Source: Planctomycetota bacterium (lineage in GTDB: Bacteria > Planctomycetota > Phycisphaerae > UBA1845 > UTPLA1). Taken from it: DNA of 64,000 nucleotides. Where the stretch lies: the NCBI GenBank assembly GCA_016235815.1, contig JACRIM010000052.1:62001-126000 (forward strand). The letters are read 5' to 3'. Below the pieces are notes generated by a model. It was not told the origin of the DNA and searched no databases. It saw nothing but the letters and a program-made list of their open reading frames with translations. Shown piece after piece: positions 1-64,000 of the stretch (position 1 is the stretch's first letter; every line of letters begins with the position of its first letter). Position numbers and translations under genes: made by a program.

Positions 1-674
1 GAAAGCTCGACGAGGCGATCGAGATTCAAAAGAAAGCGGTCGAGCTTGACCCGGCGTTTCCAGTCGCCCGACACAATTACGGCACATCGCTGATGAACAA
101 AGGGCGCCTGGATGAAGCCCGTGTGCAATTCGAGGAAGCGATCAAGCTCGCGCCCGATTATTGCCTGCCCTATGGGAACCTCGGCAATATTCTCGCAATG
201 CAGAAAAACGTCGACAAAGCGATTGAGCTGATGAAAAAGGCCGTCGAATTGGAGCCGGCTCTGCCCGACGTTCACTACAACCTCGCAACCCTGCTCGCAC
301 AGCAGCGCAAGGCCGAAGAAGCGGCGAAGCATTTTGCCCAGGCCATTTTCTACAAGCCCAACTACCCCGAGGCTCACAATAACCTCGGCATCCTCCTTGC
401 CCAAACGAACAACATGGACAAGGCCGTCGAGAACTTTCAACAGGCTGTCCGGCTTCGACCGAATTACATCTCGGCCCGAGGCAACCTCGCCCGCGCCCTC
501 GATCGGCAGGGCCGCAGAATGGAAGCGCTCAAGGAATACATCGAGATCACAAAGCTCGACCCCAACGACGCAACCGCCCGTCGCGCAGTGAACGCGCTGA
601 CCACGCGCCTCCCGCTGAATGCGACTTCACGCCCGGCTCAGCCCACGCCATCGATGCCGGAGCCGCAACAATAA
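1..674 (+). CDS. TPR-repeat protein, 5' end missing
   Basis: The frame is open from the left edge (first full codon at position 3) to TAA at 672-674, so the N-terminus lies outside the window. About six tetratricopeptide repeats are visible, with the usual A..N.G..L......A......A...P spacing (for example around YGNLGNILAMQKNVDKAIE and HNNLGILLAQTNNMDKAVE). The tail is proline/serine-rich and probably disordered. TPR arrays are protein-protein interaction scaffolds; what was lost upstream (a membrane anchor, kinase or glycosyltransferase are all common) cannot be told. No partner is indicated by context, because the next gene is convergent. Confidence 0.85.
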   Translation, partial: KLDEAIEIQKKAVELDPAFPVARHNYGTSLMNKGRLDEARVQFEEAIKLAPDYCLPYGNLGNILAMQKNVDKAIELMKKAVELEPALPDVHYNLATLLAQQRKAEEAAKHFAQAIFYKPNYPEAHNNLGILLAQTNNMDKAVENFQQAVRLRPNYISARGNLARALDRQGRRMEALKEYIEITKLDPNDATARRAVNALTTRLPLNATSRPAQPTPSMPEPQQ

Positions 675-712
675 AATCAGCGGCGTCTTGCCTTGCGACT
701 CAGAACTCAACT

Positions 713-3700
713 CTATTTCGCCCGCTTCGGATACGTCGGCACGGTTGGAATCTTCTTCGGCTCCTTCGCCAATAGATCCAGCAAATGGCCGATCGTCGCT
801 TCGAGTTGCGCATCGCGGCCCTTGATGACGTCACCGGGCATGTTCTGGACCTCGATATCCGGGTCGACGCCATGGCCTTCGATCAACCATTTTCCATCGC
901 GAACGCCATACGGCGCGAACTGCGGCGGCGTGATCGTGCCGGAGTCGACCAGTGGCTGGTGCGGTTCGATACCGACTGCGCCGCCCCACGTGCGCATGCC
1001 GATCAGCTTTGCCAAGCCTTTGATCTTGATCGCCTCGGCAAAATACTCGCCGTTGGAGCCGGTGTCCTCGTTGATCATGACCGCGAGATGCCCGAAAAAC
1101 GCGCCCTCGGGGTTGCGCACGACCTTGCCTTCGCGGGCCTGCGTCACCGACCAAAGTTGCCGCTCCAGCCGATCAATGATCATGTCGCCAACGAACCCGC
1201 CTCCGTTGTAGCGTTCGTCGATGATGATCGCCTCCTTGGTGTGCTGCGGGTAGTACCAGCGGTTGAATTCAATCAGACCCGGCTCACCCATGTCCGGCAG
1301 ATGCAGGTAGCCGATTCGCCCGCCGGATGCCTTGTTCACGGCCTCACGGTTTCGCTCCACCCATTCGCAGTAGCGAATCGCATTTTCGTTCGCAATAGTC
1401 TTGGCAAGATATGACTTCGCGCCGTCTTTGCTGTCTCGGCTGTTGTACATCACGTGAACGGGTTTGTCGGACTTGTTCTCGAGGAACTTGTACACATTGT
1501 CTGTGGCGCGAATCTCCTCGCCATCAATCGCGATCAGGAAGTCTCCCTCTTTGATCGGGCAATCCGGCTCGGCCAGCGGTGAGCGGTGGGCCTCGTCCCA
1601 ATCGACGCGCGGCACGATGTTGGCGATGCGATGGTGGCTTGCGCCCGCGGGTGTGTCGAAATCAACGCCAAGCAGCCCGACGGGCATCTTCTTGGGGTTG
1701 ATCTGCTCGTCGCCGCCATAGACATAGGTGTGCCCCGCGTTCAACTCACCGATCATCTCGCCGATGAGGTAGGTCAGGTCGCTGCGGTTGCCGCAGTTCG
1801 GCACGAACTTGCGATACATCTCGCCGATGGCGTTCCAATCGACGCCGTGCAGGCCGGGGTCGTAGAACCAGTCGCGCTGCACGCGCCAGGCCTCGTTGAA
1901 CATCTGCAAGTATTCGGCCTGGCGGTCGACCTTGAACTTCACTTTCCCCAGATCGATCATGCCGTCGCCGACCTTTCCCTCCTTGCCGACGCCGAGCACG
2001 CCGATGGTTGCGCCGGAGCGGTAAACCATTTTCTTTCGGTCGGCTGAGAAGTGATAGTTGTTGATGCCACCGACGAGCTTCTTGGCCTCGCGGTCCTTGG
2101 GTTTGGCATCGATCTCGTAGTGATAAAGATCAACCTTGGACGCCGTGTGGTCGTTGACCACCTGATATTTCTCAAACTCCAGTTCCTCCTTCTCCAGGAA
2201 GCAGAAGCCGTCATCCGTTGCTTCCACGCGGAAGTAATTCCCCGCGTCCACGCCTTCCACCGGAATGATGCGTCGCTCGATGCCGTCGAGGTCAATGGAC
2301 GTCTTGATTGGCTCAGCCGCGTCGTCCTTTTTGTCCTTCTTTTCGTCTTTCTTGTCGTCCTTCTTTGCGTCGGCCGCTTTCTCCATGTCTTCCTTCGGTG
2401 CGAACGGCGACGGCGCATCGGCCTTCAGCGTCACGACGTAGGGCCGGCACATGTTCAGGCAGATGTGATTCTGATCGATCATGCCCATTGTCGGCTGCAC
2501 TGTTCGATTGGAGAGGAGATACAGGTAACGCCCCTTCGGATCGAACGACGGGCTCCACGATGTGTGCCAGTCGTTCGTCACGGCCCGGCTTTTCTTCGAC
2601 TCCAGCGAGTACAGGTGGATCGTCTCGTTCATGTTCTCCGTCATCTTGGTGTAGGCGATCCACTTGCTGTCCGGCGACCAGACGTAATCCTGAATGCCCC
2701 ACCGCTCCCAGCCGTCGTCGTAGTCGGCGGCGTCAATCGTGGTGATGCCCCCGCCCGCCGCGTCGACCATATTGAGCTTCATGAACTTGTCGGAAAAAAG
2801 AATCCACTTGCTGTCCGGCGACCACGTCAGCGAATTGCGAAAGCCCTTGTTGCCCTTGGTGAGCTGCTTCCACTCGCCTTCGCCGGTCTGATTGACGAGG
2901 TAGATTTCCTCCTCACCCGTCTTGTCCGAAAGGAAGGCGATCCACTTTCCATCCGGCGACCACGCCGCGTTCTTTTCCCGGCTCTCCGAGGTGTTGGTCA
3001 GGTTAACCGGCTCGCCTTGTTCCGCGGCGATGTTGAGGATTTCTCCACGGGTCTCCAGCAGCATTCGCGTGCCGCTGGGCGAGAGGTTGAACGTCCCCTG
3101 GTCTTTCGTCGCATCGACATACCACGGCCGCATCTTCACGAGGTCCGTCGGGATGTTCACCTCCACCTTGCGCGATTTGCCCGAGGCGAGCTCGAACACA
3201 TACAGCGACTCGGCGTACTGATACACAATCGCCCCCGGCCCCATCGACGGGTATTTCACGTCGTAGTCCTTGTAGTGCGTGAGCACGCTCGTCTGCTTCG
3301 AGCCGGTGTCGTATTTGCAGAGGTTCAGCGTGCCGCTTTCGCGATCCGACGTGAAATAGATGCCATCCGCCGCCCACATCGGCCAACTGTTCGTGCCGGC
3401 CCAGTCGGTGATCTTCTGAAAATCGCCGGACTCGAGGCTGCCCATCCAGATGCTTGGGGCCATGCCGCCCTGATAGCGCTTCCACGTGCGGAACTCGGTG
3501 CTGATTCGGTTGTAGGCGATCGATTTGCCGTCGGGCGAGATCGCCGTCAGTCCGGCGCGATCGACCGGAAGGCGCTCTTCCATGCCGCCATCGACGGAGA
3601 CTTTGTAGATCTGATCGGCGCGGTTGGGGAAGGTGCGCTTCGAGCGAAACAGAATCGACCGGCCATCCGGGAACCACTCCAGCATGTTGTCGGCCTCGGG

Positions 3701-4012
3701 GTGCCAGGTCAGCCGTCGGGGCAAACCGCCGCGCGTCTCCATGACATAGATATCCGTGCCGCCGTCGTATTGCCCGGTGAAGGCGATCATGCTGCCGTCG
3801 GGGCTGAACTTGGCGTACTTCTCCTCGCCGACGTCGTTGGTCAGCCGCGAAGCATCGCCGCCGCTGGCCGCGACGAGCCAGAGGTCGCCTTCGTAGGTGA
3901 AGACGATTTTGTCGTTGTGGATGTCCGCAAACCGCATGAGATGACTTTCAGCGGAGGAGATGGAACATAGGGAGAGGACGACCGATGTCGATGCGAGAAC
4001 TCGACGAAACAT
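713..4012 (-). CDS. Secreted tricorn-like protease (S41 family)
   Basis: A 1099-residue exported protein built like archaeal tricorn protease. A signal peptide occupies residues 1-20 (cleavage after SSA). Two beta-propeller regions follow, with WSPDGK/WSPDSK repeats of the TolB/PD40 type. A Lys/Asp-rich linker lies at about 540-565, then the core fold, a PDZ domain at about 800-860 and the C-terminal S41 hydrolase. The probable catalytic histidine is in GELNAGH (about 760) and the nucleophilic serine in TGSNGEYF (about 985). Family members degrade peptides; here it would act outside the cytoplasmic membrane. The ATG at 4012 is chosen over an in-frame upstream ATG at 4066 because AGGAG (4020-4024) sits 7 bases upstream and the signal peptide starts there. 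Confidence 0.93.
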   Translation of the reverse strand: MFRRVLASTSVVLSLCSISSAESHLMRFADIHNDKIVFTYEGDLWLVAASGGDASRLTNDVGEEKYAKFSPDGSMIAFTGQYDGGTDIYVMETRGGLPRRLTWHPEADNMLEWFPDGRSILFRSKRTFPNRADQIYKVSVDGGMEERLPVDRAGLTAISPDGKSIAYNRISTEFRTWKRYQGGMAPSIWMGSLESGDFQKITDWAGTNSWPMWAADGIYFTSDRESGTLNLCKYDTGSKQTSVLTHYKDYDVKYPSMGPGAIVYQYAESLYVFELASGKSRKVEVNIPTDLVKMRPWYVDATKDQGTFNLSPSGTRMLLETRGEILNIAAEQGEPVNLTNTSESREKNAAWSPDGKWIAFLSDKTGEEEIYLVNQTGEGEWKQLTKGNKGFRNSLTWSPDSKWILFSDKFMKLNMVDAAGGGITTIDAADYDDGWERWGIQDYVWSPDSKWIAYTKMTENMNETIHLYSLESKKSRAVTNDWHTSWSPSFDPKGRYLYLLSNRTVQPTMGMIDQNHICLNMCRPYVVTLKADAPSPFAPKEDMEKAADAKKDDKKDEKKDKKDDAAEPIKTSIDLDGIERRIIPVEGVDAGNYFRVEATDDGFCFLEKEELEFEKYQVVNDHTASKVDLYHYEIDAKPKDREAKKLVGGINNYHFSADRKKMVYRSGATIGVLGVGKEGKVGDGMIDLGKVKFKVDRQAEYLQMFNEAWRVQRDWFYDPGLHGVDWNAIGEMYRKFVPNCGNRSDLTYLIGEMIGELNAGHTYVYGGDEQINPKKMPVGLLGVDFDTPAGASHHRIANIVPRVDWDEAHRSPLAEPDCPIKEGDFLIAIDGEEIRATDNVYKFLENKSDKPVHVMYNSRDSKDGAKSYLAKTIANENAIRYCEWVERNREAVNKASGGRIGYLHLPDMGEPGLIEFNRWYYPQHTKEAIIIDERYNGGGFVGDMIIDRLERQLWSVTQAREGKVVRNPEGAFFGHLAVMINEDTGSNGEYFAEAIKIKGLAKLIGMRTWGGAVGIEPHQPLVDSGTITPPQFAPYGVRDGKWLIEGHGVDPDIEVQNMPGDVIKGRDAQLEATIGHLLDLLAKEPKKIPTVPTYPKRAK

Positions 4013-4348
4013 GTGAAGACTCCTGTATGTCAGCTGAGGCCCCCAAACGGTCTCAGGGCCGTCCACGCGAAGGGCGTCCCCCTTCGTCCGAGGCGGCTTG
4101 GGCTGAAGTGTAAGTCAATTGGTCGGAGCGCCCAAACGGGGAGTCGAGTATTTTCTGGCACTGCCGTTTTTGTGCCAATCTGAGCCGCGCGGCGCATGCC
4201 TGCGGTTCGAGCAACGATTGTATGATGAATTGTTTCCGGGCTGGGAAGTTGTTCTGCATGCCGCCGGAGCCTCCACAGCGACGCTCCGACTTGCGCCGCA
4301 GTGCTCGGAATATGGGGACCCGGTCATCGAGACGTCGACCGCACTCAC
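4013..4348. other. Intergenic region, no gene seen
   Basis: This is a 336-bp gap between the tricorn-like gene and the VOC gene, both on the minus strand. Apart from the AGGAG ribosome site at 4020-4024 I see no convincing promoter, terminator or conserved frame. Open frames here lack ribosome sites and familiar sequence. Confidence 0.5.
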
Positions 4349-4723
4349 TCACACCGGCCCCACCAACCCCATCACCGCACCGGCCGGGTCTTGGATCGCG
4401 CAGAACATCTGGCCGCCCATGTCGCGCGGGCCGTCGAGCACCTTGCCGCCCATTGCTTTGCATGCCTCAATGCTCGCCGTCAGGTTCGCGACCGGCACAT
4501 ACACCAGCCACTGCGGTGGAATCTTGTTGTTCATGCCGCGGGCGTGGCATATACCCGCCGCCGGCTCTTTTCCGCCCGGCGGTACCATCGAGTAGTCGCT
4601 GTAGCCGCCCATCGCGACTTCCTCGAACGACCAGCCGACGACCTTCGCGTAGAAATCGCGGACTTTCTCAGCGTCCTTCACCGTCAAATCCACCCAGGCG
4701 ACTTTGCCAAGCTCAATACTCAT
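4349..4723 (-). CDS. VOC (glyoxalase/bleomycin-resistance fold) protein
   Basis: A 124-residue protein with two beta-alpha-beta-beta-beta halves of the vicinal-oxygen-chelate fold. VAWVDLTVKDAEKVRDFYA is the classic first strand and helix, and the protein ends in the usual IQDPAGAVMGL strand. Such proteins may be metal-dependent lyases or dioxygenases, or simple binding proteins; substrate and metal use cannot be read from the sequence. Two adjacent ATG codons occur. The second (4723) is preferred because GGAGG stands 6 bases before it. It lies downstream of the SRPBCC and ArsR-type genes on the same strand and may be co-transcribed with them. Confidence 0.85.
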   Translation of the reverse strand: MSIELGKVAWVDLTVKDAEKVRDFYAKVVGWSFEEVAMGGYSDYSMVPPGGKEPAAGICHARGMNNKIPPQWLVYVPVANLTASIEACKAMGGKVLDGPRDMGGQMFCAIQDPAGAVMGLVGPV

Positions 4724-4793
4724 CATCGTCCTCCAAATCACACATCGATGCGCACACCGAAGCTGCATAAGGCGTAGCGAGGCCACCATTTTT

Positions 4794-4821
4794 CTTTCGC
4801 TATTCGCTATTCGCAATTCAC
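4794..4821. repeat. Heptanucleotide tandem repeat (4 units)
   Basis: Four consecutive 7-base units read CTTTCGC, TATTCGC, TATTCGC and AATTCAC. The last unit overlaps the stop codon of the SRPBCC gene. The period matches that of the repeat at 32179-32227. Confidence 0.6.
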
Positions 4822-5648
4822 CCAAGAACTCGCGCCAGCATCTCATCCCACTCGCGCTGAATCCGCTGGCACGTTTCCTCCGCCACGCCGTAGGTGTTCA
4901 TCCACATCCAAACCTCCGGCGCGCCGCCGCAGGCTTCGGCCTGAATCAACAGGTATGCGTTGTTCAGCCCGGTCACGGTTGCCGAGAATTGCTTCGGCGG
5001 ATTCACCAAGTCGAACCGCCCCTCAAAGCGCGTGCCGGCGGGGGACGTGAATGAATACGCCGCTCCGCTTGCCGCGCCGGTTATCGATGCAAGCGCGCCC
5101 ATTCCTTTCGGCCCCATTACGTCTTTCCATGTTTGCTCGGCATCGCGCGATGTTGGATGCCGTGACCAGATCACGCGCCGCGGCGTTCCTCGGTGGTTTT
5201 CCAGATAGTGCCGCATCCCGCGAAGCTCGAAGTCCCAGCCCTGTCGAACGGCGTCGTACTGCGTGTCCCAGTCGGCGCCATGGCCGAAGCCCGAATGCAC
5301 GAGTCGCAGCGTCGTCGCGCCGCCCCGGCCTTCGAGCAGGTAATCCACCGTCAACACCACGCCACCCATCGTGCCATGCCCATCGGAGAGCGGCCACGTT
5401 GTCTTCAACCGTCGATTCGGCTCCCAAATCTGAATCTCGCTCTGACCCTCGATGGGCGCGCCCCACGACATAAAGATCTTCCCGCCCACGCCCGGCGTCG
5501 CCTTCGCGTGCAGTGGGAACCACCGCGTCAATTCGTCGGCATCTGTCAACGCCTTCCACACGGTCTCGATGGGTGCGTTGATCTCCATCACCTTTTCAAC
5601 CGCCCGAACGGCCGCGGCCGCTGGCGTGTTCTGTACGTTTGTACTCAT
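4818..5648 (-). CDS. SRPBCC/AHSA1-type protein
   Basis: A 276-residue protein of the START-like SRPBCC fold. The first half (about 20-165) carries the AHSA1 signature: VMEINAPIETVWKALTDADELTRWFP, shown in parts as INAPIETVWKAL and LTRWF, then the W..P.RL..TW strand. The second half (about 175-275) looks like a divergent second ligand-binding domain. ATG 5648 has GAGGAG about 6 bases upstream; an upstream in-frame ATG at 5687 would overlap the preceding gene and lacks a better site. ArsR-type regulator plus SRPBCC is a common bacterial pair, and the two genes here are 28 bases apart. The ligand is unknown. Confidence 0.85.
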   Translation of the reverse strand: MSTNVQNTPAAAAVRAVEKVMEINAPIETVWKALTDADELTRWFPLHAKATPGVGGKIFMSWGAPIEGQSEIQIWEPNRRLKTTWPLSDGHGTMGGVVLTVDYLLEGRGGATTLRLVHSGFGHGADWDTQYDAVRQGWDFELRGMRHYLENHRGTPRRVIWSRHPTSRDAEQTWKDVMGPKGMGALASITGAASGAAYSFTSPAGTRFEGRFDLVNPPKQFSATVTGLNNAYLLIQAEACGGAPEVWMWMNTYGVAEETCQRIQREWDEMLARVLG

Positions 5649-5676
5649 GCCTGCTCCTCGTCGTGATTGTCGTTCC

Positions 5677-6288
5677 TCATTCGGCATCGTCGCTTTTCGT
5701 GATCGCCGGATATCCACCGACGTAGAACTCAAACACGCGCCCGCCGGTCGTCGACTCGTCGTGATATTTCGCGGTCAACTCCGCAAGGGCGTTCGTCAAA
5801 TCCCGTGCGAATCCCTGCTGCGCCTCCGGTCCTGCAAAGCGCACGCTCACCTGGAGTGTCAATGTCGGCAGCTTCTTCCTCACGGACGTCGCGCGTTTCT
5901 CCAGCACAGCCAAATCCCGAATCGCCTTCGCGGCAACGGCCACCTGATAGGTTGATGAAAACCGGTCCTCGATCATGGCCGGATCGCTCGCGAGAGATCC
6001 AAGCGTCGCCGGGTTGATGACATAGCTCGTGGCGGTCGCCCGCACAATACGCTCGTTGCAATTCCCTTTGCGGCGCTCCTCAACGAACTCAACAAGCTTG
6101 TGCCGTTCCAATTCCCGGAGGTGGTAGTTCACCCGCTGGCGCGGCATCTTCATCACCTTGGCCAACCCCGTCGCGGAATTAGGTGATTGCAGGTGTTCCA
6201 GCATCCGCAATCGAAGCGGGTCGAGCATTGCGGCGACCTGTGCCACGCCCGAAATCGTCTCTAGTTTTCGTGCGGTCGTAGTGGCCAA
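5677..6288 (-). CDS. ArsR-type winged-helix transcriptional regulator
   Basis: A 203-residue protein. Residues about 15-80 form a winged helix (LDPLRLRMLEHL, then ATGLAKVMKMPRQRVNYHLRELE as recognition helix), as in ArsR/HTH_20 regulators. No cysteine-rich metal site is obvious, so the effector is unknown. The C-terminal part is a separate alpha/beta domain. The start is a TTG at 6288, the first start after an in-frame stop, with GAGGAG about 13 bases upstream; the spacing is long, so the start is uncertain. It probably controls its own operon with the SRPBCC and VOC genes. Confidence 0.8.
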   Translation of the reverse strand: MATTTARKLETISGVAQVAAMLDPLRLRMLEHLQSPNSATGLAKVMKMPRQRVNYHLRELERHKLVEFVEERRKGNCNERIVRATATSYVINPATLGSLASDPAMIEDRFSSTYQVAVAAKAIRDLAVLEKRATSVRKKLPTLTLQVSVRFAGPEAQQGFARDLTNALAELTAKYHDESTTGGRVFEFYVGGYPAITKSDDAE

Positions 6289-6482
6289 GGGGTGGGTTTA
6301 TCTCCTCAAGTTCGCGGTTAGCGAATGACCCGTTTCTCGTGTCGACAGGGTACTATAGAAAAATTACTTTGTCAAGGAAATTTACGGTTTCCACAAAAAC
6401 GCCCCAACCCTAGCCATATCAACAACTTATTTAGGCTGGTCATAATCCGCAGTTCCGGATACTATTCCACATCATTCGCTCG

Positions 6483-8411
6483 GTGCCCCACACGCGGTCT
6501 GACGGCACTTGCGAAGGCCTGACTACGGAGCTTCCTTTGGAACTACCTCGCCGAAAAGCAAACGACGTCTATCTGCCGGATGGCGCGTTTCGATCCATCC
6601 TCGAAACCCTCCGGTCCTACACAAATGCCCACGATCTCAACATCGCCGTCGTCTATGCCTTTGATTTTCGGACGCGGATGCTGCCTTATTGGTATGCCGA
6701 CAAGCGGATGGCACCGTGTTCGGTGCGCACCCTCGGCGACTGCCTACATGATGCCGGCTTTAAGAACGTCCGGCTGATCCTTCAGCAATGGACCCCCAAC
6801 TTCAAACCCAGCAAGGCGCAACTCGGCGGCAAGCCGATTGACGTGCTCCTTGTGTCGGCAATGCAGATCCATGCCGAGCACGCATACGAGTTTATTCGCG
6901 ACGCACACACACTCGGGGCGAAGCGCCCACTCATTCTCGCAGGCGGCCCAAAGGCCATTTACGAGCCAACGGACTACTTCGACCTCGGCCCGCGCCCCGG
7001 AATCGGCGCCGACTGCGTGTCCACCGGCGAGGCCTACGTTTTCCTCGAACTGTTCAAACGAATCCTCGACAACCGCGCCGGTGGCGAGACCATGCTGTCG
7101 GCCTATGAAAAGTGCCGTTTGTCCGGCAAGCTCGAGGACATCCCCGGGCTTGTTTATCTCGACCCGCAGTCGCCTCCGGATAAGCCTCACGCCATCAGCA
7201 CCGGCGTGCAGCGATTGCTCCGCGATCTCGATGAAATGCCGATGCCCGATGCCGGCTATCGAATGCTGGAGCCTCCGCACCGCAAGGAGACGCTCGCGGC
7301 GCATCCGTATCCGCCGCGAAAAGTCGGCAAGCTGTCCATCGTCTGCTCGATTATCAGCACGCAGGGTTGCAAATTCGCCTGCACCTATTGCCCGATTCCC
7401 GCGGTGAACCAGCGCACGTGGCGGCACAAAAGCCCCAAACGGCTCGCCGCTGAAATCAAGCACATTTACGAAAATTTCGGCATTCACCAGTTCTTCAGCA
7501 CGGATGACAACTTCTTTAATACGCGTGAAACGGTCGTCGACCTGATGACGGAACTGAGCAAGACAACGACGCGCGGGAAGCCGCTTGGCGAAGTCATCCA
7601 GTTCTTCACCGAGGCGACCGCCTTTGATGTCTATAAGAATCGCGACATCCTCCCGCTTTGCAGAAAGGGCGGCCTTCGCGCCATTTGGTTCGGCATCGAG
7701 GACATCACCGCCGAACTCGTCAACAAAGGACAGACCGCTGGCAAGGCCAAGGAGATCTACTCGCTCATGCGCGATCTTCAGATCGAGCCGATGGCCATGA
7801 TGATCCACAACGATGACCAGGTGCTTCGATCGCCCGAGGGCGACCTGTCCGGCCTCGTCAACCAGGCCAAGTACATGTTCGACATCGGCGCTGTCTCCTA
7901 TCAGTGCACCTACCTCGGCCCCGCGGTAGGGACGCTCGACTTCGAGCCGGCCGCCCGGGAACGACGTATCTTCAAGACCGTTGGCGGCGAGACGATTCCG
8001 CAGGCGTTTCAGGATGGCACGCATGTTGCCGCCTCCGCCCACCCGCGCCCGTGGGAGCGTCAGATGAACGTCCTCCGCGGTTATGCCACGTTCTACAATC
8101 CGATGAATACTCTTCGGGTTCTGATGAATTGGCGCCACGACCCGGTCGCCCCGCGACGGCTGCTCTTCCAGATCGTTGGCCAAATCGGACTTGTCCTGAC
8201 CTTCCCGCGCCTCTGGAGCTGGGCGAAGAAGCTCAAGAAAGGCCCCATCGAAGTTTGGGACGGCCTCCAGCCTGCCCGCATCCCCATGATCGACGTGTCG
8301 ACGAATACCGAAGTCCAGTGGGCCATTGAGCATGTGCCTTCGTTGGACGTCGGCAAGATTCACCGCGCTCCGCTGGTCAAGGACGATGCCCGCGAATTGG
8401 TTTCGGTGTGA
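6483..8411 (+). CDS. B12-binding-domain radical SAM protein
   Basis: About 640 residues. The N-terminal third resembles a cobalamin-binding Rossmann domain (IDVLLVSAMQIHAEHAYEF, LILAGGPKAIYEP). The central region holds the radical SAM cluster motif CKFACTYC at about residue 296, which binds the 4Fe-4S cluster that cleaves S-adenosylmethionine, followed by a TIM-barrel region (FFSTDDNFF, GIEDI). Such enzymes do radical methylations, rearrangements or ring contractions; the substrate is unknown. The start is uncertain: GTG 6483 opens the frame, but TTG 6537 has GGAG (6527-6530) at ideal spacing and begins where family-like sequence starts. A ParD-type gene follows after 9 bases. Confidence 0.88.
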   Translation: MPHTRSDGTCEGLTTELPLELPRRKANDVYLPDGAFRSILETLRSYTNAHDLNIAVVYAFDFRTRMLPYWYADKRMAPCSVRTLGDCLHDAGFKNVRLILQQWTPNFKPSKAQLGGKPIDVLLVSAMQIHAEHAYEFIRDAHTLGAKRPLILAGGPKAIYEPTDYFDLGPRPGIGADCVSTGEAYVFLELFKRILDNRAGGETMLSAYEKCRLSGKLEDIPGLVYLDPQSPPDKPHAISTGVQRLLRDLDEMPMPDAGYRMLEPPHRKETLAAHPYPPRKVGKLSIVCSIISTQGCKFACTYCPIPAVNQRTWRHKSPKRLAAEIKHIYENFGIHQFFSTDDNFFNTRETVVDLMTELSKTTTRGKPLGEVIQFFTEATAFDVYKNRDILPLCRKGGLRAIWFGIEDITAELVNKGQTAGKAKEIYSLMRDLQIEPMAMMIHNDDQVLRSPEGDLSGLVNQAKYMFDIGAVSYQCTYLGPAVGTLDFEPAARERRIFKTVGGETIPQAFQDGTHVAASAHPRPWERQMNVLRGYATFYNPMNTLRVLMNWRHDPVAPRRLLFQIVGQIGLVLTFPRLWSWAKKLKKGPIEVWDGLQPARIPMIDVSTNTEVQWAIEHVPSLDVGKIHRAPLVKDDARELVSV

Positions 8412-8420
8412 GGTTTTTCG

Positions 8421-8675
8421 ATGGATCTCCGTTTCGATTCTGACACGCAGAAGATCATCGACGAAAAGGTCGCGAGCGGGCAGTACAGTTCGCCGGAAGA
8501 CGTGCCTCGCGCCGCGTTGGCCGCTCTACAATTTCAGGAATCGTACGGACAATTCAGCCCCGGCGAACTCGATCGACTTATTGCCGAAGGGGAAGCAAGT
8601 CTCTTGGGCGTCGAGTCGATTCCCGCAAGTGAAGCCATTGCCGACATTCGAGGCCGCTTCGAGAAGCAAACATGA
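8421..8675 (+). CDS. ParD-type antitoxin
   Basis: An 84-residue ribbon-helix-helix-like protein. The N-terminal DLRFDSDTQKIIDEKVASGQ and the S-S-P-E-D-V-P-R-AAL segment match type II antitoxins of the ParD/CC2985 group, which bind DNA with the N-terminus and wrap the toxin with the C-terminus. Its stop overlaps the toxin start (ATGA at 8672-8675), typical of such pairs. The toxin is frameshifted, so this antitoxin may be an orphan. Confidence 0.82.
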   Translation: MDLRFDSDTQKIIDEKVASGQYSSPEDVPRAALAALQFQESYGQFSPGELDRLIAEGEASLLGVESIPASEAIADIRGRFEKQT

Positions 8676-8975
8676 CGTCGGTGGTACTCACCATCGCCGC
8701 AAAGACTGACCTTGCCGACGCGTGTCAGTTGATTGCTTCGGACAATGTCGCCGCCGCAGAAAAACTGCTCCTACGAGTCGATACTGCATTAGCCAATGCT
8801 ATCGGAGTTGCCGGAAATAGGGCATCAACGCCGAGACGTTTCCGGCAGATGTTACCGTTTCTTCACCGTCCATCCTTATCTCATCGTGTATCGATATGAG
8901 CCACCAATCGTTACGGTCGTGCGCTTCCTGCATGGCGCACGCAAGGTCTCGCGTATAATGGACGAGCGTCCTTGA
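8672..8975 (+). pseudogene. ParE-type toxin, frameshifted
   Basis: The first 41 codons encode a ParE/RelE-like N-terminus (DLADACQLIASDNVAAAEKL, LRVDTALA). The frame then runs into unrelated sequence and would stop at 8899. From 8796 the next frame continues the family: PEIGHQRRDV, YRFFTVHPYLIVYRYE, VVRFLHGARKVSRIM, ending at TGA 8973-8975. One extra A in the AA at 8795-8796 explains the break, and removing it restores a toxin of about 100 residues. ParE toxins poison DNA gyrase; RelE relatives cleave mRNA. This may be a real inactivating mutation or a sequence error. Confidence 0.82.
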
Positions 8976-9018
8976 GTCTGCCCTGTCGTCCTCGGAATGG
9001 TCACTCAGCGTCAGAATT

Positions 9019-9855
9019 ATGCCCTTCGAACTCGGATACAACACCAACGGCTTCGCCCACCATCGGCTCACCGATGCGCTCGGTGTCATTGCAGACATCG
9101 GCTACCAGTCCGCCGCGATTACGCTGGATCACCATGCCCTTGATCCCTATGGCGACAACCTGCTCGCCGACATTCGACACGCCCGCGAGGTGCTTCGCGC
9201 TCGCGGCCTTTGTTGTGTGATTGAGACCGGTGCGAGATTTCTCCTCGACCCCGCGCGCAAGCACTATCCCTCGCTGCTCGATCCCGATGAATCGGCCCGT
9301 CGTAAGCGACTCGACTATCTCCACCGGGCCATTGAAATCGCCGTTGAGTTGGAGGCTGAGGCCGTCAGCTTCTGGGCCGGCCACGCTGCGCCGGGTTCAA
9401 TAGATGCAGACAATTGGTCGCTCCTCGTCGAGGCCTGTGACGAATTGCTCACCCGCGCCGTCAAGTATGACCTGCGACTCGCCTTCGAACCGGAGCCTGG
9501 CATGTTCATCGAGCGAATGGCCCAATTCTCGAATCTCATCGGCGAGCTCCATCACCCGCGATTCGGCCTCACCCTCGACGTCGGCCACGTCCATTGCCTC
9601 TCGGACGGCACGCCCGCCGAGTGGATTCGTACCTATTCGCACTGCCTGTTTAATATTCACATTGAAGACATGAAGGCAGGTCGCCATGACCATTTGATGT
9701 TCGGCGACGGAGATGTCGATTTCCCGCCGATTTTTGATGCCCTCCGCGAGGTGGGCTACACCGGGAGTCTAAACGTCGAACTCTCCCGCCACAGCCACGA
9801 TGCCGTGAACGCGGCGCGACAGGCCTTCGATTTCTTGAGTAGATTCAACGCATAA
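9019..9855 (+). CDS. TIM-barrel sugar-phosphate isomerase/epimerase-like protein
   Basis: A 278-residue protein of the xylose-isomerase-like TIM barrel (AP_endonuc_2) family. The metal-site strands are visible: FEPEPGMF (Glu), LTLDVGHVHC (Asp, His), IHIEDMKAGRHDHLMFGDGDVDF (His, Asp; given as IHIEDM and HLMFGDGDVDF) and LNVELSRHSHDA (Glu). Enzymes of this type isomerise or epimerise sugars or cyclitols with a divalent metal. It ends 4 bases before the phosphodiesterase gene and surely shares its transcript. The pairing recalls the last two genes of the ebo cluster (EboE TIM barrel, EboF phosphodiesterase), but the protein is shorter than I recall for EboE. Confidence 0.85.
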   Translation: MPFELGYNTNGFAHHRLTDALGVIADIGYQSAAITLDHHALDPYGDNLLADIRHAREVLRARGLCCVIETGARFLLDPARKHYPSLLDPDESARRKRLDYLHRAIEIAVELEAEAVSFWAGHAAPGSIDADNWSLLVEACDELLTRAVKYDLRLAFEPEPGMFIERMAQFSNLIGELHHPRFGLTLDVGHVHCLSDGTPAEWIRTYSHCLFNIHIEDMKAGRHDHLMFGDGDVDFPPIFDALREVGYTGSLNVELSRHSHDAVNAARQAFDFLSRFNA

Positions 9856-9859
9856 CACC

Positions 9860-11167
9860 ATGAGCCAGAATCATCTGATCTTCGTCTCCATGCCCGGCCT
9901 TCGCACGCGCGATCTCGCCCATATGCCGCGGCTTCAGTCCATCGCCGCCGCCACCGGTGAATTCGTTCCGTCCTTCCCTTGCGTGACATCGCCGGTGCAG
10001 GCCTCCATGCTCACGGGCCGAAGCCCCGACAGCCACGGCATCATCGGCAACGGCTTATACCATCGCGACCGGAACGACGTGGAACTCTGGGTCGGTCGCA
10101 ACAGCCTCATTCAGGGCGAGCAAATCTGGGATCGTCTGAAGGCCGCGGGTATCACCAGTGCTGCATGGATGACGCAGAACATCAAAGACGCCGCCGCCGA
10201 TTACATTGTTACCCCCGAGCCGATTCACCACGCCGATGGCCGCATGGATCTCTGGTGTTACTCGAAGCCGGACGGTCTTTATGAGAAGCTGCTCGGCGAC
10301 CTTGGCCATTTTCCACTGATGAACTACTGGGGGCCGATGGCCAACATCAAGTCCACGCAGTGGATCGTGAACGCGGCGCTGTGGCTGCTCCAGCGCGAGC
10401 GGCCGAGGTTCAATTTTGTGTACATCCCACACCTCGACTACGCCGCGCAGAAGTTCGGCCCCAACAGTCCACAGGCCGAGGCTGCCTGTCGCGAGGCTGA
10501 TGAACAACTCGGCCGTTTGATCGACGGCGCCCGGGCAATCGGCCTTCCGCGTGTCGAATTCCTCGTCGTCGGTGAATATGCCATCACGGATGTGTCGCGC
10601 GTCGTCTTTCCGAATCGCATGCTTCGTGACGCCGGTTTGGTGAAGGTGAGCGAACGCGATGGCGGCGAATACCTCGAAATTGCCGGCAGTCCGGCCGTCG
10701 CCGTTGTCGATCATCAGTTTGCGCACGTTTATGTGAAAGACCGAACCGACGTCGACGGTGTGGCAGGCATTTTCGAGGGCCTGCCTGGTATCGCTCACGT
10801 CCTTGTCGGCGACGATAAGAAGAAGTGGGGCGTCGATCACGCTCGCGGCGGCGAGGTCATTCTCATCTGCGAACCCGACACATGGCTGGCCTACTACTGG
10901 TGGAAAGACGATGCAAAAGCCCCGCCCTTCGCCCGCACCGTCGACATTCACGCCAAGCCCGGCTACGACCCGGTTGAACTTTTCTTCGACCCCGCAACGA
11001 AGTCGATCCCCCTGACCGCGAGTCTCGTCAAAGGCAGTCACGGTGCGCCAGCCGAATCGCCTGACCAGCGCGGCGCGATCATCTCCAGCAATGCGTCACT
11101 GCTCTCCAGTCAAGAGTCATTCCGAGATACTGACGTGTTGAGTCTGATCGCGAAGGCGTTGCAATAA
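9860..11167 (+). CDS. Type I phosphodiesterase/nucleotide pyrophosphatase family protein (EboF-like)
   Basis: A 435-residue alkaline-phosphatase-superfamily enzyme. The N-terminal strand FVSMPGLRTRDL, the SFPCVTSPVQASMLTG loop with the metal-bound nucleophile Thr/Ser, SPDSHGIIGNG, PHLDYAAQKFGP and VDHQFAHV are the family's metal-site segments. The LGHFPLMNYWGP and VTPEPIHHADGR segments resemble the phosphodiesterase of the ebo gene cluster, implicated in moving secondary metabolites in cyanobacteria. No UbiA or TatD partner is in the window, so the link is inference. The 3' end overlaps the convergent zinc-ribbon gene by 51 bases. Confidence 0.87.
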   Translation: MSQNHLIFVSMPGLRTRDLAHMPRLQSIAAATGEFVPSFPCVTSPVQASMLTGRSPDSHGIIGNGLYHRDRNDVELWVGRNSLIQGEQIWDRLKAAGITSAAWMTQNIKDAAADYIVTPEPIHHADGRMDLWCYSKPDGLYEKLLGDLGHFPLMNYWGPMANIKSTQWIVNAALWLLQRERPRFNFVYIPHLDYAAQKFGPNSPQAEAACREADEQLGRLIDGARAIGLPRVEFLVVGEYAITDVSRVVFPNRMLRDAGLVKVSERDGGEYLEIAGSPAVAVVDHQFAHVYVKDRTDVDGVAGIFEGLPGIAHVLVGDDKKKWGVDHARGGEVILICEPDTWLAYYWWKDDAKAPPFARTVDIHAKPGYDPVELFFDPATKSIPLTASLVKGSHGAPAESPDQRGAIISSNASLLSSQESFRDTDVLSLIAKALQ

Positions 11168-11608
11168 TCCAATCGCACTATGGTATTCGGCCTTCTCAAC
11201 AGGTGCAATGGGCGTGGTGATCGGTCGTTCGCATTCCGGGCAGACACCGCTTTGATTGCCAGGGAGGTTATGTCCGCACTTATCGCAGCAATCCCTACTT
11301 ACTTTGTGCACTGAACAAACGATAGGAACGAGAGGGATCAAAGCAAAGAGTATCAATGGTATATACAACGGAATTAAAAACGTATAAGCATCACTATTTG
11401 TATTATATTGTGTAAAGGGTGTCCAACGAACAACGCCAACCCCCTGAAAACCATCCACTTTGTACCCCGGCTTGTACATGACCACGGAGCATCGAATTGG
11501 GACACCTTTTGGATCGGAAAAATCAAAAGCAACGCGATCGCAAGGACGCAGTGCTTTGTAGTAGTCTATTCTGTCCGCCGTTGCGTTTGAAGGTAACACG
11601 CAAGGCAT
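11117..11608 (-). CDS. Membrane protein with C-terminal zinc ribbon, unknown function
   Basis: About 163 residues from ATG 11608 (a TTG at 11617 is also in frame; a stop lies just upstream). One strongly hydrophobic span at about 75-98 (FLIPLYIPLILFALIPLVPI) is followed by CDKCGHNLPGNQSGVCPECE, a four-cysteine zinc ribbon seen in many planctomycete membrane proteins. Family proteins usually have an N-terminal transmembrane helix too; none is seen here, so the N-terminus may be lost. Function unknown. Confidence 0.7.
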   Translation of the reverse strand: MPCVLPSNATADRIDYYKALRPCDRVAFDFSDPKGVPIRCSVVMYKPGYKVDGFQGVGVVRWTPFTQYNTNSDAYTFLIPLYIPLILFALIPLVPIVCSVHKVSRDCCDKCGHNLPGNQSGVCPECERPITTPIAPVEKAEYHSAIGLLQRLRDQTQHVSISE

Positions 11609-11827
11609 TGACGGCAACTGTCACTTTAGAATCACGTTGCCGGCGGTTAGGTGAAATAAATGTCGCCGAGCTTGAGGATCCCATTGAACGCTGAATAGGC
11701 TAAGTAACCAAGAAACGGCTACTATTCCTCACGGTGCCCAAACGAACAGCTTGATGAGCCGGCGACGATATTTCGTTGCGTTTGTTTTCATTTCTCAAAG
11801 CACCTTCGCATGGATATCGATGTCCAG

Positions 11828-12034
11828 TCAAGTTCGCCTGGATTTTCGCGCCTTCTTTTTTTGACTGGGTCCACTCAAGAAGATCTTGCCGTCACGCCAT
11901 TCGCAAATTGGATTGCCCGCCCGCCTGTGTTGTCGAAGTGCATCTCTCACACCTTTGCGCAGTGCAGAGGTGATGAGAGCGTCATCGCTTAGGAGTTGTT
12001 CAAGCTTGCTGCGTTTCTTAGACTTCTTGACCAT
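11828..12034 (-). CDS. Small partner protein of zeta-type kinase
   Basis: A 68-residue basic protein. The central LRKGVRDALRQHRRAGNPICEWRDGKI matches, from memory, small proteins found next to zeta-toxin-like kinases in cyanobacteria and planctomycetes (key part RAGNPICEWRDGKI). It may be the antitoxin. ATG 12034 is chosen; an in-frame ATG at 12052 is also possible. It overlaps the end of the kinase gene by 17 bases, so translation is probably coupled. The C-terminus is Lys/Arg-rich. Confidence 0.7.
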   Translation of the reverse strand: MVKKSKKRSKLEQLLSDDALITSALRKGVRDALRQHRRAGNPICEWRDGKIFLSGPSQKKKARKSRRT

Positions 12035-12650
12035 AGGAATTCTCGATAGCATCCCAAATCTTGTGATCCTTCACCTGTATCGATAGCCGGGCGTGCCCAC
12101 GGGCCAGTAATCGTGGTCCATTCGTGGACATATTATTATAGAAACGCCACGTGTTTGCGAGCGGCCGATAGAGTTTAAAGAAATTTCTCAGCCCGCGATC
12201 AAAGCGACGGCGGATAGTCGCCTCGGGAACGGAGTGTCCTCCGGCTTGAACCCGCGCAGCCACACGTCCAACTGCGGCGTCGGCGGTTGGAAGCCAAAGG
12301 AATACCAGATGAAACAGGTAGCCGGCGTTCTTTATCTGCCTTATCCACGGGGCATAGGTGCGGCTTGCTAGGGTCGTCTCAAATGCAAAGTCAGTTCGTT
12401 GTTTCGCCAGCTTTCGAATCCGATCAAGCATGATACGACCAGCATCCTGGGCCGCAGATTCAGGAGCATACGCCGAGAGCCCGTGTGCAATCGTGTCGGC
12501 GTTGACGAATTCGGTGACGCCGAGTGTGCCCCTGAGCAGGGCCGGTGCCGTGGTCGATTTGCCAGCCCCATTCGGTCCGGCGATGACGATAATGCACGGC
12601 CGATCCGATGCATTTCGTGAAGTATCTAATTGTCTCTTACGGCTTTTCAC
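12018..12650 (-). CDS. Zeta-toxin-like P-loop kinase
   Basis: A 210-residue protein. Walker A is GPNGAGKST at 25-33. [12 protein letters not shown] and [13 protein letters not shown] match the zeta toxin/UDP-GlcNAc kinase group, which phosphorylates UDP-N-acetylglucosamine or related sugars. The start is GTG 12650, overlapping the TGA of the AAA ATPase gene (GTGA). The open frame continues far upstream, but that part is the antisense-frame shadow of the ATPase gene. Downstream it overlaps its small partner. Whether this is a toxin or a housekeeping kinase is not decided by sequence. Confidence 0.85.
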
Positions 12651-14050
12651 GTCTGAAAGCTCACCCGCCCGTGTTTCGTCGACCGGCTGATCTTCTCGTG
12701 CGCCCACAGCCCCGCCAGCACGAACTCCACGCAACTTGCCCGCATTGCCGCGTCCGTGGAGGGGTTGATCTCGAACGCCTTCTCCCACGCAGGCGGTACG
12801 CGCTTTAGCTTCTCTGCATACGCAATGGACGGCAGCATGTCGCCCACTTCCACGGCAACACCCTTGCCGAAGATCGCGCTGATCTCCTCGAAGCCGTGCT
12901 GGTCGCAATACTCGTCGAAAACCTTCTTGATCGCCGCGGCCTGCACCGACTCGATCACCTGCTGCTCGGTCATCTGGTGGCTGCTCATCAGGTCCAGCTC
13001 CAGCTTGCCGAGCGAGGATGACGCGATGTGCGCCAGATCGCTGATCCGCGGCACGGCGTGCGATTCCCCCAACACCGCCGCCCGACGTCGCGCCCCAGCC
13101 ACCATCGTGCGATAATTGGAAATCGAAAACCGAGCACTCACGCCCGACTGCGAATCGACGAACGGGCTTTTCCTCGCCTCGATCGTCACCTGCTCGCAAA
13201 TCTCCTTCATGAAAAGCGGTACCTTGACTGGGAACGGCCCGTCGAGGTCCAGTCCGGCCTCCTGCTCCATGATGGCAATGCCCATCTCACGCTCGCGGGG
13301 GTAATGCGTGCGAATCAGCGAACCGATCCGGTCCTTAAGCTGCGGAATAACCTTGCCGCTGCGGTTAAACGTCGCCGGGTTTGCAGAAAAGAGAATGAAT
13401 ACATCGAGGTCGAAGCGAATGGGATATCCGCGAATCTGCACGTCGCGCTCTTCGAGAATGTTAAACAATCCAACTTGCACCAGTTCGTCCAACTCCGGCA
13501 CTTCGTTCATCGCGAAGATGCCACGGTTCATGCGCGGGATGAGGCCGAAGTGCAGGGCGTCCTCGGTGCTCATGCTCGTGCCCGATGCCAGTTTGGATGG
13601 GTCGATCTCACCAATCACATCCGCGAATTTGGTTCCGGGCGCAAGGCGCTCGGCGTAACGTTGCTCGCGCGGCCACCACCCAATCGGCGTCGCATCGCCC
13701 TCGGCCGCGATGAGCCTTTTCGACATGGCGCTGATCGGCCTCAAAGGGTCGTCGTGCAACTCGCTCCCCGCGACGAATGGGATCTCGGGATCGAGCAGCC
13801 GCACAAGCCCGCGCATCAGCCGGCTCTTCGCCTGTCCCTTCTCGCCCAGAAACAGCATGTCATGCTTGGCAATGATCGCGAGACAAACCTCGGGAATGAC
13901 GGTGTGTTCGTAACCGATGATGCCGGGGAACAGGTCCTCGTGCGCAGCAAGCACACGCAGCAGGTTGTCGTGCAACTCCTGCTTGACCGACTTCGATTTC
14001 CAGCCGGAGGCCTTCAGCTCCCCGAGTGTTTTTGGTTTTGGTGTGTTCAT
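12647..14050 (-). CDS. MoxR/magnesium-chelatase-like AAA+ ATPase
   Basis: A 467-residue AAA+ protein. [20 protein letters not shown] is a variant Walker A in which the usual G-K-T/S reads [25 protein letters not shown] is the Walker B region with Asn in place of the common Asp before Glu. [26 protein letters not shown] holds sensor 1. These features match the magnesium chelatase I/BchI-like ATPases, which act as chaperones, usually with a VWA-domain protein encoded next door. Here the next gene is a zeta-like kinase in a GTGA overlap, with no VWA gene in view. The target is unknown. Confidence 0.87.
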
Positions 14051-14108
14051 CGTACGGCCATTCTAGTCGCGCAGTGTTCCGCCGACTTTGCATTCTCAGC
14101 CGCGGACT

Positions 14109-15095
14109 TTAGAGCCGGACTTTTCCCGCGGGAATCTGACCGGTGTTGACACGGTCCACCACAGCGCGACGCCAGGCTCGTACGGCTTCCAGCGACGTGC
14201 GGGCACACTGAAACCCCGTCTCCCGCCGAATTTTTTCAGAGTCAATGACCCATCGATGCCGGATGTAACTCAGTGCCCCGGGCGGTGTTTCGTTCAGTCG
14301 CGTCCACCGCGTCCAATAGGTAAGCGCCGCAATTGCCCACAACATCCCCGCGGGTAATCCAGCCGGCGCCCGCTTGAACTCCGCCGCCAATTCGGTGAAG
14401 CGGATCGTGTCATCCGGCGCAGCGTTGTATGGCCCGCGGCCTTCGCACTCCAGCAGCGTTAGCAGGGCGTTGCACAGATCGTCTTCGTGTATGAACTGCA
14501 TTGGGGGATCATCCCCGCGGAAGTAGACGACCTTAGGCTTGAAAAGCAGCCTGGAAAAATAGTTGTCGACATTCGCCCCCAGTACGATCGGCGTCCGGCA
14601 CCATGCAAGCGATATCTCGGGATGCTCTGCCGCAAACGCAGCGCACATCTCATCGCAGATTCGTTTGTCATGGGCATATGGAAATCCCCGTCCGGCCCGC
14701 AACGGCGAGGATTCGATCAGTCGCTCCGGGTTGTCTCGCCACGCTCCGTAAGTCGTCGCGCTGCTGAGCACCACCGCACGCTTCACGCGCGCCGTCAAAC
14801 ACGCCTGAAGAAAGTTTCGCATTCCCTCGACGTTGACCGACCGTGCCGTCCGGCGATTGCGCGTCGGCCCAAATGAAAACGCCAGATGCACCGCCGTATC
14901 GACGCCTTCGCGCTGAAAGACATCCCCAAACGGCATGCGCACATCGGTCGTGATTTGCCGAAACACCTTTGGTGAATCAGTCGGCGGTCGAACGTCCAGC
15001 CCCAGGATTGACTCTGCCATGCCTCGCGTGGCCAGCGCATTCACAAGGCGCGTTCCGATGTACCCCGAAGACCCGGTAATCGCCACGCGCCTCAA
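14109..15095 (-). CDS. NAD-dependent epimerase/dehydratase (extended SDR)
   Basis: A 328-residue Rossmann-fold protein. ITGSSGYIGTRL is the GxxGxxG dinucleotide site at the N-terminus, and DTAVHLAF, VVLSSATTYG and YAHDKRICDE (YxxxK with His/Asp spacing) form the active-site elements of extended short-chain dehydrogenases. These act on nucleotide sugars or related substrates; the substrate is unknown. The start is TTG 15095, with AAGG about 9 bases upstream; a GTG three codons later is possible. It lies 13 bases downstream of the M16 protease gene on the same strand and may be co-transcribed with it. Confidence 0.85.
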   Translation of the reverse strand: MRRVAITGSSGYIGTRLVNALATRGMAESILGLDVRPPTDSPKVFRQITTDVRMPFGDVFQREGVDTAVHLAFSFGPTRNRRTARSVNVEGMRNFLQACLTARVKRAVVLSSATTYGAWRDNPERLIESSPLRAGRGFPYAHDKRICDEMCAAFAAEHPEISLAWCRTPIVLGANVDNYFSRLLFKPKVVYFRGDDPPMQFIHEDDLCNALLTLLECEGRGPYNAAPDDTIRFTELAAEFKRAPAGLPAGMLWAIAALTYWTRWTRLNETPPGALSYIRHRWVIDSEKIRRETGFQCARTSLEAVRAWRRAVVDRVNTGQIPAGKVRL

Positions 15096-15107
15096 GATGT
15101 GAGCCTT

Positions 15108-16349
15108 TCAGTTCGGCCAATCCCGCGGCCCCAGGCTTACCAACAGTCCCGGCCCTGTGATCGGCCATTTCTTGAAATACTCGCGCACGCGGTCCACCGT
15201 AACGGCGTCGATGTCTGCAAGCCGTTTCGCCACGCTCCGCGGTGCGCCGAGCACATCCACTTCGCCGGCGAGCTGCATTAATCGGTAGTAGGGGGCTTCG
15301 GCTTCGGTCGCCAATCCTGTGCGAGTGCGATTCTTCACCCGCTGCACCTCGTCCGGCGTCACACCTTCATCGTTGATACGCTGCATCTCACGGCGAATGG
15401 CCGCGAGTAACTCGTCCGCTTTCGGCGGTTCACAGAACGCATAGGCCATGAACATTCCATGATCGCAGTAGTCCACCCGAAACGCCGCGACGTGCGGGGC
15501 GATGCCCGCCTGAATGATGTTCCAATAGAACCGTGAGTTATGCCCGCCGAGGATCGACGCGACCACGTCGCCCGTCTCGCGGTCCTCGTCGGTTGCCGAC
15601 GGCGCCGGGTAGGCCAGGATCATGGCCTGCTGAACAAATCGCTCCGACTTGGTTTTGAACAATCCCGGCTTCACGGCCGCCGGTTTCAATCGAGGCGGTC
15701 GCGGGGCACGGCCTTGCCATGATCCGCAAATCCGTTCGGCCATTGCCATTACATCGTCGGGTTGCACATTTCCCGCAACGACCAGAATCATATTTGCCGG
15801 GTGGTAGCGATCCTGGAAATACCCGTGTAGTTCGTCCCGTGTCAACCGTGAGATGGAATCCGTCGTCCCCAGCACCGGCCATGCCAGCGAATGCCCGGCG
15901 TAGGCCTTTTCATGCACGAGTTCATAGACCTGCCGGTCAATCTGATCGTCCGACATGGCGATCTCTTCGAGGATCACCTTTTTTTCCATCTCATATTCGT
16001 CAGGCGGTATCGTGGAACGCATCATGTCGGCAAGTAGTTCGATCTGCTTTTCCAGGTCCTCGGTTCGCACCCAGCCGAAATAAAATGTCCGCTCCTTCGA
16101 CGTGAAGGCGTTGTACGTGCTGCCCATGGTGTCGAAGTCGATGGTGATCTGGTGCCACGACCGTTTTGAGGTGCCTTTGAAGCACATGTGTTCCAGGAAA
16201 TGCGACACGCCCGCGAGGCGCGGCTCTTCGTCGCGTGCCCCGGTGCGCACCAGAAATCCCGCCGCCGCGCTTTGCACATGCGGCATCGGCTCGATGACGA
16301 CGCGAAGGCCATTGCTCAGCGTCCGATCCACAAATCCATTCTCGTTCAT
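15108..16349 (-). CDS. M16 zinc metallopeptidase, catalytic subunit
   Basis: A 413-residue processing-protease-like enzyme. The inverted zinc motif HFLEH lies at residues 50-54, with the third ligand in VILEEIAM (about 128), as in bacterial PqqL/mitochondrial processing peptidase beta subunits. The C-terminal half has the second M16 fold. ATG 16349 is chosen because GGAG stands 6 bases before it and the conserved sequence begins there. The non-catalytic partner is encoded 76 bases upstream on the same strand, so the two probably form a heterodimer that cleaves peptides. Confidence 0.92.
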   Translation of the reverse strand: MNENGFVDRTLSNGLRVVIEPMPHVQSAAAGFLVRTGARDEEPRLAGVSHFLEHMCFKGTSKRSWHQITIDFDTMGSTYNAFTSKERTFYFGWVRTEDLEKQIELLADMMRSTIPPDEYEMEKKVILEEIAMSDDQIDRQVYELVHEKAYAGHSLAWPVLGTTDSISRLTRDELHGYFQDRYHPANMILVVAGNVQPDDVMAMAERICGSWQGRAPRPPRLKPAAVKPGLFKTKSERFVQQAMILAYPAPSATDEDRETGDVVASILGGHNSRFYWNIIQAGIAPHVAAFRVDYCDHGMFMAYAFCEPPKADELLAAIRREMQRINDEGVTPDEVQRVKNRTRTGLATEAEAPYYRLMQLAGEVDVLGAPRSVAKRLADIDAVTVDRVREYFKKWPITGPGLLVSLGPRDWPN

Positions 16350-16367
16350 CGCACACTCCGCAGCTTT

Positions 16368-16398
16368 CCTCCCGTTGACTAAGGGAGGGTAAGGGTGG
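16368..16398. repeat. Palindromic intergenic repeat, copy 1
   Basis: CCTCCC (16368-16373) and GGGAGG (16383-16388) form a hairpin with a 9-base loop, followed by GTAAGGGTGG. The order of elements matches the copy at 30774-30806. No T-tract follows on either strand, so a classical terminator is unlikely. Confidence 0.6.
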
Positions 16399-16425
16399 AA
16401 CTCCGACTCTCGCCCGTTAGGCTTG

Positions 16426-17664
16426 TTAACTCCGCTCAAGTTCCTTCGGCCCCAGCGTTAACACGCTCAACCGATCACGTGGGTGGTCTCTCAGGTATTT
16501 TTGCACATCCGCAATGGTCACCGCCGAAATCTGAGCGTTCTTTTCTTCCGTGCTGAGCGGACGCCCATGGTGAAACAGGTCCGCCCCCATCTCGCTGACC
16601 CGGGCCCGCGTGATGTCCCCGTGGGTCTGCGTCTTGGCAATCACGCCAATTTTTGCGCGGGTTAGTTCTTCGTCCGTCACGTCAACGGCCAACCGATCCA
16701 CCTCGCGCAGCAGCGTCTTGAATGTCTGTTCACAACGCGCGGGCGTCGTTGATGCTCCCATGAAAATCATTCCGGCCTTGCGCGGATGTTCATCCCAGGC
16801 CCCGACCCAATACACCAACCCTTGTTTCTCGCGAACTTCCGTAAAGAGTCGCGAACTCATTCCGCCCGACAGAATCTCAAGCGTCAAATGCTCCACCGGA
16901 TAAACATCGTCGGTCACCGCCACGCCCGGCCAGCACATCAGAATGTGCTCCTGCTCCAGTTCCTTCGCCTGATGCCGGAATCCCGGCGAAAACGAAACAG
17001 GAAATCCGTCGCGACCGCTGCGCTTCGACTCGCCAAACCCGGCGAATAACCGTTCGATCGTCCGGCTTACAGCCTCCACATCGACCGCACCGCCGATGAC
17101 CAACTGCATTCGCCCGGCTGAGAAGCATCGTTTCCAATAGCCGACCACGTCGTCTCGGCTGATCCGCGAAAGCGACTCGCGCGTGCCCAACTCATGCCGC
17201 CCCAGGACGTTTCCATATGCATGAGGGGCGAGCATTTTTCGCGAGAGTTCTCCCGGGTCGTCCTCTAATGCCGTCAATTCCTGTTGTCCCAAATCGACGG
17301 CGACCTTGCAGAACTCATCCGGAAAGGTGGGGGTTCGCACCATCTCTGCATGCAGGGCCAGTGCTTTCTCGACATATTCCGGAAGGCAACTGCATCGAAG
17401 GAGCATCGATTCACGACCGACCGTTGACCCGGCCTGAGCGCCGATCGCGTCGAACGCATCGGTGATCTCCTGCGCCGTCTTTGCCTCGGTTCCCTTATCG
17501 AGTGTCTCCTCAACAACTCCGGCAAGGCCAAGTCGATCGGCCGGCTCATCGGCCAATCCGCACAACATGCGAATTTCATAGGTGGTCGTCCGCCGTCCAG
17601 CAAGCGGCAGGGCGGCCAACTCAATTCCACAATCAAGAGTCCGATGGATGTACGTGTCGTTCAT
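16426..17664 (-). CDS. M16 peptidase-like subunit lacking the zinc motif
   Basis: A 412-residue M16-fold protein. At the place of HxxEH it reads GVVEETLDKG, so both histidines are missing and it cannot bind zinc there. The C-terminal motif SSRLFTEVREKQGLVYWV (the R/Y substrate-positioning pair) is intact. This is the pattern of an alpha-type, substrate-binding subunit that works with the catalytic M16 protein encoded next. ATG 17664 starts the conserved part; no strong ribosome site is seen, and the frame stays open further upstream. Confidence 0.88.
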   Translation of the reverse strand: MNDTYIHRTLDCGIELAALPLAGRRTTTYEIRMLCGLADEPADRLGLAGVVEETLDKGTEAKTAQEITDAFDAIGAQAGSTVGRESMLLRCSCLPEYVEKALALHAEMVRTPTFPDEFCKVAVDLGQQELTALEDDPGELSRKMLAPHAYGNVLGRHELGTRESLSRISRDDVVGYWKRCFSAGRMQLVIGGAVDVEAVSRTIERLFAGFGESKRSGRDGFPVSFSPGFRHQAKELEQEHILMCWPGVAVTDDVYPVEHLTLEILSGGMSSRLFTEVREKQGLVYWVGAWDEHPRKAGMIFMGASTTPARCEQTFKTLLREVDRLAVDVTDEELTRAKIGVIAKTQTHGDITRARVSEMGADLFHHGRPLSTEEKNAQISAVTIADVQKYLRDHPRDRLSVLTLGPKELERS

Positions 17665-17749
17665 CACGGGATTTATAACCGCGCTAACTCTCGTCGGCAA
17701 AACGGTTTGTAATAGGGCGGGTCTTGCACGTTGCGGTGCGTTTATGGGT

Positions 17750-17779
17750 TTGGCGGAATCCGTTGTATAGTTGTATACT
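17750..17779 (+). promoter_or_regulatory. Candidate promoter, possibly leaderless
   Basis: TTGGCG (17750-17755) and TATACT (17774-17779) are 18 bases apart. The expected transcription start, about 7 bases after the -10 box, falls on the ATG at 17786, and no ribosome site is present, which suggests a leaderless mRNA for the cysteine-rich gene. Confidence 0.4.
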
Positions 17780-17785
17780 GGTGTT

Positions 17786-18355
17786 ATGGCAGTGCGTCTC
17801 ATGATCGTCGCGCAGCTCCTGAGCTACCAACTGCTCACCATGCCCTGTCAGGCATGCCCCATGGCAGCGTCCGGGGTCGGAGAGTGTAGCGCTGCGGGGC
17901 GTTGTACGTCGGACAGTGAATCCGATTCGAGTGGGGGTTGCTGCGGCGGGCACGAGGTTCCCACGCCGGAGTCAATTTGCCATGAGTCGGAGGTCGCGCC
18001 TGCTTCAAGCTGTTGCCAAGCCGACGATGTGGTGCCGTGTTGCGAAGAATCGGCCCAATCTCCTTCCGCTTGTGACTCAGCGAAGGTCGAACCATCCGTC
18101 ACGTTGCTCGACCATGCCATCGCGATGGACGGCTGCAAGTGCTGCCCGATTTCCATGCCGTGTGATCGTTGCGTGGCGCTCAGCGCCGATCGCCCGCCTC
18201 AAGTCCGAACGCAAATCGAAGTCTCGACCACGGCGATTTTCGCCGATGTGACGGTTGATGCACAAATCATTCGTGCCGTGGCGGCATGTTTGCATCCTCC
18301 CGATGCCGGCCACAAGTTATCAATGCAATCCCTCCTGTGCAGTTGGCTGAATTGA
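17786..18355 (+). CDS. Cysteine-rich exported protein, unknown function
   Basis: A 189-residue protein starting with a hydrophobic stretch (MAVRLMIVAQLLSYQLLTM) that may be a signal peptide. A region very rich in cysteine follows up to about residue 130, with CC, CxxC and CxC clusters (GGCCGGH, SSCCQ, VPCCEE, DGCKCCPISMPCDRC). The last 55 residues have few cysteines. It most likely binds soft metals or is heavily disulfide-bonded. It lies just upstream of the metallothionein-like gene on the same strand, 133 bases apart, so a joint role in metal handling is an inference. I know no family for it. Confidence 0.65.
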   Translation: MAVRLMIVAQLLSYQLLTMPCQACPMAASGVGECSAAGRCTSDSESDSSGGCCGGHEVPTPESICHESEVAPASSCCQADDVVPCCEESAQSPSACDSAKVEPSVTLLDHAIAMDGCKCCPISMPCDRCVALSADRPPQVRTQIEVSTTAIFADVTVDAQIIRAVAACLHPPDAGHKLSMQSLLCSWLN

Positions 18356-18488
18356 GTCAGCCGCCCTGCGCGCTGTGCGTTGGGGCAATTTGTTTTCAAG
18401 TCCAAGGTGAAGCTCGACCCTCGTTCGCGGCATGCGTCGCGCGTGGTTTGTCGCGCTGTTTGTGAAACATTTGCACATGGAGAAAACC

Positions 18489-18815
18489 ATGAAACGGTCT
18501 ATTTTGATTGCATGCGTGTTGGTTGCCGGCGTGGCGGCCACATCGTTGGCCCTGATGCCCTTCCCGGCAGGATACGTCGTCAAGGGCACGGATTGCTGTT
18601 GCCCCGACTGCAGCGCCTGCTGTGGTGATGAATGCAACTGCGACTGCACCTGCGAAACCAAGTGCAGCGGCGATGCCTGCGGCGACTGCTGCAACGACGA
18701 ATGCACGTGCTGCTGCGAAGGCGGGAGCAAGGCCAAGGCCAAGGCCAAGTCGAGCTGCTGCGAAAGCGGCAAGGCGACCGCCAAGGCTGCCAAGTCAAGC
18801 TGCTGCACCAAGTAG
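18489..18815 (+). CDS. Exported metallothionein-like protein
   Basis: A 108-residue protein. MKRSILIACVLVAGVAATSLA is a clear signal peptide, so the protein leaves the cytoplasm. The mature part has about 22 cysteines among roughly 80 residues, in CCC, CC, CxC and CxxC groups (DCCCPDCSACCGDECNCDC, TCCCEGG), then two Lys/Ala-rich linkers each ending in SSCC. Such density points to binding of Cu, Zn, Cd or similar metals. Known bacterial metallothioneins are usually cytosolic, so export is unusual. ATG 18489 has GGAG 6 bases upstream. A strong terminator follows. Confidence 0.75.
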   Translation: MKRSILIACVLVAGVAATSLALMPFPAGYVVKGTDCCCPDCSACCGDECNCDCTCETKCSGDACGDCCNDECTCCCEGGSKAKAKAKSSCCESGKATAKAAKSSCCTK

Positions 18816-18852
18816 CGACCAGCACGGCCGATTCGCTCGGTCGTGATCGAAT

Positions 18853-18892
18853 GGGCCGGGTTCGCGGATTCGTCGAGCCCGGCCCGATTTTT
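18853..18892 (+). terminator. Rho-independent terminator
   Basis: GGGCCGGGTTCG (18853-18864) pairs with CGAGCCCGGCCC (18874-18885), a 12-base stem with one wobble pair and a 9-base loop. GATTTTT follows. It lies 37 bases after the metallothionein-like gene. Confidence 0.85.
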
Positions 18893-18905
18893 GCTTATTG
18901 AACGT

Positions 18906-19526
18906 TTATTGCGAAACGCCAAGGTGCCAGAACCACTCGGTGTTTCCACCCTGTCCTCGAATCGGACTTGGTGTCTCTCCGAGTAACGAAAGACCCATCG
19001 CACTCAGCATGGCTCGCACGGTCACGACGACTTGTTCAACGCACTCGTCCGGCAAGATACCGCCGACAAGAAGTCCCGGTTCCGCTTCATAGTGTGGTTT
19101 CACCAGTGAGATGATCCGCCCGCCGGACCCCAGCAGCCGCTTTGCCGCGGGCAACACCAGCGCCTGCCGCGTCCAGCCGCAATCAATCGTCACGAGCGAG
19201 ACGGTTTCCGGCAAGAAAACCGTGCGTGCATCGGTGCGCTCCATCACCACGATGCGGGGATCATTGCGAATCGAGTAGTGGAGTACGCCATACCCGCGAT
19301 CGATGGAATAAACCTTTGCCGCACCGGCGCGCAGCAGGCAATCGGTGAATCCACCGGTGCTACACCCGAGATCGGCACAGACAAGTCCTTCGGCTGATGC
19401 GTTGAATTGTGTTAATGCGTGAGCGAGCTTGTCGCCTGCCCGCGAGACGAACGGTCGGGATGCGTCGGGTTGGTTCACAATGCAGGCGCAAGAAAAGCGG
19501 CGCTGGTCAGGCGCCGCAAAGATCAC
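18906..19526 (-). CDS. TlyA-like SAM-dependent RNA methyltransferase
   Basis: A 206-residue FtsJ-fold methyltransferase. The SAM site is CADLGCSTGGFTDCLL, followed by YSIDRGYGVLHYSIRNDPRIVVMERTD (TlyA signature, key part VVMERTDAR) and ISLVKPHYEAEP with the catalytic-type Lys. TlyA methylates rRNA in mycobacteria. This protein lacks the N-terminal S4 RNA-binding domain that TlyA normally has; only FVSRAGDKLAHAL, the linker after S4, remains. The start is GTG 19526, 17 bases after rpsT, so the two genes are probably one transcript. Confidence 0.82.
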   Translation of the reverse strand: MIFAAPDQRRFSCACIVNQPDASRPFVSRAGDKLAHALTQFNASAEGLVCADLGCSTGGFTDCLLRAGAAKVYSIDRGYGVLHYSIRNDPRIVVMERTDARTVFLPETVSLVTIDCGWTRQALVLPAAKRLLGSGGRIISLVKPHYEAEPGLLVGGILPDECVEQVVVTVRAMLSAMGLSLLGETPSPIRGQGGNTEWFWHLGVSQ

Positions 19527-19543
19527 ATTGGGGTACGCTGGCC

Positions 19544-19819
19544 TTACTTCTTCGCGCTCTTCAGCGCGTTCAATCGCTTTGCCAGTCGGCTCTTGCGACG
19601 GGCGGCCGTGTTTCGATGAATCGTCTTTTTGTTTGCGGCGCGGTCCAACACGGCGACCGTTTCAATAAAGGCCGCCTGGGCCTTGGCGGCGTCTTTTCCG
19701 GCAAGGGCGTCGCGGGTATTACGAATGCTCGCCTTGATGATGGTCTTGCGCGCCTGATTGCGGGCGGCGCGGGTCTTGTTCTGCCGAAGGCGCTTCTGAG
19801 ACGAAATGGAACGTGCCAC
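19544..19819 (-). CDS. rpsT: 30S ribosomal protein bS20
   Basis: A 91-residue basic protein with the bS20 pattern: S-Q-K-R-L-R-Q-N in the N-terminus, the long helices KTIIKASIRNTRDA and AVLDRAANKKTIHRNTAARRKSRL (key part KKTIHRNTAARRKSRL). It binds 16S rRNA in the body of the small subunit. GTG 19819 is the start, with AAGGAG 7 bases upstream. The length is normal for the family. Confidence 0.96.
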   Translation of the reverse strand: MARSISSQKRLRQNKTRAARNQARKTIIKASIRNTRDALAGKDAAKAQAAFIETVAVLDRAANKKTIHRNTAARRKSRLAKRLNALKSAKK

Positions 19820-19850
19820 TAATGACTCCTTGGATCAAACCAATACGGGA

Positions 19851-21338
19851 TTATTTTGACGCGGTCAGCGATTCGAGCCGCGGCCGCGCATCGCGGTAAT
19901 TGTAATCGAGTTGGATCAAATGGCCATAGACCCGAACGGCCTCATCATAATTGCCTGCCGCCTGTAAGGCTCGGCCAAGCCAGTAGTTAAGCTCAAGCAC
20001 CACCGGCCCACTCACCGTGTCCGTCTCTGCAAGGGAAGCCTGAAGCGTCTGGATGGCCTGGGGGTAGAACTGTTTTTCGAAGAAACAACGGCCCATGAGC
20101 AGTCGCGCTTCAAGCCGCGAACGCCCATCCGCCTGCGCCACCTGGAACAAGGGGATCGCGTCGTCGTACCGCTTGGCGTTCATATACCGAACGGCAAGGT
20201 GGAACTTCGTCCGCATGTCCGATGGGTAGGCCTTCTGGCGTTCGAGAAAGATCGCGATCTCTTTGTTGGTCTGCTCGACGCGAAAATCCGCCAATGCCTG
20301 ACGCATCTGGGCATTTCCCGGCTGAGCCTTCGCTTGTGCCTCAAGCGAACGGGCGTGGCGTTTCATCTGCTTCATACGCAGATCATCCGCCTTCGCGCGG
20401 AAGGCATACACCTGTTGTGACGCGTATTCCGCTTCAAGCAGCGCGATGGCCTGGTTCTCATGTTCTTCTCGCTCATCCTTTACAAGCAAGTCGACGAGGT
20501 TGTACAGCTTCGTCGCGGCGTCGCGATTCTCCTCCCAGTCCTTCCTCGCCTTGGCCACCCACGCCGCGAAACGTTCGTCCGACATCACCGGTTTTTGCTT
20601 ATCAATTAGATCACGCTGGGCCTCGGCATTGTGCAGCGAATGTTGGAAGCCGTCCGACTTGTCGAATTTGCCTTTTACAATGGTCAGTTTCCCCGAGGCA
20701 GACGACCGCGCCCGCGGCGCGCTCGTCGATTCGGGGAGGTGGCTGTTCCACACATCCGCCGTCGCGATCGCCGCCTTCAGGATGGACATTGCAATCTCAT
20801 CCTCAGCCAGCGCCATGGCAAAGTCCGCCGCCACGTTCATGGAATCACACGCCGCCGCATAATGCGCCTCCGGCATTTTTTTCCCATTGGCGTAGGCCTC
20901 CGGCAGGATCGCCGCGATCCACGCTACGGTTCGGATCAGTCGCGCCTTTGCCGCGTTGTGCAGCACCTGTTCCATGTACCCGATGTTGCTTGGGTCCATT
21001 CCGAACATGTACAGGGCGTTATTCAGATTCTTGAGCAGATCCTTCGTGTTCGTGGGATGCTGCCGCCCAGTGAGAAATCCCGCCGCCTTGCCCCCGTCCT
21101 GACGCCGCATAATGCCGGTAACCCGAAGTGCCTTCAGCCCCTCCTCCACGGCGTCCGGCCACAAAGCCAGTCCTTCGACATACAGCTTGATGGCGTAGTC
21201 GTAGTTCTTCACTTCCGCTGCCTTACGAGCGGGCTCGAAGAACTTGCGCGCCTTGGTTTTGACTTCTTCCGTCGCCACATAGACCGAGGTCGGCGGTGGC
21301 TGCGGAGCATTTGTGCCTGTCGATTCGGAAGAACTCAT
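19851..21338 (-). CDS. TPR-repeat protein, unknown function
   Basis: A 495-residue cytosolic-looking protein with no signal peptide or transmembrane helix. An N-terminal TPR pair (AAEVKNYDYAIKLYVEGL) and at least three C-terminal repeats (FHLAVRYMNAKRYDDAIPLF, RCFFEKQFYPQAIQTL, YWLGRALQAAGNYDEAVRVY) flank a long charged helical middle. It is a likely scaffold. It is upstream of rpsT on the same strand but 31 bases away, so may be co-transcribed. ATG 21338 has only AAGG directly adjacent, which is too close, leaving the start slightly uncertain. Confidence 0.8.
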   Translation of the reverse strand: MSSSESTGTNAPQPPPTSVYVATEEVKTKARKFFEPARKAAEVKNYDYAIKLYVEGLALWPDAVEEGLKALRVTGIMRRQDGGKAAGFLTGRQHPTNTKDLLKNLNNALYMFGMDPSNIGYMEQVLHNAAKARLIRTVAWIAAILPEAYANGKKMPEAHYAAACDSMNVAADFAMALAEDEIAMSILKAAIATADVWNSHLPESTSAPRARSSASGKLTIVKGKFDKSDGFQHSLHNAEAQRDLIDKQKPVMSDERFAAWVAKARKDWEENRDAATKLYNLVDLLVKDEREEHENQAIALLEAEYASQQVYAFRAKADDLRMKQMKRHARSLEAQAKAQPGNAQMRQALADFRVEQTNKEIAIFLERQKAYPSDMRTKFHLAVRYMNAKRYDDAIPLFQVAQADGRSRLEARLLMGRCFFEKQFYPQAIQTLQASLAETDTVSGPVVLELNYWLGRALQAAGNYDEAVRVYGHLIQLDYNYRDARPRLESLTASK

Positions 21339-21543
21339 CCTTGGAAAACGACTACCTCAACCGGCACGGGGCCGGATATGTTGCCCGAGTCGCGAACGCA
21401 ATGGCGACATCGGCCGCCCTGTGGCCAACGTCCCGGCGCCGGACCTATTTCAATATGCCGCGTGGCCGACCCGACGTTTCGCAACCCTCGACCCGGCCAC
21501 TAGACTATTATACCCGATTCGAACGAAAGGGAGCCACGCCTGC

Positions 21544-22080
21544 ATGGACATCGACGTTGCAAGCCTGCGGATCATCCACTATCCGGATCCGCGCCTGCGA
21601 AAAGCAGCCAAGCCCGTTGAGTCCTTTGACGCATTCCTCCCGCGACTTGCCGAGCGAATGTTCGCGCTCATGAGAGCCGACGAGGGCATTGGCCTTGCCG
21701 CGCCGCAGGTCGGACTCTCCCTCCGCCTCTTTGTCTGCAACATCACCGGCGAACCCAAGGACGACCTTGTCGTCATCAACCCCCGACTATCCGATTTCGG
21801 CGAATCCGATCAGAGCGAGGAGGGTTGCCTCTCAATTCCCGATGTGCGAGGGACGTTTCTTCGATACATGTCGTGTAAGCTTTCGGCACAGGACCTCTCC
21901 GGCAAGCCCTTCGAACTTGCCGGAACCGACCTCGCCGCACGCTGCTGGCAACACGAGTGCGACCATTTGGATGGAAAACTCATTCTCGACCGTTTTAGCG
22001 AGGCCGACAAAATCGCCAATCGTCGCAAGCTCAAACAACTCGAAGCCGATTTCAAAGCCCCCAGGGGCGCGAAAGCGTAA
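21544..22080 (+). CDS. def: Peptide deformylase
   Basis: A 178-residue enzyme that removes the formyl group from new proteins. All three motifs are present: GIGLAAPQVG, EEGCLSIP (metal ligand Cys95) and QHECDHLDG (His137, Glu138, His141). ATG 21544 starts the conserved fold; the open frame extends upstream to 21313 but that part has no family sequence. The next gene, fmt, adds the formyl group to Met-tRNA; def-fmt-rsmB is a classic order and here forms a tight operon (12-base and 0-base gaps). Confidence 0.97.
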   Translation: MDIDVASLRIIHYPDPRLRKAAKPVESFDAFLPRLAERMFALMRADEGIGLAAPQVGLSLRLFVCNITGEPKDDLVVINPRLSDFGESDQSEEGCLSIPDVRGTFLRYMSCKLSAQDLSGKPFELAGTDLAARCWQHECDHLDGKLILDRFSEADKIANRRKLKQLEADFKAPRGAKA

Positions 22081-22092
22081 GATGGCCCACGG

Positions 22093-23058
22093 ATGCGTAT
22101 AGCCTTCTTCGGGTCGGGCGAGTTTGCCCTGCCGACATTCGACTCAATCCGCATGGACGGTCACGAGATCGTCATCGTCGTCTCACAGCCCGACAAGATT
22201 CGCGGCCGTGGCAAGGATGTCACGCCCACTGTGATTAAGTCCGTTGCGTTGGAGGCCGGGCTTCCAAACATCACGCCTCCCGACGTGAATGCGCCCGATG
22301 TCGTAGCATTGATCAAGGCCGCCCGCGCCGATCTCGCTTATGTCGCGGCGTTTGGACAGAAAATCGGTCACGAACTGTTGTCGGCATTTCCCATCGGTAT
22401 CATCAATCTCCACGGCTCCATCCTCCCGGCATGGCGCGGAGCCGCCCCCATCCAGCGCGCCGTCATGAACGGCGACCACGAGACCGGTGTCACCGTCTTT
22501 CGCCTTGTCGAAAAAATGGACGCAGGCCCTGTCCTTATGATCCGCCGTACCGCGATCGGCGACGTCGAGACATCCGATGAACTCCATGACCGCCTCGCCC
22601 GCATCGGCTGCGATGCCGTTCGCGAGACGATCAAGCTCCTCGCCGCCGACCCGAAAACTCCTGGCGAAACCCAGGATGAATCCCGGGCCTCGCTCGCTCC
22701 GAAACTTAAGAAGACCGACGGCTACATTTCCTTCGATGCTCCGACTGCGAAACTGGCTCACATCATCTGCGGCCTGTGGTCGTGGCCCGGCGCTGCGTGT
22801 CGCTTCGTCTCCGCCGATGGTCGCCGAAACGAGCAAGTCACCATTGCCCGCGCACGAATCAAACAGGGCCGCTCTGAAACAACGCCCGCGTTGACGCCCG
22901 GCGAAATCAATGAATTACTGAATGTGCGAACGGCGGACGGCGAATTGGAATTGCTGGAGATCAAACCTTCGGGCGGCTCCCTCATGCACTGGCGCGACTT
23001 CGTGAATGGCCGGCACGTCAAACCCGGCGACCGCTTCCTGCAAATCGAGTCGGCATAA
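22093..23058 (+). CDS. fmt: Methionyl-tRNA formyltransferase
   Basis: A 321-residue enzyme that formylates initiator Met-tRNA with 10-formyl-tetrahydrofolate. The N-terminal Rossmann domain begins RIAFFGSGEFALP. The catalytic Asn and His are in NLHGSILPAWRGAAPIQ and the Asp in EKMDAGPVL. The C-terminal tRNA-binding barrel starts after KKTDGYISF. The common NxHAS reads N-L-H-G-S here, a mild substitution. Normal length. Confidence 0.96.
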   Translation: MRIAFFGSGEFALPTFDSIRMDGHEIVIVVSQPDKIRGRGKDVTPTVIKSVALEAGLPNITPPDVNAPDVVALIKAARADLAYVAAFGQKIGHELLSAFPIGIINLHGSILPAWRGAAPIQRAVMNGDHETGVTVFRLVEKMDAGPVLMIRRTAIGDVETSDELHDRLARIGCDAVRETIKLLAADPKTPGETQDESRASLAPKLKKTDGYISFDAPTAKLAHIICGLWSWPGAACRFVSADGRRNEQVTIARARIKQGRSETTPALTPGEINELLNVRTADGELELLEIKPSGGSLMHWRDFVNGRHVKPGDRFLQIESA

Positions 23059-24444
23059 ATGCGAGCCACGGTCAATCAATCCACATCGGCGCGCCTTCGT
23101 GCCGCATACATCCTCACCGAATGCTATGACGGCGAGTTTCGCGCCAATGATTTGCTCGATCAACTCCAACGCGAGCACCCGCTTTCCGCGACCGATGCCG
23201 CCCTCACTGCCGAACTTTCCCTCGGCGTCATGCGTCATCGCATCACCTGCGAGCACCTCGCCGCACACCATTACCGCGGACGTTGGGAAGGCCTCCGTCC
23301 GAGCCTGCGCGTCATTCTTGCACTCGGCGTCTATCAACTATGCTGGCTCGACAGAATCCCCACCCACGCCGCCGTTGACGAAACCGTGAAGCTTGCCGGT
23401 CGACATGGCAAAGGCGCCGCCTCCACGACCAATGCCATTCTCCGAAAAATCGCCGACACGCGCGGCGAACTCATCGACCGTCCGAATGACGCCGATCCCT
23501 GCCGTTACTTGCCGACGGAACCTCATCGCGGACGTCTCTTCGCCGAGGCCGTGTTTCCCGATCCGTCCCGCCGCCCGCTTGAACATTTGATCGCGACGAC
23601 CGGACACCCTGCCTACCTCGTCGAGCGATGGCACCGCCGCTTCAAGCCGAAACTCGCCCGGCAAATCTGCGACGCCGGCGCCCGACGGCCGGACCTCGTA
23701 CTCCGCGCCAATCGAATGAAGACAACACCGGCCGACCTGTTGGCCCGCCTGGTCGAAGCCGGCCATCCCGCCTCCATGATCGACGGTACCGATGCTATTC
23801 GGATCACCGGTCATCCAGCCGTCACGGGAATTCGCGAATTCTGCGATGGACTTTGCCAGCCGCAGGATTCAACGGCACAACTCGCCGTCACGCTCGCCGC
23901 CCCGCAGCCCGGCGAGTTCATTCTCGACCTGTGTGCAGGCGTTGGAACAAAGGCAACCCAGTCCGCCGAACTCATGAACAATGAGGGTCTTGTCGTCGCA
24001 GCCGACATCGACACCGCCAAGCTCAAGCGCGCTGATGAAAACGCTCGCCGACTCGGTCTGACCATTGTCCGGACCGTTCCCGTTGACGGGCTTTCCTCGG
24101 CAATGGATGAAATCTCGCGCCGTCCTGACGTTATTCTCGTTGACGCTCCGTGTTCCAATACCGGCGTGCTTGCCCGTCGCCCCGAGGCCCGTTATCGAAC
24201 TTCCCACAAGTCGATTGCCAGCCTCGTCGCGCTTCAGCGCGAAATTCTCGCGCACGCCGTTGCATTCGCCAGCCAAACGACTCGAATCGTCTACTCAACA
24301 TGCTCGTTGGAAGAGGAAGAGAATGAACGCCTGGTTGAGTGGTTCGTAAGCCAGAATCCGACGTGGCGTGTGAAATCGCAGCGTCTAATCCTCCCCGGCC
24401 TCGATCGCGATGGCGGCTTCACTGCGATGGTGACTCAGCCCTGA
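23059..24444 (+). CDS. rsmB: 16S rRNA (cytosine-C5) methyltransferase RsmB
   Basis: A 461-residue protein: N-terminal NusB-like RNA-binding domain (RAAYILTECY, about 1-140) and C-terminal SAM-dependent methyltransferase. LDLCAGVGTKATQSAEL binds SAM. The two m5C cysteines are Cys365 in DAPCSNTGVLARRPEARY and Cys415 in YSTCSLEEEENE. RsmB methylates position 967 (E. coli numbering) of 16S rRNA. Its ATG directly follows the fmt TAA, so translation is coupled. Confidence 0.94.
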   Translation: MRATVNQSTSARLRAAYILTECYDGEFRANDLLDQLQREHPLSATDAALTAELSLGVMRHRITCEHLAAHHYRGRWEGLRPSLRVILALGVYQLCWLDRIPTHAAVDETVKLAGRHGKGAASTTNAILRKIADTRGELIDRPNDADPCRYLPTEPHRGRLFAEAVFPDPSRRPLEHLIATTGHPAYLVERWHRRFKPKLARQICDAGARRPDLVLRANRMKTTPADLLARLVEAGHPASMIDGTDAIRITGHPAVTGIREFCDGLCQPQDSTAQLAVTLAAPQPGEFILDLCAGVGTKATQSAELMNNEGLVVAADIDTAKLKRADENARRLGLTIVRTVPVDGLSSAMDEISRRPDVILVDAPCSNTGVLARRPEARYRTSHKSIASLVALQREILAHAVAFASQTTRIVYSTCSLEEEENERLVEWFVSQNPTWRVKSQRLILPGLDRDGGFTAMVTQP

Positions 24445-24448
24445 CTCG

Positions 24449-26071
24449 CTACCCCCGGGCCTTCAGCACTTCAATCGCCCGATCGATTCGCTCCCGAATC
24501 TCCGTGTCCAACTCATGCTTCAACGCCTGTTCCAGTTTCGGCACATCCGTCGGCGCGCCGATGGACGCCAACGCCTCCACCGCGTCCGCCCGGACGCCCG
24601 TCACTTTGTCATACACCATAAGCCGATCGATCTTGGCGACTAATTTGGCGACAGCGAAGTTCTCCCGCGCAACGCAGGTCGCGACGGCCTGCAACGCCCG
24701 ACGACGGATCCCCGCCTCTTTGTCATCGAGCAGTCGCAGGAGCATCTCCGCGTCGGTCCGAGTGTTGCCCGCCGCCGCCAGCCCGACGAGCGCCATCGTT
24801 CTCACCTTGAGCGACGAGTCGTCCACGCATTTTTGCACGGCCTTCGCATCCTGCGGTTGCACGCCAAATGCCAATGCAAACGCCGCGGTCGCCCGCGTTT
24901 CTTCGTTCTTGTCGCGGCAGAGCTTCCCCAGGATCGCCCCGTAGTCGCGCGCCACGTCCGCCATCGCCCGCACGGTCACATCGAGCAAATCCGCGTCGCC
25001 GTTTGTTCGGGCCGCTTCATACGAAACAATGGCCTTCGCAATCGTCTCCTTGAGTTGCGTCCGCCCCATGCGATCCGCGCCGGAGGATGCCTTGGTGATT
25101 TGCTGCTCCAACTCCGTTACAGCCGGCATCCAGATGGAATCGGGCCAACTCTGCCGAAATCCCTTGCATGCGGCCAGTGCGTCTTTCGTGGTTCCCTGAT
25201 TTGTCGCATTGAGTGCACCGACAAATGCCGACATTTGCTCCTTCACCTTGCCTTGTGCGTCGTCCGTCAATTGAGACGTCTCACGTAAATCCGCCTCGAC
25301 GGTCATGTCGCACTCTTCGATTCCCTGCTGCCGCGCGCGCTGCCAGGACGCCGTGCCCTCGAACCGTGCCATGTGCTGGTCCAGTCGCGACCAATACAAC
25401 ACGCCCTCCGCCTTGAGAAACCGGTGTTCTCGCGCCATGGCGCCGCGAAACTTGCCAGTTACTTTCACTGCGACCCGTGAAACCGTTTTCCCGTCCAGAT
25501 CACCGAGGTCAATGAATTGAAGTGTCTGCGTGCCCTCGAAATCGTCGCGATCGATTGGCCGCGTCCACGTGTGTTTCGCGTCGATTTTTTTTGCCGGCCA
25601 GTACGCTGCGTCCATCAGTGACAGAAGAATTATATTTTGCGGCGAATCCCCCGGCGGCAATCGCGTCGGAGATTCGCGCCCCGTGCGCTTCTCACTGGAG
25701 AGTTTCGTCGAGCCGCCCGGCAGATTGAAACGCGCCGCCGCCGGTGTCGGCTTGATTTCCTTTTTATCTTCAAGGAGCTTCAAGACGCTTGCCGGTCGAT
25801 CCACAACCATTTGATAGCAGACAATCTTCGACGTGTCACCCTGTGCGACGTTGCACTGCACCAGTCGGGCTACTTGTTGCCAAACCAGAGTCTCGGTGAA
25901 TTTCGCCCGCTTCGTCGTGCGGCGAATCGTTCGCTTGACGTCATGTGTCGTCAGGTGTCCCGGCAGCGTGTTGTTTTGCAGCGTGACTTGTTGCGGCTCA
26001 CCCTTGGCAGGCTTGTCCTTCGGCGGACCGGGCAAGAGCAAAAGCAAACAGACGAGTAGTTGTGTCGCCAC
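24449..26071 (-). CDS. Exported HEAT-repeat protein
   Basis: 540 residues. A short hydrophobic N-terminus (MATQLLVCLLLLLPGPP) may be a signal peptide. The middle is a beta-rich domain of unknown type (about 30-260) with HTWTRPIDRDDFEG and similar strands. From about 380 the sequence forms HEAT/PBS-like helical repeats (KVRTMALVGLAAAG, GIRRRALQAVATCV, GVRADAVEALASIGAP), which bind proteins. GTG 26071 has GGGAG 8 bases upstream. Its end is 4 bases from rsmB, convergent. Function unknown. Confidence 0.78.
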   Translation of the reverse strand: MATQLLVCLLLLLPGPPKDKPAKGEPQQVTLQNNTLPGHLTTHDVKRTIRRTTKRAKFTETLVWQQVARLVQCNVAQGDTSKIVCYQMVVDRPASVLKLLEDKKEIKPTPAAARFNLPGGSTKLSSEKRTGRESPTRLPPGDSPQNIILLSLMDAAYWPAKKIDAKHTWTRPIDRDDFEGTQTLQFIDLGDLDGKTVSRVAVKVTGKFRGAMAREHRFLKAEGVLYWSRLDQHMARFEGTASWQRARQQGIEECDMTVEADLRETSQLTDDAQGKVKEQMSAFVGALNATNQGTTKDALAACKGFRQSWPDSIWMPAVTELEQQITKASSGADRMGRTQLKETIAKAIVSYEAARTNGDADLLDVTVRAMADVARDYGAILGKLCRDKNEETRATAAFALAFGVQPQDAKAVQKCVDDSSLKVRTMALVGLAAAGNTRTDAEMLLRLLDDKEAGIRRRALQAVATCVARENFAVAKLVAKIDRLMVYDKVTGVRADAVEALASIGAPTDVPKLEQALKHELDTEIRERIDRAIEVLKARG

Positions 26072-26121
26072 GGTGGGGGGCTCCCTTCGGCTCGCACGGG
26101 ATGGATCACCGCTGTCGCTGT

Positions 26122-26577
26122 CTATTGTACTCCGCCAAAGTGCTCTGCGAGTCGCTCCCTCCGAAACGCGAAAATCTTCTCCAAATCGGGCGCGACAAAC
26201 AGCCGTCGCACGATGGCACCGCCCAGCACCGCATATTCCACCTTGTCATTCACCAGCGTTCCACCGTCTTGCTCGATAAACGTGTGCTCGTGAATCCACA
26301 CGCGATACGGCCCGCGCCGCTGCTCATCGATAAACCGGTGGGGCGGCTCCCATGTCGTAATCTCGCTCTGCCACCGAAGCGGAAATCCACGGACTTTCAA
26401 CTTGTAGTCAATAAAGGCCCCCACGCGCATTGCAATGGGGGATGGAGTCAGCACATTGAACTTCAGCCACGGGGGCGTAATGAACTCCAAATTGCGTGCA
26501 TCGGCGAAAAAATCAAACACTTCCGCCCGGGGTCGCCGGATGAACAACGAGGATGTCAGCCCGTACGTGGTCGCCAT
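26122..26577 (-). CDS. SRPBCC family protein
   Basis: A 151-residue START-like protein. RRPRAEVFDFFADARNLEFITP is the typical first strand-helix, and FIDEQRRGPYRVWIHEHTF and the C-terminal long helix (DLEKIFAFRRERLAEHF) complete the fold. Homologues often sit with NAD-dependent epimerases or cell-division inhibitors (SulA-like). The ligand is unknown. It ends 50 bases before the HEAT-repeat gene on the same strand. Confidence 0.85.
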   Translation of the reverse strand: MATTYGLTSSLFIRRPRAEVFDFFADARNLEFITPPWLKFNVLTPSPIAMRVGAFIDYKLKVRGFPLRWQSEITTWEPPHRFIDEQRRGPYRVWIHEHTFIEQDGGTLVNDKVEYAVLGGAIVRRLFVAPDLEKIFAFRRERLAEHFGGVQ

Positions 26578-26844
26578 TTTTCACCGAAATGTCATAGGCG
26601 CAAGTGACACGTTCGTCCGAACTGAACTTTAGACGTCCGCTCCCAGCCTCGTAAAACCGCATGTATTCATGGCGCGCGTCCGCACTTTCCACACGCGAAC
26701 GGCACTTTCTGCCGACCCTTAAACCCATGCTCCGACGTAGGTTACGCCCCGTCTTCCGATAAAGTAACCCTTTCGTTCCGCCGATACTCTCCAGAGCGGC
26801 CTGTCACGCTTCGTCGGCGTGCAAAAGGCCCAAAGGGATCGACC

Positions 26845-27558
26845 ATGAACGAATCGCCTCTCTCCGGAGGGATGCTCGCACAAGAACTCCAGCGCGACTT
26901 GGAAGATCTGGACCTGTTTCGCGAGGCGCTCACCAAAATGAAGGAAACCGCCGCTTCCGATGCTGCGTTCCTCGTGGACGATCGTCCGAAGTTGACGCTC
27001 GTTCGACCCGAAGACCACGACGAATCCGCCGCAAGCGTGTCTCACGACGACACCCTCGACTCCGCCGCAGTCACCGATCTCGAAGAGGACTTCGGGGAAC
27101 TCTGGCTGGAGTCTCTCACGGGTAATGTCGCCGCGGATGCCACGGTCTCCGGCGCGACCTCTGAAGCCCCCGCCGCCCCTGTCGTTTCGAAACACGCGGC
27201 GGCTGAAATGCTTGACGACGACCACGAGTTCCACCACCACGATCACAGTGCGGTGGAGGATGTTGTCCTCTCGAATCCATTGGAAAGTCTGGAAGAAGTC
27301 GACGAGTCGTCCAATGCTGATGCTCCCGTCGCCGTATCGAAACCCGCCGCCGTTGTAGGCTCGCAGCGCGGCCCGATTCGCCATCGAATCGGTAGCGGAA
27401 AGCTCGCCCCGACCAAGCTCAACTGGAAGCCGGGCGACCCCTTCGGCTGCAGCGACGATGCCCGTCGTTTCCGCTGGGAAGTCATGCTCACCACTGCCTG
27501 CGTCACGGCCATGTGCGGCCTCACCTGCATTTGGCTGCTGCGCACCATCCTCGCCTAG
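26845..27558 (+). CDS. Hypothetical tail-anchored acidic protein
   Basis: 237 residues. Most of the protein is acidic and low in order (Asp/Glu/Ala-rich), with a helix-prone N-terminus (LAQELQRDLEDLDLFREALTKM), a His-rich patch (DDDHEFHHHDHS) and then one hydrophobic helix at the very C-terminus (VMLTTACVTAMCGLTCIWLL). This suggests a tail-anchored membrane protein facing the cytoplasm. AAGGGA stands 6 bases before the ATG. The next gene begins 18 bases later, so they form an operon. I do not recognise a family. Confidence 0.65.
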   Translation: MNESPLSGGMLAQELQRDLEDLDLFREALTKMKETAASDAAFLVDDRPKLTLVRPEDHDESAASVSHDDTLDSAAVTDLEEDFGELWLESLTGNVAADATVSGATSEAPAAPVVSKHAAAEMLDDDHEFHHHDHSAVEDVVLSNPLESLEEVDESSNADAPVAVSKPAAVVGSQRGPIRHRIGSGKLAPTKLNWKPGDPFGCSDDARRFRWEVMLTTACVTAMCGLTCIWLLRTILA

Positions 27559-27576
27559 CGCCCGAAAGGCCGGTCC

Positions 27577-28197
27577 ATGACCGTATTCCTCGACACCGAG
27601 CCGATTGCGACCGACACGCTCGGTCCCAATGCCCGCGTCGGACAATTGCTCGACATGGTCAAGGCCCACGTCAACGGTTCCGGCCGCCTCATCCTTGGAA
27701 TGAAGTGCAACGAAGAGGACGTCGATTCGGATGACATCGCGTCGCTTGTCTCCGCCCCGATTACGGAGTTCGATCGCCTCGACTTTATTAGTGGAGATCC
27801 GCGCGACATGGTGCTCGATGCACTCGATGCCGTCCGTCGCGCGTTTGAACAGACATTTCAGGTGGTTCGCGAAGCCGGTGATGATCTCGCCCGCGGCGAT
27901 GCCCAGCGCGCGATGAATCGGCTTGCTGATTGCTTTTCCGTCTGGGGCCAGACCGTCGACGCCGTCCAGTCCAGCGGCCGCCTCCTGGGGGTCGACCTCG
28001 ATTCATTCACCATTGAAGATCGCACAATAACGAGTTGGGTGAACGATCTCGCAACGAAGCTCCGCGAAGTCCGCAGTGCGATTGAAGCGCGTGATTCCGT
28101 TCTTCTCGCCGACATCGTTCGCTACGAACTCGACGAAACCATGCAGGCATGGGATCGAATGCTCGCCGGTTTCATTACACACGTTGAAACTGCGTAG
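27577..28197 (+). CDS. Hypothetical protein, second gene of unknown operon
   Basis: 206 residues, soluble. Residues 1-70 look like a small alpha/beta, possibly ubiquitin-like, domain (TVFLDTEPIATDTLG, RVGQLLDMVKAHVNGSGRLI). The rest is helical, rich in Asp and Ala (AVRRAFEQTFQVVREAGDDL, DELDETMQAWDRM-like segments). AAAGG stands 7 bases before the ATG. It probably works with the tail-anchored protein encoded just upstream. No known family is recognised. Confidence 0.65.
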   Translation: MTVFLDTEPIATDTLGPNARVGQLLDMVKAHVNGSGRLILGMKCNEEDVDSDDIASLVSAPITEFDRLDFISGDPRDMVLDALDAVRRAFEQTFQVVREAGDDLARGDAQRAMNRLADCFSVWGQTVDAVQSSGRLLGVDLDSFTIEDRTITSWVNDLATKLREVRSAIEARDSVLLADIVRYELDETMQAWDRMLAGFITHVETA

Positions 28198-28291
28198 GGT
28201 CCGCTGTGCGGACCACGAACTTGAATTGACTAAACTGCGAGCGTTGCACTACTTCACATATCAACTCGAATAATGTGGGCCAATCTGCTCG

Positions 28292-28756
28292 CTAACTTCT
28301 CACTCCGCTCAACGCCGCTTGTCCGGCTCCCTGCGTTGAAGTGCCCTTGAGAAACGACCACCGGTCTCCGCTCAGCCCGCCCTTCTTTTTCATCGACTTG
28401 CGATGATCCAGAAGCAGATCGCATGGGCCTCGCCGCGTCGTCCCAAGGTCCGTGCGATGAATAAACCGAACACCCACCCGGGCGATGCCGTCCTCGGGTC
28501 GACGAACGTTTACCACAAGGGCCAACTCTTCGCGGGGCTTGCCTTCCGAGTCTCCGTCATTCGTCTCGAATCGTAAATAGAGATACTGGCCAAGGTTCGG
28601 GGCCGACTCCGCGCCGGCCATCAGGCCCGCTCCACCCGCCGAAAGATCGAGCATGTGAACGGGGATCTGTTCATCCTGCGATTCGTGGCGAATCGTGGTG
28701 GGGACAAATGCGTGGGTGCGGGGGTGGGCACGTCGTTCGAGGATTGCGGGGTCCAT
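28292..28756 (-). CDS. PilZ-domain protein (c-di-GMP receptor)
   Basis: A 154-residue protein. ERRAHPRTH provides the RxxxR-type arginines and DLSAGGAGL the D/NxSxxG motif that together hold cyclic di-GMP. Residues about 5-110 form the PilZ barrel. The tail is basic (KSMKKKGG). It would be a receptor for c-di-GMP and may connect with the HD-GYP and secretin cluster 4 kb away, which is inference. The spacing between the first Arg pair is RR-x3-R, as in many single-domain PilZ proteins. Confidence 0.85.
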   Translation of the reverse strand: MDPAILERRAHPRTHAFVPTTIRHESQDEQIPVHMLDLSAGGAGLMAGAESAPNLGQYLYLRFETNDGDSEGKPREELALVVNVRRPEDGIARVGVRFIHRTDLGTTRRGPCDLLLDHRKSMKKKGGLSGDRWSFLKGTSTQGAGQAALSGVRS

Positions 28757-28976
28757 GTCCCTTGCTCCGTGGGTGTGTGTGGCGTCCTTGCCGGCGACCG
28801 GTCGCGCCAGGGATGGCCCTCCAGCATCGGTTCACGGACCAACGGTATTTACTTAGAATGCACCACCTTGCAATTGCGACCCGCCCGTGCCCTAATGCCC
28901 GGCCGATGTAAGTCGATTGCCAGGCATCCGGCGATCCTCCGTTTCGCCACAATTGATCCCCCAAAGAGGCTGTCTC

Positions 28977-30737
28977 ATGAAATGGTCCGCGTTTCTGATC
29001 CCCACAACCAAAGAAGTTCCGAAGGACGCCACCGTCCCATCGCACCAGCTCATGATCCGAGCCGGCCTCATTCGCCAGCTTGCCGCCGGTGTCTATAGCT
29101 ACCTCCCACTTGGTTATCGCACTCTTCGAAAGGTCGAGCAAATTGTGCGCGAGGAGATGAACCGCGCCGGCGCCATCGAACTGCACATGCCCGTCATGCA
29201 CCCCCTCGAACTCTGGCAGCAGACCGGCCGCGTTGCCGCCATGGGCGACGTCCTCCTGCGACTGCATGGTCCGGAGGGCGACTGGCGTTCGCAGACCGTC
29301 CTCGGTCCCACCCACGAAGAACCCATTACCGAAATCGCACGGGCCTATCTCAACAGCTACAAACTGCTTCCCGTCAATCTCTACCAGATTCAGGTGAAGT
29401 TTCGCGGCGAGGCGAGACCCAAGTCCGGCGTCCTCCGCACGCGCGAGTTTCTGATGAAGGATGCCTACAGCTTCCACCGCGACAAAGAGAGTCTCGATGA
29501 AGGCTACCAGAAGATGTACGACGCTTACTGTCGTATTTTCTCGCGCTGCGGCCTGCCCTACATTGCCGTCGAAGCGGAAAGCGGTCCCATCGGTGGCGAC
29601 GCCTCGCATGAGTTCATGGTTCTCACCGAGGCTGGCGAAGACGTCGTCGCGATTACGGAGAACGGCGATTATGCGGCCAATACTGAGCGCGCCGGTTGCG
29701 CGCCCTTGCCGCAAGACAACACACCGATGGGCGCAGTGGCAGAAGTCCACACGCCCAGGCAGCGAACGATCGACGAAGTCTGCGCGTTTTTGAAAACGAA
29801 ACCATCGCAGATGATCAAGACGCTGGTGTATTCGCACCCTGTTCTCAAAGATTCGAAGAAGCCTCCGATGCCTCCCGTCGTCGTTCTCGTGCGCGGCGAC
29901 CACGAAGTCAACGAAAACAAACTCAACCGCATCGCCGGTGGCAAACTCGAACTGGCCAACGAGGCGACGATCACCGCGCTCACCGGCGCCGCCGTCGGCT
30001 TTGCCGGTCCGCACGCGCTCAAAGGCACGCACCGCCTCATCATCGATCAGGCCGTCGCCACGATGCGAAACGCTGCCACTGGTGCCTGCAAGACCGACTA
30101 CCACGTCACCGGCATAAACCCCGGCCGCGACTTCCCGCTCACAGGTGAACACGTCACCGTCACCGACGTCCGCAACGTCACGGACGGCGACCTTTCCCCA
30201 ACCGGCAGCGGCTCGCCTATCCGACTGAAAAAAGCAATTGAGATCGGCCACGTCTTCAAGTTAGGCACGAAATACAGCGACGCACTCAAGGCCACCTTCC
30301 TCGACAACGACGGCAAGCCCAAGAGCCTCATCATGGGCTGCTACGGCATCGGCCTGAATCGAATTATGGCGGCTGCGATCGAATCGCATCACGACGAGGG
30401 CGGTATTTTGTGGCCGATGAGCATTGCTCCGTTCGAGGTGTTAATCGTCGCCCTAGACCCGCGCGAGACAGCGGTGATGGACGTGGCCCAGAAACTGCAC
30501 GACGACCTCGAAGCCGCCGGCGTCGATGTCTTGTTTGACGACCGCGACGAGCGAGCCGGATTCAAATTCAAGGACGCCGACCTCATCGGCGTGCCGCTGC
30601 GCATCACGGTGGGGCGGAAGAGCCTTGCCGACGGTTTCGTGGAACTAAAACGCCGCGACTCGCAGGATGTTCAGAAGCTCGACCCCGCCGAGGCAAGCCG
30701 CGCTGCGTTTGAGTTTGTTTCACAGAGCAGAAAATGA
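28977..30737 (+). CDS. proS: Prolyl-tRNA synthetase
   Basis: A 586-residue class II aminoacyl-tRNA synthetase. GPTHEEPITEIARAYL, the motif 2 region REFLMKDAYSFH and the motif 3 GCYGIGLNRIMAAAIESHHD are all present (key parts THEE, MKDAYSFH, GIGLNRIMAA). Between motifs 2 and 3 it has the editing insert (YbaK-like, about 230-390) of bacterial-type ProS that clears Ala-tRNAPro, then an anticodon-binding domain. ATG 28977 is chosen over 28917 because the conserved MKWSAFLIPTTKE begins there with AGAGG upstream. Confidence 0.96.
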   Translation: MKWSAFLIPTTKEVPKDATVPSHQLMIRAGLIRQLAAGVYSYLPLGYRTLRKVEQIVREEMNRAGAIELHMPVMHPLELWQQTGRVAAMGDVLLRLHGPEGDWRSQTVLGPTHEEPITEIARAYLNSYKLLPVNLYQIQVKFRGEARPKSGVLRTREFLMKDAYSFHRDKESLDEGYQKMYDAYCRIFSRCGLPYIAVEAESGPIGGDASHEFMVLTEAGEDVVAITENGDYAANTERAGCAPLPQDNTPMGAVAEVHTPRQRTIDEVCAFLKTKPSQMIKTLVYSHPVLKDSKKPPMPPVVVLVRGDHEVNENKLNRIAGGKLELANEATITALTGAAVGFAGPHALKGTHRLIIDQAVATMRNAATGACKTDYHVTGINPGRDFPLTGEHVTVTDVRNVTDGDLSPTGSGSPIRLKKAIEIGHVFKLGTKYSDALKATFLDNDGKPKSLIMGCYGIGLNRIMAAAIESHHDEGGILWPMSIAPFEVLIVALDPRETAVMDVAQKLHDDLEAAGVDVLFDDRDERAGFKFKDADLIGVPLRITVGRKSLADGFVELKRRDSQDVQKLDPAEASRAAFEFVSQSRK

Positions 30738-30773
30738 AACTGCCAATTACGCAGATAGACGCCGCCCAGCATC

Positions 30774-30806
30774 CCCTCCCCTTGATAAGGGGAGGGCAAG
30801 GGTGGG
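30774..30806. repeat. Palindromic intergenic repeat, copy 2
   Basis: CCCTCCCCTT (30774-30783) and AAGGGGAGGG (30787-30796) are a perfect 10-base inverted repeat with a 3-base loop, followed by CAAGGGTGGG. The motif matches copy 1 at 16368-16398. It lies 36 bases after proS. No T-tract follows. Confidence 0.7.
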
Positions 30807-30883
30807 GTCGCGATGGGAGGTATCAATTGGATTCGCGTCACCAAGCCTCGAATACAGGCGGCTGATAATGACAAGCATAATAA

Positions 30884-30911
30884 AATCCGTGTAAATCTGC
30901 GCAATCTGCGG
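30884..30911. repeat. Degenerate nonamer repeat
   Basis: AATCCGTGT, then AATCTGCGC and AATCTGCGG in direct succession (one extra A after the first). Similar strings recur in planctomycete and verrucomicrobial intergenic DNA as I remember; not verified. Confidence 0.4.
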
Positions 30912-30942
30912 TTTCAATTTCCCTCTACTTCTGCGGTTTCCA

Positions 30943-32514
30943 ATGTACTTCGTCGTCATCATGGCCTTCGCCCTCGTCCTCTCCGAAGGGATGCCTCCGG
31001 ACAGACTGAATCTCCTGCGCGACTACCCCGTCGCCGGCCCGGCCATTGTCCTCGTCCTCTACGTTCTCGCCGTCACCATTGCCGCAGCGCACGGCCGGCG
31101 CAAGACCTTGCGTCACCTCGATGGCACGCACGATGGCCACGAGAACGCCATCGATGCCCTCACCGACACCTACCACACAATCCTCTGGATCATCGCTGTC
31201 GGTCTCTGCGCCCTTGTTGTCTTTACCCCCTGGGCCAGCCTCGTCCGCGTCGGCTGGCGGCTAAAGCACATTCCCGTACTTCCGGACCTCCTCATCCTCG
31301 CCCCGTTCTTTATCGCCGTCACCATCGCATGGTCCATACTTTATGTTGCTGAGTTGCGCATCAAGCAAGCCGCAATGCGCCTCGACCCCGATGCCAAGCC
31401 GCCCGCAGAGAGTCCCACCGGCGAACTTCGTGCCGGTCCCGACGCCACGCTTGCGTCCTATCTGCTCGACAAGTTCCGCCACCAGATCCTCATCGTCGCC
31501 GCGCCGCTGGTCATCATCGTCTTCGCCAAATACTTCACCTCCACATACAAGCCCCAGCTCACGCGCACCTTCCACCTCGACTGGATTGCGGATTCGATCC
31601 TCGGCATCGTCTCCGTCTTCGTGCTTCTGATTTCGCCTGTCATCCTGCGCTATGTCTGGTCGACGACGCCGCTTCCACCCGGCCCTCTGAGAGAGCGCTT
31701 TGAGCTGACCTGCAAACGAATCGGCCTGCGCTATCGAGAAATCCTCCTTTGGAAAACGCACGGTCTCGCCGTCAACGCCGCCGTCATGGGCTTCGTCCCC
31801 CAATTGCGTTACATCCTGGTCTCCGACGCATTGCTCACGACGATGACCGACGAAGAAATCGAAGCAGTCTTCGGCCATGAGGCGGGCCACGTCCAGCATT
31901 GGCACCTGCACTTCTTCGGCCTCTTCGCCCTGGTTGCCATGTACGCCGCCGGCGGCGTCATCACCGTTCTCGCTCGCACACAATGGGTCAGCGATCCTGC
32001 CCTGTGGAATCTCATCGCCCTCATCGTGCTCATGGCCTGCTGGCTCTTTGGTTTCGGCTGGATCTCCCGCAAGTTCGAACGTCAGGCCGATCTCTACGCC
32101 ATACGCTGCATCACCCCCGACATGAAGCACTGCACCGAGCGCTGCCTCGTTCATGGCACGACTGTTGCCGCTTCCTCAGGACTCAAGACTCAAGACTCAG
32201 GACTTGGGACTCAGGTCTCAGGACTTTGCAATTCCGCCTGCAGCCTCTTCGGCCGCACGCTGCTAAAGATCGCAGACATGAACGGCATTCCGCATTACGC
32301 CCCAAGCTGGCGTCACGGCAGCATCGACTCGCGCTGCAAACTCATCGAGCGATTCGCTCACGACCCGGCCGCCCTCGCCCGCTACGACCGCGCCCTTTGG
32401 TGGATCAAGTTCATCCTCGTCGCGTTCTCCGTCGTCGGTACGATCGTCGCCGCCTGGCTCTACTACCCCAGCATCGCCGAAGCCCTCTGGGGCCCGCCGA
32501 GGCGATTCCGCTAG
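30943..32514 (+). CDS. M48-family membrane metalloprotease
   Basis: A 523-residue protein with about seven hydrophobic spans. The zinc motif HEAGH lies at about residue 310 in FGHEAGHVQHWH; the third ligand is the Glu of RKFERQADLYA near 382. This is the arrangement of HtpX/Ste24-type proteases, which cut misfolded membrane proteins or process lipopeptides with the active site at the cytoplasmic face. The family match continues after the zinc site, but residues about 413-428 are encoded by a heptanucleotide tandem repeat and look like a recent in-frame insertion. No clear ribosome site. Confidence 0.88.
   Translation: MYFVVIMAFALVLSEGMPPDRLNLLRDYPVAGPAIVLVLYVLAVTIAAAHGRRKTLRHLDGTHDGHENAIDALTDTYHTILWIIAVGLCALVVFTPWASLVRVGWRLKHIPVLPDLLILAPFFIAVTIAWSILYVAELRIKQAAMRLDPDAKPPAESPTGELRAGPDATLASYLLDKFRHQILIVAAPLVIIVFAKYFTSTYKPQLTRTFHLDWIADSILGIVSVFVLLISPVILRYVWSTTPLPPGPLRERFELTCKRIGLRYREILLWKTHGLAVNAAVMGFVPQLRYILVSDALLTTMTDEEIEAVFGHEAGHVQHWHLHFFGLFALVAMYAAGGVITVLARTQWVSDPALWNLIALIVLMACWLFGFGWISRKFERQADLYAIRCITPDMKHCTERCLVHGTTVAASSGLKTQDSGLGTQVSGLCNSACSLFGRTLLKIADMNGIPHYAPSWRHGSIDSRCKLIERFAHDPAALARYDRALWWIKFILVAFSVVGTIVAAWLYYPSIAEALWGPPRRFR
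32179..32227. repeat. Heptanucleotide tandem repeat inside M48 gene (7 units)
   Basis: Seven consecutive 7-base units: GGACTCA, AGACTCA, AGACTCA, GGACTTG, GGACTCA, GGTCTCA, GGACTTT. They encode a Gly/Ser/Thr/Gln-rich stretch (LKTQDSGLGTQVSG) within the protease frame. Confidence 0.75.
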
Positions 32515-32765
32515 GCCCATTGCGCAAGTACCGTCATTCATTGTCGCAACCTCTGCATACCTGAACGTGTCGTCCAGGCAAATTGGATTAGCCTCGCCAA
32601 ATTACAAAATCTGCGCCTCCCCTCCTCTCTGATCGCGCAATTCTTGCCGAAATTTCGCATAACCGTGCAATTCGTTCGCACACCGAGCGCCGCCCGTCGC
32701 TCACTTCCAACACAACCCACAGGGTCCGACAACCGATCTAGGAGCCGACGCACAACGGAGTGTGT

Positions 32766-34775
32766 ATGGCTTTGCCCTCACCCATGCGAAGGCCCAGCGC
32801 CTTTTCAGTCTCAACCTGCGATGACGCCCTGTGCGGCGCGATCCGCATCGCCGCGCTCGCACTGGCAATACTTGGTTCCACATACCTCGCGCCGACATTT
32901 GCACAGGAATCTCTCGCCAAACCCACCTCGCGCCCGGCGACCGATCAATTCATCCGCGTCTCAAAAGGTGATCGCGTCACCGTTCACGTCGCCGACCTGC
33001 CCATCGCCGACGCCATGCGAATGCTCTCAGAGCCGGCCAAGCGAAACATCATCCTTGCCGACGGCGTCAAAGGCACCGTCACGGCCAGCATGTACGGCGT
33101 CGACTTTGACTCCGCCCTTAAGGCCATGCTCGTCTCCAACAGCCTCGGCTACCGGCAGGACGGCGATTTCATCTATGTCTATCCCGTTGAAGAACTCGCC
33201 AAGTTCGCCGCCAGCGAACGACGAATCGCCATCCGCGTCTTCAAGCTCAATTTCGTGAACGCCGCGGCCATCAAGCCGTTGATCGATACGCTGCTCAGCA
33301 CTGCCGGCAAGGCCGCCATCACGCCGCCCTCCAGCAAAGGCCTCGGCAGCGGCGGCGCTGGCGGAAGCGGCGGCTCCTCGGGTGGTTCCGCCGGCGGATC
33401 ATCGAGCCTTACCACCGAAGGCGATGCCCTCGCCTCGCCCGATACCCTCATCGTCACCGACTACGAGGATCGCCTCGAGCAGATTGAAAAGGTCATTCGC
33501 GACCTCGACAAACGTCCAAAACAGGTACTAATCGAAGCAACCCTGCTCCGTGCCACCCTGAACGAAGACAACGCCCTCGGCATCGACTTCACCACCGTCG
33601 GCGGTGTCGACTTTGCATCGCTCTCCAGCGTCAGCCCAGGCGCGCAGAACATTCAGACCGGCATCATCCCCACCGCCGAGTTGAACAACACGAACTTCAC
33701 CGTGCGCAGCGATTTGAACTCCGCGCTGCCCGGCGGCGGATTCACATTCGGCATTCTTAAGGATCAGGTGGGCGTGTTTGTCCGAGCACTTGAACAGATC
33801 ACCGACACCGATGTCATCGCCAATCCGAAAATCCTCGCCCTCAATAAGCAGGTCGGCCAGGTCCTCGTCGGCCGACGCGACGGTTACCTCACCACCACCA
33901 TCACCGAAACGACGGCGATCCAGAAGGTCGAGTTCCTCGAAACTGGCACGGTCCTCTCATTCCGCCCGTTCATTAACGAAGACGGCACCGTCCGAATGGA
34001 AATCCACCCGAAAGACTCCACCGGCGGCCTTACCGAAGCGAATCTGCCCTTCGAGCAGACCACCGAAGTGACCAGCAACATCATCGTGAAGGACGGCCAC
34101 ACCGTCCTCATCGGCGGCCTCTTCCGAGAAGTCAGCACCGCGACGCGTGGCCAAACCCCGTTGCTCGGCAATATTCCGATCGCCGGCGCACTCTTCCGAA
34201 GAACGCGCGATGCGACCACGCGCGAAGAAGTGATCGTCCTGCTGACTATTCACATCATCAAAGGCGATGGCGACAACGACGCCGGAAACGCATTGCGCGA
34301 AGACATCGAGCGATTCCGCGTCGGAATGAGGCAGGGCCTGCAATGGTTCGGCCGCGAACGCCTTGCCGAAGCCCACTACCGCTGGGCCGTGGAGCACTTC
34401 TCGCGCGGCGACACCGGCAAAGCCCTTTGGGATGTTCAACTTGCCTTGCACAACTATCCGCGGCACATGGACGCGATCAAGCTTAAGGAAAAGATCACCA
34501 GCCGCCGCGATTGGGAATCCGAATCGACCTCCATTCGCCACTACATTCTTGATCGCATTCACGAGGAAGACGGCACGACAAGGCCGCCGTTCGGCCGCCC
34601 CACGGCGCCGCCATTCGTCATTCCAAAGGAACTCGAAGGCCCCGCGGGTATTGAGGACGACGACCACGCCGAATCCACCAAGGCCGCGGCCATGATCGAC
34701 GCCGTTCTGATTCCCGACGCCCAAACGGCGCTGCCCGCCGCGACCGTTGCCAATGGACAAGGAGCGATCCCATGA
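32766..34775 (+). CDS. Secretin (GspD/PilQ family) with C-terminal TPR-like extension
   Basis: About 669 residues. A signal region ends near ...APTFAQ. An STN/N0-like domain follows (VHVADLPIADAMRMLSE, about 65-125), then a secretin N domain interrupted by a Gly/Ser-rich loop (about 195-215), then the outer-membrane secretin domain (about 245-500; VPVSFRPFI-like strands, TSNIIVKDGHTVLIGGLF, TPLLGNIPIAGALFR). Secretins form the outer-membrane gate of type II secretion and type IV pili. After the secretin domain about 160 residues remain, including a TPR-like segment (AEAHYRWAVEHFSRGDTGKA), which is unusual. ATG 32766 has GGAG 5 bases upstream. It overlaps the next gene by 4 bases. Confidence 0.92.
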   Translation: MALPSPMRRPSAFSVSTCDDALCGAIRIAALALAILGSTYLAPTFAQESLAKPTSRPATDQFIRVSKGDRVTVHVADLPIADAMRMLSEPAKRNIILADGVKGTVTASMYGVDFDSALKAMLVSNSLGYRQDGDFIYVYPVEELAKFAASERRIAIRVFKLNFVNAAAIKPLIDTLLSTAGKAAITPPSSKGLGSGGAGGSGGSSGGSAGGSSSLTTEGDALASPDTLIVTDYEDRLEQIEKVIRDLDKRPKQVLIEATLLRATLNEDNALGIDFTTVGGVDFASLSSVSPGAQNIQTGIIPTAELNNTNFTVRSDLNSALPGGGFTFGILKDQVGVFVRALEQITDTDVIANPKILALNKQVGQVLVGRRDGYLTTTITETTAIQKVEFLETGTVLSFRPFINEDGTVRMEIHPKDSTGGLTEANLPFEQTTEVTSNIIVKDGHTVLIGGLFREVSTATRGQTPLLGNIPIAGALFRRTRDATTREEVIVLLTIHIIKGDGDNDAGNALREDIERFRVGMRQGLQWFGRERLAEAHYRWAVEHFSRGDTGKALWDVQLALHNYPRHMDAIKLKEKITSRRDWESESTSIRHYILDRIHEEDGTTRPPFGRPTAPPFVIPKELEGPAGIEDDDHAESTKAAAMIDAVLIPDAQTALPAATVANGQGAIP

Positions 34776-36040
34776 CAAAATCGCTTCGAATCCTGATGTC
34801 GTTGATCGCCCCCGCGCTTCTGGCCGGTTGCGGCGATCTCAATTCGCCTCTGCTTACCAATCACAACGCCAAGGATCGACGCGGCCAGGCTCATGAGCGT
34901 TGGGACAATGTACGTGGTGAGGTGAAACTGCGCCTTGCCAAGCAACACCTCGATGCCGGTCGACTCGAAGACGCCGAAAAGGTTTTGGACCAGGCCGCCG
35001 GCGTCACGCCGAAGGACCCGCAGGTCTTTGTCCTTCTTGCACGACTCCGCCTCGAGCAAGGCCGACTCGCCGAAGCCCGACAGGCGATTGTCAGCGCCCG
35101 CGCGCTGAACGCCGATGACGCCGAGATTCATTACCTCGCCGGCATGATTGCGCAGCGCTATGGCGAGGTCGAACTTGCCGTGGATGCTTACCAGTCGGCG
35201 CTCCAGCGCATGCCCAACAACGCCAACTATCTTCTTGCCGTCGGCGAATCCCTCGTTGCCGTAGGCCGCGACATCGACGCCCTCGAACTCATTGAAGGCC
35301 GCGCCGCCGATTTTGACTCCAACGCGCCCGTTCAAATGCTGGCCGCGCGAATCTGCCGGCTCGTCGGCCTGCGAAACACCGCCGTGGAGCACGCCCGCGA
35401 GGCCCTTCGAATCACTCCCGACGATCCCTTTGTGATCGCCGATGTCGCCGAACTCATGCTCTGGGCCGGCCGCTATCAGGAGGTCATCGCGACGCTGCAA
35501 CCCGTTACCGACCGCGCCGGGAATAAGCAGACCCAGGCGGCAGCCAGTCCGCAGTATTCCGTTACCTCCGGCATTCGCCGCTGCATGGCCTCCGCTTATC
35601 TCGCGCTCAGCAGGCCCGCCGACGCAATGCGCGCACTCGATCCCGTGATGAGCGGTGCCGAACTCGACGATGCCACCCGCATTTTGTTCGCCCGCGCAGC
35701 CCTCGATGCGGGCGACTTCACGCTCGCAGATCGCACCTTGCAACCGCTCCGCGCTGCCGGCCAACCCGCGCTGGAGGTGCTGCTGCTGTCCGCCGCTATC
35801 TCGTTTGAATCCGGCGATCGCGCGACCGCACGCAGCTACGCCGCGCGGGCTCTCATCCAAGATGCGAAATCCTTGGAAGCCAGGCGACTGCTCGACGTCT
35901 GTGATGGGGTGGCCCGCAGGCCTTCCGACGACTCCGATTCCAAACCCGTGTTCGACCCTGTCTCCTGCCAAAACACTGACGGAGTGATTCCGATTTACCG
36001 TGCCTCTGACCAGGAAAAGGACGCGAGGTGGCGACCATGA
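34772..36040 (+). CDS. TPR lipoprotein of the secretion/pilus cluster
   Basis: A 422-residue protein with a lipoprotein signal ending in LLAGCG (lipidated Cys about 20). TPR repeats fill the rest (ARLRLEQGRLAEARQAI, YLAGMIAQRYGEVELAVDAY, ...). ATGA overlap with the secretin gene implies coupled translation. By position it resembles pilotins such as PilF/PilW, TPR lipoproteins that help secretins reach and assemble in the outer membrane; this role is inferred. Confidence 0.85.
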   Translation: MTKSLRILMSLIAPALLAGCGDLNSPLLTNHNAKDRRGQAHERWDNVRGEVKLRLAKQHLDAGRLEDAEKVLDQAAGVTPKDPQVFVLLARLRLEQGRLAEARQAIVSARALNADDAEIHYLAGMIAQRYGEVELAVDAYQSALQRMPNNANYLLAVGESLVAVGRDIDALELIEGRAADFDSNAPVQMLAARICRLVGLRNTAVEHAREALRITPDDPFVIADVAELMLWAGRYQEVIATLQPVTDRAGNKQTQAAASPQYSVTSGIRRCMASAYLALSRPADAMRALDPVMSGAELDDATRILFARAALDAGDFTLADRTLQPLRAAGQPALEVLLLSAAISFESGDRATARSYAARALIQDAKSLEARRLLDVCDGVARRPSDDSDSKPVFDPVSCQNTDGVIPIYRASDQEKDARWRP

Positions 36041-37578
36041 CCACCCGCCCGTCGAAACCCTGGTCCATGGAAGAGGATGCCGTTTCCACCATGACAGAAG
36101 CGCCGGTCGTCATGGACGATGCACCGGTGTCAACGGCTCCCTGCGGCGATTCTCCCCTCGCAGCCTCAGCGCAATCGAAATCGTTGTTATCGCCCGCGAA
36201 CCTCACGCTGGCCGCTGCAGCGCTCGCGGTCGCTGCCGCCGCGGCACAGGCTGCATTTCAATTTCAATTCGCGTGGCTTCCGGTCCTCATCGTCGCCGGA
36301 GTGAATATCGCCGCGTTCATCATTCTACGGACCAATCCAAGTCGTCCATCGACGACGCCGGGGGACCACAACACGCAGAACGACCCTCATCGTTCCGCAA
36401 ACCCCGACGACTCGGATTCCATCCAGCCCATTTGGAACGCGGCCGAGCAGCAAACCCGCGACATTCAGGTTCGCCTCGATTCGGTCGTAAGTGACCACGA
36501 ACAGATGTCGCTTGAACTTTCTCTCGCAACGGCTCAAAAACGTCAACTCTCAAACGTCCTCGACGCGCTCATACACCCGCTTCTTGTGGTTGACGCCTTC
36601 GGTCAGCTCTTTTACGCCAACCCGGCTGCCGCGACGCTTTTCCAATTCGACCGTGCCGCCGTGTCGCGCAAGCCGCTTGCGGATTTCATTACGGACAAGA
36701 AGCTCCTGACGCTTCTCCAGCAGGCGCGCGAGGCCGACGCACGCGCCGGGCGTCGGCGCGTTGAACTCGATATCAATGATCACGGATACGCGTTGAATAT
36801 CACGCCCTATTCCGCGGAGGCCGAATCCTCGCGGCACGGCATTGTCGCCGACTTGCGCGACATCACGCGTGACCGCGAAGCCGCCCGAAACAAAAGTGAA
36901 TTCGTCGCACACGCTGCGCACGAACTGCGAACCCCGCTTTCCGCGATTCGCGGCTACGTGGAAATGCTGGTCGATGGCGAGGCGGCCGACGAAAAGACCC
37001 GCGCCGAGTACTACGAAATCATCCAGGCCTCGGCTGACCGACTCGGCCGAATGATCAACAACATTCTCGACATCAGCCGCATCGAAGCAGGAACGGTCCG
37101 CGTAAACAAGGAGCCTGTCGCGGTCTCCATGATCGTCAAGGAAGCTGCCGACACCATGCGGCTCCAGGCTGAGAAGAAGAAAATCAACCTCACCGAGGAA
37201 CTCGCTCCTGTCGTCGATCGAATCCTCGCCGACAAAGACCTCATCCAGCAGGCCATCCTTAATCTCCTCAGCAACGCCATCAAGTACACGCCCGATGGCG
37301 GCTCCGTCCACGTCCGAATGGTCGCCTGCGACGACGGGCGAAGAATGAAAATCGAAGTTTCCGACTCCGGCGCCGGCATCCCCAGGGAAGATTTACCGAA
37401 AATGTTTGAAAAGTTCTTCCGGGTCGAAGCCAACAAATCGCTTGCCGCGGGCACCGGCCTCGGGCTGAATCTCGTCAAACAAATCGTCGAAGCCGTGCAT
37501 GGCGGCGAAATCAGTGTTACCAGTGAAGTCGGTAAAGGCAGCAGTTTCGCGATCACGCTCCCCTTATATGAGCCTTGA
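36037..37578 (+). CDS. PAS-domain sensor histidine kinase
   Basis: A 513-residue membrane kinase. Two hydrophobic spans (about 55-98) are followed by a coiled linker, a PAS domain (about 170-275; VLDALIHPLLVVDAFGQLFYAN), the dimerisation box with the phosphorylated His in HAAHELRTPL (about 293), and the ATPase with ILNLLSNAIKY, DSGAGIP and GTGLGLNLV. It would phosphorylate the response regulator encoded next. ATG 36037 has GAGG 8 bases before it; a GTG at 36028 is an alternative. The start overlaps the TPR lipoprotein gene. Confidence 0.92.
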   Translation: MTTRPSKPWSMEEDAVSTMTEAPVVMDDAPVSTAPCGDSPLAASAQSKSLLSPANLTLAAAALAVAAAAAQAAFQFQFAWLPVLIVAGVNIAAFIILRTNPSRPSTTPGDHNTQNDPHRSANPDDSDSIQPIWNAAEQQTRDIQVRLDSVVSDHEQMSLELSLATAQKRQLSNVLDALIHPLLVVDAFGQLFYANPAAATLFQFDRAAVSRKPLADFITDKKLLTLLQQAREADARAGRRRVELDINDHGYALNITPYSAEAESSRHGIVADLRDITRDREAARNKSEFVAHAAHELRTPLSAIRGYVEMLVDGEAADEKTRAEYYEIIQASADRLGRMINNILDISRIEAGTVRVNKEPVAVSMIVKEAADTMRLQAEKKKINLTEELAPVVDRILADKDLIQQAILNLLSNAIKYTPDGGSVHVRMVACDDGRRMKIEVSDSGAGIPREDLPKMFEKFFRVEANKSLAAGTGLGLNLVKQIVEAVHGGEISVTSEVGKGSSFAITLPLYEP

Positions 37579-37598
37579 TTCAAAGGAGACATCAGTCA

Positions 37599-38003
37599 AT
37601 GAACGCGACAAAAAAAGTCCTGGTCTGCGACGACGAACCGCACATCGTTCATGTCGTTGCCGCCAAACTTCGAAATGCGGGCTTTGACGTGACCACTGCG
37701 TCGGACGGTCAGGAGGGCCTCGCCTTTGCCTGTGCTCAGCCACCCGACCTCGTCATTACCGATTATCAGATGCCGTTCCTTAGCGGGCTTGAGCTGTGCG
37801 CAAAACTGAAGTCAATCCCGGCAACTAGCAAGATACCAATCATCATGCTTACCGCACGCGGATTCTCGCTCACCGAGGCGGACCTCGTGGAAACCAGCAT
37901 TCGAAGGGTGATCGTCAAGCCCTTCAGTCCACGCGAAGTTCTCGCCGTCGCGAACGAGATTCTCCTGAACAAGTATGCACCGGCGGAGGTCGTTCCCTCG
38001 TGA
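37599..38003 (+). CDS. Single-domain response regulator
   Basis: A 134-residue receiver domain with no output domain. The acidic pocket is Asp11/Asp12, the phosphorylated residue Asp55 (VITDYQMPF), Thr85 and Lys107 (VKPFSP). It is probably the partner of the upstream kinase. AAAGGAG lies about 11 bases before the ATG. Its stop overlaps the GTG start of the HD-GYP gene, so the phospho-signal probably passes to that protein or the pilus motor. Confidence 0.93.
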   Translation: MNATKKVLVCDDEPHIVHVVAAKLRNAGFDVTTASDGQEGLAFACAQPPDLVITDYQMPFLSGLELCAKLKSIPATSKIPIIMLTARGFSLTEADLVETSIRRVIVKPFSPREVLAVANEILLNKYAPAEVVPS

Positions 38004-39775
38004 ATTCGCAATTCAATCCGATCCAGACGATTGAAACCGTCGGACGGCTCCCTGCGCCCGACGTTCCGCCTCCCATCATGCAGGAGTCGCTGGACGAACT
38101 CGCCTGCGCATTTCGTCAGTTTGGACTTTGGCTCAGCCTCTGGTCGAGTGACGCGGAATGCCTCGCGAAAGATCATGACGCCGGTGCCTTTTGGCGATTG
38201 ATCGGCGCAGACAACAACAGCTTCCACCGAATCCTCGCAAACCAGGCAAGACTCGCCATGCAGGCGTATGCATCGGCTCGGGCGGATTCGTTGGATCTCA
38301 AGAGCACCGGACCGCTCGCGCCGAGTCTCCCGATTTTTGCAATTCCGTTGCGACGGGGCGCACGATGCGCCGGCGTCCTGCTTGCCGCGTCCATAACGTC
38401 TGCTGAGTTTGATGAACCCATGCTGCGGCTGTGTGGAGATCTTGAACTCGATCGAACCATGCTCGAATCCGAGGCCCGCCGGGTACAGGGTGCCGACCAT
38501 GAATTGATCGCGAAACTCATCCCCGCGCTCGCGTGCGCTGCCCGACAGTCGTCGCGCTTCGCGAAGCTCTCGGAAGAGGTGAAGTTCCTGACTCACAACC
38601 TCCAATGCACATACGAAGAACTTCACCTCATTTACCAGATCAGCGGGAAAATGAGCCTCAACAATAAGCCGGCACACGTGCTCGAGATGGTCGCGGATGA
38701 ACTGCTCGAAGTCTGTCGCGCCGAGAGTATTGCGTTTGTTCTCAGGGAAGACGTAACCGCGCCAGGTGATCGCGCCCAATATGGTGTCATCGCACCGGCT
38801 CTTAACGAGCGGATTATTCAGATTGGCGAGAATCTCCCGGGTCCGCGGCAACTCGAACGCCTCGCCGAATCGCTTGCTCCGGAATTGACGGCCGCGCTGC
38901 CGCATCTACTGATGAATGGCGCCGCGGATCATCCCGAAATCAAGTGGACCTCCGACTGGCTGCGCCATCTTGTGGTGTTGCCGCTCTGGCGAAACCATGA
39001 CCTCCTGGGCGTCATGTTCGCCATCAACTGCACCGATGGCGGCGATTTTACCTCCGTCGATGTCCAGCTCCTTCGTGCCGTGGCCGATCGCGTCGCTCCG
39101 TTTCTGGAAAACCATCAGCTTTACGGTGACCTGGCCGACCTTCTCATGGGTCTGCTCCATGCAATGGTGAATAGCATCGACGCCAAGGATACCTATACGT
39201 GCGGTCACTCCGAACGCGTTGCCCTCTACGCGAAATCCCTTGCCCAGGCTGCACACCTCCCCACAGGAACGTGTGACCGCATCTACCTCGCCGGACTTCT
39301 GCACGACGTCGGAAAAATCGGCGTCCCCGACGCCATCCTCTGCAAGACCGGCAGGCTCACCACGGAAGAATTCGACGCCATGAAAAAGCACCCTGAGATC
39401 GGCGCCCGCATTCTCTCGCGCATTCGACAAATCAACGATCTTCTTCCCGGCGTGCTTCATCACCACGAACGTGTGGATGGTCGCGGCTATCCCGACGGTC
39501 TGGCTGGAGACGAGATCCCTCTCTTTGGCAAGATCATCTGCATCGCCGACTGCTTTGATGCCATGACCACCAATCGAACCTATCGTGCGGCCATGCCATT
39601 GCAGGCCGCCCTGGCCGAGGTACGCCGGTGCGCCGGCACCCAGTTCGATCCGCATTTGACCGAGGCGTTTCTCGCTCTCAACCACGAAAAGATTGTCGAT
39701 GAGGCCCGCGCCTTGACCAGTGAAGCCGGTAACGCGGCGTGGATTAACGACGTTCGACCGAGTAAGGGAGTCTGA
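38000..39775 (+). CDS. GAF/HD-GYP domain protein (putative c-di-GMP phosphodiesterase)
   Basis: A 591-residue soluble protein. A helical N-terminal region and a GAF-like domain (about 215-375) precede an HD-GYP domain. LAGLLHDVGKIGVPDAIL (HD at about 434) and HHERVDGRGYPDGL (GYP about 495) are the metal and signature motifs; the domain hydrolyses cyclic di-GMP. The preceding 13-residue linker has DAKDTYTCGHSERVA, the first metal-His region. The GTG start overlaps the response-regulator TGA (GTGA). It probably sets c-di-GMP for secretin/pilus control. Confidence 0.92.
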   Translation: MNSQFNPIQTIETVGRLPAPDVPPPIMQESLDELACAFRQFGLWLSLWSSDAECLAKDHDAGAFWRLIGADNNSFHRILANQARLAMQAYASARADSLDLKSTGPLAPSLPIFAIPLRRGARCAGVLLAASITSAEFDEPMLRLCGDLELDRTMLESEARRVQGADHELIAKLIPALACAARQSSRFAKLSEEVKFLTHNLQCTYEELHLIYQISGKMSLNNKPAHVLEMVADELLEVCRAESIAFVLREDVTAPGDRAQYGVIAPALNERIIQIGENLPGPRQLERLAESLAPELTAALPHLLMNGAADHPEIKWTSDWLRHLVVLPLWRNHDLLGVMFAINCTDGGDFTSVDVQLLRAVADRVAPFLENHQLYGDLADLLMGLLHAMVNSIDAKDTYTCGHSERVALYAKSLAQAAHLPTGTCDRIYLAGLLHDVGKIGVPDAILCKTGRLTTEEFDAMKKHPEIGARILSRIRQINDLLPGVLHHHERVDGRGYPDGLAGDEIPLFGKIICIADCFDAMTTNRTYRAAMPLQAALAEVRRCAGTQFDPHLTEAFLALNHEKIVDEARALTSEAGNAAWINDVRPSKGV

Positions 39776-39779
39776 CGCC

Positions 39780-40115
39780 ATGTCCACGACGGTTAACAAA
39801 TATGGCGACGTCGCGGTCTTGTCCGTCAAGGACGATCTCGCCGGCGAGTCCGTTGAGCAGTTCCTCGCGCGAGCCAATCAGACGGTCAACGAGGGCATTA
39901 ATCTCGTCGTCATCGATTGCGCCAAGCTACACGCCATTGACAGCCGTGGGCTCGAAGCCCTCCTCGAGATTCAGGCCCGCTGCGAAGAGCTTCTCGGGAC
40001 CGTCAAACTGTGCGCGGTGGATGAAGCCTGCGCCAAGATCCTCGAAATCACGCGACTAACCTCGCGATTCGAAACGTTCGCCGACCTCGATTCCGCCGTC
40101 AGGAGTTTCAGGTAA
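39780..40115 (+). CDS. STAS-domain anti-sigma-factor antagonist-like protein
   Basis: A 111-residue STAS protein. NLVVIDCAKLHAIDSRGLEAL contains the phosphorylatable Ser55 in D-S-x-G (key part IDSRGLEAL). SpoIIAA-like proteins bind anti-sigma kinases when unphosphorylated. No matching kinase or sigma factor is in the window, so its partner is unknown, but it sits in the secretin-motor cluster. GGGAG stands 10 bases before the ATG. Confidence 0.88.
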   Translation: MSTTVNKYGDVAVLSVKDDLAGESVEQFLARANQTVNEGINLVVIDCAKLHAIDSRGLEALLEIQARCEELLGTVKLCAVDEACAKILEITRLTSRFETFADLDSAVRSFR

Positions 40116-40128
40116 CCCCGGAGTTCTC

Positions 40129-41943
40129 GTGGCCGCAAAGCAACCACACGCTGAATGGATGCTCGAACTCGATGTGCCGCAGGCCGTCGACACGACCTCC
40201 ATGGCGCCGGCACAACCGGCTGCCGCGGTACCGGCGCAGTCCACCCCGCACACGCGGCGCCAGGTAGGCCAAATCCTCCTCGCGAAGGGCCTCGTCACCC
40301 AGAAGCAAATCGACGAGGCCATCGACGAACAGCAGCGCCGCAAGCATCGTCAACTCCTGGGCGAGCTACTGGTAGAAATGGGAATGGTCTCGGAGGAGCA
40401 GGTCGTTGAGGCCCTCGCCGAGGCGTACAACGTGCCATTTGCCAAGCTTTCGCCGCGGCTCGCGGACCCAAAGGTCGTTCAGATTATTCCGCGCGATTTT
40501 CTTGAGAAACACTCCGTTCTGCCGCTGTTCAAAGTTCACGAAACGCTGACCGTCGCTCTCAGCGAACCGGCAAACGTCTTCCTTGTCGAAGAGATCGCCC
40601 GGATCGCCAATTGCCGTGTGCAGGTCGTCGCCGCCACCGTCGCCGACATTCACGCGCTTCTCGGCCAGTACATGAGCGCCGCAAACGTCTTCGTGATTGA
40701 CGACATCATCGAAGACGTCACCGGCGATGCCTTCGAGCTGATCGAGTCGAAGGTCGACGACATCACCAATCTTGAGGGCATGGCCGGCGACTCACCGGTC
40801 ATCAAGCTCGTCAATTACCTCATTTACTCGGCCGTCAAAGAGGGGGCCAGCGATATCCACATCGAACCCGACGACGGCCAGCTTCGCATTCGCTATCGCG
40901 TCGACGGCGTCCTTTATGAAAAACTTGCTCCGCCGTTTCAACTCATGGCCCCAATCGTCTCGCGTATCAAAATTATGGCTTCGCTCGACATTGCGGAACG
41001 CCGACTCCCGCAGGACGGCGGAATTCACGTTCTTATGGAACGCCGGCCCATCGACCTTCGCGTCAGCACCCTCCCCAACGGCCACGGCGAAAAAGTCGTA
41101 ATCCGAATCATCGACAATTCCCAGGCACTCTCAAGCCTGGAGACGCTCGGGTTCTCCATTGAGATGCTAAAGCAGATTCGCCACCAGCTCGCCCACCCGC
41201 ACGGTCTCGTTCTTGTCACCGGTCCAACCGGCAGCGGCAAAAGCACAACCCTCTATGCTGCCCTGACCGAGATCAACTCGCCCGAGCGAAATGTCTGCAC
41301 CGTCGAAGACCCCATCGAATACAACCTCAAAGGCATTAACCAGTTTCAGGTCAACGAAAAGATCGGCCTGAAGTTCGCGACTGTCCTCCGCTCGCTACTT
41401 CGCCAGGACCCCGACGTCATCATGGTCGGCGAAATTCGCGACGACGACACCGCGCGAACCGCGGTTCAGGCCGCCCTCACCGGCCACATGGTGCTCTCCA
41501 CCTTGCACACCAATGACTCTGTCTCCGCCGTAACCCGACTACACAACGTAGGCGTCGAAACATACCTCATCAGTGCAGCCCTCGACTCCGTTCTTGCCCA
41601 GCGCCTCGTCAGAAAAATCTGCTCGCACTGCAAAGAGGAGTACGAACCATCGCCCAGCATCAAGCATGCCCTCGAAAAAGCCGGCCTCTCCGCGACGAGA
41701 CTCTGTCGCGGCGCGGGCTGCCCCAAATGCCATCAAACCGGATACTCCGGCCGTATCGGCATTTATGAACTGTTTGTGCCCGATGAAGCCGTGCGTCAGG
41801 CGATCAGCGACGGCGCAACGTTGCAGCAATTGCGTGAACTCGCCAAGGCCGCCACGAGCACCACCTTGCTGAGCGACGGACTTTCCAAGGCCAAGGGCGG
41901 CATCACCACCGTTGAGGAGATCTTCCGCGTCTGCGTTGCCTAG
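40129..41943 (+). CDS. Type II secretion/type IV pilus assembly ATPase (GspE/PilB)
   Basis: A 604-residue hexameric motor ATPase at the inner membrane. The N-terminal GspE-N/MshEN-like domain (about 45-190; [19 protein letters not shown]) is a known c-di-GMP-binding module in some relatives. Walker A is GPTGSGKST (about 365), the Asp/Glu boxes run to [12 protein letters not shown] (about 427), the His box is STLHTND and the zinc knuckle CSHC...CPKC (about 500 and 530). GTG 40129 has GGAG 6 bases before it. With gspF it drives pseudopilus or pilus assembly. Confidence 0.95.
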
Positions 41944-41964
41944 CGCACCTTCGGAGACCAAACC

Positions 41965-43248
41965 ATGCCCGCATTTGCATATTCAGCTCGCGACGCCAAA
42001 GGCGCCCTCGTGGAAGGCCTGATACAAGCCGGCAATCAATCCGATGCCGCAAAACTACTTCGCGCGGAAGGTAAATTCCCCGTGCGTGTCACACCCGCGG
42101 CCGGCATCGCGCCGAAGTCCGTTCCCGCCAAAACCACGCCGCGCGTTCAGGTGACAGCAAGCCGAACGGCGTCCGCGCCGGCAAACCCCGCGCCCAATGT
42201 GCTTGGCGACAAATACCGTTCCGACGATCTTATCTTCTTTACGAACCAGCTCGCGGTGTTAACCGAAACAGGTGTTTCCCTCGCTGAAGCCCTTGAGGCA
42301 TGTGAACACGACGGCAATTCCCCGCGCTTCGCCAAGGCCCTTCACGCCATCATCGACCGCGTTCAAGGAGGCAGCGAGTTCTCTGCCGCCTGTGCCGAGT
42401 TTCCCCGCATTTTCTCGCCGATGTACATCAGCCTCATCAAAGCCTCCGAAGCCTCCGGCATGATGGCCCCCATGCTCCGTCGCCTTGCCAATCACCTTGA
42501 AGCCCAGCGCGATATGACCAAAAAGATCAAAGGCGCCGTCACGTACCCCATCGTCATGCTCGTTTTCGCCATTGGGGTCACCGTCTTTCTCATGACCTTT
42601 GTGCTGCCGAAGTTCGCAAACATCTACAACGGCCGCGAGGACAAACTCCCCAAGCTCACAAAAGCCCTCATGGCATTTTCTTCCTTTCTCACCAGCTATG
42701 GCCTTTACCTGCTTCCGGCCATCGCCGCCGCATCCACCGGACTTTGGTACTACGCGACGCGCAACGAAGACGGTCGCCGACATTGGGAAACCATCAAACT
42801 CAAACTCCCCCTTTTCGGCCCGCTCTTTCACAAAACGTATCTCACACGCAGCCTGCGCACGCTGGGCACCATGATCGGTGCCGGCGTCTCCATCCTCGAT
42901 GGAATCAAGCTCACCTCGGGCGTGTGCGGCAGCGGCCACTACGAGCGAATGTGGAACACGGTTCACGACCGCCTCCAAACCGGCCAGCAGCTTTCCGAAG
43001 CCCTTGCCGACAATCCCAATGTCCCCAAGGCCGTCAACAAAATGCTCGCCGCCGGCGAACGCGGCGGACAACTCGGCGCCGTGATGGAGCGAGTCGCTGT
43101 CTTCTGCGACGCGGAGCTTGGTGTGGCCATCAAAACCATGACCAGCATGTTGGAACCCGCAATCGTCATGTTCCTGGGCACCGTCGTTGGCGGCCTGGTC
43201 CTTGCCCTGTTGCTCCCGATCTTCACGATTTCCAAGGCCATGCACTGA
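41965..43248 (+). CDS. Type II secretion/type IV pilus inner-membrane platform (GspF/PilC)
   Basis: A 427-residue integral membrane protein with two T2SF domains (about 80-200 and 285-405) and three membrane spans (VMLVFAIGVTVFLMTFVLP; LYLLPAIAAASTGLWYYA; IVMFLGTVVGGLVLALLLP). It couples the ATPase to pilin movement. GGAG before the ATG is well placed. The cluster in this window ends here; pilins, prepilin peptidase and PilM/N/O genes are not seen. Confidence 0.95.
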   Translation: MPAFAYSARDAKGALVEGLIQAGNQSDAAKLLRAEGKFPVRVTPAAGIAPKSVPAKTTPRVQVTASRTASAPANPAPNVLGDKYRSDDLIFFTNQLAVLTETGVSLAEALEACEHDGNSPRFAKALHAIIDRVQGGSEFSAACAEFPRIFSPMYISLIKASEASGMMAPMLRRLANHLEAQRDMTKKIKGAVTYPIVMLVFAIGVTVFLMTFVLPKFANIYNGREDKLPKLTKALMAFSSFLTSYGLYLLPAIAAASTGLWYYATRNEDGRRHWETIKLKLPLFGPLFHKTYLTRSLRTLGTMIGAGVSILDGIKLTSGVCGSGHYERMWNTVHDRLQTGQQLSEALADNPNVPKAVNKMLAAGERGGQLGAVMERVAVFCDAELGVAIKTMTSMLEPAIVMFLGTVVGGLVLALLLPIFTISKAMH

Positions 43249-43299
43249 CCCGAACCGGGCGTGACGATTTCCAATATGATCTCCGCTCGGAGCCGACCC

Positions 43300-44250
43300 A
43301 TGTCAACAAAAGACCAACTCCTCATTTTCCCCGGCTCGGCGAGTCCCTCCTTCACGCGGGCCGTCTGCAAACAACTCCGCATACGTCCCGGTCGCTGTCA
43401 GTCACGCCACTTTTCCGAAGGCAACACCTTCGTGCAGGTCGGTGAAAACGTCCGCGGCCGCGATGTGTTCCTTGTGCAATCACTCAGCTTCCCGGTCAAC
43501 GATCACCTCGTCGAAATGCTCTTCTACATCGACGCGTTCAAGCGAGCCTCCGCGAAGAGCGTCACGGCCGTGATCCCGTTCTTCAGCTATGGCAAAGGCG
43601 ATAAGAAGGATGAACCGCGCGTCAGCATCCGCGCCAGAGTCGTTGCGGACTGCCTCGAAGCGGCGGGCGTTGATCGCATTGTCACCATGGATCTCCACGC
43701 CCCGCAGATTCAGGGGTTTTTCCGAATCCCGGTCGACCATTTGTACGCCCTGCCCGTGATCGCGGCCTATTTCCGTAAAAAGATGAACACGGAATGGGTC
43801 GTTGTGGCGCCCGACGTCGGCGCTGCCGGAATGGCCAATGCCTACGCTCATGCACTCGGCGCAAAAACCGTCATCGCCGAAAAGGTCCGGCGCGACCATA
43901 ACGAAAAGGCCGTCGTCGAACGGATCATCGGTCATGTCGCCGGCAAAAACGCCCTATTGGTCGACGACTTCACAATCACCGGCGGCACCCTGATTGCCAC
44001 GGCCGAGCGCCTAAAAAAGGAAAAGGCCAACGATATCTACGCCGCGGTTGCTCACGGCGTGTTTACCGCCGGCACGGCAAAGAAGATTGACGCCAGCCCG
44101 ATCAAAGAGCTGATTATGACGGACACGATTGAGCATCAATTTGAGCCGCCCTCGAAAAAAGTACGCGTCGTCTCAGCCGCGTCGCTTTTCGCCAAGGCCA
44201 TCCAGAGCATCCACCGCCAGACCAGCGTCTCGGCACTCTTCACGAAATGA
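43300..44250 (+). CDS. prs: Ribose-phosphate pyrophosphokinase
   Basis: A 316-residue PRPP synthase, making PRPP from ribose-5-phosphate and ATP. It shows LIFPGSASPSFTRAV, the ATP/Mg loop IPFFSYGKGDKKDEPR, DLHAPQIQGFF and the PRPP loop VDDFTITGGTL. ATG 43300 has GGAG 8 bases upstream; an upstream start at 43261 lacks it. FSYGKGDKKDEPR differs from the usual SYARQDRK, a variation seen in class I-like divergent members, so kinetics may differ. Confidence 0.93.
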   Translation: MSTKDQLLIFPGSASPSFTRAVCKQLRIRPGRCQSRHFSEGNTFVQVGENVRGRDVFLVQSLSFPVNDHLVEMLFYIDAFKRASAKSVTAVIPFFSYGKGDKKDEPRVSIRARVVADCLEAAGVDRIVTMDLHAPQIQGFFRIPVDHLYALPVIAAYFRKKMNTEWVVVAPDVGAAGMANAYAHALGAKTVIAEKVRRDHNEKAVVERIIGHVAGKNALLVDDFTITGGTLIATAERLKKEKANDIYAAVAHGVFTAGTAKKIDASPIKELIMTDTIEHQFEPPSKKVRVVSAASLFAKAIQSIHRQTSVSALFTK

Positions 44251-44331
44251 CGGGCCGTCAACTCCTCATTCCGAGCACAACGGCGAAAGCCTTGTGGCAA
44301 GTCGAGTAATACGCTGTTCTGGTGCCCGCAC

Positions 44332-45264
44332 TCAAACCCCCGCAAGCAGCAGCATCAGCGCCTTCTGTGCGTGCATTCGGTTCTCAGCCTCATCAAAAAT
44401 GGCCGAGTTCTTCGTGCGCGTCACGTCATACATGATCTCATCGCCATAGTGCGCCGGCAGGCAATGCAGTAGCACGCAGTCCGGATTCGCCATCCCCAAC
44501 ACCTTCATGTCGATCGTGTACCCGGCAAAGACTTTCTTCCGCGCCGCGGCTTCGGCCTCCTGTCCCATGCTCGCCCATACATCGGTGTAGAGCACGTCGC
44601 TGCCCTTGGCCGCCCCCGGCATGTCATCGGTGATCGTCACGCTCCCGCCTGTTTTCCTCGCTATCGCCTGGCTGTCAGCCGTGACCTGCGGGTCCGGCTG
44701 GTAGCCCTTGGGCGCGATGATGTTCACGTGCATTCCCGCGAGCGCACCGCCAAGCATGATGGAATGGGCGACGTTGTTGCCGTCGCCGCAATACGTCCAT
44801 TTCAGCCCAGCAAGCTTGCCGCGTCTTTCAACGATGGTTTGCATATCCGCAAGGATCTGACATGGATGCTCAAAATCCGAAAGGCCGTTGATGACCGGTA
44901 CGCGCGAATGCTTGGCGAGCTCCAGCACGATATCGTGTCCAAACGTGCGGGCCATGATGATGTCCGCGAAACGTGACAGGACAATGGCGATGTCCTCGGT
45001 CGTCTCGCGCTCGCCAATCTTGAAGTCGGTGGGGGAGAGGTAAATCGCATGACCACCCATCTGGGTCATGCCGGCCTCGAAGGACACGCGCGTCCGCAGA
45101 CTCGGCTTCTGAAAGACCATGCCGAGGGTCTTGTTGGCAAACTTGCTCCGATACTCCTGTGGGCTTTTCTTCACGGCCGCTGCGGTGTCGAGCACAAGCT
45201 TCAGCTCATCGGGGGACAGGTCCTTCATCGACGCCAGACTTCGGCCTTTTAGCGGATTACTCAT
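44332..45264 (-). CDS. argF: Ornithine carbamoyltransferase
   Basis: A 310-residue enzyme joining carbamoyl phosphate and ornithine to give citrulline in arginine synthesis. The carbamoyl-phosphate loop is SLRTRVSFE (the STRTR variant with Leu), then DFEHPCQILAD and HCLPAHYGDE with the catalytic Cys. ATG 45264 has AAGGAG 10 bases upstream; the extra N-terminal frame to 45309 is not conserved. It stands alone on the minus strand, convergent with prs. Confidence 0.94.
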   Translation of the reverse strand: MSNPLKGRSLASMKDLSPDELKLVLDTAAAVKKSPQEYRSKFANKTLGMVFQKPSLRTRVSFEAGMTQMGGHAIYLSPTDFKIGERETTEDIAIVLSRFADIIMARTFGHDIVLELAKHSRVPVINGLSDFEHPCQILADMQTIVERRGKLAGLKWTYCGDGNNVAHSIMLGGALAGMHVNIIAPKGYQPDPQVTADSQAIARKTGGSVTITDDMPGAAKGSDVLYTDVWASMGQEAEAAARKKVFAGYTIDMKVLGMANPDCVLLHCLPAHYGDEIMYDVTRTKNSAIFDEAENRMHAQKALMLLLAGV

Positions 45265-45571
45265 GGGACAATTCTCCTTGGGTTTGGGCCGAGATTGTAC
45301 GATGGACATGGGGGGTGTCGAATCGACCCGGCCAGTGGGCCTGTGAGACTGCTCCGGCCGGCCTTGGCGCGATAACTCGCGTTGCCCTCATTCGCTGCTT
45401 GCGAAATATGGGGCTAATCGAATGGCCCTCGTCGATGGACCGCCCCTGGAAAGCAATACGGATATCGGGCATGACTTTTGCCTCGCTACGAGCATACAAT
45501 GGGGGAAGCGAGGGCCTCCACATTTCTCGCGCTGGGCAGGCGTCTAAGTGGAGCGTTACGGGGGAATCAGC
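45265..45571. other. Divergent intergenic region
   Basis: 307 bp between argF and the PKD-cyclophilin gene, which are divergent. Promoters for both must lie here, but I find no clear consensus -35/-10 pair, and no ARG box (palindromic TGAATATTCA-like) is apparent. Confidence 0.4.
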
Positions 45572-47263
45572 ATGAGTGGAACGAAGCAAATCACAAGGGG
45601 ACTCGTTCTCGTCGCGCTCCTTGGTTCCGCGATTGTGTCCGCGATTGCCACTGGCTGTAATGGAATTGACCTGTCCGGCCTGCTGAATCTGCGAAACCCA
45701 CCGGCAATCATCCCGACCGGCGCGCCGACCGATTCGTTCCATTGGTCGTTCATGGTCGACCTTCGCAATTACCCCGATGCGTCGTCCTTGGCGTGGGACT
45801 TCGGCGACGGCAGTACCGTCTCAAATCTTACCGTTAATTCGGGTCGATACATCGCCCACGACTTCGTCACCGCCGGCCAGTTCACCGTCAGGGTCCACCT
45901 CTTCAACAATGGTCAGGTTGTCAACGGCACCGGGCCCCAGTTGATCGCAACCGGGTCTCTCCCGGTAAGAGTACTCGGGCCGAACACAAGTCCCACGGCA
46001 TCGTTTGTAGTCTCAGATCTGCGCGATGGGAACAACGCGCTTGTTCCAAACGGCAAACGCTTTAATGGTTCCGGCAGTCGTGATAATGACGGCTCGATCT
46101 CGAAGTTTGATTGGGACTTTGGTGACGGCGCGACGGGCGAGGGAGCCACGGTCGACCACACCTACGGCTCGAGCGGAAGATTCGACGTGCGCCTCGTGGT
46201 GACGGATGATCGCGGCGCCACCGCCACAACGACTCGTAATCTACTTGTGAACACGCCGCCGACAGCGGAATTCGATTTCACGGTGTCTTCTGTCGACAAC
46301 CTGACGGCGAGTTTCAACGGACAAAACAGCTTCGACCCGGATGGAACGATCACGCTGTATAGCTGGCAATTCGGAGACAACACGACCGGCTCCGGAATAC
46401 AGGTCCAGCACCCATATACCACGCCCGGCACATACAACGCCACCCTGACCGTGACGGACTCGCTCGGAACGACGGCGACGATCACGAAGGAGGTGCGCGT
46501 CACCGGCAATGATGTGCTGGTGACCAGCATTTCTCCCGATTTCGCCGTGACCGACACGACAACCGGGACAATAACGATTCGTGGCGAAAACTTCATGGCA
46601 GATGGATTGGCCGTGACGCTCGAGGGTGGGATGAACTTGGTGTTTCCGAACGCTGTGAATCTCGTAAACAGCTCGGAAATCACGACCTTTTTCGATTTGA
46701 CGGGTGTCCCCCTCGGAGATTACGACGTGGTGGTCGAAATGACGGGAGTGTCACCGGTTCGACTTCCCGCAGCGTTCCGTATCGGCACCGCCAACCGCGT
46801 GCGAATTGAAACGCGTCTGGGGGACGTTGTGATTGAACTTGTTCCGGATGCCCCGGTTACCACACAGAACTTCCTGCAATACGTAACGGATCGCTTTTAT
46901 GACGGAACGATCTTCCATCGCGTGGTGCCGGGTTTCGTTGTGCAGGGCGGCGGGTTCCTGCCCGGCCTTATCGAACAGACGCCCGAGCGACCGCCGATCG
47001 TGAATGAGTTCAGTCCGAACCGCAGTAACATTCGCGGAACGCTGGCGATGGCGAAGGTCGGTGGTGACCCGAACTCCGCGACGAGCGAGTTTTTCTTCAA
47101 CCTGGACGACAATTCTCAGAACCTCGACAACCAAAACGGCGGCTTTACGGTCTTCGCAAATGTGGTCGAAGGGCTGGATGTCGTCGACGCCATGGCGGCG
47201 GAACCGCTCAGTGGAGAAACGCCCGTGACCGACATCATCATGACGCGCGTCCGGCGGGAATAA
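45572..47263 (+). CDS. PKD-repeat lipoprotein with C-terminal cyclophilin domain
   Basis: A 563-residue lipoprotein: signal ending in IATGC (lipid Cys about 29). Three PKD-like repeats follow (SLAWDFGDGSTVS, FDWDFGDGATGEG, LYSWQFGDNTTGSG), then an IPT/TIG-like region (VTSISPDFAVTDTTTGTITI). The last 160 residues form a cyclophilin-type peptidyl-prolyl isomerase (VRIETRLGDVVIELVPDAP, FYDGTIFHRVVPGFVVQGG, SEFFFNLDDN). FHRVVPGFVVQGG keeps the catalytic Arg and the conserved strand. The combination suggests a surface-attached folding helper. ATG 45572 is preferred over 45548 as the signal begins there. Confidence 0.9.
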   Translation: MSGTKQITRGLVLVALLGSAIVSAIATGCNGIDLSGLLNLRNPPAIIPTGAPTDSFHWSFMVDLRNYPDASSLAWDFGDGSTVSNLTVNSGRYIAHDFVTAGQFTVRVHLFNNGQVVNGTGPQLIATGSLPVRVLGPNTSPTASFVVSDLRDGNNALVPNGKRFNGSGSRDNDGSISKFDWDFGDGATGEGATVDHTYGSSGRFDVRLVVTDDRGATATTTRNLLVNTPPTAEFDFTVSSVDNLTASFNGQNSFDPDGTITLYSWQFGDNTTGSGIQVQHPYTTPGTYNATLTVTDSLGTTATITKEVRVTGNDVLVTSISPDFAVTDTTTGTITIRGENFMADGLAVTLEGGMNLVFPNAVNLVNSSEITTFFDLTGVPLGDYDVVVEMTGVSPVRLPAAFRIGTANRVRIETRLGDVVIELVPDAPVTTQNFLQYVTDRFYDGTIFHRVVPGFVVQGGGFLPGLIEQTPERPPIVNEFSPNRSNIRGTLAMAKVGGDPNSATSEFFFNLDDNSQNLDNQNGGFTVFANVVEGLDVVDAMAAEPLSGETPVTDIIMTRVRRE

Positions 47264-47285
47264 GCCGGTTCACTCATCCGGCCGA

Positions 47286-48509
47286 TTACGACGTCGGCCG
47301 CAGCGGCGAAGGATGCCATGTCAGCGGAGCCTCCGGCGGGCGCGGGATTGCGGCGCGCTCGATACTCGGAATGATCTTAATCTCAATCGTCTTCATTTCA
47401 GCGTCTGTTGTATCAAACTTGATGGCATCCCCATAGGCAGGCGGGGCATACGGCTTCGGCGGCAGCGTCACCCGTACTTGATGCACATGGGGCGATGTCT
47501 CTGATTTGGGCATCAGCACCAGCTTGATATCCGGATTCGTGGCTGCAAGCCCGGTGATCTCCATGGGTGACGTGCCGTAATTCGTGACGGTGATGGTTCG
47601 TTCCTGAATGAATGGCAGGTTCGGATCGACCGCAATCATCGGCGGCATGACGTCGATGCGGGCCGGGACATACGTGTTGATGACCACATTGAACAAGGGG
47701 CGGCCCGGAATGTTCGTCTCAAGGGGGACCCGTGCCTGAGTGTTTCCAACGGGGAAAGGCGGGTCGCCGGTCACCGTGAGCAGGTATTCCTCCCCCGGTG
47801 CTGTTTCCTGAAACTCTGCGGTGAACCGCGATCCCTCGGGTGTCACCGGGTGGAGCTTGAGAATCAGCGGCCTGCCGCTGGTGTTCTTGAGTCGACAGGT
47901 TCGCTGGAGTCGCTCGTTGGCCTTGATCAGGCCGAAGTTCATTTGACTGGCCTTGATTTTCTCGATCGCTGCTTTGGGATCGGGATCCGCCGCGGCCTGC
48001 GCATCGGCCACCACTTCAATGTCGAGAAGCTGCCGTACGACGCCGCGGAGCCGCAGGGTCATTTCGGGTCGTTGGGGGTCATTCGTCTTGACGGTAATGA
48101 ACTCGTCAACAGATCCCTTCTTGCCCGTTGTGTTCATCTTGAATGGGATGAATCCAGAACCACCCGGTGGGATCTCCTTGGCATATCCCTCGGAAACGCT
48201 GCACGAGCAGCGCGGTTTGGCCTCAAGGATCTTCAAAGTCTCGGTGCCTTCATTCATGATTCGGAACGGGTAAGTGACCATGTCACCCGCCCACACTTCG
48301 CCAAACTCAAAGACGACCTGCTCGGCAACCCAGTTCGGACCGACGACCTTGGGCTTGGTGGAGTCGGCCGCAGGTGTGACGGCGGGCGCTATCCCAGGCG
48401 GCGCGGGCGCGGGCGTCGCCAGGGCCGGCGCATCAGCCTGCTTGCTCTTGTCACAGGCGGCAATCAGCGCGACGAAGACGAATGACGAGCAGAACAGCAA
48501 ATGACGCAT
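47286..48509 (-). CDS. DUF1573-domain lipoprotein
   Basis: A 407-residue lipoprotein (lipobox LIAAC, Cys about 19) with a Pro/Ala-rich linker. The N-terminal domain (about 65-160) is DUF1573: FEFGEVWAGDMVTYPFRIMNEGTETLKI and the CSCSV pair. Ig-like beta domains follow. The family is common in Planctomycetes and Bacteroidetes, function unknown; the fold suggests a periplasmic interaction domain. ATG 48509 has GGAG 6 bases upstream. Confidence 0.88.
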   Translation of the reverse strand: MRHLLFCSSFVFVALIAACDKSKQADAPALATPAPAPPGIAPAVTPAADSTKPKVVGPNWVAEQVVFEFGEVWAGDMVTYPFRIMNEGTETLKILEAKPRCSCSVSEGYAKEIPPGGSGFIPFKMNTTGKKGSVDEFITVKTNDPQRPEMTLRLRGVVRQLLDIEVVADAQAAADPDPKAAIEKIKASQMNFGLIKANERLQRTCRLKNTSGRPLILKLHPVTPEGSRFTAEFQETAPGEEYLLTVTGDPPFPVGNTQARVPLETNIPGRPLFNVVINTYVPARIDVMPPMIAVDPNLPFIQERTITVTNYGTSPMEITGLAATNPDIKLVLMPKSETSPHVHQVRVTLPPKPYAPPAYGDAIKFDTTDAEMKTIEIKIIPSIERAAIPRPPEAPLTWHPSPLRPTS

Positions 48510-48527
48510 AGGGGACTCCAGAATCAT

Positions 48528-48551
48528 CCCCCCGGCGCACCGGGGGGTTTT
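48528..48551 (+). terminator. GC-rich hairpin followed by TTTT
   Basis: CCCCCCGG (48528-48535) pairs with CCGGGGGG (48540-48547) over a CGCA loop, then TTTT. The U-tract is on the plus strand, yet neighbouring genes are on the minus strand. It may stop antisense transcripts or, read on minus, be a plain hairpin in the DUF1573 leader. Confidence 0.45.
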
Positions 48552-48628
48552 GGATTACGGCGTTGTCCAGCGATTATATCGGAGGGTTGAGGGCGTATGG
48601 GAAGAACGGCGCGTAACAGAGTGCAACA

Positions 48629-48862
48629 TCACGCCAGCAGACGAAACATGGCGAAAAGCCCCGCACCAATCAGCAACATGCCCGAGACGATCAAAAAGCA
48701 AAGGTACAACGCCGCGATTGGAATCTGCGAAATACGTTGGCAGCGCATGGTCTTGTAAACAAGACTTATGCTCAGCGCCAGCGGCACCAGCATCCCAAGG
48801 CGCCCGGCGCCGGTCACCGGAATCGGCTTGAAGAAAAGGTCATTGAACATCTGGGCCAACAT
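48629..48862 (-). CDS. Small membrane protein, unknown function
   Basis: 77 residues with two hydrophobic spans (LGMLVPLALSISLVY and IAALYLCFLIVSGMLLIGAGLFAMF). ATG 48862 follows the DUF6677 stop by one base, with GGAGG 8 bases before it, so it is the third gene of the FmdB-DUF6677 operon. The family is not recognised. An ORF start at 48910 is upstream but overlaps the previous gene. Confidence 0.7.
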   Translation of the reverse strand: MLAQMFNDLFFKPIPVTGAGRLGMLVPLALSISLVYKTMRCQRISQIPIAALYLCFLIVSGMLLIGAGLFAMFRLLA

Positions 48863-48863
48863 G

Positions 48864-49325
48864 CTATCCACCTCCGGACCGCGGTGGCGCGCGGGCGGGC
48901 TGCGGTTCACGTGGCCGCTCGCAGCGAGCCATGGAATCGATGATGATCAGCAGATTCAGAAGGCCGGCGACGCCTGCATAGACGACCGAGATATTCGCCG
49001 CGGGCCAGATCGCCTTGAGTGATTCCTGGTCGGGTCGTTGAGCCGCTTTCTGATTCAGATAAAGGGCAAGCAACGCCTGCGGTCCGGCGCAGAGTTGGGC
49101 GGCGATCCACGCGCCGTTGTCCTTCGGGCTGACCGTGGTGCGTACGCCACCGACGGCGACCCCCGTCCAAAAGGTCACGGAAATTGCGACGAAAAAGATC
49201 GCAGCGCGAAGGCGTTCACCCAGCCACCAATGGCCCAGGCCGGGAATGATCCATGAGAGGATCGCGGCAATGGCAGTGGACCGGGGTTCATCGGCCGCAA
49301 GTGTGTGTGTCGCGGGGGCGTCGAT
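48864..49325 (-). CDS. DUF6677 family membrane protein, non-canonical ATC start
   Basis: About 153 residues. The family pattern is complete when read from 49325: AAILSWIIPGLGHWWLGE, FFVAISVTFWTGVAVGGVR, KDNGAWIAAQLCAGPQALLALYL, VYAGVAGLLNLLIIID. The only ATG, GTG or TTG in frame is GTG 49178, which would cut away the first conserved motif. An in-frame stop is at 49331, and ATC 49325 has AGGAG 7 bases upstream, within the FmdB stop (TAGGAG). I therefore annotate an ATC start; a mutated ATG is possible. Function unknown, typical of planctomycetes. Confidence 0.72.
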   Translation of the reverse strand: MDAPATHTLAADEPRSTAIAAILSWIIPGLGHWWLGERLRAAIFFVAISVTFWTGVAVGGVRTTVSPKDNGAWIAAQLCAGPQALLALYLNQKAAQRPDQESLKAIWPAANISVVYAGVAGLLNLLIIIDSMARCERPREPQPARAPPRSGGG

Positions 49326-49335
49326 AGGTCAACTC

Positions 49336-49560
49336 CTACATTCCACAAGGCCCGTTCGGGTCGCCGCATCGTCCGCAGCCGCTCCCGGAGGGCATCGCCG
49401 GCGCAGTCGAATTGGCACGGGCGGAAAAAACACTGAACTTGCGGTCAACCTTCTTACTCGCGCATTTCGGACAGGCTATTTTCAAGTCGGATCCTCGACT
49501 GCGAACGAGCTCTTCGAATTCATGCTCGCATTCGGCACAGGTGAATTCGAACATCGGCAT
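49336..49560 (-). CDS. FmdB-type zinc-ribbon protein
   Basis: A 74-residue protein. MPMFEFTCAECEHEFEELV and CPKCASKKVDRKF form a zinc ribbon of two CxxC pairs (CAEC, CPKC), the FmdB/regulatory-protein family. The tail is Gly/Cys/Pro-rich (GSGCGRCGDPNGPCG). The role is unclear, possibly regulatory. GAGGAG stands 8 bases before ATG 49560. It is first in the operon with DUF6677. Confidence 0.88.
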   Translation of the reverse strand: MPMFEFTCAECEHEFEELVRSRGSDLKIACPKCASKKVDRKFSVFSARANSTAPAMPSGSGCGRCGDPNGPCGM

Positions 49561-49730
49561 GGGCGACTCCTCAACGGCCTATCGTGGCTGTCGTACTGAC
49601 CGTTCGACATGGAGTATATCGACGGCGTCAGACGCCGACAAACGGTCCCAAAGGGGGTTGTCGATGCATCGGACGCCGATTAGGATTGGAGGTCCTCCTT
49701 AAGTCTGAACCCGGAAAGCGGGTTCGTCCG
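49561..49730. other. Intergenic region with small palindrome
   Basis: 170 bp between the divergent FmdB gene and tRNA-Glu. CGGCGTC-A-GACGCCG at 49623-49637 is a perfect 7-base inverted repeat with a one-base centre. It could be an operator or a chance palindrome. Confidence 0.35.
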
Positions 49731-49803
49731 GCCCCCATCGTCTAGTGGCCTAGGATATCAGGTTCTCATCCTGGAGACCGGGGTTCAAATCCCCGTGGGG
49801 GTA
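49731..49803 (+). tRNA. tRNA-Glu(CTC)
   Basis: A 73-base cloverleaf. The acceptor stem GCCCCCA/TGGGGGT is closed by one G-T pair. The anticodon stem TCAGG/CCTGG surrounds loop TTCTCAT with anticodon CTC (49765-49767), and the T arm is CCGGGGTTCAAATCCCCG. CCA is not encoded. A terminator follows 11 bases later. Confidence 0.95.
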
Positions 49804-49813
49804 CTTAGGTACC

Positions 49814-49848
49814 AAGCCCCGTCGATGAAAAGTCGTCGGGGCTTTTTT
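49814..49848 (+). terminator. Rho-independent terminator after tRNA-Glu
   Basis: AAGCCCCGTCGA pairs with TCGTCGGGGCTT (one T-T mismatch) around loop TGAAAAG, with a run of six T from 49843. It overlaps the last base of the convergent PIN gene. Confidence 0.9.
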
Positions 49849-50255
49849 CATTTCGTGGATTCGGCTTCCCATTTCCAATAGTCGGCAGGTGCGAGGATTG
49901 GGATTGATTTGTGCGACCTAATCGTTTGCAAATCAGCGTCGCCCGTGATTAGGGCATCGCAATGACCGGCCACGGCCGTGCCTAAGACGACGAGATCATC
50001 CCGGTCACGACAGGCCGACCGCTCGATCGTAATCGGCTCGACCAAGGTTAGCCTCGAACGAAGGAGTCCGGTGGCCGCCGCGATGTCGGATTTCGAAAAG
50101 CGGAGCTTTCGCGCCATGACGTCCTCAAATTCCACGAGGAGTGGTTCGGACGAGATGAGTTCGTGGAGCTTGGCGGCGTGTTCGAAAAGCTCAGCGCAGA
50201 CGCCTCGTGTCAGAAAGGCGGCGACCAGCACGTTGGTGTCGAGGAGCAGTCTCAC
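49848..50255 (-). CDS. PIN-domain toxin (putative ribonuclease)
   Basis: A 135-residue PIN protein of the PIN-family toxin group. Acidic residues for the Mg site are Asp6 (LLLDTNVLVAAF), Glu43 (EFEDVM), the Asp of RDRDDLVVLGTAV and the Asp of LITGDADL. PIN toxins cleave RNA. The start is GTG 50255, overlapping the antitoxin TGA (GTGA). Its end lies against the tRNA-Glu terminator. Confidence 0.9.
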   Translation of the reverse strand: MRLLLDTNVLVAAFLTRGVCAELFEHAAKLHELISSEPLLVEFEDVMARKLRFSKSDIAAATGLLRSRLTLVEPITIERSACRDRDDLVVLGTAVAGHCDALITGDADLQTIRSHKSIPILAPADYWKWEAESTK

Positions 50256-50470
50256 GAGATCCGCTTAAAGATGTCGTCGTCGGAGAACAGACCCTTTTGC
50301 TGGGCCTTGCGCATAAGCTGTTCGCGGATTCCGCGGAATTGACGGGTGAAGAGAAAGTCCTGCAAGGACTGCCGAACAAGGTCGCTTCGGGAAAGCCCTT
50401 CGCCATCACAGATCTTGTCGATGATGCGGCGAAGTTCGCGGGGGATACTGACGGTGAGAGTGTCGCGCAT
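50252..50470 (-). CDS. Ribbon-helix-helix antitoxin
   Basis: A 72-residue CopG/RHH protein. TLTVSIPRELRRIIDKIC is the DNA-binding strand, GLSRSDLVRQSLQDFL the helices. It would bind the PIN toxin via its C-terminus and repress its own operon. AGGAG stands 8 bases before ATG 50470, and a perfect palindrome lies just upstream. Confidence 0.9.
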   Translation of the reverse strand: MRDTLTVSIPRELRRIIDKICDGEGLSRSDLVRQSLQDFLFTRQFRGIREQLMRKAQQKGLFSDDDIFKRIS

Positions 50471-50480
50471 GACCTGACTC

Positions 50481-50501
50481 CTGTATTAGATTCTAATACA
50501 G
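50481..50501 (-). promoter_or_regulatory. Palindromic operator for RHH/PIN operon
   Basis: CTGTATTAGA-T-TCTAATACAG is a perfect 10-base inverted repeat with a one-base centre, 10 bases upstream of the antitoxin start. It also contains TAGAAT-like -10 sequence, so binding would block transcription. RHH repressors commonly use such sites. Confidence 0.75.
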
Positions 50502-50607
50502 TCGCGGTCGGGGGGCAAGCCCGGAGAACCGATAATCATCGGAATGCGTTGACGCATGCGACCCGGCGTATTAGCGTTCCTGGTCGCGAGCGCCGTTGGA
50601 GCCTTTC

Positions 50608-52068
50608 ATGAGTTCAGCACATGACTCGACCCCCGCCCCACGCTTAACGGGGTTGCAGTGGATGATCTGCGCCGTCGCGGCGATTGGTTTTGCATTCGAC
50701 ATCTATGAACTTCTCATGGGCCCGCTCGTCCTTCGCGAGGCCCTGCCTCAGATGGGCCTGAAGCCCGGCACTCCCGACTTCAATCGCTGGAAGGGGCTGA
50801 TGTTCTGGGTGCCCGCGATGTGCGGCGGCTTCTTCGGTCTGATCGGTGGCTACCTCACGGATCGCCTCGGCCGCCGGCGCGTCTTGGTCTGGAGCATCCT
50901 GCTTTACGCCGGTTCGGCCTTTGCCGCCGCCTTCAGCACCAATCTGACCATGTTGCTCATTCTGCGCAGCGTGACATTCGTCGGTGTTTGTGTTGAATTC
51001 GTCGCCGCCGTTGCCTGGTTGTCGGAGTTATTTCCCAACGCCCGACAGCGAGAAAGCGTTCTCGGCTATACGCAGGCCTTCTCATCCATCGGCGGCCTCC
51101 TTGTCGCCGGTGCCAATTACCTGGCCGTTCACTGGGGGCCGAATCTCCCCGCGATCTACGGCGGCCACGACGCCTGGCGCTACACCCTGATCTCCGGCAT
51201 CATTCCGGCGATTCCGCTCATCATCATTCGCCCCTTCATGCCCGAATCACCCGCGTGGGCCGCAAAGAAAGCGGCCGGCACCCTCAAACGCCCCAGCATC
51301 ATGGAGTTGTTTGCCCCAAGGTTTCGCCGAACCACCGTGGTTACGACATTGATGTTCGCCTGCAGCTATGGCGCCGCGTTCGGCGCAATTCAACAACTGC
51401 CCGACATCGTCCCCGGCCTGCCCGGCGTGCGAGAGCCGGGTGCGGCGGCGCAACTGGAAATGAAGGACGCCCAAGCGGCGCTCAAATCCGCCGGCGAAGA
51501 CCCCGCACAAAAAACGCCGGCGGAGGAACGCGTGAAGGCCGCGCAAAAAAAGATCGCTCAATCAAAAGCAGCCGAACAAAAAATCGTGGCCAATGTGCAA
51601 ACATGGCAGGAAGTCGGCGGACTCGTTGGCCGGACGCTCCTCGCCTTTTTGGCCATTCGAATCGTGAGCCGCCGCTCATTGCTTCGCGTGTTCCAAATCC
51701 CCGGCCTGCTCATTGTCCCGCTCGTTTTCTTCTTCCCGGCGAGGAACAACCTCGAACTCCTTCGCTACGGCATTTTCGTCGTCGGTTTGCTCACCGTGGC
51801 CCAATTCAGTTTTTGGGGCAACTACTTGCCTCGCATGTATCCGACCTACCTCCGCGGAACCGGCGAAGGTTTCGCTGCGAACGTCGGCGGGCGAATGTTC
51901 GGGACGTCAGCCGCTTTGATTACGACCCAACTGGTGAACCACGTCCCCGGGCAATCCGCTTCCGAGAGGTACGCCATCGCCGCGACCATCGTCGGATTCA
52001 GCGTTTATCTGATCGGTAGCATCGCCTGCGCCTTCCTGCCGGAACCGGGTGCGGAGTTGCCGGAATAG
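50608..52068 (+). CDS. Major facilitator superfamily transporter
   Basis: A 486-residue transporter with about 12 spans. GGYLTDRLGRRRVLVW is the MFS A-loop motif after span 2 (key part DRLGRRR), and PESPAWAAKK ends the first half, as in sugar-acid/aromatic-acid symporters. Between spans 7 and 8 a charged helical insert of about 60 residues (LEMKDAQAALKSAGED, EERVKAAQKKIAQSKA) is unusual and probably a coiled coil. The substrate is unknown. GGAG is 7 bases before ATG 50608. Confidence 0.88.
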   Translation: MSSAHDSTPAPRLTGLQWMICAVAAIGFAFDIYELLMGPLVLREALPQMGLKPGTPDFNRWKGLMFWVPAMCGGFFGLIGGYLTDRLGRRRVLVWSILLYAGSAFAAAFSTNLTMLLILRSVTFVGVCVEFVAAVAWLSELFPNARQRESVLGYTQAFSSIGGLLVAGANYLAVHWGPNLPAIYGGHDAWRYTLISGIIPAIPLIIIRPFMPESPAWAAKKAAGTLKRPSIMELFAPRFRRTTVVTTLMFACSYGAAFGAIQQLPDIVPGLPGVREPGAAAQLEMKDAQAALKSAGEDPAQKTPAEERVKAAQKKIAQSKAAEQKIVANVQTWQEVGGLVGRTLLAFLAIRIVSRRSLLRVFQIPGLLIVPLVFFFPARNNLELLRYGIFVVGLLTVAQFSFWGNYLPRMYPTYLRGTGEGFAANVGGRMFGTSAALITTQLVNHVPGQSASERYAIAATIVGFSVYLIGSIACAFLPEPGAELPE

Positions 52069-52082
52069 TTTTGAACAAATCG

Positions 52083-52325
52083 TTACCGTGCTCGGAAAAT
52101 CCGTGATGCAGTACCACCGGGACCGACCTTGATCGCCACCTCGCGCTGGCAACCAGGGCAGCGGCCGACGTATTGCGTCTCATGCGGCTGGCGATAGATT
52201 CGGGTGTACACATCGCAGCATTCAAAATGAATGCCAAGCCACAGCCGACCGGCCGTTGGAGCAGGATGTTCGGTTGACCCGTCTTCGATAGGGGGCCAGG
52301 TAAGGTCGAGTCGGGAATCGGCCAT
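52083..52325 (-). CDS. Small conserved planctomycete protein
   Basis: An 80-residue protein with the segment WLGIHFECCDVYTRIYR...TQYVGRCPGCQREVAIKVGPGG, which I recall from small planctomycete proteins with a two-cysteine ribbon (CPGC). Function unknown; it may bind zinc through ECC and CPGC. It is convergent with the MFS gene. Confidence 0.7.
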   Translation of the reverse strand: MADSRLDLTWPPIEDGSTEHPAPTAGRLWLGIHFECCDVYTRIYRQPHETQYVGRCPGCQREVAIKVGPGGTASRIFRAR

Positions 52326-52395
52326 AATCTCTTATCGGTTAGACGCCGGCCCCGGCTCGTAGACAGTGCCAATAGTTGCGATAGCATGGCCGGCG

Positions 52396-53064
52396 ATGGC
52401 GACCACACCACGATTTCAGATTGCGGGTTCGATACTCTCCGGGGATCTGCTGGACCTTGCCGGGGCCATACGCCTTTGCGAAAAAGCGGGCGCAGACCTT
52501 CTTCAGCTCGACATCTGCGACGGCCATTTCGTGCCCACGATTAGCTTCGGCGAAGAAGTCGTGAAGCGGACGTGCCAGGCAACAAAGCTCCCGGTCGAGG
52601 TGCACCTGATGGTCAGCCGACCGCAGGACTGGCTGAGCCGAATGAGGGGCATGGGCCATTTCCGCACCATTTTTCATCTTGAGGCAAGCCAACGCGCAAT
52701 GGGAATGGTGCAGGCCATCGTCGCGGATGGCCTGAAACCCGGTGTGGCGATCAACCCCGAAACACCGGCCGTCGCACTGGAGCCGTTGCTGCCATACATC
52801 GACAATGTGTGCATCATGGGAATCGCCCCAGGCTTCGCCGGTCAAACGATGCTGGAATACACATTCACCAAAATCGCGGATGTGAAGGCCCTGATCCGCA
52901 AGACGGGATCGTCGGCAACGATCACTGTTGACGGCGGCGTAAAGTCGGCAAATGCGAAGCGACTGGTGGACGCAGGCGCTGACATCCTGGTCGTTTCATC
53001 AGGCATCTACCAGCACGCAACGCCGGAAAAGAGTCTGGTGGAGTTGCGGGGAATGGTCGGCTAA
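52396..53064 (+). CDS. rpe: Ribulose-phosphate 3-epimerase
   Basis: A 222-residue TIM-barrel enzyme linking ribulose-5-phosphate and xylulose-5-phosphate in the pentose-phosphate/Calvin pathways. SILSGDLLDL, LQLDICDGHFVPTISFG (metal Asp and His), VEVHLMVSRP, MGIAPGFAGQ and TITVDGGV are family motifs. LDICDGHF differs from the usual LDVMDGHF, and the catalytic Asp residues remain. Start codons at 52366 and 52386 exist upstream; ATG 52396 gives the usual length. Confidence 0.93.
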   Translation: MATTPRFQIAGSILSGDLLDLAGAIRLCEKAGADLLQLDICDGHFVPTISFGEEVVKRTCQATKLPVEVHLMVSRPQDWLSRMRGMGHFRTIFHLEASQRAMGMVQAIVADGLKPGVAINPETPAVALEPLLPYIDNVCIMGIAPGFAGQTMLEYTFTKIADVKALIRKTGSSATITVDGGVKSANAKRLVDAGADILVVSSGIYQHATPEKSLVELRGMVG

Positions 53065-53236
53065 GCAGACAATTCGGACGTTGCGCCGTCGACGACCTTC
53101 ACAGGCAGGCCCCGCACGGATTATCGAGCGTTCCGAATCGCACACGTCTCATAGTGATTCCTCGTTTGCAGCAACCCAATCCGTATTGGAATCTTGTCGA
53201 TATAGGTCGGCACGAATTCCTAGGAGGATTGAGGCC

Positions 53237-55255
53237 ATGGGTCGCGCGCAAACGATTCGACAGCGGTTCATACTTGCACTGTATGTAACGGCGGTAGCGG
53301 CGGTCTCATCTCCGGCGCTGGTAACCGGAGCGACGCGAACGTGGGAAGGGGACACTCCCGGCAACAGTAACTGGAGCACTTCATCCAACTGGGTCGGAAA
53401 CGCGGTCCCCGGATCGGGCGACATCGCCTTGTTCGATGGCACCGCGACGGGGAATTGCGTCATCAACTCAAACGTCAGCGTCGCCGGAATTACGATCGCG
53501 AACACATTTCCGGGGTCCCTCACACAATCAAGCGGCAGTACCGTAACGGTGGGTAGCACGGGCCTTTCCATTGCCGGTGGAACCTTTGTCGGTAGCGATT
53601 CAACCATCACCATCAACGGACCGTTCGCGCAATCCGGCGGCGTTTTCACGTCGACCAGCGGAAATATGAACATTCTCCGCAATTTCACCATCAGCGGCGG
53701 AACCTTCAACCACAACAACGGCACCATCACCCACACCAGCTATGACAAAACCATGAACATCGGCTCGGCGGTCCTGAAAAACCTTGTCATCGCCACCGGC
53801 GGCAACAGTCTGACGACGACGGGTACCGTGACAATTGCCGGCGATCTCACGATCAACTCCGTGAACTACATGAACGGCGGGACGATGGCCGTGGCGGGAA
53901 ATGTTGTATCAAATGACAGCAACCTCATTGGTTATCCCGGTACGGTGATCTTGTTTAATGGGACCGGCAATCAGACGTGGACGGCAGGCGTCACCGGTGC
54001 CATGGTGCCTTCCGTCGACATTAACAAACCATCGGGAACGCTCACCCTGGTCGGTTCGAACAATGTCTTCAACCACTGGACTCATACGGCGGGCAACGTC
54101 GATTGCGGTACCGGCACATTGACGTTCCTCGGTTATGACAAAACCGTAACGCCGGGAACGATGACCTACGGAAATGTCACCTACGACTCCGGTGGCAATA
54201 GCATCACCACCAACGGCACGATGACCGTGAACGGGACCTTCACGCTTAAGAGCGTGAACTACATGAACAGCGGCACCATCGCGGCCAAGGGAAACGTCGT
54301 GACCATGGACAACGCCCTGATCGGGTATCCCGGAACGATCATCGAATTCAGCGGGACGGGGAATCAGTCGCTCTCGGCCAACGGCGGCTACAACCTCGTT
54401 CCAAGCATGACCATCAACAAGCCGTCGGGAACGCTGACCATGACGGACTCCATCGGTGTGTTCAACAACTTCACCTACACGGCGGGAACGGTCGATGCAT
54501 CGGCCTGCACGGTGAAATTTGTCGGCTACGACAAGACGATCACCAGCACGGCCGGGATGGTGTTCAGCAATGTCGAAGTGGCGACGGGCGGCAACAGCGT
54601 CACCATCGCCGGCGCGCTGAAGTGCAGCGGAAACTTTACACTCACCTCGGTCAACTATTTTCAGGCCGCATCGTCTGGGACGAACGGCGCGCTCTACGTC
54701 GGCGGAAATCTCACCAGCGCGGACACGAGCGTGAACAGTTGGTACGGCGTGCCGATCATTCTGGACGGTAGCGGCGATCAGCTGTTGGACACCGCAGGCG
54801 GGACGGCCGTGTTTCCCAGGAACATCACCATCAACAAGGTGCGCTGCACGGGCGGCGAGGTGAAGCTGGCGGGAAATCTGCGGCTGAATCAAAGCAGCCA
54901 GACGCTGACGGTCGCGGAGGGAGCGTTGAATCTTCAGGGGTACTCACTGACCGTGAGCGGCAGTGGGGCAAAATTCATCGTCGAGCAGGGCGGCATCGTG
55001 AAGTTGGACACCGGCGCGATCATCACGACACCGATGTATTACCCCGAGCTTCGATGCGGGAGCATGGTCATCGTCAACGGCGGCAACACCTACACCTATC
55101 CATCGAATACGGCGGCCCAGCTTTCGGGCGTCGGCAGCAATACGAATTGGACGACGACGGGAACCTGCGTCTTGGCCGATACACCATCGTCGTGCAGCAC
55201 GGCGGAAAAGAAAAAGGTCATCCAGTGGACGGAGGTTAGAAATCGTGCGAGTTAG
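53237..55255 (+). CDS. Exported surface protein with three 131-residue repeats and KVIQWTEVR C-terminus
   Basis: 672 residues. A signal peptide (RFILALYVTAVAAVSSPALVTGA) leads to a beta-rich Gly/Thr/Asn-rich repetitive protein of the autotransporter/beta-helix look. Three long repeats start at 53741, 54134 and 54527, exactly 393 bases apart; each begins YDKT and contains GGNS, NYM/F and INK elements. The last residues are EKKKVIQWTEVRNRAS, shared with the next protein. Such proteins are probably at the cell surface. GGAGG is 10 bases before ATG 53237. The function and ligand are unknown. Confidence 0.85.
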   Translation: MGRAQTIRQRFILALYVTAVAAVSSPALVTGATRTWEGDTPGNSNWSTSSNWVGNAVPGSGDIALFDGTATGNCVINSNVSVAGITIANTFPGSLTQSSGSTVTVGSTGLSIAGGTFVGSDSTITINGPFAQSGGVFTSTSGNMNILRNFTISGGTFNHNNGTITHTSYDKTMNIGSAVLKNLVIATGGNSLTTTGTVTIAGDLTINSVNYMNGGTMAVAGNVVSNDSNLIGYPGTVILFNGTGNQTWTAGVTGAMVPSVDINKPSGTLTLVGSNNVFNHWTHTAGNVDCGTGTLTFLGYDKTVTPGTMTYGNVTYDSGGNSITTNGTMTVNGTFTLKSVNYMNSGTIAAKGNVVTMDNALIGYPGTIIEFSGTGNQSLSANGGYNLVPSMTINKPSGTLTMTDSIGVFNNFTYTAGTVDASACTVKFVGYDKTITSTAGMVFSNVEVATGGNSVTIAGALKCSGNFTLTSVNYFQAASSGTNGALYVGGNLTSADTSVNSWYGVPIILDGSGDQLLDTAGGTAVFPRNITINKVRCTGGEVKLAGNLRLNQSSQTLTVAEGALNLQGYSLTVSGSGAKFIVEQGGIVKLDTGAIITTPMYYPELRCGSMVIVNGGNTYTYPSNTAAQLSGVGSNTNWTTTGTCVLADTPSSCSTAEKKKVIQWTEVRNRAS

Positions 55256-58200
55256 TCCAGCCAAGTCTTCGTCACATCTCGATACACGCATCGCACGCGC
55301 CTTTTTGTTTGTCATTGTTTCGGCACTCTCGATTGTCAATGCCAGAGTACAAGCGGATGGGACCTCGTCCACGTTGCTATTGACGAGCCGGTCGGGCAGT
55401 CTCCAGCCGCGATATTCCGTCTACAGCGGTACGAGTTGGCCGGCAACGTCGGCAGCGCTTAGCGTGGGAGAAATCCAGGTATGGGTTTCGGCAAAGAACT
55501 GTCCGACGCGCAACGAACACGCGATGCTGACGGTTGACTATCAGGAAGACGTCAATATTCAGTTCTTCAACGGATCGTCGTGGAGTGGACTGAACGAGCT
55601 TTGCACGAAGACCGGCCAGACCGCCGGGCGGTGCATGGACCTGTGTTACGAATCGATTTCAGGCGACTTGCTCATCGCCTATTGGGTTGATACGAGTAAC
55701 AAGATCGGCTATCGAACCTACAGCGGTGGTTCAGTGTCCGGTCAGAGTTTTCGCGATTTCCCCACCAATAACACGGGAATCTGGATCCGACTTGTGGCGG
55801 ATCCAACGAACAACGATATCCACCTGTTCATGTTGAACTCCATTGGCATTTTGTATGCGTGCAAATGGGACGGCAGCGCATTTGGCTCGATTGAAACGTT
55901 GGAGTCGAACGCGAGCGCGAGCAGTGACGAGTGCTTCGCCGCTGTTTGCGAATCAAACTCCGGTACCGGGCTTGTAGCCTATGGCGAGAATGGCAGCAAT
56001 GATCTGAAGTATCGCGTTTGGACCGGAAGCGCGTGGGGATCCGAACAGACAGGGCCGAACGTCGGTGCGATTCCACGCTGGGTGCAATTGGCAGCGGACC
56101 CTAATTCCGACGCGATAATGTGCGCGGTGCTGGACAGCAATGAAGACATCAATGCAGCGGCGTGGAACGGATCATCGTGGGGGAGCGTTCTCGAATTGGA
56201 AACGACGGCATGTTGGACACAATGCCGGGCCATGGACGTCGCCTATGAGCCGCAAGGGACAAAGGCGCTCATTATCTACTCCGATAGCTGGGATAATCGC
56301 GTTCGGTATCGAACCTGGAGCGGCTCGGCGTGGTCGGCCGAGTCATGGGGGCCGGATCTTGGGGATACGCCGGTTCTTCATCAGCTTCGCACTGGAAAGT
56401 CCGGCAGCGAAATCTTCGCGGCCGTGCACGACAACGGAAGCGATGTAAACGTCTTCCAATGGAACGGCTCTGGCTTTTCTTCCAACACTCAGCTTGAGAC
56501 GGACATGAGCAATGCGTGGGGCAAGGAGTGCTTCACGTTGTCGGCGCCGGCCTTGCCTGGATTGACACCCGCGAACATTCCATACGGCCACGATTTCGAG
56601 ACGGCGATGGGACCGGAGTGGTCGAGTACGACGCGCGACTCGACGAGCGACTTCACCACGTTCGCCGGCCGTCACCGGACAATGCCGCTGAAGCTGGCGT
56701 TGAATACAACGGTGGGCGAAACCTATCGAATCGCGTTCGATTTCTACGCGATGGACTCGTGGGACGGTACAAATACCGGCGGAACCAACGGCCCCGACTA
56801 TTTCAAGGTCGGCGTGAACGGCACCACGGTGTTCAGCAACACATTCACCCATGAATATCCGTCGCAGGGGATGTCGTACCCATATCCATACGATCAGATG
56901 GGGCACTATGGATTTCAGTCGGGGATGAAGGACGCCATTTTTCGAAAGGTCGAGGTCGCATTCACGGCGGACAGCCCGGTCAGCAAAATTAGTTTCTACG
57001 GTGAGTTGGTGGACCCGTCGAGTGCGGGATTCAACGATGAAAGCTGGGGGATCGACAACGTCACCGTGCAGGCGGCCCGCTTTCGCGACGTGACCACCGC
57101 GAAGGGTTTCGCGGTCAACACGTGCACAAGTGCGGGAACCTCCGGTGCGGGTCTGCACTGGGCCGACGTCGACAACGACGGCGATCTTGATTGTTTCATC
57201 ACGGGTAACACGGCAAAGTATATGAAGAACACGAGCGCGGGTACGAGTTTCGCGACGACGTCTTTTCCGTTCACCAGCTTTCAGCGACAGGCCGCGCTGC
57301 TCGATATCGACAACGATGGCGACGTCGACATGTGGGATACCGCGATCAACAGCAACGACACCGAAGGCTGCGTACTCAACAATGGCAGCGGCGTGTTCAG
57401 CGATGCGGGCGCGCTGGGTTTCAGTGGCGGAGATACGAATGAAGCCTGCGCGGCGGGCGACATCAATCGCGACGGTTTCTGCGATCTCGCGATGTTCAGC
57501 GCCGATGGCAACTGGAAGATCATGCATCAGGGCGGAACAACGCCGATCTTGGCGGGGAGCGTGGTTGCGTCGGACGGAATGAATTCCCCCGGCGACTACG
57601 GAAACGGCGAGTATTGCAGCAGCGGCGACATCAACAACGACGGGTTTCCTGATTTCTTCTATTACTATGGCGACACGAAGCTGTTCCTTTCCAACGGCGA
57701 CGGTGCCTACACGCGGAACAACCACGGAATTTCGATGACGACCGGAACAGCGCTGAAGTGCGGCTCGGCGTGGGCGGACTTGGACAACGATGGCGATCTG
57801 GATCTAATCGCGCCGCGCAAGGATGAAGCTTGTACGGCGTACTATTGGCGCAACGATCGCAACTGGTCGGCGGGGACCGGTGCGTTCGTGAATGCGACGA
57901 GTTCGGCCGGGTTCAACCTCAACACGACGATCGACTACACGGCCGATCTGCCGGGCACGCGCAGTGTCGCGACAGGCGACTACGACAATGACGGCGATGT
58001 CGATGTACTCTTGGTCGGGACGAAGGGTGCGAACTACCTGTACACGAACAACAACAACGGGACCTTCTCGCGGTCGAACGAGGGTGTGGTGGCGAACGGA
58101 ACGTTCGTTGATGGCTGTTTCGTGGATTACGACAATGATGGTGATTTGGACATCGCCCTGACGCAGGAGAACGGCAACTCCTGTCTGTTTGAGAACCGAA

Positions 58201-58583
58201 CCGGCGGCACGGGCTATCTGAAGGTACGGCTCGTTGGCCGCGGGCAGGGCGGCACGAACAAAGCGTGCATTGGCACACGTGTGGAATTGTGGAACGCCGA
58301 TGGAACGGTTCGACTCGGTCGACGCGACGTAGGAAATGCACGCGGCTTCGGAGGGACCGAATGTGTGTGGCTGCACTTCGGAGGCGTGACGCCGACCACG
58401 ACCTATAAGCTAAAGATCTATTGGGCCAGCCGCAGCGCATCCGACCCATACACGGTGGATGTCGTGCCCAACAATGCCACCACAACGATTGGGAGCACCA
58501 CCATTCAGCGAATGGTCACGGCAACCGAGCAGAGTAAGAGCAAGGTGATACAGTGGACCGAGGTGCGGCATAAGGCCCCGTAA
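55245..58583 (+). CDS. FG-GAP/ASPIC surface protein with KVIQWTEVR C-terminus
   Basis: 1112 residues. A signal peptide (AFLFVIVSALSIVNARVQA) precedes a repeating W.GS.W beta-propeller-like region (about 40-430), a jelly-roll-like domain (about 440-600), seven FG-GAP/VCBS repeats with calcium-type DVDNDGDLD loops (about 610-980) and an ASPIC/UnbV domain (about 990-1080; TRVELWNADGTVRLGRRDVG). It ends KVIQWTEVRHKAP. The GTG start overlaps the previous gene by 11 bases, and GGAGG before it lies in the codons for the upstream tag, so translation is coupled. It probably binds at the cell surface. Confidence 0.88.
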   Translation: MRVSPAKSSSHLDTRIARAFLFVIVSALSIVNARVQADGTSSTLLLTSRSGSLQPRYSVYSGTSWPATSAALSVGEIQVWVSAKNCPTRNEHAMLTVDYQEDVNIQFFNGSSWSGLNELCTKTGQTAGRCMDLCYESISGDLLIAYWVDTSNKIGYRTYSGGSVSGQSFRDFPTNNTGIWIRLVADPTNNDIHLFMLNSIGILYACKWDGSAFGSIETLESNASASSDECFAAVCESNSGTGLVAYGENGSNDLKYRVWTGSAWGSEQTGPNVGAIPRWVQLAADPNSDAIMCAVLDSNEDINAAAWNGSSWGSVLELETTACWTQCRAMDVAYEPQGTKALIIYSDSWDNRVRYRTWSGSAWSAESWGPDLGDTPVLHQLRTGKSGSEIFAAVHDNGSDVNVFQWNGSGFSSNTQLETDMSNAWGKECFTLSAPALPGLTPANIPYGHDFETAMGPEWSSTTRDSTSDFTTFAGRHRTMPLKLALNTTVGETYRIAFDFYAMDSWDGTNTGGTNGPDYFKVGVNGTTVFSNTFTHEYPSQGMSYPYPYDQMGHYGFQSGMKDAIFRKVEVAFTADSPVSKISFYGELVDPSSAGFNDESWGIDNVTVQAARFRDVTTAKGFAVNTCTSAGTSGAGLHWADVDNDGDLDCFITGNTAKYMKNTSAGTSFATTSFPFTSFQRQAALLDIDNDGDVDMWDTAINSNDTEGCVLNNGSGVFSDAGALGFSGGDTNEACAAGDINRDGFCDLAMFSADGNWKIMHQGGTTPILAGSVVASDGMNSPGDYGNGEYCSSGDINNDGFPDFFYYYGDTKLFLSNGDGAYTRNNHGISMTTGTALKCGSAWADLDNDGDLDLIAPRKDEACTAYYWRNDRNWSAGTGAFVNATSSAGFNLNTTIDYTADLPGTRSVATGDYDNDGDVDVLLVGTKGANYLYTNNNNGTFSRSNEGVVANGTFVDGCFVDYDNDGDLDIALTQENGNSCLFENRTGGTGYLKVRLVGRGQGGTNKACIGTRVELWNADGTVRLGRRDVGNARGFGGTECVWLHFGGVTPTTTYKLKIYWASRSASDPYTVDVVPNNATTTIGSTTIQRMVTATEQSKSKVIQWTEVRHKAP

Positions 58584-58735
58584 ACCGTTCTGTTTCCGGG
58601 CCTTCGTCGAGTGGCTTAACACGGTCGCGTGACGTCCTAAACGCATTAATGGCCGACAAATCCTGTTGACCAGGCCAAACGACGCGCGATACAATTCCCG
58701 TCACTTCTCGCACGTTGTTGGTTGGGAGATCCCCT

Positions 58736-60157
58736 ATGACGAGGTCGACGTTTCGCGCATCACGGGCAATGGCGTTTTGCGCGCTGACTGTGCTCCTGGC
58801 CGGTCCAGGATGCAATATCTTCGGTTTCCTGCCCGTCGACGATTCGTCCTTGAAGACAGCCTTTCAGCGATGGAACACCATCGCGATCGACGCCAGCGGT
58901 CTCGACCACACACCGCCCAAGGCCGGCGAATCGCGAAACTTCAAGGAACAAGTCGGTCCCTGTCGCGCAAGTCGCGCCATGGCCATTGTCCACATCGCCA
59001 TGTTCGATGCGGTCATCGCCATTGCCGGCGGATATGACAGCTACACGGGAATCGATCCAGCCCCACTGGGCGCGTCGTTGCCCGCCGCGATCGCACAGGC
59101 CGCGCGCGATACCCTCGTCTCATTGTTCCCCGCGCAGACTTCCATCTTCGACACCAAGTTGGCCGAAGATCTCGCCGCCATTCCCGATGGGCAGGGCAAG
59201 ACGGACGGCATCAACACCGGAAAAGCCGCGGCAGCCGCAATCCTCGCGTTGCGCGTGAACGACGGTTCAGAGATCAGTGATCCATACACCTTCAATCCCG
59301 ATCCCGGCAACTGGCAGTCGGACCCGATTAACCCGGGGCAAAATGCGTTGAATCCGAATTGGTTTCGGGTGAAGCCGTTTGCCCTTAACAGTGCGACGCA
59401 GTTTCGTGCCCCGGCCCCCCCGGCCCTGACCAGTGCCGAATACACAGCCGCCTACAACGAAGTAAAGACATTGGGCGGCGATGGAATCACGACCCCGACG
59501 ACGAGGACCGATGATCAGACAAAGGCCGGCATTTTCTGGGCCTACGACGGGACGCCAAGCCTCTGCGCTCCGCCCCGGCTGTATAACCAGATTGCCCGGC
59601 AAATCGCCGCGGATCAGGCGGTAACGGGCATGGAAGAGGCACGACTTCTGACCCTCGTGAACATCGCAATGGCGGATGCGGGAATCGCCATCTGGGAATC
59701 CAAGTATTACTACAACCTGTGGCGGCCGGTGACCGGCATTCGAGAGGCTGCCAACGACGGCAATCCGGACACGACCCCCGACCCGACGTATGTTCCGCTG
59801 TGCGCCCCGGCCAGCAATCTGGCCGGCGCGAATTTCACGCCGCCGTTCCCCGCCTACCCGTCCGGCCACGCCGGCTTCGGCGGCGCCTTGTTCGAAACGC
59901 TCCGCGATTTCTTCGGCACCGATGAGATTGCGTTCACCTTCACGTCCGACGAATACAACGGCGTGACCGTGGATAATCAGGGCAATGTTCGGCCGCTCCT
60001 GCCCCGCTCCTTTGCGAACCTGTCGCAAGCCGAAGAAGAAAACGGCCAAAGCCGAATCTACCTCGGCATCCACTGGTCCTTCGACAAGACCGAAGGAATC
60101 GCCATGGGCAACAAGGTCGCAGATCACGTCTATGCGAACGTGTATCAGGCAAACTGA
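58736..60157 (+). CDS. Vanadium-haloperoxidase-like lipoprotein
   Basis: A 473-residue protein. The signal ends in LLAGPGC (probable lipid Cys about 26). The PAP2/vanadium-haloperoxidase fold shows YPSGHAGFGG and YLGIHWSFDKTEG, the second and third phosphate/vanadate-binding motifs with catalytic His and Arg. Without the full first motif I cannot say whether it is a haloperoxidase or a phosphatase. GGGAG is 8 bases before ATG 58736. Confidence 0.85.
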   Translation: MTRSTFRASRAMAFCALTVLLAGPGCNIFGFLPVDDSSLKTAFQRWNTIAIDASGLDHTPPKAGESRNFKEQVGPCRASRAMAIVHIAMFDAVIAIAGGYDSYTGIDPAPLGASLPAAIAQAARDTLVSLFPAQTSIFDTKLAEDLAAIPDGQGKTDGINTGKAAAAAILALRVNDGSEISDPYTFNPDPGNWQSDPINPGQNALNPNWFRVKPFALNSATQFRAPAPPALTSAEYTAAYNEVKTLGGDGITTPTTRTDDQTKAGIFWAYDGTPSLCAPPRLYNQIARQIAADQAVTGMEEARLLTLVNIAMADAGIAIWESKYYYNLWRPVTGIREAANDGNPDTTPDPTYVPLCAPASNLAGANFTPPFPAYPSGHAGFGGALFETLRDFFGTDEIAFTFTSDEYNGVTVDNQGNVRPLLPRSFANLSQAEEENGQSRIYLGIHWSFDKTEGIAMGNKVADHVYANVYQAN

Positions 60158-60264
60158 TTGGCCCAATGCTCTTATGTCCCCTGTTCGCGACACTTCTGTC
60201 CGCACCCTAAGTGCAGTGTTTACAATTAGTTAAGAGATTAATTCTGGCGCGATGATCTTACTTC

Positions 60265-60293
60265 TTGAATCGGCACTCATTTGGTGCTATATT
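60265..60293 (+). promoter_or_regulatory. Candidate promoter of the isc operon
   Basis: TTGAAT (60265-60270) and TATATT (60288-60293) with a 17-base spacer, 31 bases before the Rrf2 gene. The leader contains GGATGTCAAAAACAGAG, without a clear IscR box. Confidence 0.55.
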
Positions 60294-60324
60294 TCCGGCA
60301 GGATGTCAAAAACAGAGTGATGGC

Positions 60325-60810
60325 ATGTTCACGCTGACGAAGAAAACAGATTACGCGCTCATCGCCCTGACACATTTGGCCCGTCAAGATGCGGGCCGGA
60401 TTTCGACGTCGAGGGAGATTGTCGAGCGTTACAACGTGCCATCAGCCTTGTTAGTGAATGTATTGAAGGCCCTATGCCAGCATGAGTTGGTTCGCTCGAC
60501 GCGCGGCATGAAGGGCGGCTATGCCCTCGCGGTTCCGGCGGATGAGATAACGCTGTCCGCGATCATTCGGGCAACCGAGGGCCCGGTGAGGTTTGTGCAG
60601 TGTGCGGGCGAAGCGGAGCACGGGAGTTCGCCCTGCGACCTGATTTGCTCATGCCCGGTGATGCAGCCGGTGAAAAAGATACACCAGCGACTGGTTGATT
60701 TCCTGAATCAGGTCACCCTGGCTCAGATTGCGTTTGACGATGATTACGGAGACAACGGCGTCCCACTTTCAGTGGCGGGCGTCGCCTTAAAGACGGAGCA
60801 TGTTTCATGA
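60325..60810 (+). CDS. Rrf2-family regulator, IscR-like
   Basis: A 161-residue winged-helix regulator ([43 protein letters not shown]). Cys93, Cys104, Cys108 and Cys110 form a likely Fe-S site. E. coli IscR uses Cys92, 98 and 104, so spacing differs here. Its ATGA overlap with iscS places it as the operon's first gene; it probably senses Fe-S supply and represses isc when replete. Confidence 0.9.
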
Positions 60811-62021
60811 AGCTTCCCATTTACATGGATTACAACGCCACGACCCCGATGGACCCGCGCGTCGTGGAAGCAATGATGCCGTATATGACGACGAAGTTCG
60901 GCAACGCCGCCAGCCGAAATCACTCCTTCGGCTGGGAAGCTGAAGAAGGTGTGGAACACGCCCGCGAGCAGGTGGCCGCGGCCATCAACGCCTCATCCAA
61001 GGAAATCATCTGGACCAGCGGCGCAACCGAGTCCAACAACATCGCCATCAAGGGCGTCGCGAACATGTACAAAGACAAGGGCAACCACATCATCAGCCAG
61101 GTGATCGAGCACAAGGCCGTCATCGACCCTTGCAAATACCTCGAACAAAACGGCTTCGAAGTGACATTCCTGCCGGTGGATAAGCACGGAATGGTCAGCG
61201 CCGAGCAGGTGCGCGAAGCAATGACGGATAAGACGATCCTCGTCTCCCTCATGCACGGCAACAACGAAATCGGCTCAATAAACCCGATCAAGGACATCGG
61301 CCGTCTTTGCAAGGAGAAGGGTGTCCTCTTCCACACCGACTGCTGCCAGACCTTTGCGAAGATTCCGATCGACGTCGAAGACATGGGCATCGATCTGCTC
61401 TCCGCCTCGGGCCACAAGATCTACGGCCCCAAGGGCGTCGGCGCGTTGTACGTCCGCCGGAAGAAGCCCCGTGTCCGCTGCGAACCAATCGTCCACGGCG
61501 GCGGCCACGAGCGCGGAATGCGCAGCGGCACCATGAACGTGCCCGGCATCGTCGGCATGGGCAAGGCCGCCGAACTATGCGTGCAGAATCAGGCGGAAGA
61601 AATCGCGAAGATCACGCGGATGCGCGACCGTCTGAAGGACGGCCTGTTCAATCGACTGGATGAAATCTTCTTGAACGGCCACCCGACCCAGCGAATCCCG
61701 AATAACCTGAATATCAGCTTCCTCTACGTCGAAGGCGAAAGCCTGATGATGGGCTTCAGTGACATCGCGGTGAGCAGCGGCTCAGCCTGCACCAGCGCAT
61801 CCCTCGAACCAAGCTATGTGCTCAAAGCCCTCGGCCTTGGCGACGATCTGGCCCACAGCTCAATCCGATTCTCCATCGGGCGTTTCACGACCGAGGAAGA
61901 AATCGACTACACGATCGAGCGCGTGTGCGTGGCCGTGGAGAAGTTGCGAGAAATGAGTCCGTTATACGAAATGGCCCAGGAAGGCATCGACCTGAAAACG
62001 GTGCAGTGGGCCCATCACTAA
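60807..62021 (+). CDS. iscS: Cysteine desulfurase IscS
   Basis: A 404-residue PLP enzyme that takes sulfur from cysteine for Fe-S clusters and thionucleosides. PLP Lys204 is in [12 protein letters not shown] and the persulfide Cys328 in SSGSACTS, numbered as in E. coli. [14 protein letters not shown] and [13 protein letters not shown] match the family. It is coupled to the Rrf2 gene by ATGA. The scaffold iscU is normally adjacent but here lies 709 bases on. Confidence 0.97.
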
Positions 62022-62052
62022 TGAGTCGCGAGGATGTTCCGAGCAAACGAAG

Positions 62053-62430
62053 ATGTCCGAAAAGTGGGATGACATTGCCAAGGATTCGCTTGCCGCGGCC
62101 GGCGCGTGCCTACGGAACGGCAACTGGCGCAGTGCAACAAGTCGATCCTATTACGCAATATTCGCCAAGGTAACAGGTGAACTGTGTACCAATGGAATGC
62201 TGCCCCCAAAGGGTCGTGAAAATTGGTCCCACCGCGATTTGCCTCAGATGGTTCTGAATCATTTGATGCAAAAGAACGGTGCTCGCGTCAAGGACGTTAG
62301 CCGAATGCTAAAAGTCGCATACAAAGACCGAATAAACGCTGATTATGTCACGATGCAGGCGACCGACCGACAGACTGCAATACGAGCGGTGTCAAACGCC
62401 AGTTCAGTATTGCGGAGATTGGAGGCATAG
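62053..62430 (+). CDS. HEPN-like protein inserted in the isc operon
   Basis: A 125-residue helical protein with NWRSATSRSYYAIFAKV, the core helix of HEPN proteins (RxxxSRxYYAxF). HEPN proteins are often RNases or partners of MNT nucleotidyltransferases in toxin systems; the RxxxxH catalytic motif is not clear here. It lies 31 bases after iscS on the same strand. The base composition seems AT-richer than its neighbours. Its presence between iscS and iscU suggests insertion. Confidence 0.72.
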   Translation: MSEKWDDIAKDSLAAAGACLRNGNWRSATSRSYYAIFAKVTGELCTNGMLPPKGRENWSHRDLPQMVLNHLMQKNGARVKDVSRMLKVAYKDRINADYVTMQATDRQTAIRAVSNASSVLRRLEA

Positions 62431-62432
62431 TC

Positions 62433-62699
62433 ATGGCTATCAAGGTTCTCTCGAATCCTTCGGACGTTGCATCGATGGTCCAGTCCTATCTCGATAAGGA
62501 CCAGCCCAATACATATAGACTCAGCGTCGTGGCTGATGGACTTCGCCAGGACGGTGATTGGTGGTATGTGGTAGTGGTCCCGGACCGAAACGGGGTCCGC
62601 GCCCATGACTATTCAGAGAAACTCACAACAATCGAGGATCGCATTAGAGAAAAGGAGCAAATGAACTTGCTCCTGGTCCCGGCATTGGTGGACGATTAG
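62433..62699 (+). CDS. Small protein, partner of HEPN gene
   Basis: An 88-residue alpha/beta protein (IKVLSNPSDVASMVQSYLD, DWWYVVVVPDRNGVRAHDYSEKL). It starts 2 bases after the HEPN gene with GGAGG 7 bases before the ATG, so they are co-translated. It lacks a nucleotidyltransferase motif and could be the antitoxin of a HEPN pair. No family is recognised. Confidence 0.7.
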   Translation: MAIKVLSNPSDVASMVQSYLDKDQPNTYRLSVVADGLRQDGDWWYVVVVPDRNGVRAHDYSEKLTTIEDRIREKEQMNLLLVPALVDD

Positions 62700-62730
62700 G
62701 CCGACACATATTTGAAATGGAGAGTTTTCA

Positions 62731-63138
62731 ATGTCATACAGCGATAAAGTCGTAGACCATTATGAACATCCCCGAAACGTCGGCTCGTTCGACAAGAACG
62801 ACCCGCTCGTGGGCACGGGGATTGTCGGCGCGCCCGAATGCGGCGACGTCATGAAGCTGCAGATCAAGTGCGACGATAACGGCCGGATCGTGGACGCCAA
62901 GTTCAAGACCTTCGGCTGCGGATCGGCCATCGCCTCCAGCTCGCTCGCGACCGAGTGGGTCAAGGGCAAGACCGTGGATGAAGCTCTGCAGATCAAGAAC
63001 ACGGAGATCGTCAGGGAATTGTCCCTGCCGCCCGTGAAGATTCACTGCAGCGTGCTGGCCGAGGATGCCATTCGTGCCGCCATCAGCGATTTCAAGGCCA
63101 AGTCCGAGGCACGCACCGGCGCGACCGCGGGGGCTTGA
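62731..63138 (+). CDS. iscU: Iron-sulfur scaffold protein IscU
   Basis: A 135-residue scaffold. Cys37 (GAPECGD, with Asp39), Cys63 (FGCGSA) and Cys106 (HCSVLAED, with His105) bind the nascent cluster, at E. coli positions. It receives sulfur from IscS and delivers clusters with HscB and chaperones. Normal length. It lies 31 bases after the small unknown gene. Confidence 0.97.
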   Translation: MSYSDKVVDHYEHPRNVGSFDKNDPLVGTGIVGAPECGDVMKLQIKCDDNGRIVDAKFKTFGCGSAIASSSLATEWVKGKTVDEALQIKNTEIVRELSLPPVKIHCSVLAEDAIRAAISDFKAKSEARTGATAGA

Positions 63139-63244
63139 AGCGGCGGGTGTTTGTCCGTTGAATACGCGGCGGGCGCGAAGAATCGCGCTCGCGTAAACAT
63201 GGGATTTTCGCGCGATCCGACCGGATGCGCAGGAGATAAGAAAA

Positions 63245-63574
63245 ATGGTTCAGATCACCGAACGAGCGGCAAGTGAAGTCAAGACGATCATCGAGCAGCA
63301 GAAGCTGGATGCCGAGAAAACCTACCTTCGCGTCGGCGTGAAGGGCGGCGGCTGCAGCGGCTTCTCTTACACACTCGACCTCACCGAGAACGTCAGCGAG
63401 AACGACGAGCAATGGGAAGTCGGCGGCGTCAAGGTCATCTGCGACCCCAAGAGCCACATCTACCTTCAAGGCACGGCGGTGGACTTTAAGGACGAAATCA
63501 TGGGCCGCGGCTTCGTGTTCAACAATCCGAACGCCACACATACCTGCGGATGCGGCAGCAGCTTCAGCGCCTAA
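63245..63574 (+). CDS. iscA: A-type Fe-S carrier IscA
   Basis: A 109-residue HesB/IscA protein. The ligand cysteines are Cys37 (GGGCSGF) and Cys101/Cys103 (HTCGCGSSF). It carries clusters or iron to targets. The gap to iscU is 106 bases and to hscB 105; the latter contains a strong hairpin. Confidence 0.96.
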   Translation: MVQITERAASEVKTIIEQQKLDAEKTYLRVGVKGGGCSGFSYTLDLTENVSENDEQWEVGGVKVICDPKSHIYLQGTAVDFKDEIMGRGFVFNNPNATHTCGCGSSFSA

Positions 63575-63626
63575 GGCGCCACGAGTGATCCCAGCCGTCG
63601 GCGTTCGTCCGGCGAAAGTGCATGTG

Positions 63627-63676
63627 CCCGCCTGCCGGACACGAGGTTTCGATGGTCCGCAGGCGGGTTATTTATT
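63627..63676 (+). terminator. Hairpin with T-rich tail between iscA and hscB
   Basis: CCCGCCTGCCGGAC (63627-63640) pairs with GTCCGCAGGCGGG (63655-63667), with one bulged C, over a 14-base loop. TTATTTATT follows. It would end or attenuate transcription before hscB. Confidence 0.7.
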
Positions 63677-63679
63677 GAC

Positions 63680-64000
63680 ATGATGGACGTTCATCTCACA
63701 AGTCAGTCCGACGCCGCGACCCCGGTCCGCTGCAGCACCTGCGAGATGCTCCACCACGCGCCCCTGGCCTGCCAGGATTGCCACGACCTGTTGGATCATG
63801 TGCAGGGCGCCGATTACTTCGAGCTGTTCGGCCTGCCGCGCGGCTACCACGTGGACCTCGCCGAGCTTGGCCGCCGCTATCTCAGCATCAGCCGCAACAT
63901 CCACCCGGACAAATTCGCCGCGGCCGGCGCTGAAATGCAGTCCTTCGCCCTGCGAATGTCCGCCGCCGTGAACAAAGCGCACGACGTCCTGCGTGATCCC
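63680..64000 (+). CDS. hscB: Fe-S J-domain co-chaperone HscB, 3' end missing
   Basis: The frame from ATG 63680 (a second ATG at 63683) runs off the right edge. The N-terminus has two CxxC pairs (RCSTC, ACQDC), a zinc finger of the type seen in human HSC20. The J domain follows: DYFELFGLPRGYHVD, HPDKF, and MSAAVNKAHDVLRDP, with the HPD loop that activates the HscA/DnaK partner. It would hand the cluster from IscU to targets. Confidence 0.9.
   Translation, partial: MMDVHLTSQSDAATPVRCSTCEMLHHAPLACQDCHDLLDHVQGADYFELFGLPRGYHVDLAELGRRYLSISRNIHPDKFAAAGAEMQSFALRMSAAVNKAHDVLRDP

Follow-up and report, generated by a model that had tools for sequence, protein, structure and literature searches.

The window, a 64,000-nucleotide stretch of contig JACRIM010000052.1 from a Planctomycetota bacterium, contains two adjacent genes, ORF1 and ORF2, whose products end in the same nine residues. 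The features considered here are:

53237..55255, + strand: ORF1, ATG start, 672 aa, beta-solenoid-like exported protein with an apparent signal peptide
55214..55252, + strand: C-terminal tag of ORF1, KVIQWTEVR followed by NRAS
55245..58583, + strand: ORF2, GTG start, 1112 aa, exported protein with an apparent signal peptide and a C-terminal tag
58542..58580, + strand: C-terminal tag of ORF2, KVIQWTEVR followed by HKAP
60265..60810, + strand: Rrf2-type regulator, neighbor of ORF1/ORF2, assigned by eye from the sequence
60807..62021, + strand: IscS-like cysteine desulfurase, neighbor of ORF1/ORF2, assigned by eye from the sequence
about 62731..63138: IscU-like protein of the ISC operon downstream of ORF2

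The two C-termini (...AEKKKVIQWTEVRNRAS and ...QSKSKVIQWTEVRHKAP, each followed by the stop) bear out the claim of an earlier note on this DNA that KVIQWTEVR, with four residues after it, closes both proteins. Six of the nine codons were said to differ; comparison of positions 55214-55240 in ORF1 with 58542-58568 in ORF2 gives five (GTC/GTG, ATC/ATA, ACG/ACC, GTT/GTG and AGA/CGG), with six of the 27 nucleotides changed. All six changes are synonymous, as the note had held in proposing conservation at the protein level, and this pattern has P of about 1-2e-4 under neutrality. Among about 4000 pairs of adjacent genes, the probability that chance alone gives even one identical terminal 9-mer is about 2e-7. 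The two proteins are otherwise unrelated, as also proposed: with the last 28 residues cut off, their bodies have no BLAST match at E<=1e-5. ORF2 consists of a propeller-like N-terminal part and a lectin-like middle (both labels assigned by eye), followed by FG-GAP repeats (Pfam PF13517, E 1.2e-30) and the tag. The reading frames overlap by 11 nt and the two genes may therefore be translationally coupled.

The genes at 60265..62021 on the + strand begin an ISC operon that reaches HscB and HscA at the end of the window. Its order (window 60265-64000 and G000:C35:125845-128255) is Rrf2-type regulator, IscS, IscU-like protein, HscB and HscA, and in some related genomes SUF genes take its place. 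Several genomes of the window's family have their tagged genes upstream of an Rrf2-type regulator and of ISC or SUF genes; other genomes have them at different places. HscB scores above its cut-off in most genomes of this family examined and weakly in a second tagged family, f9.

Anatomy and distribution of the tag

The 44 tags that we collected come from several families of Phycisphaerae, so that the motif extends beyond the two genes of the window. Their consensus, approximately [RK]-[VI]-[VI]-x-W-R-E-[VI], leaves 2-9 variable residues before the stop; we call it the WREV tag. The W and E are invariant in all 44; position -4 is R or K in 42, position -3 is V or I in 41, position +1 is R in 33 and position +3 is V or I in 41. 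Profile matches at E<1e-3 (17 in the window's family and 20 in f9) are C-terminal without exception and lie 2-9 residues before the stop. Random placement and cytosolic carriers had been named as outcomes that would speak against a tag; good matches are instead C-terminal and on proteins of exported type. Across an alignment of nine ORF2 orthologues, W1096 and E1098 are invariant. An AlphaFold model of ORF2, built from a seven-sequence alignment, has a mean pLDDT of 43.6 and reaches 70-90 in parts of the last domain. In this weak model the tag comes after the final strand of that domain, is unstructured and has pLDDT below 50; this is compatible with an exposed tail without supporting it strongly. 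With its core 2-9 residues away from the end, the tag is unlikely to be recognized as a free C-terminus in the manner of PDZ ligands.

ORF2 orthologues in other genera of the window's family retain the tail (KVIKWNEVPNRAS, RILFWREVPNKTS, RIIQWSEVRNRASGG and others). ORF1 orthologues with the tag occur in two other genera, and ORF1-type proteins in two genomes of the family, G001 and G005, end in the same core. Further carriers in this family are an 848-residue protein (G007), a propeller-like protein (G011) and a protein with beta-helix and lectin-like parts (G009). A profile search over 114 genomes of the order gave E<1e-3 matches in the window's family exclusively. The tag is also present at L208, L209, L212, L213 (in two adjacent genes) and L214, in records named Phycisphaerales, Phycisphaeraceae or Planctomycetota. 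A class-level search pointed to f9, and 150 genomes of that family yielded 20 matches at E<1e-3, all of them C-terminal. We infer that f9 belongs to Phycisphaerae, since the tagged genes of its genome G854 are shared with the Phycisphaerales record behind L213.

Matches to a strict WREVPN pattern were found in 9 of 392 Planctomycetota genomes, about the control level; its PN is particular to the window's family, and the strict pattern leaves room for looser tags elsewhere. A wider W-x-E pattern gave 64 sites in the window's own genome and no convincing tag beyond the two described here, the other C-terminal sites being short and poor matches. In the sister family f8, the ORF2 orthologue carries a different, longer tail and the tag is therefore replaceable there. 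In another lineage, the ORF2 orthologues at L182, L183, L210 and L211 have a conserved tail of another kind, about 40 residues long (for example RDAVGFVAPTKPVSDMSNLDQN), and those at L182, L183 and L210 lie antisense within minor-pseudopilin or T4P genes.

Carriers and within-genome similarity of their tags

A simple hydropathy scan, used in place of a trained predictor, places a signal-like hydrophobic segment at the N-terminus of about 37 of 40 checked carriers. None of the 40 has a C-terminal membrane helix (over their last 45 residues, the mean hydropathy of any 16-residue stretch does not exceed 1.3). Without their tails, the carrier bodies fall into four clusters with no detectable similarity between clusters, one single-linkage cluster holding 27 of the 40. 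Tagged partners in the same genome are unrelated in G000, G005, G007, G693, G819, G842 and G854. The same terminal motif is thus found on unrelated exported proteins, the property by which C-terminal sorting tags are recognized. FG-GAP, PA14, LamG and beta-helix domains from Pfam recur across different carriers. Several contain the NCBIfam domain choice-of-anchor Q (NF041518), a name given to a domain type that precedes alternative C-terminal sorting signals. Tagged genes recur in adjacent pairs and number 1-3 per genome, far from the many tagged signal-peptide proteins that had been expected.

The tagged protein of G679 (L316:8204-10135) contains Pfam DUF7305, which we take to be possibly linked to pilus proteins. 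A related family of secreted proteins adjoins tagged genes in three genomes (L142:3971-7969, L145:5666-9322 and L150:12586-14220); its L145 member has cadherin-like, Big and RTX repeats.

Tags on unrelated proteins of one genome are more alike than tags between genera (p=2e-4 by a permutation that corrects for relatedness inside genera only in part). Several such pairs differ synonymously at 6-8 codons and, in G854, one tag lies on another contig and is still similar to its co-genomic counterpart. The effect is weak in G005 and G007 (2 of 10 multi-tag genomes) and in G819. The window is the clearest case: the cores of ORF1 and ORF2 agree at 9/9 positions, whereas each agrees at only about 4/9 with its own G005 orthologue, to which the bodies are 49-54% identical. 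Together, the similarity within genomes and the many synonymous codon differences suggest a common reader of the tags in each genome. Shared ancestry of transplanted tails inside a genus could explain part of the similarity.

Candidate functions of the tag

The shared peptide is real and part of something larger than first noted, a C-terminal tag that shows good signs of having a common reader. KVIQWTEVR is probably (about 0.6) one of a family of C-terminal tags that Phycisphaerae place on modular, beta-rich proteins exported via Sec and that one lineage-specific envelope factor reads. Directly supported are the position and distribution of the tag, the invariance of its W and E, the lack of relation between carrier bodies, the apparent signal peptides and the similarity within genomes. 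We envision a scenario in which a carrier is first exported via Sec, after which a single lineage-specific envelope factor would recognize the tag as a linear peptide and retain, attach or further secrete the protein, the tag doing the job that PEP-CTERM or LPXTG does on other proteins. Of the possible roles, sorting or attachment is the likeliest, and our preferred interpretation is a new C-terminal signal for one of them that would act without the usual hydrophobic helix. More tentatively, and against somewhat unfavorable odds, we speculate that Phycisphaerae have an undescribed sorting pathway whose signal is a linear C-terminal peptide without a helix and whose new reader (a soluble transpeptidase, a secretion receptor or a dedicated chaperone) would co-evolve with the tag in each lineage.

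Several observations count against the sorting explanation. One to three carriers per genome is low for a general sorting system, the ORF2 orthologue of f8 has its different tail, and no dedicated transmembrane enzyme of the kind anticipated in the earlier note is adjacent to the tag in the neighborhoods examined. That note's proposal of a sorting, attachment or secretion tag read by a dedicated system therefore stands in part: a helix-free C-terminal tag, within about 10 residues of the end, is present on unrelated exported bodies with signs of a common reader, but the expectation of many substrates and of a dedicated transmembrane enzyme is so far unsupported.

The tag could instead be a client peptide of the neighboring HscA-like Hsp70, a basic-flanked hydrophobic stretch that the chaperone would hold before export. 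The motif that HscA binds in IscU, LPPVK, is short and strict. At 20 of 23 f9 loci, the tag gene lies 3' of an HscA-like Hsp70 gene on the same strand, with varied carrier architectures and, at a few of the 20, a transporter or other gene between the two; this Hsp70 is absent from 10 of 10 control loci of the same class and has HscA models as its best or nearly best matches, mostly under their cut-offs. Its distribution weakens this reading, which we regard as unlikely. Chaperone and motif do not co-occur consistently in f9: about 120 of the 150 genomes have an Hsp70 orthologue, many with no detected tag, and G748 has the tag with only a DnaK-like match. In G724 and at a second G854 locus the tag is not adjacent to Hsp70, and only 3 genomes of the window's family have an ISC-operon HscA near the tag. 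Moreover, synteny at the Hsp70-tag loci extends to pheT and ilvE and the linkage may therefore be hitchhiking.

Less probable again is recognition of the tag by a machine of the type II secretion or type IV pilus-like kind, by which the carriers would be displayed or released. A minor-pseudopilin or T4P operon encloses the ORF2 orthologue, in antisense orientation, in f8 and at L210. Among f9 genomes, the genes that follow Hsp70 are gspF and pseudopilin genes in G042 and pseudopilin genes in G135; in the tagged genomes G728, G785 and G832 such genes lie further downstream (all identities by eye). However, the WREV tag is absent from the f8 orthologues, the surroundings of the tag in the window's family contain no secretion or pilus genes, and we know of no linear T2SS signal established in the literature. 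The least probable account is a tail without a reader, passed on as a leftover of an ancestral C-terminus and spread from gene to gene through recombination or gene conversion. In its favor, tagged genes frequently stand side by side, and domains are common to many carriers (27 of 40 are in the one cluster); the invariant W and E, the exclusively synonymous changes in the window's pair, the abundant synonymous divergence of other pairs and the similar tag on another G854 contig all argue against it.

Comparison with known C-terminal signals

Our survey of open-access literature on C-terminal sorting signals returned known systems only and no paper linking WREV to planctomycetes, and the tag behaves like an undescribed protein-sorting signal. 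The earlier note's view that it is not of the PEP-CTERM, LPXTG or GlyGly-CTERM type holds, and extends to MYXO-CTERM: no hydrophobic segment follows the signature in any of 40 carriers, and none of the curated models for PEP-CTERM, LPXTG, GlyGly-CTERM, MYXO-CTERM or the Por secretion tail is among the NCBIfam matches of 11 carriers. The C-terminal domain of type IX secretion is likewise a C-terminal signal on exported proteins, as the WREV tag may be, but it is folded and tens of residues long, whereas the tag has about 8 residues and a short tail and matched no such model. The LPPVK of IscU is also short, and an HscA-type chaperone gene is near many tag loci; the tag, a putative HscA client, differs in sequence, is C-terminal and sits on exported carriers.

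PEP-CTERM, the tag of the exosortase system, is found at the C-terminus of diverse Sec-exported proteins (PMC1569441), as is the WREV tag, which has neither the PEP motif nor the hydrophobic helix and terminal arginine cluster, gives no NCBIfam CTERM match and is limited to 1-3 carriers per genome. GlyGly-CTERM and MYXO-CTERM, read by rhombosortase and myxosortase, are tripartite, with a signature, a hydrophobic segment and basic residues (PMC3237569, PMC6219818, PMC11980579); the WREV tag would share with them the C-terminal sorting of exported proteins, but it has no hydrophobic segment and 2-9 residues after its core. Exosortases, rhombosortase and myxosortase are export or anchoring systems that were discovered through their sorting tags. 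If our reading is true, a tag with an invariant W and E and no membrane helix would mark a surface-protein pathway built differently, in a class that has been little studied, and the WREV tag provides a precise sequence handle with which to search for its reader.
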